A stretch of DNA of 33,318 bases, taken from positions 1 through 33,318 of the forward strand of contig MWCY01000033.1 of the NCBI GenBank assembly GCA_002070275.1, given 5' to 3'. This stretch comes from Candidatus Hydrogenedentes bacterium ADurb.Bin170 (GTDB taxonomy: Bacteria > Hydrogenedentota > Hydrogenedentia > Hydrogenedentales > CAITNO01). The notes under the pieces are model-generated. The model had not been told where the DNA came from, searched no databases, and saw only the letters and a program-made list of their open reading frames with translations. Positions 1 to 33,318 of this stretch are shown piece after piece (the stretch's first letter is position 1; each line of letters starts with the position of its first letter). The position numbers and the translations under genes are program-made.

Positions 1-20
1 ATTCCTGCCTGCGCAGGAAT
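1..20. repeat. Perfect palindromic hairpin, 8-bp arms
   Basis: Bases 1-8 and 13-20 are perfect reverse complements around a 4-base loop (CTGC). Together with the following GAC it is the reverse complement of the common dispersed intergenic palindrome of the GTCATTCCTGCGCAGG type. It sits on the window edge, so its full extent is not visible. It is probably a MITE-like or REP-like element, not a terminator, because no T tract follows. Confidence 0.7.
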
Positions 21-85
21 GACGCCGGGGGAGGCAGCCATGACGCCTGAGGGTGGACGTAACGGCGGAAGGGAGCAATGACAGC
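17..85 (+). repeat. Degenerate GGAG-ATGAC repeats (about 20-bp period)
   Basis: Four diverged copies of a GGAG/GGCAG-like stretch followed by ATGAC or GTAAC recur about every 19-21 bases, with the ATGAC-like core near 19, 40, 59 and 79. The best copy (66-82) is nearly identical to the minus-strand reading of the 18-bp units at 33213-33318. The two window edges therefore carry members of one repeat family in opposite orientation. Confidence 0.5.
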
Positions 86-398
86 GCCGTGTGTAGGACT
101 GATGGAGGAGGTATGTCCCAAGACGCATTTCCGCACCGAATCCGAGTGACTGTTTTCGCCTTAACCGGCTTGTGTGCCAATATGGAAAAATGCATTTCGA
201 TAGTGAGTTCACAAGTATCTTTATTCTGGTTCTGTGTGTTTCATCGGGCGGTGCTGTGCTATCATTTCATTTTCAGGGAAGATTGTTCCTGCAACGAAGG
301 ACAGAACGCTCTTTTTCAATTCGTTTTATCTCAGGAAGTACGGGCTGACAGTATTGGGTGATACGTCATTTATTTATTTATCCGATCGGAATGAGCAT
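86..398. other. Intergenic region upstream of the kinase pair
   Basis: I see no convincing gene here. An 82-codon open frame starts at ATG 113, but its purine-rich GGAGGAG lies only 2 bases upstream, too close for a normal ribosome site, and the peptide resembles nothing I know. The frame of the downstream kinase is open back to 234 without a good start. The only regulatory candidate is the extended -10 listed at 257-265. Confidence 0.5.
257..265 (+). promoter_or_regulatory. Candidate extended -10 promoter for the kinase genes
   Basis: TGC followed by TATCAT forms an extended -10 element (TGn-TATnnT) about 130 bases ahead of the first kinase. I see no good -35 hexamer at 16-18 bases upstream, which extended -10 promoters can lack. 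This is a weak call from sequence pattern only. Confidence 0.3.
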
Positions 399-1124
399 AT
401 GAAAGTCCTTGCTCGGGAGGAGTTCTGTGTGAAGCAGGCGCTGCTCTACGGGGAAGGCTGTTATCCTTCGGGAATTTCCGGTCGCGGAGAGGTTTCTTTT
501 TTCCCCCTTGCCGATGGGGGAGAGGGTGTTTTGCGTCGGTGCCGGCGGGGCGGGCTTATTCAATTATTTCTTCATAATCGCTATCTTTTTATTAATCGTC
601 CTCTTCTCGAATTTGAGGTGCATGCAGAGGCGCAGCGTCGCCGTCTTCCGGTGCCGCTGCTGCTGGGTGTGAAATGGCGACAGCAGGGCTGCACTTTTTC
701 CGGCGTCCTCGCAACCCGGCGAATGGAGGGGCAGGACCTAGACGCCTGGCTCTGCACAGCAGAAAATCCGGCGGAAAAGCATCCGGAAATACTGCATGCC
801 TGCGGTGTCATGATTCGCACCTGCCATGACGCAGGGCTGTTTCACGCTGATTTGAATATAAAGAATATTTTCATTGAGAAGGGTTGCCCGCGGCTTCTGG
901 ACTTTGACCGCGCTTGTTTCTATAATGCTCTGGGAGACGGGCAACGTGCCCGGAATCTGCTGCGACTGCGCCGGTCTTTTGAAAAAAAAGGACACAGCCG
1001 GGAAGATTTTGAAATGCTGCTGCAGGGTTATGGTTCCGTAAATATCCCCAGATGGCTGCAGCTGCTGTCTTTGATAAAAAATAGCATATCGGATTTGTTT
1101 CAGAGAAAAAGAAAGATCAGCTGA
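399..1124 (+). CDS. KdkA-like 3-deoxy-D-manno-octulosonic acid (Kdo) kinase
   Basis: Predicted 241-aa cytoplasmic kinase that would phosphorylate a Kdo residue of the LPS inner core using ATP. The N-terminal part carries a GRG turn followed by LRRCRRGGL and an RYLF..RPL..EF stretch, as in KdkA. The catalytic loop HADLNIKN lies at about residues 149-156 (Asp151), and the metal-binding LLDFDR follows near 166-171. With the ATG at 399 (weak GGA 8 bases upstream) the length matches the usual 235-245 aa. In-frame TTG 354 is an alternative, because the residues it adds resemble the N-terminal strand of KdkA. The stop lies 3 bases before a second kinase, so the two are probably co-transcribed. The family call is firm; substrate identity is inferred. 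Confidence 0.8.
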   Translation: MKVLAREEFCVKQALLYGEGCYPSGISGRGEVSFFPLADGGEGVLRRCRRGGLIQLFLHNRYLFINRPLLEFEVHAEAQRRRLPVPLLLGVKWRQQGCTFSGVLATRRMEGQDLDAWLCTAENPAEKHPEILHACGVMIRTCHDAGLFHADLNIKNIFIEKGCPRLLDFDRACFYNALGDGQRARNLLRLRRSFEKKGHSREDFEMLLQGYGSVNIPRWLQLLSLIKNSISDLFQRKRKIS

Positions 1125-1127
1125 GAC

Positions 1128-1982
1128 ATGTCAGACACTTTGACCAAAGATGAAATACAGGCGCTGCTTTGTCCTGAAGGTTTTTTTCAGACCGGCATTC
1201 GTGGCGGAACGGTATGGATGCGCAAAGATGTCAGCCCGGATCAATTACAGCAGATGCTTGCCCACCCTCAGGAAACGCTGAAAGAAACGGGGAAGTCCAA
1301 AGTCAGCAGGCTCGGCCATTGGGTGATCAAGCGCCGTAAATCAACCGGCGGCAGCACGGCACTGGCATCCCTTATACGGCGTGAAACATTGCGTACGCCC
1401 TGGTATGCGACCCATTATCTGCGTGGCCATGGTGTTCGCGTCCCGGAGCCGCTGGCTTATGTGGAATATGGTTTTTCCGGCATTGTTTCCAGCACAGCTT
1501 TTGTATTTCAATACCTTGAGCGCTGCAAAGATGTGGAAAGTTATCTTTTTGATTTTATCAGAGAGGGCGCCGATGTTGAAGCAGTCTCCGGTTTTTTGTC
1601 CAACTTGGCGCAAAGCATCAATCTTGTTGAAAAAAGCGGGGCGTGGCATAGTGATCTTTCCGGCAAAAATATCTATACCGGCGACGGCCGTGTGTTTTAC
1701 CTGATTGATCTTGAGGCTGTCGACCTGAAAGCGACGTACACACAAGAGCGACGCATGAAAAACCATGTGCAGCTTTATGATTCTTTTTGCGACGCCCTGA
1801 CTGACACCCTGCTTTTTCCTTTTATAAAAGAAATGACGCCGGATTCTATTGATCTGCGGCTGTGGATGCCGGAGGTGCGCCGGATTCAGGAAGAACGCCG
1901 CGCACGGGTGGAAAAGCATTGGGAAAAGTATGGGGCACCGGAAAAGATCAATCCACTTCGGGCGCTGCAGCGTCACCAATAA
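1128..1982 (+). CDS. Lipopolysaccharide core kinase-like protein (RfaP/WaaP/InaA type)
   Basis: Predicted 284-aa member of the protein-kinase-like LPS kinase family, likely phosphorylating a heptose or other core sugar at the inner face of the inner membrane. The middle region has an Arg/Glu-rich segment (RRETLRTPWYATHYLRGHG) followed by VPEPLAYVEYG, as in WaaP. The catalytic loop HSDLSGKN is at residues 174-181 (Asp176) and the metal-binding LIDLEAVD begins near 192 (Asp194). The C-terminal tail is rich in Arg and Lys. It starts 3 bases after the upstream KdkA-like gene, so this is an operon of two different LPS kinases. The family is clear; the acceptor sugar cannot be read from the sequence. 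Confidence 0.75.
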   Translation: MSDTLTKDEIQALLCPEGFFQTGIRGGTVWMRKDVSPDQLQQMLAHPQETLKETGKSKVSRLGHWVIKRRKSTGGSTALASLIRRETLRTPWYATHYLRGHGVRVPEPLAYVEYGFSGIVSSTAFVFQYLERCKDVESYLFDFIREGADVEAVSGFLSNLAQSINLVEKSGAWHSDLSGKNIYTGDGRVFYLIDLEAVDLKATYTQERRMKNHVQLYDSFCDALTDTLLFPFIKEMTPDSIDLRLWMPEVRRIQEERRARVEKHWEKYGAPEKINPLRALQRHQ

Positions 1983-2019
1983 CCGCACTGTGATGAGAAA
2001 AATCCCGGGAATGCAGATT

Positions 2020-2844
2020 ATGGCAGAAGCATTGACAGATTACCGTCGGCTGTGTGTGCATACCATGACAACAAAGCCGCTTACGCTGGAGGAAGCGATT
2101 ACGGAATACACCCGGGCGGGCATTCCGGGTATAACGGTATGGCGGCACCATTTTGAGGCGATGGGTGCAGAGGAAGCGGGGAAAAGACTGCAGGAATCCG
2201 GTTTGCGGGTAGTGAGTTTGTGCCGGGGTGGTTTTTTTCCTGCCAGCAGCGCCCGGGAGAGAGAGGAGGCACGCGATCAGAACCGGCGCATTATAGACGA
2301 AGCTGCGGCTATTGGCGCGCCGTTGGTTGTGCTTGTTTGCGGTGCTGTTCCCGGTATGCCGCTTGCCGAAGCGCGCAGGCAGATTGTGGATGGTATTGCT
2401 GCTATCCTGCCTCATGCTGCCGCAGCGGAAGTGAAACTGTCCATTGAGCCGCTGCATCCGATGTATGCCGATGACCGCTGCGCTGTCAATACGCTGGAAC
2501 AGGCGAACAACATGGTCAGCACACTGCAGTCGCCATGGCTTGGTGTGACGGTAGATGTGTACCATTGCTGGTGGGATCCCATGCTGAAATCGGAAATTGC
2601 CCGGGCGGGCAACCGCATCTTTTCTTTTCATGTCTGCGACTGGCGTACGCCGACCCGTGATCTGCTGAATGACCGCGGCATGATGGGCGCCGGCTGTATT
2701 GACATCAGAGGGATCCGTGGCTGGGTGGAGGAAGCCGGGTTCAAGGGCCCTGTTGAGGTGGAGATTTTTTCAGATGAATACTGGCAATGGGATCAGCGTG
2801 CCCTGATCGAGCAGATCAAACGGTCCTGGCTTGTTTATGTATAG
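2020..2844 (+). CDS. Sugar phosphate isomerase/epimerase (AP endonuclease 2-type TIM barrel)
   Basis: Predicted 274-aa soluble TIM-barrel enzyme of the xylose-isomerase-like/AP-endonuclease-2 fold, expected to isomerise or epimerise a sugar or keto-sugar with a divalent metal. The metal ligands typical of the family can be placed: Glu in KLSIEPLHP, Asp/His in VTVDVYHCWWD, His in FSFHVCDW and Glu in PVEVEIFSDEYW. The start at 2020 is preferred because the protein then begins MAEALTDYRRLCVHTMTTK, with GGGA 9 bases upstream. In-frame ATGs at 1993 and 2011 are alternatives. It begins 37 bases after the kinase pair on the same strand. The substrate is unknown, and a link to LPS sugars is only positional. 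Confidence 0.75.
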   Translation: MAEALTDYRRLCVHTMTTKPLTLEEAITEYTRAGIPGITVWRHHFEAMGAEEAGKRLQESGLRVVSLCRGGFFPASSAREREEARDQNRRIIDEAAAIGAPLVVLVCGAVPGMPLAEARRQIVDGIAAILPHAAAAEVKLSIEPLHPMYADDRCAVNTLEQANNMVSTLQSPWLGVTVDVYHCWWDPMLKSEIARAGNRIFSFHVCDWRTPTRDLLNDRGMMGAGCIDIRGIRGWVEEAGFKGPVEVEIFSDEYWQWDQRALIEQIKRSWLVYV

Positions 2845-2855
2845 CGGAAGCGGGT

Positions 2856-2885
2856 TTTTCAGCCTTTCGGTGCTTCGTGTATAAT
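2856..2885 (+). promoter_or_regulatory. Sigma70-type promoter for valS
   Basis: TTTTCA (2856-2861), an 18-base spacer and a perfect TATAAT (2880-2885) precede the valyl-tRNA synthetase by about 90 bases. This suggests that valS has its own promoter and is not only read through from the upstream genes. I saw no T-box elements in the leader. Confidence 0.55.
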
Positions 2886-2976
2886 ACAGCAGATTCGTCA
2901 CGCTGCCGGTGTACTGTCAGTGCATGAAAACCGTCGTATACCCGCAAAACCCCCATACGCTCTCCCGGAGGACTCC

Positions 2977-5568
2977 ATGGAACTGCCGAAAAAATATCAA
3001 TCTCTGGAACAGGAAAACCGCTGGCAAAAAGAATGGGAAGAAAAGGCATTATACGCCTGGGATCCCTCATGCAGCCGCGAAGAAACATTTGCCGTTGATA
3101 CACCGCCGCCCACTGTCAGCGGTTCACTGCATGTCGGTCATCTCTTCAGTTACTCCCACCAGGATTTTATCGTCCGTTTTCAGAGAATGACCGGAAAAAA
3201 TATATTCTTTCCCATTGGCTGGGATGATAACGGACTGCCCACAGAACGACGCGTACAGAACATGTACAACGTCAAATGTGAGCCGCATGTTCCCTATGAC
3301 CCGGAGCTGAAGACGGAACGGGGAAGAAAAGGCACACCGCTTCCTATCAGCCGCAAAAACTTTATCGAACTGTGCGATGTAGTGACCAAAGAAGACGAAG
3401 CCGCCTTCAAGCATTTGTGGACTCGGCTGGGTCTCAGTTACGACTGGTCACTGGAATATGCCACCATTGACGAACATTGCCGGCGTACCTCGCAGGCAAG
3501 TTTTCTGGACATGCTGGAGAAGGACGAGGTCTATCAGGACAACCGGCCGGTGCTGTGGGATGTTGATTTCCGGACGGCTATCGCGCAGGCGGAAGTGACG
3601 GACAAGGAAGTAGCGGGGGCTTACCATTTTCTGCGTTTCGGTGTGGAGGGCTCCGAAGAGGTGCTGGTCATTGCCACGACCCGGCCGGAACTGCTGGCTG
3701 CCTGCGTCGCTGTGATGGTGCATCCGGAGGATGCCCGTTATCGCGCATATGTGGGTAAAAAGGCAGTGACGCCTCTTTTCGGTGCGCCTGTGCCGATCAT
3801 AGCTGACGAGCGTGCCAACCCTGAGAAAGGAACAGGGGTGGTGATGGTCTGCACTTTCGGCGACCAGACCGACGTGGAATGGTGGCAGGAGTATAAACTG
3901 CCGCTCCGCCAGATTCTGGGCCAGGATGGCAGGCTGCTGCCGCTGACTTTTGTTGCCCGGTCTGAAAAGGATGCCCTTTGGATCAGTGTCAACCCCGAGC
4001 TTGCCAATGCGACCTACGGGGAGCTGGCGGGGCTGCCGGCGAAAAAGGCACAGCAGCGATTCATTGAGATCGCTGAGGCGACACCCGGCGTGATTGACAG
4101 ACCTTCGGAAGCGATTACCCATGCGGTGAAGTTTTTCGAAAAGGGCGACAGACCGCTCGAGCTGATCCCTGCCCGCCAGTGGTATGGCAGGATCATGGAC
4201 AAGAAGGAAGCGCTGTTGGAGCAGGGGCGTAAAATCCAGTGGCATCCGGAATTTATGTCCAAGCGCTACGAGCACTGGGTGGAGGGGCTGAATCAGGACT
4301 GGTGCCTGAGCCGGCAGCGTTTTTTCGGTGTGCCGATCCCGGTCTGGTATCCGCTGGATGAGCAGGGCCGCTGCAAATATGATGAAGTGATTATACCATC
4401 GCCGGACAGCCTCCCGGTTGATCCTCTCGATGATGTGCCGCCCAGGTACGAAAGCAGCCAGCGTGATCAGCCCGGCGGCTTCACCGGCGATCCGGACGTA
4501 TTCGACACCTGGGCAACCAGCTCACTGACCCCGCAGATTGCGAGCCGCTGGGTTGAAGATAAAGACCGGCACAGCCGTCTGTTTCCCATGGATATCCGGC
4601 CGCAAAGTCATGAGATCATCCGCACGTGGGCTTTCTACACGATTGTGAAGGCCTATTTGCATGAAGGTGTGATTCCCTGGAAACATGTGGTGATCAGCGG
4701 CTGGATTCTGGATCCGGATCGGAAAAAGATGTCGAAGAGCCAGGGGAATGTCATTACACCAGAACCGCTGATTGATGAGTACGGAGCAGACAGTGTCCGA
4801 TACTGGGCGGCTCGGGCACGCCTCGGTGTGGATACTGCTTATGATGAGCAAGTTTTCAAGGTCGGCCGCAAACTTTGTACGAAGCTGTTTAATGCCGCCA
4901 AGTTTGCTATCGGACGCTTCAGCGAGGTGGAGCGGGCTGCGCTGGTACCGGAAGCTGTTACAGAAGAACTGGACCGCGCCTTTCTTGCCGAACTGCGCCC
5001 GCTGATCAGCAGGGCAACCCGTGCCTTTGAGGAGTTTGATTATGCGCAGGCTTTGAGTCTTGTGGAGGATTTCTTCTGGACCTGTTTCTGCGACAACTAT
5101 CTGGAAATGGCAAAGCCCCGTACTTACGATGAAGAACTGACTGCTGAACGACTCTCCGCCTGTGCAACGCTTCGAATCAGCCTGAGTATGCTCGTCCGAA
5201 TGTTTGCACCGTTTGTCCCTTATATTACTGAAGAGATCTGGAACTGGGAGTTTTCGAAAGAAGAGCCCTCTGTACACCGGGCGCCCTGGCCTGCTCTTTC
5301 TGAAATCGCTGCAGTACCTGCGCCCGCTTCGTCAAAAAGCTGGCAGGCTGCCCTTATGCTGACTGAGCAGGTGCGCAAGGCAAAAGCCGATGCCAACCTC
5401 AGCATGGCGGCGCCTGTCCGCGAAGTGCTGGTGAAAGCGGCACCGGACTGGATGGAGGGGGTGCGTGCTGCTGCACAGGATATTATCCGGATGCTTCGGG
5501 TTGAAACCTGGAATCTGGTTGAGGACGAGACTGTGGATTCCGTTTTAAGCTCAGCGCACCTGGAATAG
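2977..5568 (+). CDS. valS: Valyl-tRNA synthetase
   Basis: Class I aminoacyl-tRNA synthetase of 863 aa that charges tRNA-Val. The signature HVGH is at residues 52-55 and KMSKS at 584-588. The inserted editing domain shows the expected ATTRPE segment near residues 230-240, and the DTWATSSLTP stretch precedes the second half of the catalytic core. The ATG at 2977 is chosen because GGAGG lies 5-6 bases upstream; an upstream in-frame ATG at 2920 has no such site. The GWDDNGLPTERRVQN stretch and the short C-terminus without the long coiled-coil arm of classical bacterial ValRS (E. coli type) resemble the archaeal-like ValRS clade found in some bacteria. That clade assignment is from memory of motifs and needs a tree. 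Confidence 0.95.
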   Translation: MELPKKYQSLEQENRWQKEWEEKALYAWDPSCSREETFAVDTPPPTVSGSLHVGHLFSYSHQDFIVRFQRMTGKNIFFPIGWDDNGLPTERRVQNMYNVKCEPHVPYDPELKTERGRKGTPLPISRKNFIELCDVVTKEDEAAFKHLWTRLGLSYDWSLEYATIDEHCRRTSQASFLDMLEKDEVYQDNRPVLWDVDFRTAIAQAEVTDKEVAGAYHFLRFGVEGSEEVLVIATTRPELLAACVAVMVHPEDARYRAYVGKKAVTPLFGAPVPIIADERANPEKGTGVVMVCTFGDQTDVEWWQEYKLPLRQILGQDGRLLPLTFVARSEKDALWISVNPELANATYGELAGLPAKKAQQRFIEIAEATPGVIDRPSEAITHAVKFFEKGDRPLELIPARQWYGRIMDKKEALLEQGRKIQWHPEFMSKRYEHWVEGLNQDWCLSRQRFFGVPIPVWYPLDEQGRCKYDEVIIPSPDSLPVDPLDDVPPRYESSQRDQPGGFTGDPDVFDTWATSSLTPQIASRWVEDKDRHSRLFPMDIRPQSHEIIRTWAFYTIVKAYLHEGVIPWKHVVISGWILDPDRKKMSKSQGNVITPEPLIDEYGADSVRYWAARARLGVDTAYDEQVFKVGRKLCTKLFNAAKFAIGRFSEVERAALVPEAVTEELDRAFLAELRPLISRATRAFEEFDYAQALSLVEDFFWTCFCDNYLEMAKPRTYDEELTAERLSACATLRISLSMLVRMFAPFVPYITEEIWNWEFSKEEPSVHRAPWPALSEIAAVPAPASSKSWQAALMLTEQVRKAKADANLSMAAPVREVLVKAAPDWMEGVRAAAQDIIRMLRVETWNLVEDETVDSVLSSAHLE

Positions 5569-5595
5569 CTTTTTTCCTCTTTTACAGAATCCGGG

Positions 5596-5625
5596 TTGAT
5601 TCTTGTGAAGAATCAAGAGTAAAAT
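5596..5625 (+). promoter_or_regulatory. Promoter with a perfect palindrome between -35 and -10
   Basis: TTGATT (5596-5601) and TAAAAT (5620-5625) are separated by 18 bases, a plausible sigma70 promoter. A perfect inverted repeat, TTGATTCTT (5596-5604), GTG, AAGAATCAA (5608-5616), covers the -35 and most of the spacer. No T tract follows, so it is better read as an operator than as a terminator of valS. The downstream gene begins at 5701. Confidence 0.5.
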
Positions 5626-5700
5626 GAAATAAGAAAATCAGGCTTCTTGCGTGAACCGGCAGGGACTTCGGTTCCAGAACAAAAAAGGGTTAATGGGCCT

Positions 5701-6180
5701 ATGGACAAACGGTTGCTGGCTGCCTTTTTCATTTTTCTTGGTGCGTTTCTGGTGCTTCCCATTGCAATGCAGAAGTACAGACAGTCACAGATACCTGATG
5801 CAGGCGGGGCGGCAGCGTCAGGAAGTTATTCCGCCAGTCCGGCTTCTGCCGGTTCCGCCTCGCAGTTCCCTGAGCTGAATGAACCGCCTCTTTTAAATGA
5901 AGCAAATCTCATCGGAACAGAATGGCAGGTGCAGGTCGAGCAGTACAAAATCAAAGTTACCCTGTCTGCCGGAGGAATTTGCTATGCTACCCACCCTCTG
6001 GCAAAAGCGATTACCGGAATGGATTATATTGAAGGGCGCTGGCGGGTGGAAAACAACAAGTTTTTTGTGAGCACCGCTCTGGGCGGTCAGGAAAAATCGG
6101 TGGAACTTCGTATCGCCGGCAATAATCTCTACCACCTAAGCGCCAAGGGCAGACCGGAGAGAGTGGAACGCTTCCGCTGA
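5701..6180 (+). CDS. Hypothetical single-pass membrane-anchored protein
   Basis: A 159-aa protein I do not recognise. Residues 4-22 (LLAAFFIFLGAFLVLPIAM) form one hydrophobic segment after MDKR, so it is likely anchored in the inner membrane with its bulk outside. A low-complexity Gly/Ala/Ser/Pro linker (about 30-60) leads to a small beta-rich C-terminal domain that starts near LIGTEWQVQVEQYKIKVTL and resembles in outline a lipocalin-like or copper-resistance-type single-sheet domain. The start at 5701 places the hydrophobic segment at the N-terminus; an upstream in-frame ATG at 5647 adds a charged tail with no visible role. It lies alone behind a palindromic promoter and 61 bases ahead of a GT2 gene. 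Function unknown. Confidence 0.6.
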   Translation: MDKRLLAAFFIFLGAFLVLPIAMQKYRQSQIPDAGGAAASGSYSASPASAGSASQFPELNEPPLLNEANLIGTEWQVQVEQYKIKVTLSAGGICYATHPLAKAITGMDYIEGRWRVENNKFFVSTALGGQEKSVELRIAGNNLYHLSAKGRPERVERFR

Positions 6181-6241
6181 GAAAAGCATGATGAAGGGGA
6201 GTCTTATGCAGGGGTGCAAGGGTACCGGGCAATAGTGCTAT

Positions 6242-7192
6242 ATGAGTATGACTCCAAAATTTTCTTTTGTGCTGCCTGCCTATAACGAAGAAGATAGTGT
6301 TGTGGCAATGACAGAGCGCCTTCTTGCTGTGGCGGAGCAGATTGAGGGGACTGTCGAAATTGTATGGATTAACGACGGCAGTTCTGATGCGACAGGCATG
6401 CGTCTGGATTCTCTGACTCAAAGATATCCGGCTGTCCGTGTTTTTCATTTTTCCCGAAATTTCGGCCATATGGCGGCACTATGCGCCGGGCTGGAATGTG
6501 CACGGGCAAGCCATGCCGTCATCACGCTGGATGCCGACGGGCAGCATCCGCCGGAAATGATCCCGCAAATGGTTCGATGCTGGCAGGAAGGTGCCGACAT
6601 TGTCCAGTGTATCCGTGAGCAGGCTTCAAAAAGCGGCGTTCTTAAAAAAGTGACGTCCCGCGGGTTCTATAAAGTCTTCAATCTTCTTGCCGATACGGAT
6701 ATCCCCGAAGGTGCCGCTGATTTTCGCCTGCTGGATCGCCAGGTTGTCGATGCATTGAACACTCTTCCTGAGCGGGTGCGTTTTATCCGGGGGCTTGTTC
6801 ACTGGGTGGGTTTCAGGCAGGTTTCCATTCCTTACTCGGAAAAAGAACGGCTGGCGGGAACGACCAAGTACAGTTTGAAGCATATGTTCACATTTGCGTT
6901 GAACGGGATCACCAGTTTTTCTGTTCGGCCGCTGCGCCTCTCTTTTGTCCTCTCCCTTTTTGTCATCTTATCAATTGCTTTATACAGTGGCTATGTGCTC
7001 TTTGCGCTGGCAGCCGGAAAAGACATTTCTCCGGGATGGACAAGTCTGGTTTTTATTGTTCTTTTTCTGGGAGCGGCGCAGCTGCTGGTCATCGGGATTG
7101 CCAGTGAGTACCTGGCTCGCCTCTACATAGAACAGAAACGACGGCCTGTCTATATTGTGCGCAAGCCCGATTCCCGCCGTGAAGATGCATAG
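6242..7192 (+). CDS. Family 2 glycosyltransferase, DPM1/GtrB-like, polyprenyl-phosphate type
   Basis: Predicted 316-aa membrane glycosyltransferase that would transfer a sugar from a nucleotide donor to undecaprenyl phosphate at the inner membrane. The GT-A domain shows LPAYNEE near residue 11, VWINDGSSD, the metal-binding DADG of LDADGQHPPEM (about 98-101) and the acceptor-region GAADFRLLDR. Two C-terminal transmembrane helices (about 230-255 and 265-285) match the GtrB/ArnC/DPM1-like architecture. The lipid-linked product is the type of donor used by GT-C or YfhO-like glycosyltransferases, and a YfhO-like gene follows two genes later. ATG 6248 is a near alternative start. The sugar transferred is unknown. 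Confidence 0.85.
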   Translation: MSMTPKFSFVLPAYNEEDSVVAMTERLLAVAEQIEGTVEIVWINDGSSDATGMRLDSLTQRYPAVRVFHFSRNFGHMAALCAGLECARASHAVITLDADGQHPPEMIPQMVRCWQEGADIVQCIREQASKSGVLKKVTSRGFYKVFNLLADTDIPEGAADFRLLDRQVVDALNTLPERVRFIRGLVHWVGFRQVSIPYSEKERLAGTTKYSLKHMFTFALNGITSFSVRPLRLSFVLSLFVILSIALYSGYVLFALAAGKDISPGWTSLVFIVLFLGAAQLLVIGIASEYLARLYIEQKRRPVYIVRKPDSRREDA

Positions 7193-7221
7193 TTTTTAAT
7201 GATTTTCAGATAAGGCAATTT

Positions 7222-8097
7222 ATGGACGACTTTGAACAATATGTTTCCGAAGGGGATAAAGCAGAGCGTATTTCCTGTATCTGCTGCGGGCATTTTCCGC
7301 ATACCGCCGTTTATGAAGGGCTCGAACGCTGTGACAAGTGCGGGCACATCCGTGCTGTTTTGGATTGGGCGCCCGAAAAATTCCATGAACTGTATACACG
7401 GGGCTATTTCAAAGGAGGCGAATACGAGGACTACGAGGAGGAAGGACTGGCGCTTCGATATAATTTCATGAAACGCCTGGCGGATCTGGCAAAGCGCCAT
7501 CCTGAAGGCGGTGACTTGTGGGAAATCGGATGTGCCTACGGTTTTTTTCTCGAAGCGGCGCAGACGCATTTCAATGCTGCAGGCTGTGACATTGCCGCTG
7601 ATGCCGTTGAAAGCGGAGTTGCCGCCCGCGGGGTGAAGGCGGTATACGGGGATTATTTGAAAATGGAGAAAGGGGGCCCATTTGATGTGATCTGCCTGTG
7701 GGATACAGTTGAACACATGGCGCGGCCTGATCTGTATCTGGAAAAGGCCTTTTCCGAACTAATACCGGGTGGAACGCTGGCGCTGAGCACTGGAGATATA
7801 GGATCGCGATGGGCTAGAGTGCGGGGGCGGCACTGGCGGCTGATTCACCCGCCGACCCATGTGCATTACTTTACGCAGCACTCCATGGGGCAGCTGCTTG
7901 CCCGGCTTGGTTTTGAGGAAGTGCGTTTTTCTTATCCGCCTTTCTGGCGCAATGTTAACACTACGCTTGTAAAACTGGCACAGAAGCACAGAGTGTTTTC
8001 TCTTATCCGGCCTTTGGTCGCCCGCACACCGCTCGGACGCATTAATTACCCCTTGAATCTTTTCGATTTGATGACAGTTTACGCCAGAAAGAAATAA
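7222..8097 (+). CDS. SAM-dependent methyltransferase with N-terminal zinc-binding motif
   Basis: Predicted 291-aa class I methyltransferase. The N-terminus carries two CxxC pairs (Cys19/Cys22 and Cys37/Cys40), a zinc-ribbon-like element also seen in sugar C-methyltransferases and related Methyltransf_23 proteins. The SAM-binding motif I is WEIGCAYGFFLEAA (about 100-113), followed by CDIAADAVESGVAARG and the DVICLWDTVEHMARP acidic/motif IV region. The gene starts 29 bases after the GT2 gene and precedes a YfhO-like gene, so it may methylate a sugar or lipid intermediate in envelope glycan assembly. That role is inferred from context; the acceptor cannot be read from the sequence. Confidence 0.8.
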   Translation: MDDFEQYVSEGDKAERISCICCGHFPHTAVYEGLERCDKCGHIRAVLDWAPEKFHELYTRGYFKGGEYEDYEEEGLALRYNFMKRLADLAKRHPEGGDLWEIGCAYGFFLEAAQTHFNAAGCDIAADAVESGVAARGVKAVYGDYLKMEKGGPFDVICLWDTVEHMARPDLYLEKAFSELIPGGTLALSTGDIGSRWARVRGRHWRLIHPPTHVHYFTQHSMGQLLARLGFEEVRFSYPPFWRNVNTTLVKLAQKHRVFSLIRPLVARTPLGRINYPLNLFDLMTVYARKK

Positions 8098-8179
8098 GAG
8101 ACCGGATTGCTGTTCCGGCAGCGGCAGTACCGCCTTGTTTCATTTTATGCCACACCAACGCAGGATAAAAATCTCAGTC

Positions 8180-10882
8180 ATGTCCTTAAACAGTTTCAGA
8201 CAAAAAACAATCATTGCCATTCTGGTTCTGCTGACTCTGGCGGTTGCCACAACCGTTACTTTCCAGTTTATTCTCTTCAATGATCTGGACAAGTTGGGCG
8301 GCATGTATGACATTTACCGGTACTACGGACCTCTGACCTTTTTTGTGGACAGCTGTATTCACAATGGCGAATTTCCTGCCTGGAACCCGCTGACCTATTG
8401 TGGCCTGCCTAATGTGGGTAATCCTCAAAGTTTTATTTTTTATCCGCCCAACCTGATCCGGTCACTACTCACATCCAATCCGACTCCCGCGCGTACCAAT
8501 ATATCCCTTGCAATCATGATGGGATTGCATTTTCTTTTTATGGGGGTCTGCACCTATCTTCTCGGGCGTGCGCATAAAATGAGTGTGACAGCGGCGCTTA
8601 CCGGAGCTCTCTCTTTTCTTTTCAGCGCGCTCATGGTCAGACGTATGTGCGAGTATCATTTTATTACAACAATGGCCTGGCTTCCCCTGCTGCTGCTGCT
8701 GATAAAAAAGATAATAGATGCCCGGGAGTTTGCTCTCAAAGTATTTCTGTCACTCCTCGCCGGAACCGTTCTTGGTCTGAGTATTCTCGGCGGATTTCTG
8801 CAGATCATCAATCTGATGGGGCTGGTATCCGCCCTCTATGGGCTCTTTTATTTTCTTCTGAACCACGACTGGCAGCGACAGGAAGAAGGGGGACGTCTGG
8901 CGTTTTTCCGGCCTTTTCTATGGAATGGCATTGCCATGGCGATCATCTTTCTTGTCGGATCGGGTCTTGCCGCCGTATCACTTATCCCTTCCTGGGAGCT
9001 GGGCTCCTACACCTTGCGCACCGGTGGTCAGGCAACCCCGAAATACTCGGACTTATGGAAGTGGACGCCTCTTGATTTTTATAAAAAACTCGTGCTGTAT
9101 GGCGGTGTGAAGTATGAAGCGGAGACACTGCGCAACTCGGGAATCGTAGCGCTCCTGCTTTCAGCTGCAGGGCTGACCTGGAAAAAAAGGAGAGACAGTT
9201 TTCTGTTTTTGGGGCTTTTTCTGGTTCTTTTTGAATGCAGTTTCGGTCCGCCGCTGCCGCTGGGAGCACTGCTGGAAAAAGTCACGCCTTTTTCCATGTC
9301 CGCCTATACACGCGCCTATGATTTCGCCTTGCTTCCTTTGTCTCTCCTTGCCGGATTCGGGCTGGATGCCATTCGGGCGCCCCTGGCAGATCGGGGCAAA
9401 TCTCTCGCCCGGGCAGTGGGACTGCTCCTCATCGCCGTTGTGCTGATTGCGCCCATTACCTCCTGGCTGCCGGAGATTCAGTATATAACAGTCAATCGTA
9501 TTGTGATTGTACTGCCTCTTGTGGCACTCATCCTGATGCTCCTTGCCGGGACAGTTCCGCTGAATGACCGGGCGCGTCCTGTCGTCGTTCTGCTGCTGAT
9601 GGGGCTTCTTTTTGCAGAAACATTTGCCTGGAACCAGAGTTTCATTCCCTATATGGCGAAGGCAAAAGTCCGGGATTATATTCAGGATGCACCGGAGCCC
9701 TGTGCTGTCCCCATTGACAACAGACGCAGGACTGATCCGGTCTGTAACCGCCTGCTCTACCGGCTCCAATTTTCCATGAATGGTGTGGATCCGCTGCATT
9801 TGAGCGCTGTTCGTGATCTTCTCAGCGGGCCGCCCCGCGATAAGGGACCCTATAGAGGGGTGCAGGACTGGGAAGTGACCCGGGAAAACCTGCGCGGCAA
9901 TCTTCTTTTTAAACGTTCTTTCTGGTTGGCAAAGCAATATTGTGTCGGCACGCTCCCCGGCAAAAGAGAGTTTTACCCCGCGGCATCAACTGTTTTTCTC
10001 GAAGAGCCGCTTGATGCGCCTATACCTCAAGTGGAACGGAAGTCGCTTCGAAACTCCGGCGTTTCAGAAAAATATCTGGAGCAGGAGATCACTCAGCCGG
10101 ATGCCTTGTTTTCAGCAGTGCCTCCCGGCGCAACCAAATCCTTCACCGTGCGTCTGTCTCCGGCAAAATCGGCTGAAGGGCGGCCTGTAGGCTCCTGCGG
10201 AGTACTGCACAGTTCTCTGATGCTGTGGTATCGTTCCAATCCCGGAGTCGTGATCGACACGGAATTGACTGATACACAAACACACTTTTCGGAGCAGGGG
10301 ATTCGTCATACGACACGCAGTGCTGCTGTACGGGAAACGGGAACCGAAGTGCCGTTGCCTGACTTTCCTGAGATGACGGCAAAAATTACAGTGACCAATA
10401 AAAGCAGAGATCCTTTTCAGTTCACCCGTTTACTGCTGCGCTCAGATCTGGAGGATGAGGACGGGCTGATCCATATTGCCGGGCGCTCCGCCAATCGTGC
10501 GCTTGTGGAGATAGGACCTCTGGAGGAGCCCCGTATTCTCAGCTTTCTGGATTCCTGGTACCCTGGATGGTCCGTAAAGATTGACGGAGATCCGGCACCG
10601 CTTCTGAAAGTGAATGAGCGTTTTAAAGGAGTGGTTGTACCGCCGGGTACACACAAAGTTGAATTCGTGTTTAATCCTGTCCTGACCTGGCGCTCTCTTG
10701 CGTTTTCGCTTTTCCTGTTTATTCTTGTCCTTACAGGAATGTCATTTACCGGCATGTATACGCTGAGAACAAGGTACATAAAAAAGGGGAAGGCATCCGG
10801 GCTGGATGCCTCCAGTACAACTCAGGCTGAAGAGGATGAAGTGCCGGAAGCATCTGAGACGGGGGAACGAAACTTGACGTAA
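8180..10882 (+). CDS. YfhO-family polytopic membrane protein (putative GT-C-like glycosyltransferase)
   Basis: Predicted 900-aa integral membrane protein. Its first helix (TIIAILVLLTLAVATTVTF) is followed by the YfhO-type periplasmic loop with YDIYRYYGPLTFFVDS and EFPAWNPLTYCGLP, then about a dozen hydrophobic segments up to about residue 490. A long soluble region follows, ending in the family-typical SWYPGWSVKIDG and GVVVPPGTHKVEFVFNP stretches, a last helix (LAFSLFLFILVLTGMSF) and an acidic tail. YfhO homologues are implicated in adding sugars to cell-wall or lipid polymers from lipid-linked donors, and the upstream GT2 gene could make such a donor. The start is uncertain: 8180 is preferred because it puts the first helix near the N-terminus, and 8135/8147 are possible. 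The last 61 bases overlap the convergent YidC-like gene. Confidence 0.8.
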   Translation: MSLNSFRQKTIIAILVLLTLAVATTVTFQFILFNDLDKLGGMYDIYRYYGPLTFFVDSCIHNGEFPAWNPLTYCGLPNVGNPQSFIFYPPNLIRSLLTSNPTPARTNISLAIMMGLHFLFMGVCTYLLGRAHKMSVTAALTGALSFLFSALMVRRMCEYHFITTMAWLPLLLLLIKKIIDAREFALKVFLSLLAGTVLGLSILGGFLQIINLMGLVSALYGLFYFLLNHDWQRQEEGGRLAFFRPFLWNGIAMAIIFLVGSGLAAVSLIPSWELGSYTLRTGGQATPKYSDLWKWTPLDFYKKLVLYGGVKYEAETLRNSGIVALLLSAAGLTWKKRRDSFLFLGLFLVLFECSFGPPLPLGALLEKVTPFSMSAYTRAYDFALLPLSLLAGFGLDAIRAPLADRGKSLARAVGLLLIAVVLIAPITSWLPEIQYITVNRIVIVLPLVALILMLLAGTVPLNDRARPVVVLLLMGLLFAETFAWNQSFIPYMAKAKVRDYIQDAPEPCAVPIDNRRRTDPVCNRLLYRLQFSMNGVDPLHLSAVRDLLSGPPRDKGPYRGVQDWEVTRENLRGNLLFKRSFWLAKQYCVGTLPGKREFYPAASTVFLEEPLDAPIPQVERKSLRNSGVSEKYLEQEITQPDALFSAVPPGATKSFTVRLSPAKSAEGRPVGSCGVLHSSLMLWYRSNPGVVIDTELTDTQTHFSEQGIRHTTRSAAVRETGTEVPLPDFPEMTAKITVTNKSRDPFQFTRLLLRSDLEDEDGLIHIAGRSANRALVEIGPLEEPRILSFLDSWYPGWSVKIDGDPAPLLKVNERFKGVVVPPGTHKVEFVFNPVLTWRSLAFSLFLFILVLTGMSFTGMYTLRTRYIKKGKASGLDASSTTQAEEDEVPEASETGERNLT

Positions 10883-11514
10883 TACCAACGCTCCGGGATA
10901 TGCACCACGTTCAGCATAATCCAGAAAAGCATGCAGGAAGAAGGGAAAGGATAAAAAAGAAAGAAGAAAATGAGGGGTAAAGAAAAGGATTTGATGCCGG
11001 TTGTTTCATCCCGGAAAAGAATGACCTCTGAGGCATTGACTAAAAAGAGGAGAAAAGGGAGCAGGTTTACACTGGAACCCAGCCAGGGAAGCGAAATGCC
11101 GAGAGGAATCAGAGCATCCACCTCCTGAAGATTTCTGATCCAGAGAAAGGAGTGCTCCGCCAGACCTTCCCAGCGAATCATGGTTCGGTAAAAAGCCACC
11201 AGCAGCGGCAGCTGAATCAGCAGAGGCAGCAGCGCTTTGCACTGATTGGTGAAATTGATGCCGTGCGCCTGATAAATATTCAGAATTTCGTCATCCCGTT
11301 GCGCTGCATCAGTTATTGACAGACCGGCTATCTCCTCTTTTGCCGATTTGAATGCAGCCTGAAAACGCTCCTGCCATTTCATCCCGTATAAAGTGACCGG
11401 AAGAAGAAGCGCTTTAAGGGCCACGGCAAAAAGCAGGATGGCAATGCCGTAGCTTCCCGCCGTGCCTGCAAGAAAAACAATGATCTGTACGATTGATTCA
11501 GATAAAAACTGCAT
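10822..11514 (-). CDS. Short YidC/Oxa1-like membrane protein insertase homologue
   Basis: Predicted 230-aa polytopic protein related to the YidC/Oxa1/Alb3 core. It has the N-terminal helix (YGIAILLFAVALKALLLPVTLYGMKW), a cytoplasmic hairpin rich in charged residues, then LLPLLIQLPLLVAFYRTM and three further hydrophobic segments, matching the five-helix core. It lacks the large periplasmic domain of proteobacterial YidC and has no lipobox. The groove arginine of YidC helix 1 appears as Lys34. The C-terminus is Ser-rich without a basic tail. It lies alone between a LamG-type gene and a convergent yfhO, away from the usual rpmH-rnpA-yidC cluster, so it may be a paralogue for a special client. 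The start has AGGA only 2 bases upstream, which is unusually close. Confidence 0.7.
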   Translation of the reverse strand: MQFLSESIVQIIVFLAGTAGSYGIAILLFAVALKALLLPVTLYGMKWQERFQAAFKSAKEEIAGLSITDAAQRDDEILNIYQAHGINFTNQCKALLPLLIQLPLLVAFYRTMIRWEGLAEHSFLWIRNLQEVDALIPLGISLPWLGSSVNLLPFLLFLVNASEVILFRDETTGIKSFSLPLIFFFLFYPFPSSCMLFWIMLNVVHIPERWYYVKFRSPVSDASGTSSSSA

Positions 11515-11562
11515 AGTCCTGTCGCTTATTGCTGTATGATTTAAGAATGTCCGGTGCCCGGG

Positions 11563-14500
11563 TCAGTCTACACGGAAAAAATGGAAGCCCTGACGGTTTG
11601 ATGCCAGTTCACGGACTTCCAGCGTCCACATACCGGGCGTGTCATTGGCTGCTATGGCAGCAGTCAGATTCAGACTGCCGGAAGGTGCACCGTAAAAACC
11701 GGAAAACTCCGCGGGACGCCCGTCCGGATCGGTAATCCGCAGTTCCAGCGGGATCAGAGCGTCTGCCGCTTTCCCTGTACTGTCGCACACGGAAATACTG
11801 AAAGATATTTCTTCCCCTCTGGATGCATGGTCTGCACAGGTTATCTGTACCTGGTCGATGGTATTTTCACATACAAGATACATGCGCCCGCCGCCGGGTT
11901 CCAGAGTTATGGGAATGCGCAGATGCCCGTCTTCCGAAGAGGCGTCCACCTGCCGGTGTCTTACCAGATCATAGACAAAACCTTCATTGCGGCTGAGCGT
12001 AAATGCTGCCTGAGCGGGTACCCCGTTTTCCATGACAAGACCGTGCTGTCCCACATAGCTGCCGAATTCTCTTTTGTCGTTAATGGCAAAAACATAATCC
12101 GCCGGGCCGAAACTGCGCTTGTACGGAAGCACTTCCGGGTCGGAGGAGATTATTGCAGGCCGGTAGACGGGTGCCAATTGCGCAGCGAGGCGGGCTGCCC
12201 CCGCCAGAATGCGCCCCTTATCTTCATCGGCTTTTCCCGAGCGTGTTTCCACCTGAACCACAATGTCAGGGCGGATAGCAGGGCAGAGGCGATCATCTCC
12301 GACTATGATTCCGCCTTTCTTCTGGTATGCCTGAATCTGCTCGACCACCTCACGGGGGAGTACGTCGCAGTCGGCAAGAACGAGAACCCGAAAGTTGTCA
12401 AGCCCTTCTGTCAGCAGAGTCTCTTCGTAAATGATACGGGGCTGCATCTGGGCATAGAGAAGCATGTGATAAACATCGGCGGCACGGGAACCGCCCCACC
12501 CATAGGTGCCTCTTCCTGCGAAGATGGTAGAAGTGAAACTCTCGAGAAAAGCCACGTCGGAGGGTGCTTCCGGCAACTGCATCAGTGTCGGGCCTAGCGG
12601 TTTCACCACGGTCTCTATCAGATCCTGAAGGGCGAAGCGTGTTTCCGGATGAGTGTACCGATAGACAGATTTTCCTTCTGTTTCAACCAGCGACTGCCAC
12701 CCGTGGTACATGATCCCTTTGACAGGTCGTGCGATTTTATGCCAGAAGGCTTCCCGAAGATGGGCGGGCGCAATGGTGATGTAGGCGGCATCCGGGTCGT
12801 AGTCTTCCCAGGCGGAACGGGGACCTTGAGGACCTCCTTCAGTTAGCGGCGCCGTTTGCGATCGGTACCAGATGATCTGTGTCATTTTCATGACCTGCTG
12901 TCCCGCCGGACCGCCTGCCGCCATGGCGAAGAGTTCATCGGCTGCGAGTCCCATACGCAAAGGATCAGGGTAGGAATAGGTCCAGTGGGACAGATAATCC
13001 ACACTGCCGCCACTGCCCCAGAGGGGTGGCACCCGTACAGCCGGATCAAAATAGGTCCAGAAATCAGGGCGGTCGTCCCGTTTCAAGCCTTTGCATACGG
13101 CGGAATGAAATGCGTTCCAGCCGTCTCCTTCCTTCCAGAACCACCGGTAGAAACGGAGCAGTTCATTGTCGTTTTCAATAACACGATCCTGCGGAAAATC
13201 CGGCAGATCGCTATAAGATACACCGCTTTTATTAACGGCAATAGCGGGAAATTCCAGACCTGTCGCCTGTCTGTACAAGTCTCTGTCATGGTCGTGAAAA
13301 CAGAGTTGTGTACCGTCACGTACCTCTGTATCAATCATCGCAGCGGTAAAAGCGGGAAAAGAGCCGAAGGTCCGGGCAACAGAGCGTCCTACATTCTCCG
13401 CAAAGGCTGGCGCTTCGGGAAAGTTGCAGCAGACATTGCGCCGGCTGTAAGGCTTGCCGTCTTTATCGAGCCGCTCTGTCTCCTCCCGTTCACTGAGCCA
13501 GTGTCCGGGGCTGATGCCGATAATAATACCCAGATCATTTTCCAGAGCCAGATCCAGCATGGCGCAGCTGTCGGCATATTCTTTTTCTGTCACGGCGGGA
13601 ACAGGGGAATCGGCTTCCCGGATACGTTCAAAATCGCAGCGGAGTCCAAGACAATGGGTAAAGCCAATATCTTTCAGCGTGGGAAGTGCTTTTTCAACTT
13701 CTTTCACGCCGCCGATGCCCCACATGACTACCGGCATGCGCGCAGAAGGCTGGCGAGGTGTGATTTTTACAGGAAAATACAGTTCGTTTTCAAAAACTTC
13801 TGCGCCTTCCGTAATGCTGTAGGCAATACGCATTGCATAAGCATCAGGTCGAAGCTTCGTGTCAAAGGGGATATCAAGAAGCGCAGTTTCACCGGCGGCC
13901 AGTGAAATTTCCCGGGAAAGGAGCGCATCCCTGTCCCGAAGTCCCGCCTCAATTTTAACAACGGGAAGATCCGATTTTCCGATGTTGGTGATGCGGTAGC
14001 TCAGCGTCGGCGGTGCTTCAAAACGCCTGTATACGGAGCGTTCATATGCCGGCGTAATCAGGCAGGGCTGAAATTCACGGACACCCCGGGTCAGCCGTAT
14101 TTCATCAATGCGGCCCGGAAAGCCATGGTGATAACTGCCTATCCGGTCTCCCAGAACCAGCGGGTTGGTACCGGCTTGCATACTGCCCCGTCCCGGTTTT
14201 GTCAGACTTCCCAATGACCGCCCGTTCAGGTGAAAGGTTGTCTTTCCAGCACCGTCATAGGTGACAGCAAGATGGTTCCACACGCCCGGTTTCAGAGAGA
14301 TGCTTTCTGGTGACCACCAGGTCTCCGACGTTTCGCCGAATCCGAGGGTAAGCCGCATACGCTGCATGCCGCCTGAGTCCGGCTGATCAAGAATCCATTG
14401 GTAATCTGTGTGAGCGACATATTTTTTATCGATTAAAAAGCACTCTCCATAGCCTTCCGGAAATTCGTCGGGGCACAGCCATAGTTCCAGAGTGAAGGCG

Positions 14501-14826
14501 CCGGAGGGGGAAAGGGACGGGCTGGCGGGTATCACTGCCCCATGCCGCTTGTCATCCGCCGGCCAGCCCGGAAATGATTGAAGGCTGCCGCCAAATTTTC
14601 CTTCGCTGCTGAGGACTGCGCCGTCCAGTTTGCCATGATGTCCTTTTCCGGAGCTGTCCGGCACACTGTCGTCGGTATCGTCAAAACGCCAGAATGCCAG
14701 TACGTCGTCGCCTGTAACGTCTGCTCCTTCGTAGGGCATGCGCCAGTTATCCGATTGCTGTGCACTCAGCGAAAAGCAGGCTGTAAAAAGAGAAAAGCAG
14801 CAGATACTGAAAAATACGGAACGCAT
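11563..14826 (-). CDS. Secreted LamG-domain protein with GH42-like glycosidase core
   Basis: Predicted 1087-aa exported protein. A Sec signal peptide (residues 1-22, ending SLSA|QQ) is followed by a LamG/concanavalin-type jelly roll (about 40-265, with ALAFWRFDD-like opening, GAFTLELWLCP and GRIDEIRLTRG), then a beta-sandwich (about 275-360). A TIM-barrel-like region starts with MPVVMWGIGG near 364. A GH42 trimerisation-like (GATase-fold) segment follows, with DNFRVLVLADCDVLP and KKGGIIVGDDRL (about 785-845), and a C-terminal sandwich closes the protein. TAAMIDTEV in the barrel is a candidate acidic-residue strand. The role is likely binding and hydrolysis of a polysaccharide. ATG 14826 is chosen for GAGGA upstream and the signal peptide; 14916 adds an unlikely tail. 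No family could be fixed by eye, so the enzyme call is moderate. Confidence 0.65.
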   Translation of the reverse strand: MRSVFFSICCFSLFTACFSLSAQQSDNWRMPYEGADVTGDDVLAFWRFDDTDDSVPDSSGKGHHGKLDGAVLSSEGKFGGSLQSFPGWPADDKRHGAVIPASPSLSPSGAFTLELWLCPDEFPEGYGECFLIDKKYVAHTDYQWILDQPDSGGMQRMRLTLGFGETSETWWSPESISLKPGVWNHLAVTYDGAGKTTFHLNGRSLGSLTKPGRGSMQAGTNPLVLGDRIGSYHHGFPGRIDEIRLTRGVREFQPCLITPAYERSVYRRFEAPPTLSYRITNIGKSDLPVVKIEAGLRDRDALLSREISLAAGETALLDIPFDTKLRPDAYAMRIAYSITEGAEVFENELYFPVKITPRQPSARMPVVMWGIGGVKEVEKALPTLKDIGFTHCLGLRCDFERIREADSPVPAVTEKEYADSCAMLDLALENDLGIIIGISPGHWLSEREETERLDKDGKPYSRRNVCCNFPEAPAFAENVGRSVARTFGSFPAFTAAMIDTEVRDGTQLCFHDHDRDLYRQATGLEFPAIAVNKSGVSYSDLPDFPQDRVIENDNELLRFYRWFWKEGDGWNAFHSAVCKGLKRDDRPDFWTYFDPAVRVPPLWGSGGSVDYLSHWTYSYPDPLRMGLAADELFAMAAGGPAGQQVMKMTQIIWYRSQTAPLTEGGPQGPRSAWEDYDPDAAYITIAPAHLREAFWHKIARPVKGIMYHGWQSLVETEGKSVYRYTHPETRFALQDLIETVVKPLGPTLMQLPEAPSDVAFLESFTSTIFAGRGTYGWGGSRAADVYHMLLYAQMQPRIIYEETLLTEGLDNFRVLVLADCDVLPREVVEQIQAYQKKGGIIVGDDRLCPAIRPDIVVQVETRSGKADEDKGRILAGAARLAAQLAPVYRPAIISSDPEVLPYKRSFGPADYVFAINDKREFGSYVGQHGLVMENGVPAQAAFTLSRNEGFVYDLVRHRQVDASSEDGHLRIPITLEPGGGRMYLVCENTIDQVQITCADHASRGEEISFSISVCDSTGKAADALIPLELRITDPDGRPAEFSGFYGAPSGSLNLTAAIAANDTPGMWTLEVRELASNRQGFHFFRVD

Positions 14827-14943
14827 GGCAAATCCTCGTATGCTGTAACCCGGGAAGAACAATGCTTTCAGTGAAACATAAAAAGGGCGTCTCTTGCAAG
14901 GAACAGGCTGCATCAAATTGCGGCATCCTTACCGGGCAGGGAT

Positions 14944-14973
14944 AAAAAAAGGCGGATGTTATGCACATCCGCC
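14944..14973 (-). terminator. Rho-independent terminator after the DUF1080 gene
   Basis: Read on the minus strand, GGCGGATGT and ACATCCGCC form a perfect 9-bp GC-rich stem with a 5-base loop, followed directly by seven T residues (A tract at 14944-14950 on the plus strand). It lies 25 bases beyond the stop codon of the DUF1080 gene. It separates that gene from the LamG gene downstream, which must then have its own promoter. Confidence 0.85.
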
Positions 14974-14998
14974 CTAAAAATTACAGAAAGCGTCGTTG

Positions 14999-16108
14999 TC
15001 AGTCGAGAGGCTGAATATGAATATTTTTGAAAGAGAGATCAGTTGTCGGGTCATGTCCCTGCAGGTTGATTGTTCCGGCAGTGCTGACATAGCCGTTTTT
15101 GCCGTTGGCATCTTCCGAAACAGGGCGTGTGTCGGTAAAATCAGCGGTCTGATAGCCATTCACCCACACGGCGTAATGGTTATCGCAGCAGGCAACGGTC
15201 ATGGTGAACCATTCGCGATCATTGCTGACCACTTTCCGGGCAGGCTTTAATCCGTAAAGACCGCCTGTGCCGAAATCGACCGGTTTGCTTCGGTCATCAC
15301 GGGTCCACTGATTTCTAATCTGGGCTTCATAGCCGACCCAGAAAACTCCCGGAGGCGTCCGGAAGAAAACACCGCTGTTCAAGTGGTCGCCATTGGAATA
15401 GATATCCAGCTGCAGAACGAAATTCCGATAAACACCGGTTGTTTCAATCTGGCCGTTTCCGTCTTTGATATTGAGCGCACCGTCATTGACGGAGAAGACT
15501 GATTTGCGATCGGGAATAATATTCCATCCATCCAGATTCTCTCCATTGAAGAGAGAGGTCATGGCAAGGGGGCGAAGTTTCACTTCTTTGATTTCAAGTT
15601 TCGGACCTTTTTTGAAGCGGTCATACTTATGAAACTGAATGGCGATATGTCCTTTTGTGTTGGAAACCGCTGTCGGAACATCGATATCGTTGACCTGAGC
15701 AGTCACTTCTTTGCCCAGTGCCCGGATGTTCACCGTGGAAAATGCCGCATTATCTTCTCCGGCAACCAGATTCACTGCGGCGCCGCCCTGCTCCTGCGCA
15801 TATCCGGAAAGAGGTGCACGAAAAGCGATGCCGGCTGTTCCCATTCCGGTGACCCGCATGGTGACAGACAGATCAAAATCGGAAAACTGTGCCAGCGTTG
15901 CAAGAAAGCCGCTGTTGCCCTGGGTTAAGGAAAGAACTCCGTCAGACACCTCCCAGTTGCCGTCACCGACCGGAGTCCATCCGTAAAGGCTTTCACCGTC
16001 AAAAAGGTTGATCCATTGTCCTTCGGCGACGTCCTGCGCATGAATCGTGCTGCATGCAAGGGCAAGACATGAGCCAGCGAGAAGCACACTGAGTGTTCTG
16101 ATTTTCAT
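14999..16108 (-). CDS. Secreted tandem DUF1080 (3-keto-disaccharide hydrolase-like) protein
   Basis: Predicted 369-aa exported protein with two copies of the DUF1080 concanavalin-like fold. The first opens WINLFDGESLYGWTPVGDGNWEVSDGVL near residue 30 and the second opens TSLFNGENLDGWNI near residue 185. The second copy carries the family-typical NSGVFFRTPPG, GYEAQIRN and GGLYGLKPARK stretches. The first copy is more diverged, with FAT-like and AFRAP motifs. An N-terminal signal peptide ends near IHA|QD; a Cys at about residue 19 follows LALA but is a poor lipobox. DUF1080 members cleave 3-keto-glycosides or bind sugars in the periplasm. ATG 16108 is chosen for AAGGAG 6 bases upstream. It has its own terminator, so it is probably monocistronic or last in its unit. 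Confidence 0.8.
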   Translation of the reverse strand: MKIRTLSVLLAGSCLALACSTIHAQDVAEGQWINLFDGESLYGWTPVGDGNWEVSDGVLSLTQGNSGFLATLAQFSDFDLSVTMRVTGMGTAGIAFRAPLSGYAQEQGGAAVNLVAGEDNAAFSTVNIRALGKEVTAQVNDIDVPTAVSNTKGHIAIQFHKYDRFKKGPKLEIKEVKLRPLAMTSLFNGENLDGWNIIPDRKSVFSVNDGALNIKDGNGQIETTGVYRNFVLQLDIYSNGDHLNSGVFFRTPPGVFWVGYEAQIRNQWTRDDRSKPVDFGTGGLYGLKPARKVVSNDREWFTMTVACCDNHYAVWVNGYQTADFTDTRPVSEDANGKNGYVSTAGTINLQGHDPTTDLSFKNIHIQPLD

Positions 16109-16207
16109 CGGTTTCTCCTTGGGTGATAAAGTGATCATTTCAGCCGTTATTATTATGCGCCAAGTAACGATTACAGCAAAGGCTAGCGCTACAAGCAGAC
16201 AGAGCCG

Positions 16208-16507
16208 TCAGGCAACTTCTTTTGCCGACGCCTGCTCCGCATAGATCCTGAGTTTGTCCCGCTCCACAGTGCCCATAGGATTTCGCGGAATTTCTTCAAT
16301 GATTTTAATCCGGATTTCCTGCGTGTTGCCAGGCATGCGCTGGGCGCAGTACTCATGCAGTTCTTTTTCAGTGAGTCCTTCACTGGCAGTCGGAACAACG
16401 AAGGCGCAAAGCGTTTCTTTTTTATCCGTCAGTTCGAAGCGTGTCACATAGACTTCTGACACATTTTCATGCTCGAACAATAAAGCGCCAATATCAGATG
16501 GTTTCAT
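16208..16507 (-). CDS. Stand-alone AMP-binding-enzyme C-terminal domain, catalytic Lys replaced
   Basis: Predicted 99-aa protein that corresponds only to the C-terminal lid domain of acyl-CoA synthetase/adenylating enzymes (AMP-binding_C type). It opens KPSDIGALLFEHENVSEVYV, like the ENV/HP-x-V-x-E segment that starts the lid domain, and continues with LCAFVVP, ELHEYCAQRMP and EEIPRNPMGTVERDKLR. In active enzymes this last motif reads P-x-(T/N)-x-x-G-K-x-x-R with an invariant Lys. Here the Lys position is Thr80 (ACT codon). ATG 16507 is preferred because AAGGAG lies 9 bases upstream and the domain starts right there; in-frame ATG 16546 is an alternative. No N-terminal adenylating domain gene lies in the window. 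It may be a remnant, a regulatory lid or a partner of a split enzyme. Confidence 0.65.
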   Translation of the reverse strand: MKPSDIGALLFEHENVSEVYVTRFELTDKKETLCAFVVPTASEGLTEKELHEYCAQRMPGNTQEIRIKIIEEIPRNPMGTVERDKLRIYAEQASAKEVA

Positions 16508-16699
16508 ACCATACTGCTCCTTAAGATCGGTTTGTGCTGATGACATCTTCTTAATACTACGGTCAACGGACAGAAATGTTTCCCGGGATTAAGAGGAGGG
16601 GGTGGCATTTCGTTTTGTCTTGTTTGTTGGGGAAGCTGCGATTGCGTATGCCCCGTTTACAGAAGTTGCAGCGGAACGCTGTTAGAACAAGCAGACCCA

Positions 16700-16728
16700 A
16701 TTATAGCATATTTGTAGGTGAAAGTTAA
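16700..16728 (-). promoter_or_regulatory. Sigma70-type promoter for the AMP-binding_C gene
   Basis: On the minus strand TTAACT (16728-16723), a 17-base spacer and a perfect TATAAT (16705-16700) form a good promoter, giving a leader of about 185 bases before ATG 16507. A short inverted repeat AGGTG..CACCT brackets the -35 element. This supports the small gene being expressed by itself. Confidence 0.55.
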
Positions 16729-16767
16729 AACACCTGCTCTCTTTAAAGAATCTTTTTCCGGATAGTG

Positions 16768-16791
16768 TTGCATGCAAAGCTGTATAGCTTT
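16768..16791. repeat. Two adjacent perfect palindromes
   Basis: TTGCATGCAA (16768-16777) overlaps AAAGCT-GTAT-AGCTTT (16776-16791). They lie between the end of the GH109-like gene and the promoter of the small AMP-binding_C gene. There is no T tract on either strand, so a protein-binding site or weak transcript hairpin fits better than an intrinsic terminator. Confidence 0.45.
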
Positions 16792-16840
16792 CCTGCTGTT
16801 GTGTACAGTAAAAGTAAAACCCAAAATACAGGAAAGGAGG

Positions 16841-18196
16841 TTATGCTTCGGGGACAGGCAAGGCAGGTCGCGACTTCCAGGCACCCCGCGTGAAATCCGG
16901 AATTTCTATCGGCGCACTCTTTTGTGCCACACTCTTCTCACTAAGATCGGCAATGCAGCTCCAGGATGCGCCATCGTATACATCCAGGTCCGGACGCTTT
17001 CCTTCCCGTAAACACTTTATAAGGCGATAATCTTCCAGATAATCCATACCGCCGTGACCGAAGCCGGAAAGATCTTTGCCCAGTTCGCGCCAGAGAACGG
17101 GTTCATACCGTTCCCAATAGTCTTCCATGTCCTCCCAGGTGTGTTCGGGACTGGAACCTTCAACATAAACCCGGTCAGGGTAACCCTCGACAATGCCTTT
17201 GAGCCCCTGTATCAGGTTGATGCGCGTGTATGGTCGTGGATTGCAGGTATTGAAAACTACAGAAATGCTTCTGCCCGCCCGGGTCTGTATGAGTGTTGTA
17301 TTGACATCGCCGCAGGCGAATTTCAGATGGCGACGCGGGTCCTCTTCCGGCAGTTTTTCACGGGCATAAGCTTCCAGCCCGAGGGCGGGGCTACTCATGG
17401 ATACAAGATAAGAAAACTGGTCGCCCCGGTTGATATTCATGCATTGGGCAACAGGACCGATACCGTGCGTGGTGTACAGACTGCCGTTGCGCGTCAGGAC
17501 ATGCTTTTGAAACCACTCCCGCCCGGGTGCAATCTGCAGGAAAATATCACGGATATCATGGAGATAACCGCATTCTCCGTGAATAATTTCGCCTAAAACG
17601 CCCTGGCGTACCATATTCAGCACGGTCATTTCCGTGCGGCCGTAGCAGCAGTTTTCCATCATAATGCAGTATTTGCCGTGTTTTTCAGAAGATTCCACCA
17701 GCCTCCAGCAGTCTTCAAGGGTTACGGCAAGAGGCACTTCAGTGACCGCATGTTTGCCGGAAGCCAGGGCGGCGAGGCAGACTTGCGCATGCCATTCCCA
17801 GGGTGTGGCTGTGTAGACAAGCGTTAAATCTTCTTCGGTACAGAGGCGCATGAAATCAAGTTCGCCCTTGAAATAGCCCGTCGGTCGGGGCTGGCCCGAA
17901 GCTTCAACGAGATCCTGAGCTTTCACAACTTTTTCTTCGACAATATCGCATACAGCGACAATGTCCACGCCCTCCAGATGCAGCAGGTTGCGGAGGTGGC
18001 TTGATCCCATGCCCCCTACGCCCACAAAACCAATACGCACTCTGTCTATGGGCGGTGCGGTCGGTGCTTCTGCAAAGGCAGACGTGTTCTGCGAGGCTGA
18101 AGCGCGATTCTGTATCAGAGCCGCCGCACCCGCTGCAGCACCGATTTTTAAAAAGTCCCGCCGTTCCAAAGACTTGTTTTCATTTTTCAGAGCCAT
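16841..18196 (-). CDS. Tat-exported Gfo/Idh/MocA oxidoreductase, GH109-like (alpha-N-acetylgalactosaminidase type)
   Basis: Predicted 451-aa NAD-dependent protein. A twin-arginine signal (ERRDFLKIGAAAGAAAL, residues 11-27) indicates folding with cofactor in the cytoplasm and Tat export. The Rossmann motif GFVGVGGMGSSH follows near 56-67, and the EVPLAVTLEDCWRLVE stretch matches the EKP-like region of the superfamily. The MMENCCYGR and YTTHGIGPVAQ motifs and the end GHGGMDYLEDYRLIKCLR plus PDFTRG are those of GH109 glycosidases, which use NAD in a redox elimination mechanism to remove alpha-GalNAc. Neighbours are other exported glycan-active proteins, which fits. Gfo/Idh/MocA relatives with other substrates are the alternative. 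The start is ATG 18196 with GAAAGA upstream. Its stop codon lies 294 bases before the putative small-gene region. Confidence 0.8.
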   Translation of the reverse strand: MALKNENKSLERRDFLKIGAAAGAAALIQNRASASQNTSAFAEAPTAPPIDRVRIGFVGVGGMGSSHLRNLLHLEGVDIVAVCDIVEEKVVKAQDLVEASGQPRPTGYFKGELDFMRLCTEEDLTLVYTATPWEWHAQVCLAALASGKHAVTEVPLAVTLEDCWRLVESSEKHGKYCIMMENCCYGRTEMTVLNMVRQGVLGEIIHGECGYLHDIRDIFLQIAPGREWFQKHVLTRNGSLYTTHGIGPVAQCMNINRGDQFSYLVSMSSPALGLEAYAREKLPEEDPRRHLKFACGDVNTTLIQTRAGRSISVVFNTCNPRPYTRINLIQGLKGIVEGYPDRVYVEGSSPEHTWEDMEDYWERYEPVLWRELGKDLSGFGHGGMDYLEDYRLIKCLREGKRPDLDVYDGASWSCIADLSEKSVAQKSAPIEIPDFTRGAWKSRPALPVPEA

Positions 18197-18220
18197 AGTA
18201 TTCTTTCGTTTTAGCGTGTC

Positions 18221-18257
18221 AATGAAAATGGCGGCAGAGCCGTTGAAGCCTGCCGCC
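18221..18257 (-). terminator. Probable intrinsic terminator after the PKD/PhoPQ-type lipoprotein gene
   Basis: On the minus strand GGCGGCAG (18257-18250) and CTGCCGCC (18237-18230) form a perfect 8-bp GC-rich stem with a 12-base loop. The following ATTTTCATT is T-rich but interrupted. It lies about 48 bases past the stop of the large lipoprotein gene and ahead of the GH109-like gene, so read-through is likely partial. Confidence 0.5.
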
Positions 18258-18304
18258 GAAAAATTCTTCTAAATGCAGTCTGAAAAGAAAGACATACAGA
18301 CCTT

Positions 18305-21300
18305 TCAGTTGTCTGCAGAAATAATGCGCACCGGAGTGGTAAATGTAAATTCGGTCTTTGCTTCGGGACCCTCGAAAGTTAACTGAATGAGGAAACCGGT
18401 CCAGCCTTGCGCAGGCGGGACAGTTTCAGCCACGCATCGCCAGCTAATGCTGCCGTCCATTTCTTCCGGAGCTTCTATTTCCTCCACCTCCAGTTCCTGA
18501 GAGGCCCAGATTGTTCCTCTGGTCTGCAGGCGGAAGTCACGGTGATCCGGAACAGTGGCAGTCCACTGCAGGGCACTTATGGGTTTCTGCGAAGCATGGG
18601 AAATAATATGTGGTTTGTTGCCGATTTGCCCGAATTCCCAGGTGTAGTGAGGCACTTCCACATTGTCCGATGTGATGGAATTGTTGTTGCGTACCTGTGC
18701 GATATGGAAGGCAAGCAGCGTTTTTGCCGTGGAATTCTCCAGCCCGAAATAATTATTGAGAGAGTGGTCGGAGTTCGGCAGATAAGCAAGATAATTCAGC
18801 CCTTCCAAATCGTCAAAATAGAACTGGGAGCCATCAGGCAGGAAGAACTGGTCGCCTGTGGAATTCAGGATCAGTTTGGGCATGCGCAGCACTTCCCTGT
18901 AGTAGAAAGGATCCACAATGCTCAGCAGAGATTTACCTTCTGTGGTATCAAAGCGGGTGAAAATAGAATTTGCCACATAGTCCTTGAGCGCTGTGGAGTA
19001 ACCGCCCTGCATAAAATATTGCGCACTCGTGGGCGGATAAGTGGAGTAGGCGGCGCGGTGGTGCTTGATCTGCTCCTCCATATTCAATACATCAATGACC
19101 ATGGGAACAATGGCACAGACACGGGGATCTATCGCCGCTGTCAGCCAGGTGGTCCAGCCGCGCTTGGATGCGCCGCTCACAACAAATCGGTCGATATTCC
19201 GGGAAATGCCGGGCTTGCCTGCCATGAAGGTCTGGGTGGTATCCATGGCACGGACAGCGGCACGGGTCATGGGCAGCAGAGCCGGCCAGGTGCTATCCGG
19301 AGCGCCCGTTTTGTAGCTCTGCATGTATTTATTGAAGCTGTAGGCGATAATGCCGTCTTCACTCAGCCCCGTGATCTGATCATCAAAATAAAGAGGCTGA
19401 TAGGGTGTCTGCTTGAGGAGTACAACCGCTGTCCGGCTGACTGTTGCATACTCCGCCATGGCGCTGAGTTCCTGCAGGGAGATCTCGGATGTTGCTGATC
19501 CGCCTGCAATGAGTAAGAGCGCTGTATTCTCCCGGAGATTTCTGGGTTCCACAATGGCCATTTTGTGATGCCATTCAGTCTCATACAACTCAGCGGAGGC
19601 ACGCCAGCTGCCGGAAGTCATATTCAGCAGGTAGGCGGAGTAGTCTGGCCGGTTGTATATACTGGTCAGTTCATAGCCGTAAGCGGGGTCCGGGCTATAG
19701 ACATACCGGTGAAGAATAGAACTTTCCGGCGTGATCACATCCGCATGGGTTTGCAGTGAGAACGATACCGAGTTGGACAGTTGCGGATTCAGATTCGAGA
19801 TCAGGATGGTCACTTTGTCCAGGAGATATTCCTGGTCGGCGGTAAAGTCGGAGAAACGAACGATGTCCGTTTTTCCGTCTTGATCCTTGTCAATAAGACT
19901 ATAGTGGACATAGTCTCCGGGAGCATCCGAAAGGTCAATGCCGGGATAGCCGTCCAGATAGACAGCAATGCCGACACCGTTGTCCCGTTTGTCTTTTCTC
20001 CATTTATTGCCGCTGAAATCCAGCAGAACATCCGTCGTCAATCTGCTGAAGTGCAGCACTACGGCACGGCTGCTCAAGGGCGCTATATCGGCGAGTACCG
20101 GATAGTTTTCCGGCTGGAAATCCAGGTTTTCTACGGGACCGCCCGGAGTAAAATCAAGCAGCCCGGACGCATCCAGTTTGTCAAGGTTCAAAGACCACAA
20201 AGACCTGTTCTGGTCGCTGGGCCGCAAAACTGCATTGTCGCTGTTCGCAAAAAGGTTGTCTTTTATATATGCCCAGTAAAATTCGGGCAGTCCAAGATCC
20301 TCTTCGGTATCATCCAGTTCAAGCAACGCCGCGTCAAAAGCGAGAGCCAGCGCAGCACGGGCCTCGTTAAAATTAAGCGGTCGGGCGAGATGTGCGGACA
20401 TTATGCTGATAATGGGTTTTAGAGCCTCCAGTGTCCACGGAAGCACTTCCATAGGATCTTCCACGGCACCGCTCTTTTTCAGCCAGGCAAGGAATTCGTG
20501 GCTGGCAGGGCTGTAGCCTGCCACATCGCCGCTGTAGGGGAAGAAAAGCGGAAGCGAATAAACAGGTCGTTCATTTACACCGAAAGCGCGGGCGGGCCAG
20601 GTCTGTATGGACTGTCCATAGTACAGGGCATAGCTGTCCAGAAGCCCGTCAACAAAGTTCACCGGCAGCGGGAGATCTTCCTCTGAATCGGTTGCCGGAA
20701 CCGGAAGATTGAGAGCGGTGTCGCCGGCTGTTGCAATAACGGGCAGCTGATAGCCCGGATAAAGCGTGTAGAGGAGGGCTTCGCCAAAGGCAGAGTCAGG
20801 ATCAAAAGCCCGGTCGAAATCGCAGCCATACCACTGTGCTTCTTCTCCCCCGGACAGAGGGAATTCGATTTGCTCCGGCGGGTCGCAGTGGAACGTGCGC
20901 GCATTACGCCGGGAAAGATCAATCAGAAGAGACGGATTTAATACCAGATGGCCGAAGAAAGTTTCGTAAAAAGGCACCTGGTTGGCGCGGCTCAAAGCTA
21001 CATTATAAGAGGGCAGGGTATCAAAAAAGAGCAGGTCATACTTCAGATCTTCCGAGATCAGGATAGGCGGGCGCAGATCCTGAGTTTTCAGCGTGTCATA
21101 GATTGCCTGCACCGCCTCGGCTAATCTGTCGTGGGCGCCGGTTACGGCTGTTTGTGACCAGGTGCGCTTAAGAAAAGAACTTTCATCGGCAGTGGAGCCA
21201 TTGTACAGCGAGACGAGCATCTGCCCTACACCGGCGCTGCTGTGGATGCGCCAGACATTGCCCCAACCTTCTTTGTCCTCTGCGGCGAGCGCCTTGGCGG

Positions 21301-22114
21301 GGCATGCCGCTTTGGATTCAAAGATCGCAGCATCTTCACGCCGGACAACCACATAGCGCGCTCTCTGCGGGATGCGCAGTACTGCTGCGGTAAAAAGATT
21401 TCTGGCAAGGTGTCCCGGCATCGGAATGACTCTGCCGTCTTCCATGAACGCCAGTATGTACAAATGGGAGTCATCGGTGACAGGGGCATCGAGATTGCTA
21501 AGCAGAGGCAGTGCAATATTGGCGGGCTCCGGTGCCCTCTTCGATTCAAAATCCAACGCATAGAAATCATCAGAGGTCTGGTTGTGCATGATTGTGAATA
21601 CGTCAGACAGGACAGTTACATCGTCCGGAATCATTAATCCGGCGGGTACAGTACCTTTTTTAATGCTGAACTGGGCCTTTGCACGGAAAGGCTCGCTGAT
21701 TTTTAGAACAGCACCGTCAGCTGTCAGCAAGCCGGTGCGGGGGTCTGCTTTTCCAAAAGTGCCGGGTGCTTTGATCGTCACCGCCGCAACTTTAGTTTTG
21801 GAAAAATTACCTTTGCTGCTTGTCACAGTCAGGGTCACATCATATGCGCCGGGACGGGTATATGTATGTTTTGCCGCAGGCCCGGATGCCGTGATTCCGT
21901 CGCCGAAATTCCATAGCCAGGCATGGATTTTTGAGTCGCCCGGATGGGAAGCATCCTTGAACTCCACAATCAGAGGAGCCCAGCCTTCCTGAGGGGATAC
22001 TTCAAAGTCGGGAGAAGGCGCCTTATCAGTCGGTTGCCGGTCAAAACAGCCGCTGAAAAGCACCAATGTGCTGAAAAGTACACCCAACGCCGTGAGCCTA
22101 AATACTGTCGGCAT
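18305..22114 (-). CDS. PKD-domain lipoprotein with PhoPQ-activated pathogenicity-related alpha/beta hydrolase
   Basis: Predicted 1269-aa lipoprotein. The signal peptide ends in a lipobox (LFSGC, Cys at about 23). A PKD domain follows (about 35-115, with PLIVEFKDAS, WLWNFGDG and HTYTRPGAYDVTLTV). A long region that I cannot assign spans about 120-800. The C-terminal part matches the PhoPQ-activated pathogenicity-related family (PqaA type). The nucleophile motif GASKRG places Ser983; NSTGDQFFLPD and PNSDHSL supply the acid and His. The TPYQPLYFDDQITGLSEDGIIAYSF-type lead-in is split by a Trp/Tyr-rich stretch. The family's physiological substrate is unknown. ATG 22114 is chosen for AGGAAAGG upstream and the signal peptide; 22177 adds a non-signal tail. 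It has a strong promoter at 22197-22225. Confidence 0.8.
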   Translation of the reverse strand: MPTVFRLTALGVLFSTLVLFSGCFDRQPTDKAPSPDFEVSPQEGWAPLIVEFKDASHPGDSKIHAWLWNFGDGITASGPAAKHTYTRPGAYDVTLTVTSSKGNFSKTKVAAVTIKAPGTFGKADPRTGLLTADGAVLKISEPFRAKAQFSIKKGTVPAGLMIPDDVTVLSDVFTIMHNQTSDDFYALDFESKRAPEPANIALPLLSNLDAPVTDDSHLYILAFMEDGRVIPMPGHLARNLFTAAVLRIPQRARYVVVRREDAAIFESKAACPAKALAAEDKEGWGNVWRIHSSAGVGQMLVSLYNGSTADESSFLKRTWSQTAVTGAHDRLAEAVQAIYDTLKTQDLRPPILISEDLKYDLLFFDTLPSYNVALSRANQVPFYETFFGHLVLNPSLLIDLSRRNARTFHCDPPEQIEFPLSGGEEAQWYGCDFDRAFDPDSAFGEALLYTLYPGYQLPVIATAGDTALNLPVPATDSEEDLPLPVNFVDGLLDSYALYYGQSIQTWPARAFGVNERPVYSLPLFFPYSGDVAGYSPASHEFLAWLKKSGAVEDPMEVLPWTLEALKPIISIMSAHLARPLNFNEARAALALAFDAALLELDDTEEDLGLPEFYWAYIKDNLFANSDNAVLRPSDQNRSLWSLNLDKLDASGLLDFTPGGPVENLDFQPENYPVLADIAPLSSRAVVLHFSRLTTDVLLDFSGNKWRKDKRDNGVGIAVYLDGYPGIDLSDAPGDYVHYSLIDKDQDGKTDIVRFSDFTADQEYLLDKVTILISNLNPQLSNSVSFSLQTHADVITPESSILHRYVYSPDPAYGYELTSIYNRPDYSAYLLNMTSGSWRASAELYETEWHHKMAIVEPRNLRENTALLLIAGGSATSEISLQELSAMAEYATVSRTAVVLLKQTPYQPLYFDDQITGLSEDGIIAYSFNKYMQSYKTGAPDSTWPALLPMTRAAVRAMDTTQTFMAGKPGISRNIDRFVVSGASKRGWTTWLTAAIDPRVCAIVPMVIDVLNMEEQIKHHRAAYSTYPPTSAQYFMQGGYSTALKDYVANSIFTRFDTTEGKSLLSIVDPFYYREVLRMPKLILNSTGDQFFLPDGSQFYFDDLEGLNYLAYLPNSDHSLNNYFGLENSTAKTLLAFHIAQVRNNNSITSDNVEVPHYTWEFGQIGNKPHIISHASQKPISALQWTATVPDHRDFRLQTRGTIWASQELEVEEIEAPEEMDGSISWRCVAETVPPAQGWTGFLIQLTFEGPEAKTEFTFTTPVRIISADN

Positions 22115-22481
22115 GACAAAAACCTTTCCTGAGCAATAGTTGCACAAGCAGACCCGCACTGATTTTCGGATAAACAATCCTCATTTTAATACCAAAATAA
22201 TACTTAGTTTGACATCTTTTGTCAAGTATTTACTTTGCCTTCCAGGCGCTACTCTAATATATAGTACCTTCAGTGGGTCTGGCAAGATTTTTAATTTTCT
22301 TTTTTTCGTATGCCGCTTCTTTTTAAAACGCCGTTGCCGCCTGCTTCGGCTGTACTTTTCTTATGCGCTCACGTGGCTGAAAATACACAGTCGGCTGTTG
22401 CCTTTTTTCTTTACTGTCATGCATAATGAAGAACCTTTTTCGAACGGTACAGTGAATGCATGCCAACCCGGGAGGAGTCGC
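22115..22481. other. Divergent intergenic region between the lipoprotein and comEA-like genes
   Basis: The region holds the minus-strand promoter listed at 22197-22225 and T-rich, low-complexity DNA around 22285-22330. The comEA frame is open through it from 22140, but the peptide is not conserved-looking and no ribosome site supports a start there. I found no clear plus-strand promoter; the back-to-back TTGACA at 22209 lacks a good -10. Confidence 0.5.
22197..22225 (-). promoter_or_regulatory. Strong sigma70 promoter with symmetrical -35 palindrome
   Basis: On the minus strand a perfect TTGACA (22225-22220), exactly 17 bases, and TATTAT (22202-22197) form the best promoter in the window, with a leader of about 75 bases to ATG 22114. 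The -35 is one arm of a perfect inverted repeat, TTGACA-TCTTT-TGTCAA (22209-22225), so a dimeric regulator could occlude it. Confidence 0.75.
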
Positions 22482-23390
22482 ATGTTTGTCCCAAACAGAT
22501 TTCTTACAATCAAAGAAGAGATACTGCTGCTCGGCGTAATGGGGGCTGTGCTTCTCGGTATCGGAACCCTGTGGCTTTATCGGACAGACAAAGAACCTTC
22601 CGCCGGAGAAACACCGGAAACGGCGTACCGTCGTATTGTCCCGCCCACGCCGGACAGGACGGAGGTGCGGCTTCCAGTGCCCGGATCAGTTCCCGGCCCT
22701 GCTGCTGCAGGGGATGCTTCGCAGCGGACGGTTGCAGGGACGCCTCCTGCCCCACGTACAGAAGGGACAGCCAAGGCGGTACCTGAAAGAGAAGAAGTGC
22801 TTCCGGCGGTTGCAGCCAACGCAAAGGATGCCGGAATGATAGGTGTGGCAGCCATGGGCGCAGTCTGCCGACCCGGGTTTTACAGAATGCGGGCGGGAGA
22901 TCGTATAACGGACTTAATCGAAGCGGCGGGTGGTGCTGCGGAAACTGCCGACTTGTCCGGGCTGCTCCCGACAGCACAGCTTATTGACGGCGCCACGCTA
23001 ACAGTGCCTTTCCAAAGCTACTGGGAAGGGGATGCCCGCAGTGCGGCGGTTCGCCGTCCGGAAACCGATCATAGATTAAACCCGGATGCTTACCTTCGGA
23101 AGCCCCTCGGGAGAACAGGTAATGCTTCAACAAAAGAAAACAGCACTGTACAGCATCCTCCCGCCGCAGCACAAAAATCGGGAAATGCTTCGGCAGGTGA
23201 AAAGATCAACATCAATACGGCAAGTGCCATTGAGCTGCAGCAGCTGCCCGGTATTGGAGCCGTCCTTTCTTCAGCCATTGTTGCAGAACGGGAAAAGGGG
23301 TCATTTACCTCTCCTGAAGATCTGCTGCGGGTACCGGGTATAGGGGAAAAGAGGCTGGAGGCTGTGCGATCTCTTATTACAGCCCCCTGA
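22482..23390 (+). CDS. ComEA-like membrane-anchored protein with SLBB and helix-hairpin-helix domains
   Basis: Predicted 302-aa protein. One transmembrane helix (residues 14-33) leads to a Pro/Ala-rich linker (about 40-115), an SLBB domain (about 118-176, GAVCRPGFYRMRAGDRITDLIEAAGG), a second flexible linker (180-240) and a C-terminal pair of helix-hairpin-helix motifs (242-302, ININTASAIELQQLPGIG and LLRVPGIGEKRLEAV). This is the layout of ComEA, the membrane DNA receptor for transformation in Gram-positive bacteria; proteobacterial ComEA usually has only the HhH part. The domain acts on the outer face of the inner membrane. GGAGGAG 5 bases before ATG 22482 fixes the start. No other competence gene is nearby, so a DNA-uptake role is inferred from domains alone. 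Confidence 0.8.
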   Translation: MFVPNRFLTIKEEILLLGVMGAVLLGIGTLWLYRTDKEPSAGETPETAYRRIVPPTPDRTEVRLPVPGSVPGPAAAGDASQRTVAGTPPAPRTEGTAKAVPEREEVLPAVAANAKDAGMIGVAAMGAVCRPGFYRMRAGDRITDLIEAAGGAAETADLSGLLPTAQLIDGATLTVPFQSYWEGDARSAAVRRPETDHRLNPDAYLRKPLGRTGNASTKENSTVQHPPAAAQKSGNASAGEKININTASAIELQQLPGIGAVLSSAIVAEREKGSFTSPEDLLRVPGIGEKRLEAVRSLITAP

Positions 23391-23462
23391 CCGCACCTTC
23401 CGGCTGTAAAAAAGAGGAGCGTATGGTGCATAATCTGCCTGCAAACTGAGAAAGGAGCAGTT

Positions 23463-23921
23463 ATGGAGTCCCCTTTTTTCCCGGGCATGAACAAAGATCC
23501 GGAAACAGAAGCGGAGTGGTTTTCCGCACTTATCAATTTGACGCGCTTCCTGCGTTCGCCGGAGGGCTGCCCCTGGGATCGTGAGCATAATGCCGGAGAT
23601 TTCGCCCGATTTTCTGTGGAAGAGGGCGAAGAACTTACTGAGGCGCTGGCATCAGGAGATAACAGCCATGCAGAGGAGGAGTTCGGAGACTGCCTCTTCA
23701 CACTGCTTTCCTGCGTGGCTGCAGCCGAGGCGGAAGCACGGTTTTCTCTTAAAGGTGCGTTGCAGCGCGCTCACATGAAAATGATGCGAAGGCACGAGCA
23801 TGTTTTCCGCAAAGACCGGGCACGGACACCCGAAGAAGCCATGCAGGCTTGGCAGCAAATCAAAAAGCAGGAAAAAGCTGAAAAGAATACAGGAACAGAA
23901 CCGAAGGAGATCGGATCATGA
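23463..23921 (+). CDS. MazG-like nucleoside triphosphate pyrophosphohydrolase
   Basis: Predicted 152-aa enzyme with one MazG all-alpha NTP-PPase domain, expected to hydrolyse (d)NTPs to NMP and pyrophosphate. The opening LRSPEGCPWDREHNAGDF is the MazG signature. Metal-binding acidic residues follow in SVEEGEELTEAL and in EEEFGDCLFTLL. RRHEHVF matches the family's RRHPHVF end motif. At about 150 aa it has a single domain, half the length of E. coli MazG. The C-terminal tail is Lys/Glu-rich. AAAGGAG 5-6 bases upstream of ATG 23463 supports the start. Its TGA overlaps the ATG of galactokinase (ATGA), so the two are translationally coupled. House-cleaning of the nucleotide pool is the likely role. 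Confidence 0.85.
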   Translation: MESPFFPGMNKDPETEAEWFSALINLTRFLRSPEGCPWDREHNAGDFARFSVEEGEELTEALASGDNSHAEEEFGDCLFTLLSCVAAAEAEARFSLKGALQRAHMKMMRRHEHVFRKDRARTPEEAMQAWQQIKKQEKAEKNTGTEPKEIGS

Positions 23922-25087
23922 GCATTCACATTGACGATGCGTTGCAGGCTTATAAACGCTGCTTTGACAGCACTCCGACCATTGCCGCCCGGGCACCCGG
24001 CAGGGTAAATATTATTGGTGAACATACGGATTACAACGACGGATTCGTGCTTCCCATGGCAATTGAACATGATACGCTTATCCTCGGTGTGCCGCGCCAG
24101 GATCAAGTGCTGAACATGCGTGCGGAGACGCTGGGCCGTTCTGCCAGGCTGCGCGCCGATGTACCGGCACGGAGTGCGCAGGAGCCGTGGACGGATTATG
24201 TTTCCGGAGTGATTGCTGAATTGCAAAAGTTGGGCTACCCTGTCAGCGGTGCGGATTTGCTGATCGTGGGTGATGTGCCGGTGGGATGCGGGCTGAGCAG
24301 TTCCGCCGCGCTGGAAATGGCAGTGCTTGCTTTTTTCGAAAAGGCGGGCGGTTTTCAGATGCAGGGTCCGGATGCCGCGCGGCTCGGTCAGCGTGTTGAG
24401 AATGATTTCTTAGGGTTGAGCACGGGCATCATGGATCAGTTTATTTCCCGATGCGGACGATTGGGGCATGCTCTTTTCCTGGATTGCCGGAGTTATGATT
24501 ACACGCTGGTGCCTGTTGCGTTCAAAGATGCTTTGTTTGTTATAGCAAACACGGCGTGCCCACGCGGGCTGACCGCCTCCAAATACAACGAGCGGGTTTC
24601 AGAATGTACCGCTGCCGTGGAAGCACTGAAGCACGCAAAAGATAAGGGAAATAAGCTGAGAGACTACACGCTGGCGGATTTGGAAGGCGTGCGCCACGCT
24701 ATGGATCCGCTGCACTTCAGACGCGCCCGTCATGTCATTACAGAAAATGCACGCACTCTGGACGCAAAGGCCGCCATGGAATCGGGTGGTTTGGAACAGC
24801 TGGGCACCTTGATGACAGCGTCGGATATCAGTTTGAAGGAGGACTACGAAGTCACCAGCCCGGAACTTGATGTCCTGACTGCCATCGCACGGAGCCTTCC
24901 GGGGTGCTATGGAGCCCGGATGACAGGTGCCGGTTTTGGTGGCTGCACCATTAATCTGGTTGCAAAAAATGCGGCGGAGTCCTTTTCTGCGCAGCTGCTG
25001 GAGGGCTACAAAAAAGAAACGGGCCGTACAGGAGAAGTATATATATCCGCTCCCGCCGACGGTGCAGGCGCTTTTTTCCTCTCCTGA
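23918..25087 (+). CDS. galK: Galactokinase
   Basis: Predicted 389-aa GHMP-family kinase that phosphorylates alpha-D-galactose to galactose 1-phosphate, the first committed step of the Leloir pathway. The galactokinase signature GRVNIIGEHTDYN is at residues 28-40. The ATP-binding GHMP motif PVGCGLSSSAA is near 121-131. STGIMDQFISRCG supplies the catalytic Asp, and the C-terminal GARMTGAGFGGCTINLV is the third conserved motif. All core residues are present, so it should be active. It overlaps the upstream mazG stop by 4 bases. No galT or galE lies nearby, so the Leloir genes are probably scattered. Galactose could come from the exported glycosidases encoded on the other strand. Confidence 0.93.
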   Translation: MSIHIDDALQAYKRCFDSTPTIAARAPGRVNIIGEHTDYNDGFVLPMAIEHDTLILGVPRQDQVLNMRAETLGRSARLRADVPARSAQEPWTDYVSGVIAELQKLGYPVSGADLLIVGDVPVGCGLSSSAALEMAVLAFFEKAGGFQMQGPDAARLGQRVENDFLGLSTGIMDQFISRCGRLGHALFLDCRSYDYTLVPVAFKDALFVIANTACPRGLTASKYNERVSECTAAVEALKHAKDKGNKLRDYTLADLEGVRHAMDPLHFRRARHVITENARTLDAKAAMESGGLEQLGTLMTASDISLKEDYEVTSPELDVLTAIARSLPGCYGARMTGAGFGGCTINLVAKNAAESFSAQLLEGYKKETGRTGEVYISAPADGAGAFFLS

Positions 25088-25133
25088 CCGGGAACGATAT
25101 GCCAGTCTGAGAAGCCGGAACAGGCAAGGGATA

Positions 25134-25163
25134 TTGTCATAGGGCTTCTGGATGGGGTATGCT
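25134..25163 (+). promoter_or_regulatory. Candidate promoter for the 25236-28781 operon
   Basis: TTGTCA (25134-25139), an 18-base spacer and TATGCT (25158-25163) form a moderate sigma70-like promoter 73 bases before the next start codon. The hexamers are 5/6 and 4/6 matches to consensus. The gene group is otherwise separated from galK by 148 non-coding bases. Confidence 0.4.
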
Positions 25164-25235
25164 TTCAACAGGAGAACATTTGTGTTTTTGCCGGTTTTTT
25201 CCGGCTTTGCCATCAATAAGCACAGGAAAACGATT

Positions 25236-25955
25236 ATGAACAGAGGCTTTATCCGCCTGGCTGCCCTGCAGCTCTGCTTTTTTATAATAGCGGGAACGGC
25301 AGCCTTTGCCGAAGCGCCCTGGCATTATAAGGTCGTGACGGTGAATAGCGGCGGCAGAACCATGCAGTCAGCACTGACCATACCCGATGCGAACAGGGCA
25401 TCTATTGCCTATCATCATGCCCGCCTGAAAAGCCCCGCCTTGTGGCTGAAGGTCGAAGCTGAAGCCGGAGAGGCAATCTCCCTCAGGATGGGTGTGCCTA
25501 TGCTCGATCGCTATCGTCAGGCGCGCCCTTCTGTTGCAGTTCTGTCCCCGCATCTTCCGAAACTGGCGGAAGAGGTGCCTTTCACGGTGCCCGAATCCAT
25601 GGGCGGACTTGTTTTGTCTACCCGCCTGCTTGACAGTGAACAATATCGCGACACCTATACAGGTGTGCTCAGCTGGCGTTTTGAAGAAATGCGTTTTGTT
25701 CCGCCAGCGTCGGGCACCTATTATATTGTCGCTTATTCGCCCATAGAAGAGAGCGGGGCAATGCCTGAAATGAAGCTCTGGCTGACGGTGGGCAAGGGGA
25801 GCATGTTCCGTTTCAGCGACCTGCTTGAAGTGCTTCCCAACAATATAAAAATACAGGCTTTTTTCGAAAGTGCCGTTTTTCCAGGGCAGGCGTTTTTGAG
25901 CAGCCTTTTTATGATTCTCCTCACTCTTGCCGGTATTCTGGTGGCTGCGCTTTAG
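25236..25955 (+). CDS. Hypothetical exported protein with C-terminal membrane anchor
   Basis: A 239-aa protein I do not recognise. An N-terminal signal peptide (about residues 1-25, ending AAFAEA) and a C-terminal hydrophobic helix (PGQAFLSSLFMILLTLAGILVAAL) suggest a periplasmic domain tethered by its C-terminus. The middle is beta-rich, with GEAISLRMGVPMLDRY, a VPFTVPESMGGLVLST strand pair and SGTYYIVAYSP, the last like the carbohydrate-binding or pre-peptidase C-type beta-sandwich stretches. AGGAAA 8 bases upstream of ATG 25236 supports the start; ATG 25152 would bury the signal peptide. The stop lies 100 bases before the phosphodiesterase gene. Co-transcription with that gene and the GT4 gene suggests a shared envelope role, but function is unknown. 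Confidence 0.6.
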   Translation: MNRGFIRLAALQLCFFIIAGTAAFAEAPWHYKVVTVNSGGRTMQSALTIPDANRASIAYHHARLKSPALWLKVEAEAGEAISLRMGVPMLDRYRQARPSVAVLSPHLPKLAEEVPFTVPESMGGLVLSTRLLDSEQYRDTYTGVLSWRFEEMRFVPPASGTYYIVAYSPIEESGAMPEMKLWLTVGKGSMFRFSDLLEVLPNNIKIQAFFESAVFPGQAFLSSLFMILLTLAGILVAAL

Positions 25956-26055
25956 CACACCGCCGCCAAACAGTGTTGGTACAGGTCAATTTTACCCGCA
26001 AACCGGTTGCTGCGGGGTGTCTTCTTCCGCTGAACTGAAAGAAGGGTTGCGCGCC

Positions 26056-27660
26056 ATGAGCGACCGTCCCCGCGTTTTACTCATTGGGCTGGATGGGTTC
26101 TCCCCGGATCTCACCGCTCAATGGATTGAACAGGGGCATCTTCCGCATCTGGCGATGCTTCAGGAACAAGGATATCTGGGCGCCCTTCGCGGTGTAACGC
26201 CTCCCGTAACGTACCCTGCCTGGACTACCTGTGTTACCGGCGTGAATCCGGGGCGCCACGGCATAACTGATTTTACAATTTCCCTCCCCGGCAATTACGG
26301 CATACGGTTTTTAAACAGTACCGACAGGCAGGTGCCCGCGCTCTGGAATATCCTGTCTTCACTGGGAAAGCGTGTTTGTATTCTCGGCGTGCCCGCAACT
26401 TATCCTCCTGAAGCGGTAAACGGCATTATGCTGTCCGGCTTTGATTCTCCGGTGGCGGATCGCCTGGATCCTTCGTATGTTTACCCGCCTGAATTATTTT
26501 CACAGGTTTCACAATGGCCCTTTTCTCTTTTTCAGGAGCACCGCATTTCTTCCCGATGGTATGAAGAGGCGCTGGCTCTTCTGGAAAAGAAAATTGCTGT
26601 CCAGGAAGAAATCGGGTGCCGTCTTTTGCAGCAGGAAGCCTGGGATCTGTTTATGATTGTTCTCAATGAGGCGGATACGGTGTCGCACCATTTCTGGCAA
26701 CTGGAAGATACTGCATCACCCCGCCATGATCCGGAGATCACGGCACCTGATTCTCCCATTCTGAGAATCTACAGACGTCTGGATGAAGCAGTCGGTCGTT
26801 TCATTGATGCCTTCGATGATCCGGGACTTGTGCTTGTTGTATCTGACCATGGATTTGGCGGAGCAGGTGTACAAGCTCTCCACATTAATAATTATCTGGA
26901 GGCTTGCGGCTGGCTGTCTTATAAAAAAGCGTCGCAGGGCATATTGAAAAAAGCAGCGCTGCGCTGGGTTCCCATGCGTCTGCGGGGTACTCTTTTTCGG
27001 CGGTTTCAACGGCTGGTTGAAAGTCTGGAAAGTCGTGCACGCAGAGGCGGCATTCAATGGGATAAAACCCGGGCGTGGTCTGATGAGCTCGATTACTGCC
27101 CCGCAATCCGGCTGAATGTGGCGGGCAGGGAAGGGAAGGGCATTATTCCGCCGGAACAGTATGCTTCCTCCGTGTCTGAATTGTGTGCCCTTCTGGAAAA
27201 GCTCCCGGGCGTGGCACGCGCTGTGCCCCGGGATACTGTTTATAAAGGTGCATTTGCCGACCGGGCAGCGGATATTTTTCTGGAACTGGACTGGTCGACC
27301 GGATACCGCGCTTCTGTCATCCGCAAACGGGGCGGCGCGGCTGTAGAAGTACTGCAGCCTGAGGCGTATAAAGGCGGAAAAGAGCAGGGATGTGCCGGAG
27401 TGCACCGGAATCCGGCTTTTCTTGCATCAAGCCGCCCGCTCACCCGCAAGAATCCCGCCATGGAGGATATTGCGCCTGCTGTTCTTTCCTGGCTTGGCAT
27501 TACGTACGAGGGTATGGAAGGGAAATCTTTTCTGGAAAGCCAGGTACAGGAAGAGACAGTGTGTTCTGCAGACTGGATCAAGGCGTCTGAAAAAAAGTAC
27601 ACTGAAGAGGAAGAATCTCTTTTGGAAAAACGGATGAAAGCGCTGGGATATTTCGAATGA
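26056..27660 (+). CDS. Alkaline phosphatase superfamily enzyme (type I phosphodiesterase/nucleotide pyrophosphatase-like)
   Basis: Predicted 534-aa hydrolase. The N-terminal metal-binding GLDGFSPD (Asp13), the Thr nucleophile in VTYPAWTTCVTG (Thr52) and the second metal site with SDHGFGG (Asp264, His265) are those of the NPP/PglZ-like alkaline phosphatase superfamily. NEADTVSHHFWQ supplies the further Asp/His ligands typical of this group. No signal peptide or transmembrane segment is evident, so it may act in the cytoplasm. It overlaps the following GT4 gene by ATGA. Similar proteins hydrolyse or transfer phosphate-linked head groups, and the partner glycosyltransferase hints at a glycan precursor. 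GAAGGG about 11 bases upstream of ATG 26056 is weak; the in-frame upstream ATG 25927 would overlap the neighbour. The substrate is unknown. Confidence 0.8.
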   Translation: MSDRPRVLLIGLDGFSPDLTAQWIEQGHLPHLAMLQEQGYLGALRGVTPPVTYPAWTTCVTGVNPGRHGITDFTISLPGNYGIRFLNSTDRQVPALWNILSSLGKRVCILGVPATYPPEAVNGIMLSGFDSPVADRLDPSYVYPPELFSQVSQWPFSLFQEHRISSRWYEEALALLEKKIAVQEEIGCRLLQQEAWDLFMIVLNEADTVSHHFWQLEDTASPRHDPEITAPDSPILRIYRRLDEAVGRFIDAFDDPGLVLVVSDHGFGGAGVQALHINNYLEACGWLSYKKASQGILKKAALRWVPMRLRGTLFRRFQRLVESLESRARRGGIQWDKTRAWSDELDYCPAIRLNVAGREGKGIIPPEQYASSVSELCALLEKLPGVARAVPRDTVYKGAFADRAADIFLELDWSTGYRASVIRKRGGAAVEVLQPEAYKGGKEQGCAGVHRNPAFLASSRPLTRKNPAMEDIAPAVLSWLGITYEGMEGKSFLESQVQEETVCSADWIKASEKKYTEEEESLLEKRMKALGYFE

Positions 27661-28781
27661 AGCTGCGTATCGCCATGGTCGGGGCATGCCCTTTTCCTGC
27701 ACCGCAGGGCAGTCAGGTGTTTATGCACTACACTGCAGATTGCCTGCGCCGGCAGGGGCATGAGGTGCATCTGGTTGTATACGGCTATGGGGTGGGCGAA
27801 GATCCTCCTGATGTGCCCATTCACCGGGCGGTGCGAGTCCCCTTTGCCACCAAAACCGAGGCAGGTCCTTCTCTCGCAAAGCCATTTCAGGACGCCACAC
27901 TGGCTCTTAAACTGCATCAGGTAGTCCGCAAGCACAAAATACAGGTTGTCTGCGCACATAACTATGAAGCGCTGCTTGCCGCATTGCTCGTACGCAAACG
28001 GCCCCTCCTCTACTTTGCGCATAATGCCATGTACGATGAATTGCCCTATTTTTTTTCTCATGGCGATGTCACCCGTGAGATAGGGCGTTTTCTGGATCGT
28101 ACTATCCCGCGTCTTGCCGATGCTGTCATTGCGCCCCATAAGCGGTTGGCGGGCTATCTTGTGGCGCGGGGGTGCGAGCAGGAGCGGGTCTTTGTTGTGC
28201 CGCCTCCCATTGATGCATCGCCTTTTGAGCCGATGCCGGCAGGGTCTGAACTGCCTCCTGTGCTCTACGCCGGAAATCTGGACAGTTACCAGAACCTTTC
28301 TCTGCTTTTTAAAGCGATGGGCCGGGTGCGCAAAAAATATCCCGATGCCCGGCTGATGATCGCAACCGCTTCTTCTGCGGCTCATCTTGATGCGGAAGTG
28401 ATACGCGCTGCTTCCCTTGAGGAACTCAGTCCTTTTTTATCGCAGGACGGAGTCTTCGCCGCACCCCGTGTGTCCTGGTCGGGCTATCCCATTAAAATGC
28501 TCAATGCCATGGCTGCCGCTAAAGCGGTCGTTGCCTGTGAAAGTGCCGCCTATCCTCTGGTTCATGAAGAGACAGGATTAATTACCCCTGATAATGATGT
28601 TCAGGCTTATGCGTCCGCTTTGATACAGCTTTTGGGCAATGCTTCGCTCCGAACCGAAATGGGGCGTCGTGCCCGCGAACAGATACTCAAAGATCATCAG
28701 CCGGAAACTGTCGGGGCACGGCTCTCCGAGATAACGCTTTCTGTCTGGGAAAGCCGGAGTAAAAATGCCGGAAGTGCTTGA
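27657..28781 (+). CDS. Family 4 (group 1) glycosyltransferase
   Basis: Predicted 374-aa GT-B enzyme that would transfer a sugar from a nucleotide donor in the cytoplasm. The N-terminal half has the MVGACPFPAPQGSQVFMHY glycine-rich acceptor loop and HEVHLVVYGYG; the C-terminal half has LYAGNLDSYQNLSLLFKAM and DARLMIATAS, with SGYPIKMLNAMAAAKAVVA at the donor site. The usual GT4 E-x7-E motif is not intact: the second Glu position appears as Asn in KMLNAMAA, a variation known in subfamilies with a PIKxLnyMA form. ATG 27657 overlaps the upstream TGA, so translation is coupled to the alkaline-phosphatase-superfamily gene. A role in surface glycan synthesis is inferred; the donor and acceptor are unknown. 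Confidence 0.82.
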   Translation: MKLRIAMVGACPFPAPQGSQVFMHYTADCLRRQGHEVHLVVYGYGVGEDPPDVPIHRAVRVPFATKTEAGPSLAKPFQDATLALKLHQVVRKHKIQVVCAHNYEALLAALLVRKRPLLYFAHNAMYDELPYFFSHGDVTREIGRFLDRTIPRLADAVIAPHKRLAGYLVARGCEQERVFVVPPPIDASPFEPMPAGSELPPVLYAGNLDSYQNLSLLFKAMGRVRKKYPDARLMIATASSAAHLDAEVIRAASLEELSPFLSQDGVFAAPRVSWSGYPIKMLNAMAAAKAVVACESAAYPLVHEETGLITPDNDVQAYASALIQLLGNASLRTEMGRRAREQILKDHQPETVGARLSEITLSVWESRSKNAGSA

Positions 28782-28808
28782 TTTGTCGCACTTTCCCCTG
28801 AGTATAAT
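28778..28808 (+). promoter_or_regulatory. Candidate promoter for the ceramidase-like gene
   Basis: TTGATT (28778-28783) and a perfect TATAAT (28803-28808) are 19 bases apart, a little long. A near-perfect 8-bp inverted repeat (28864-28871 with 28879-28886, one G-T pair) lies in the leader before ATG 28925 and has no T tract. The -35 overlaps the stop codon of the GT4 gene. Confidence 0.5.
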
Positions 28809-28924
28809 AGCACTGTGGTTTGTTATCTTATCCGCTATTTTTCCATTCCACATCGCACACCGCGGTTCTGAGTGTATTTCAGAGCCTGACTTGTCGCCGT
28901 TAATGCAACACCGGGAGATTACTA

Positions 28925-30538
28925 ATGCTGCAATTTATGAAACGACATAAACTACTGTCCGGTATTTTTATTGTACTGCTCCTTCTTTTTTGTGTTATTT
29001 TCGGATATGTCCGCTTCAAAATGCGGGGCGAGCATCGGGAATATGCCATTGATTTTGTGTTGCCCGAAAGTGACGGCTGGAAACAGATCGGGGATCTTGA
29101 AGTGGGGGTCGCTGTCCGTGACATTACCCCGTCAATGGATGACAAGGACACCTGGGTTGATGTGAACGGCAACGGTAAATTTGAAAAAGGTGTTGATGAG
29201 TGGAATGATCGAAACGGCAACGGGAAACTTGATTTTGCCTGGATCGCCGGTTTTGATATGTCCCGTCCTGCCATGGGCGTGAATGATCCGGTCTGGTCCC
29301 GGGCGCTGGCTTTTCGAAACAACGGTGTTACCATTGCGATCGTCAGTATTGACAGCATCGGTATTACCAATGAGCGTTATATCACCATACGCAAAATGAT
29401 TCATGAGGCCAATCCTGATATTGATCATGTCGCATTTTCGGCGACCCATTCCCATGAAGCACCTGATACCATGGGGATCTGGAGTTACAGCCTGCTCTGG
29501 CGTTCGCTCTTTGATGAAGGGTATATGCGGATGCTTCAGGAAAAGACCCGGGATGCTGTACTTGAAGCGGTTGCAAATCTGAAGCCTGCCGATACGGTCA
29601 TTGCCGCTGGTTATGTTCCCGAAGAAAATTTTATCCGGGACAGCCGCGAGCCGAAGGTAATGGATCATCAGCTGCCGCTGGCGTGGTTTAAAGAAAAAGG
29701 CACAGAAAATACCATTGCAGTGCTCACTTCCTGGGGGATGCATCCTGAAGCGATGGGCAGCGAAAATCTGTATATCAGTTCCGACTTTGTTCATTATTTT
29801 CGCGAAGCGATGGAAAAAGGACTGGAAGGTCCGGATGCCTTCGAGGGCTTTGGCGGGAAGTGTGTGTTTTTTACAGGACCGGTTGGCGGTCTGATGACTC
29901 AGCTGAGCATTGAGATTAAAGACCGTTACGGCAACGCCTGGAAGGACAGCAGCATAGAGAAAGCCCAGGCGCAGGGTGAGAATCTGGCAATTATTGCAGC
30001 ACAGGCACTGCGCAGCGAAGAAGCACGCACCATGACAGAAAGTCAGGTGGCAGTAAGTGCAAAAACCTTCTTTTTAACCATGGGCTGGCCCTTTAAAGCC
30101 GCTTTGTATCTCGGTATTGTTCATCCCGGGATTTTTAATGGCCAGGCGAAAAGCGAGATCAATGCGCTCCGTATCGGCGAAATAGAAATTGTCACCACGC
30201 CCGGTGAAATTTACCCTGAAATTGTATTCGGCGGCGTGGAAAATCCGGAAGGGGCGGACTTTAAGATTGAGCCGGTTGAAGTGCCGCCTTTCTTTGCTGC
30301 CATGAAAGGAGCGCTCAAGATGAATTTCAATCTTGCCAACGATGAGATCGGCTATATCGTACCGAAATCGCAGTGGGATCAGAAACCGCCTTATACATAC
30401 GGACGGGACAAGGCACCCTATGGCGAGATGTATACAGGCAATCCGGAAGTGGCACCGGGCATTCATAAAGTGACCATGGACGTGCTGAACAGGCTCCACC
30501 ATACGCTGGAGTCTATGCCTGCCGCTGAAAACCTCTAA
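28925..30538 (+). CDS. Membrane-anchored neutral/alkaline ceramidase-like protein with calcium-loop insert
   Basis: Predicted 537-aa protein. An N-terminal hydrophobic segment (residues 10-29, LLSGIFIVLLLLFCVIFGYV) acts as signal anchor, so the rest is periplasmic. The catalytic domain resembles the neutral/alkaline non-lysosomal ceramidase N-terminal domain, with LEVGVAVRDITP, SRPAMGVNDPVWSRAL, VSIDSIG and the zinc-ligand-bearing FSATHSHEAPDT. SWGMHPEAMGSE supplies the second His. Two EF-hand-like calcium loops, DVNGNGKFEKG and DRNGNGKLD, are inserted between ITP and RPAMG (about residues 76-100). No lipid substrate is evident, and many bacterial members have unknown substrates. GGGAGA 6 bases upstream supports ATG 28925. 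It ends 35 bases from the convergent rmuC without a clear terminator. Confidence 0.78.
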   Translation: MLQFMKRHKLLSGIFIVLLLLFCVIFGYVRFKMRGEHREYAIDFVLPESDGWKQIGDLEVGVAVRDITPSMDDKDTWVDVNGNGKFEKGVDEWNDRNGNGKLDFAWIAGFDMSRPAMGVNDPVWSRALAFRNNGVTIAIVSIDSIGITNERYITIRKMIHEANPDIDHVAFSATHSHEAPDTMGIWSYSLLWRSLFDEGYMRMLQEKTRDAVLEAVANLKPADTVIAAGYVPEENFIRDSREPKVMDHQLPLAWFKEKGTENTIAVLTSWGMHPEAMGSENLYISSDFVHYFREAMEKGLEGPDAFEGFGGKCVFFTGPVGGLMTQLSIEIKDRYGNAWKDSSIEKAQAQGENLAIIAAQALRSEEARTMTESQVAVSAKTFFLTMGWPFKAALYLGIVHPGIFNGQAKSEINALRIGEIEIVTTPGEIYPEIVFGGVENPEGADFKIEPVEVPPFFAAMKGALKMNFNLANDEIGYIVPKSQWDQKPPYTYGRDKAPYGEMYTGNPEVAPGIHKVTMDVLNRLHHTLESMPAAENL

Positions 30539-30573
30539 CCCCGTCTGCCGGTTCCTGGATGTAAAAAGGATAT

Positions 30574-32142
30574 TTAATCCCGAAGTTCTTCTCCGGGTGC
30601 CGATCCCGTTTCGGCATCCGGAGTTTCTTCTTCAGCCGGGACAGAAAGCAGCTCTGGCGCCTGCTGTCGATGCAGGCTGGACTCTACCTGCTTCCCTTCT
30701 TTGATCTCACGGGTGGAAGCGATACCAAGCTCTTTAAATTTACGTGCTTGTACCAGCACACGGCTTTCCAGACTTCTGATCGCGCCGTTATAAGCATCGG
30801 TGGCGTTTGTCAGTCCTCTATGCAGTTTTTCAAAATGCTCCGCCAGCACGGCAATCCGTTCGTAGAGTTCATTGCCCAGATCGCTGATCTTTTTTGCGTT
30901 GGCGGCGAGATCTTCCTGGCGCCAGCCGTAGGCAACCGCCTTCAGCAGTGCAATGAGGGTAGTGGGCGTTGCGATGATAACCTGCTGGCGGAAGCCGTCG
31001 TCCAGCAGCTGCGGATCATGTTCCAGTGCCGCACTGAAAAAAGACTCGGCAGGCAGGAAGAGAACGACAAATTCCGGCGTGGGCTCAAATTGTTTCCAGT
31101 ATTCCTTGGTGCTGAGCTGGTCGATATGGTTGCGTATCTGCCGGGCATGGGATTCTAAATATCTTTTCTTATCTTCCTCATTCTGTGCTTCCAGGGCGTT
31201 CAGATAGCCGTCGAGCGACACTTTTGAATCTACCACGATATTTTTGTTGCTCGGCAGATGAATCACCATGTCGGGGCGCAGCCGCCCTCCTTCCACATTC
31301 ACAGACATCTGCTCTGTAAAATCACAGTATTTCTGCATGCCCGCCATTTCGACCACACGCTGCAGGTGCAATTCGCCCCAGCGTCCCCGTGTTGCCGGTC
31401 TGCGCAATGCCGACACCAGATTATTGGTTTCAGAGCGTAGTTTTTCATGGGTCATGGCAAGCGATTTCACTTGCTCGGTCAGAGAGGCGTAGGCACTTGT
31501 TCGTACCTGTTCCACTTCCGCAATACGCTTATTTACCGTTTCCAGAGACTCGCGCAGCGGTTTCACCAGCTCATGTATGGCTTTTTGTCGGGAATCCAGA
31601 TCGCCCTTGGCTGTGGCCTGGAATTTTTCCAGATTTTCTTTGGCAAGATCCAAAAAGGAAGCGTTGTTTCTTCGAAGGGCTTCTGCCGACAAAGACTTGA
31701 AAGCATCAGAGAGTTTCGTTTCCGCTTCCTTCAACAAAGCAAACTTTTCTTCGCTTGCTTTGCGCTCTGCTTCTATGCCTGTTTTTAGCTCGGCAACCTG
31801 CTTGTGGAGCATGCTGTTTTCAGTACGAAGCTGCTCGGTGTCCCTGCGGAACGCAGCCACGGTGTCTTTTAATTCCGCAATGAGCGTTTCTGCCGACGCA
31901 CAGCGCGCCTGCATGGCTGCATATTCGGCGCGTGCCGTTTCCATCTGACTTTTATATCCACCGAGATCAGCGCTCATCTGTTGTTCTTTTTCAGTGGCTG
32001 CCCGGAGCTGCTCGCGAAGAATAATCAGTTCCTCCCGAGTGTCGTCGGGGAGGGCCGCACCGGTTTTTCTGAGCAACAGGACTAAAAAGGCGACAAGGCT
32101 GAGCAGGAGGCATACAATCAGTACCAGATGAAGCGGATCCAT
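30574..32142 (-). CDS. rmuC: RmuC-family DNA recombination protein
   Basis: Predicted 522-aa protein. An N-terminal transmembrane helix (about 4-24) anchors it. A long coiled coil rich in Glu, Lys and Gln (about 35-200) follows, then the RmuC domain (about 205-470) with [51 protein letters not shown] and [16 protein letters not shown]. The domain has a PD-(D/E)xK-like nuclease fold. In E. coli loss of rmuC raises inversion frequency at short inverted repeats, so it limits rearrangement. AAGGGG about 7 bases upstream of ATG 32142 supports the start. The C-terminal tail is acidic and disordered. It is followed by a PilZ gene on the same strand, 38 bases upstream in transcription order. Confidence 0.92.
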
Positions 32143-32180
32143 ATGCAGTTCCCCTTAGGTTGAATGAGAAAGAGCCCTTC

Positions 32181-32918
32181 CTAGAACCGGGGCTTCCAGA
32201 ATTCTTCTTTGCCCGGGATCGGAATTTCGAAATCGACAAAATCGATAGACTGGCTTCGGGCGGATCGGGAGTTTGCCATATAGGTTTGGCGCAACTGTTC
32301 GCCGTAATGTTTTCTTACGGACTTCCACATGTAGTGAACAAGATCGGAGTAGGTTTTTGACGGCAGTTTCTCAAAAACAAGCCCCATCTCATACAGTTCC
32401 TGTCCAAACGGGTTTTGCCCGACAGGAGTTGATGATGACCGGCGAATGGTCGCTCCCACAATGGCTTCTTTTGCTTCCGGTATAGGCAGACGGATTTCCA
32501 CTTTGGCCCCGGTGGGAAAATGAACTTCTGAGATCAGCCGTGCCCCCGAAACACTGAGGTCGCAAAACTGGGCGCCGAGGAAATGAGGTGTTTTTTGGGT
32601 ACGTATTCCTGTCTGCAGGGAAAAAGGAACGCGCCAGCTGGTGCGCTTGCGGTTCTGATTGCTGACCGGAAAACGATGCAGCCGGATAACAGGCTGGTTG
32701 GGCGGTTGAAAAGAGATCAGACGCATGTAATAAGAGAGCACATGGCTGTCGGCTACCAGTTCCATCACGACAGCCGTACCTGCCTGCAGCGCCGTAGGTG
32801 TACTGAAGCTTAACAACACGGAGCCGTCCCGCTGCACTTCCTTAATTCGGGCATTTCTTCTCTGGTATTTGCCAATAGTGATAAATACCCGCTCGCCTGT
32901 GCCCAAATAGGGTCGCAT
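32181..32918 (-). CDS. YcgR-like PilZ-domain c-di-GMP-binding protein
   Basis: Predicted 245-aa protein with an N-terminal YcgR/PilZN-like beta domain (GERVFITIGKY to PVIRLHRFPV) and a C-terminal PilZ domain. The c-di-GMP-binding residues are visible: RTSWR (residues 92-96 from this start, an RxxxR motif) and DLSVSG (DxSxxG, about 120-125). YcgR-type proteins slow or brake flagellar motors or control other c-di-GMP outputs. No flagellar gene is in the window. The start at 32918 is preferred because GGAGAGG lies 7 bases upstream, while ATG 32924 would have it only 1 base away. The C-terminal tail after YGEQLRQTY is unusual. It precedes rmuC by 38 bases and may be co-transcribed with it. Confidence 0.85.
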   Translation of the reverse strand: MRPYLGTGERVFITIGKYQRRNARIKEVQRDGSVLLSFSTPTALQAGTAVVMELVADSHVLSYYMRLISFQPPNQPVIRLHRFPVSNQNRKRTSWRVPFSLQTGIRTQKTPHFLGAQFCDLSVSGARLISEVHFPTGAKVEIRLPIPEAKEAIVGATIRRSSSTPVGQNPFGQELYEMGLVFEKLPSKTYSDLVHYMWKSVRKHYGEQLRQTYMANSRSARSQSIDFVDFEIPIPGKEEFWKPRF

Positions 32919-33148
32919 GTGCATACCTCTCCATGATTGAAACTGCTATCGTCTCTAGTATACCAGTTCTTATATCACACCCTTTATCATAACCTACGCA
33001 CTGTGTTTTTCGCAAGATATCGAATCAAGCCCTCTATAATGTTACCGGAAGCAGATACGTCAAGCCATATAAAATCTTACCAGGATTTCAGTAACCCTGG
33101 AGATAGTAATATGGCTGGAGAACGCGAATCAAGCCGCCTGTAAATCTA
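32919..33148. other. Non-coding region upstream of the PilZ gene
   Basis: An 11-bp direct repeat CGAATCAAGCC occurs at 33021-33031 and 33125-33135. A weak minus-strand promoter pair for the PilZ gene is TTGACG (33063-33058) with TATAGA (33038-33033), 19 bases apart. A 68-codon plus-strand open frame at 32937 has no ribosome site or recognisable peptide and is not called as a gene. Confidence 0.4.
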
Positions 33149-33197
33149 GGGACAGACTAAGCAATGCATAGTTTTTTTGATTTTTAGCGGTCTGCCC
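33149..33197. repeat. REP-like imperfect palindrome
   Basis: GGGACAGAC (33149-33157) pairs with GTCTGCCC (33190-33197) with one unpaired base, and TAA/TTA continue the stem around an AT-rich loop. A GGGACAGAC end is a form I associate with REP elements and Y1-type (RAYT) transposases. No transposase gene is present, so it would be a non-autonomous or decayed copy. Confidence 0.4.
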
Positions 33198-33212
33198 TCG
33201 TGTTTATGCGCC

Positions 33213-33318
33213 GTCATTTCCGCATTCCCCGACATCCCCGCTCCTTCCGTCATCCCCGCTCCTTCCGTCATCCCTGCTCCTTTTGTCACTCCCGCTCCTT
33301 TTGTCATCCCCGCTCCTT
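33213..33318. repeat. 18-bp tandem repeat array, six units, running off the window
   Basis: Six consecutive 18-bp units start at 33213, 33231, 33249, 33267, 33285 and 33303, the last cut by the window end. The consensus is GTCATCCCCGCTCCTTCC. On the minus strand each unit reads AAGGAG-N5-ATGAC, like a ribosome site followed by a start codon, and translates in one frame as repeated MTEGAG. The first unit is the most diverged. No recognisable coding sequence continues from it. Confidence 0.85.

What the first reader, a model, noticed from the sequence alone, without database searches (positions are those of the whole stretch)
16208..16507. Stand-alone adenylating-enzyme lid domain with catalytic Lys replaced by Thr
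A complete AMP-binding_C domain is encoded by itself with a good ribosome site and promoter, so it is unlikely to be debris. The G-K motif that carries the adenylation Lys reads G-T. The protein may act as a scaffold or inhibitor, or pair with a separately encoded N-terminal domain for only the thioester half-reaction.
Basis: partly seen in the sequence, partly recalled or inferred. Interest (0 to 1): 0.6.

Follow-up and report, generated by a model that had tools for sequence, protein, structure and literature searches.

The report
Conserved stand-alone lysine-less ligase lid
A small gene encodes only the movable "lid" of an acyl-CoA ligase without its catalytic lysine; relatives across the uncultured phylum Hydrogenedentota keep the same stripped-down form under selection, so it is a real, probably non-enzymatic protein whose partner is unknown.

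Summary
Window 16208-16507(-) encodes a 99-aa AMP-binding_C (PF13193) protein with no ligase N-domain; the A10 lysine is Thr. The ribosome site is good; the promoter claim is no better than chance. It is not debris. In 68 Hydrogenedentota genomes I found 17 more stand-alone lids of 90-98 aa (18 in 14 genomes, 7 genera, 3 families). None has the lysine: T, S, A, C, R, V or I stands there, against 39 of 44 ligase lids that keep it. Pairs of relatives show purifying selection (dN/dS mostly 0.05-0.26). AlphaFold gives the lid fold (pLDDT 84). The family also lacks the hinge-side Y-P-x-E start, the GVPD..GE loop and the Y-K-x-P motif, so neither half-reaction looks possible. No lid-less AMP-binding domain turned up in the window's genome or five of six relatives scanned (one unresolved), so the split-enzyme reading is not supported. 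A near-invariant Cys and invariant Val/Arg are new; the window protein has Tyr at the Cys position. Neighbours differ between genera and a sister species lacks the gene at the same site. Best reading: an exapted, non-catalytic lid acting in trans as a binding module. The partner is unknown; origin is one or a few detachments.

The parts
16208..16507 (-). stand-alone lid (AMP-binding_C) protein, 99 aa, MKPSDIG...KEVA
   Evidence: Pfam E 5.4e-8 for the 99-aa form; start position agrees with homologues
16508..16546 (-). possible 13-codon upstream in-frame extension (alternative ATG), not matched by homologues
   Evidence: ORF list, alignment; judged unlikely to be the true start
16517..16522 (-). 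ribosome-binding site AAGGAG, 9 nt before the ATG at 16507
   Evidence: sequence
16268..16270 (-). codon of Thr80, at the position of the A10 catalytic lysine
16448..16450 (-). codon of Tyr20, where 17 of 18 family members have Cys
16841..18196 (-). upstream neighbour: Tat-signal Gfo/Idh/MocA oxidoreductase (Glyco_hydro_109_C); not considered part of the system
14999..16138 (-). downstream neighbour: 3-keto-disaccharide hydrolase; not considered part of the system

Best explanation
A family of small stand-alone proteins of Hydrogenedentota that descends from the C-terminal lid of an acyl-CoA ligase and has been exapted. Shown: stand-alone gene, lid fold predicted, A10 lysine never present, other catalysis- and CoA-side residues lost, fold core kept, purifying selection in those pairs of relatives that could be measured, no fixed gene neighbour. 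Inferred: it has no ligase activity and works in trans as a binding module (adaptor or regulator), with a new surface that includes the E-V-C strand and the G-x-V-x-R turn. Candidate partners are another ligase, a carrier protein or an unrelated protein; I could not determine which.
For: 18 stand-alone lids in 14 of 68 genomes, 7 genera, 3 families; profile scores 95-119 bits against 76 or less for the lids of full ligases, though all 18 are in the profile. All 18 match PF13193 and no other family convincingly. Lys column: T,S,A,C,R,S,A,R,C,V,T,A,I,I,V,I,I,A; in 44 lids that are part of, or contig-cut from, ligases 39 keep K (counting L121 by eye). Lost against ligases: Y-P-x-E start, G-V-P-D, G-E, Y-K-x-P, K; kept: HP.V.E, A-F-V-V, P-K/R, G, L; gained: Cys20 (17/18), Val81 and Arg83 (18/18). 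dN/dS 0.05-0.26 for most pairs, dS not saturated in several of them. Lid fold. AMP-binding proteins with own lids. Literature: the lysine acts in adenylation (PMC8388817; PMC6122825).
Against: No partner or function is shown. The window's protein is the most divergent member (end branch 2.56), has Tyr for the family Cys, and has no close relative for its own dN/dS; the sister species G010 lacks the gene at the syntenic site, so in this lineage it is dispensable. Single origin is weak: 65/87 support, lost when the Lys column is removed (two changes), and a profile of the f2+f5 members scores ligase lids above the f1 members. Some full-length ligases of the phylum also lack Lys.
Confidence: 0.62

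Rival explanations
1. Trans-acting inhibitor or stabiliser of acyl-CoA ligases: the free lid docks on the N-domain of a cellular ligase and competes with, or props, the resident lid.
For: Fold is a lid; the genomes with the gene that I scanned have several full ligases; Lys loss would suit a dead competitor.
Against: The loop and motif positions that ligase lids conserve (hinge start, GVPD..GE, Y-K-x-P) are the ones lost, which argues against docking in the usual way; the genes are not seen next to a ligase.
Confidence: 0.2
2. Split enzyme: a separately encoded N-domain uses this lid for the thioester half-reaction only.
Against: No N-domain without its own lid in the window's genome and none clear in six others (a 299-aa PaaK-type frame on a contig of G011 is unresolved); CoA-side and hinge-side residues are lost; tether absent.
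Confidence: 0.04
3. Decaying fragments: independent truncations of ligases, slowly lost.
For: Patchy presence, absent at the syntenic site of sister species G010; the tree allows 1-3 origins.
Against: Intact frames with own start and mostly a clear ribosome site in 18 of 18, dN/dS well below 1, conserved new residues, no remnant of an N-domain nearby.
Confidence: 0.1

Closest known systems
AMP-binding_C (PF13193), the lid of ANL-superfamily ligases (acyl-CoA synthetases, NRPS A-domains, luciferase)
   Same: Same fold and alignable over positions 4-73 of 76; closest solved sequences are benzoate-CoA ligases
   Different: No N-domain, no hinge/A8 segment, no A10 lysine, no GVPD..GE and Y-K-x-P motifs; new Cys (family, not the window's copy) and strict Val/Arg
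Serine/threonine kinase model NF006620 (PRK09188), 365 positions, whose positions 245-326 match this lid
   Same: A lid-like domain apparently outside a ligase; weak match E 1.4e-5
   Different: There it is part of a kinase-type protein; I did not examine its members. One family member here (G002b) lies just downstream of a kinase-like gene (read by eye), possibly chance
Lysine-less full-length ligases of the same phylum (G012, G013: Arg; G016: Thr; G040: Leu)
   Same: Also lack the A10 lysine
   Different: They keep their N-domain and are not detached

Membership tests
AMP-binding_C domain (PF13193) | Profile match above curated cut-off | tested here: met
   33.6 bits against 24.5; all 18 members match at E up to 0.1
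AMP-binding_C domain (PF13193) | Lid fold | tested here: met
   AlphaFold2 pLDDT 83.7, Foldseek TM mostly 0.63-0.78 (by query length) to ligase lids; predicted, not solved
ANL adenylate-forming ligase | N-terminal AMP-binding domain in the same protein or encoded apart | tested here: not met
   None on the contig; all eight in the genome have their own C-terminal domain
ANL adenylate-forming ligase | A10 catalytic lysine | tested here: not met
   Thr80; absent in 18 of 18 members
ANL adenylate-forming ligase | Hinge/A8 segment for domain alternation | tested here: not met
   Protein starts after it; Y-P-x-E start lost
ANL adenylate-forming ligase | Adenylation or thioesterification activity | not testable with these tools
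   needs assay
Pseudogene | Relaxed constraint or broken frame | tested here: not met
   Family dN/dS 0.05-0.26 in most pairs, frames intact; for the window's copy alone dN/dS is inconclusive, no close relative

The most novel reading that the evidence does not exclude
A new kind of small regulator or adaptor made from a detached ligase lid, kept across a bacterial phylum, in which a new near-invariant cysteine (not present in the window's own copy) replaces catalysis as the functional centre.
Probability: 0.25. Interest if true: 0.65.

Novelty: new variant of a known kind. Interest (0 to 1): 0.5.

Why it matters
Lids are known as moving parts of two-domain ligases. A family of free lids that has consistently lost the catalytic lysine and the CoA- and hinge-side motifs, yet stays under selection, shows the lid can have a life of its own and gives a defined set of 90-99 aa proteins for partner hunting. 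It also warns that automatic names such as 'AMP-binding protein' would be wrong for them. Within the paper library searched I found no description of such a family; most subscription papers are not in that library.

Tried and rejected
Genome-collection scan with the window protein: nothing; with a four-member alignment: two Hydrogenedentota members already known and one full-length, Lys-bearing Solirubrobacterales ligase, so presence outside the phylum stays untested in depth. The listed plasmid tblastn hits carry ligase annotations or none; none was opened. A shared operon partner: none across genera beyond two pairings, the bifunctional-nuclease-like gene upstream in G003, G012, G013 and polysaccharide polymerase/flippase-type genes in G008 and G011; flagellin-like gene beside it in G028-G030, phnW-phnX-like genes beside it in three genus-g2 genomes (names by eye). 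Small hits at contig ends in G032, G065, G050 were set aside as cut-off ligases. A shifted lysine taking over: Lys85 of the window protein is not conserved.

Full report
What is there. The frame at 16208-16546(-) is open. Relatives start at the inner ATG at 16507, which has AAGGAG nine bases before it, giving 99 aa. Pfam finds only AMP-binding_C, E 7.6e-8. Solved relatives are the lids of benzoate-CoA ligase, 4-coumarate-CoA ligase and the like. The model has mean pLDDT 83.7 and its structural neighbours are those lids. The lysine of the P-x4-G-K motif is Thr80. The promoter claim is not better than chance.

Where it is. The window is one contig of a 3.5-Mb genome. Two relatives of the stand-alone lid lie in records named Candidatus Hydrogenedentota, so the search labelled 'phylum' (68 genomes) covers that group, by inference. 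The neighbours are a Gfo/Idh oxidoreductase and a 3-keto-disaccharide hydrolase.

It is a family. A profile search of 68 genomes finds 18 stand-alone lids: twelve in the window's family (G000, G001 three, G002 two, G003 two, G008, G011, G012, G013), two in G017 and G018, four in G027-G030. Each has its own ATG and ends 90-99 residues later; most have a clear ribosome site, some (G001c, G012) a weaker one. None was seen next to a ligase. They score 95-119 bits against 76 or less for ligase lids; since all 18 are in that profile, I also held members out. Without the window's row the profile gives the window 73.5 bits, no more than the best ligase lids (75.8); f2 held out scores 93-96 against 71, f5 73-79 against 73, f1 only 37-62 against 81. 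So membership of f1 with the rest rests on the shared stand-alone form, the lost residues and the tree, not on profile separation.

The tree puts the 18 on one side of a branch with 65/87 support; without the Lys column two changes are needed; a tree with f1 apart is not rejected, p-AU 0.097. One to three detachments fit.

What was lost and kept. At the lysine the 18 carry T, S, A, C, R, V or I; 39 of 44 lids taken from ligases, or from ligases cut by a contig end, have K. In ligases this lysine acts in adenylation (PMC8388817; PMC6122825). The family also lost the Y-P-x-E start, G-V-P-D, G-E and Y-K-x-P, and kept the core. PMC6122825 places Tyr538 of human MACS, in the lid, 3.6 A from bound CoA; equating it with the Y of Y-K-x-P is my inference. 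New are Cys20 (17 of 18; Tyr in the window's copy), Val81 and Arg83.

Selection. Pairwise dN/dS (Nei-Gojobori) is 0.16-0.26 for pairs with dS about 0.85-1.25, 0.39 for G008-G011, and 0.05-0.18 for pairs with saturated dS. The window's copy has no close relative; its codon score is like its neighbours'.

Split enzyme. All eight AMP-binding proteins of the window's genome carry PF13193 or, for two tandem PaaK-type proteins, AMP-binding_C_2; the 1196-aa one has only a weak PF13193 match, E 0.01. In six further genomes the frames with an AMP-binding match are 439 aa or longer but for one of 299 aa on a contig of G011, which I did not resolve; lids were not checked one by one there.

Neighbourhood. 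Order is kept within genera only, with two exceptions across genera. In the sister species G010 the flanking genes align at 70-78% identity, but the space between them holds no lid by a profile search without filters.

Reading. A detached, non-catalytic lid used as a binding module is the best fit. Absence of catalysis and the binding role are inferences from sequence; the partner is unknown.

Noticed in passing
L019, L033 (G013, G012), L030 (G016), L078 (G040): Full-length AMP-binding ligases in the same phylum also lack the A10 lysine (Arg, Arg, Thr, Leu).
   Followed up: partly
L132 (G010:C149:14000-20000), about 3400-4300: The sister species' intergenic space in place of the lid gene holds repeats containing a CCAATTTCCACATTGGCA-like inverted element.
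   Followed up: no
L046:6389-7045: A 4'-phosphopantetheinyl transferase (PF01648) overlaps the bifunctional-nuclease-like gene upstream of the G003 lid; a possible hint at carrier proteins, seen once.
   Followed up: partly
L090-L092: In three f5 genomes the lid gene lies just downstream of a flagellin-like gene, same strand.
   Followed up: no
L051:3099-6370: Two PaaK-type ligase genes (AMP-binding plus AMP-binding_C_2) in tandem in the window's genome.
   Followed up: partly
L093:7172-7459 and L094:6646-6894: A small conserved protein of unknown family (no Pfam hit for the first) follows the second-type lid gene in G002 and G001.
   Followed up: partly
window 10822-11514 (-): Short 230-aa protein resembling a YidC/Oxa1-type insertase, by eye only.
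   Followed up: no
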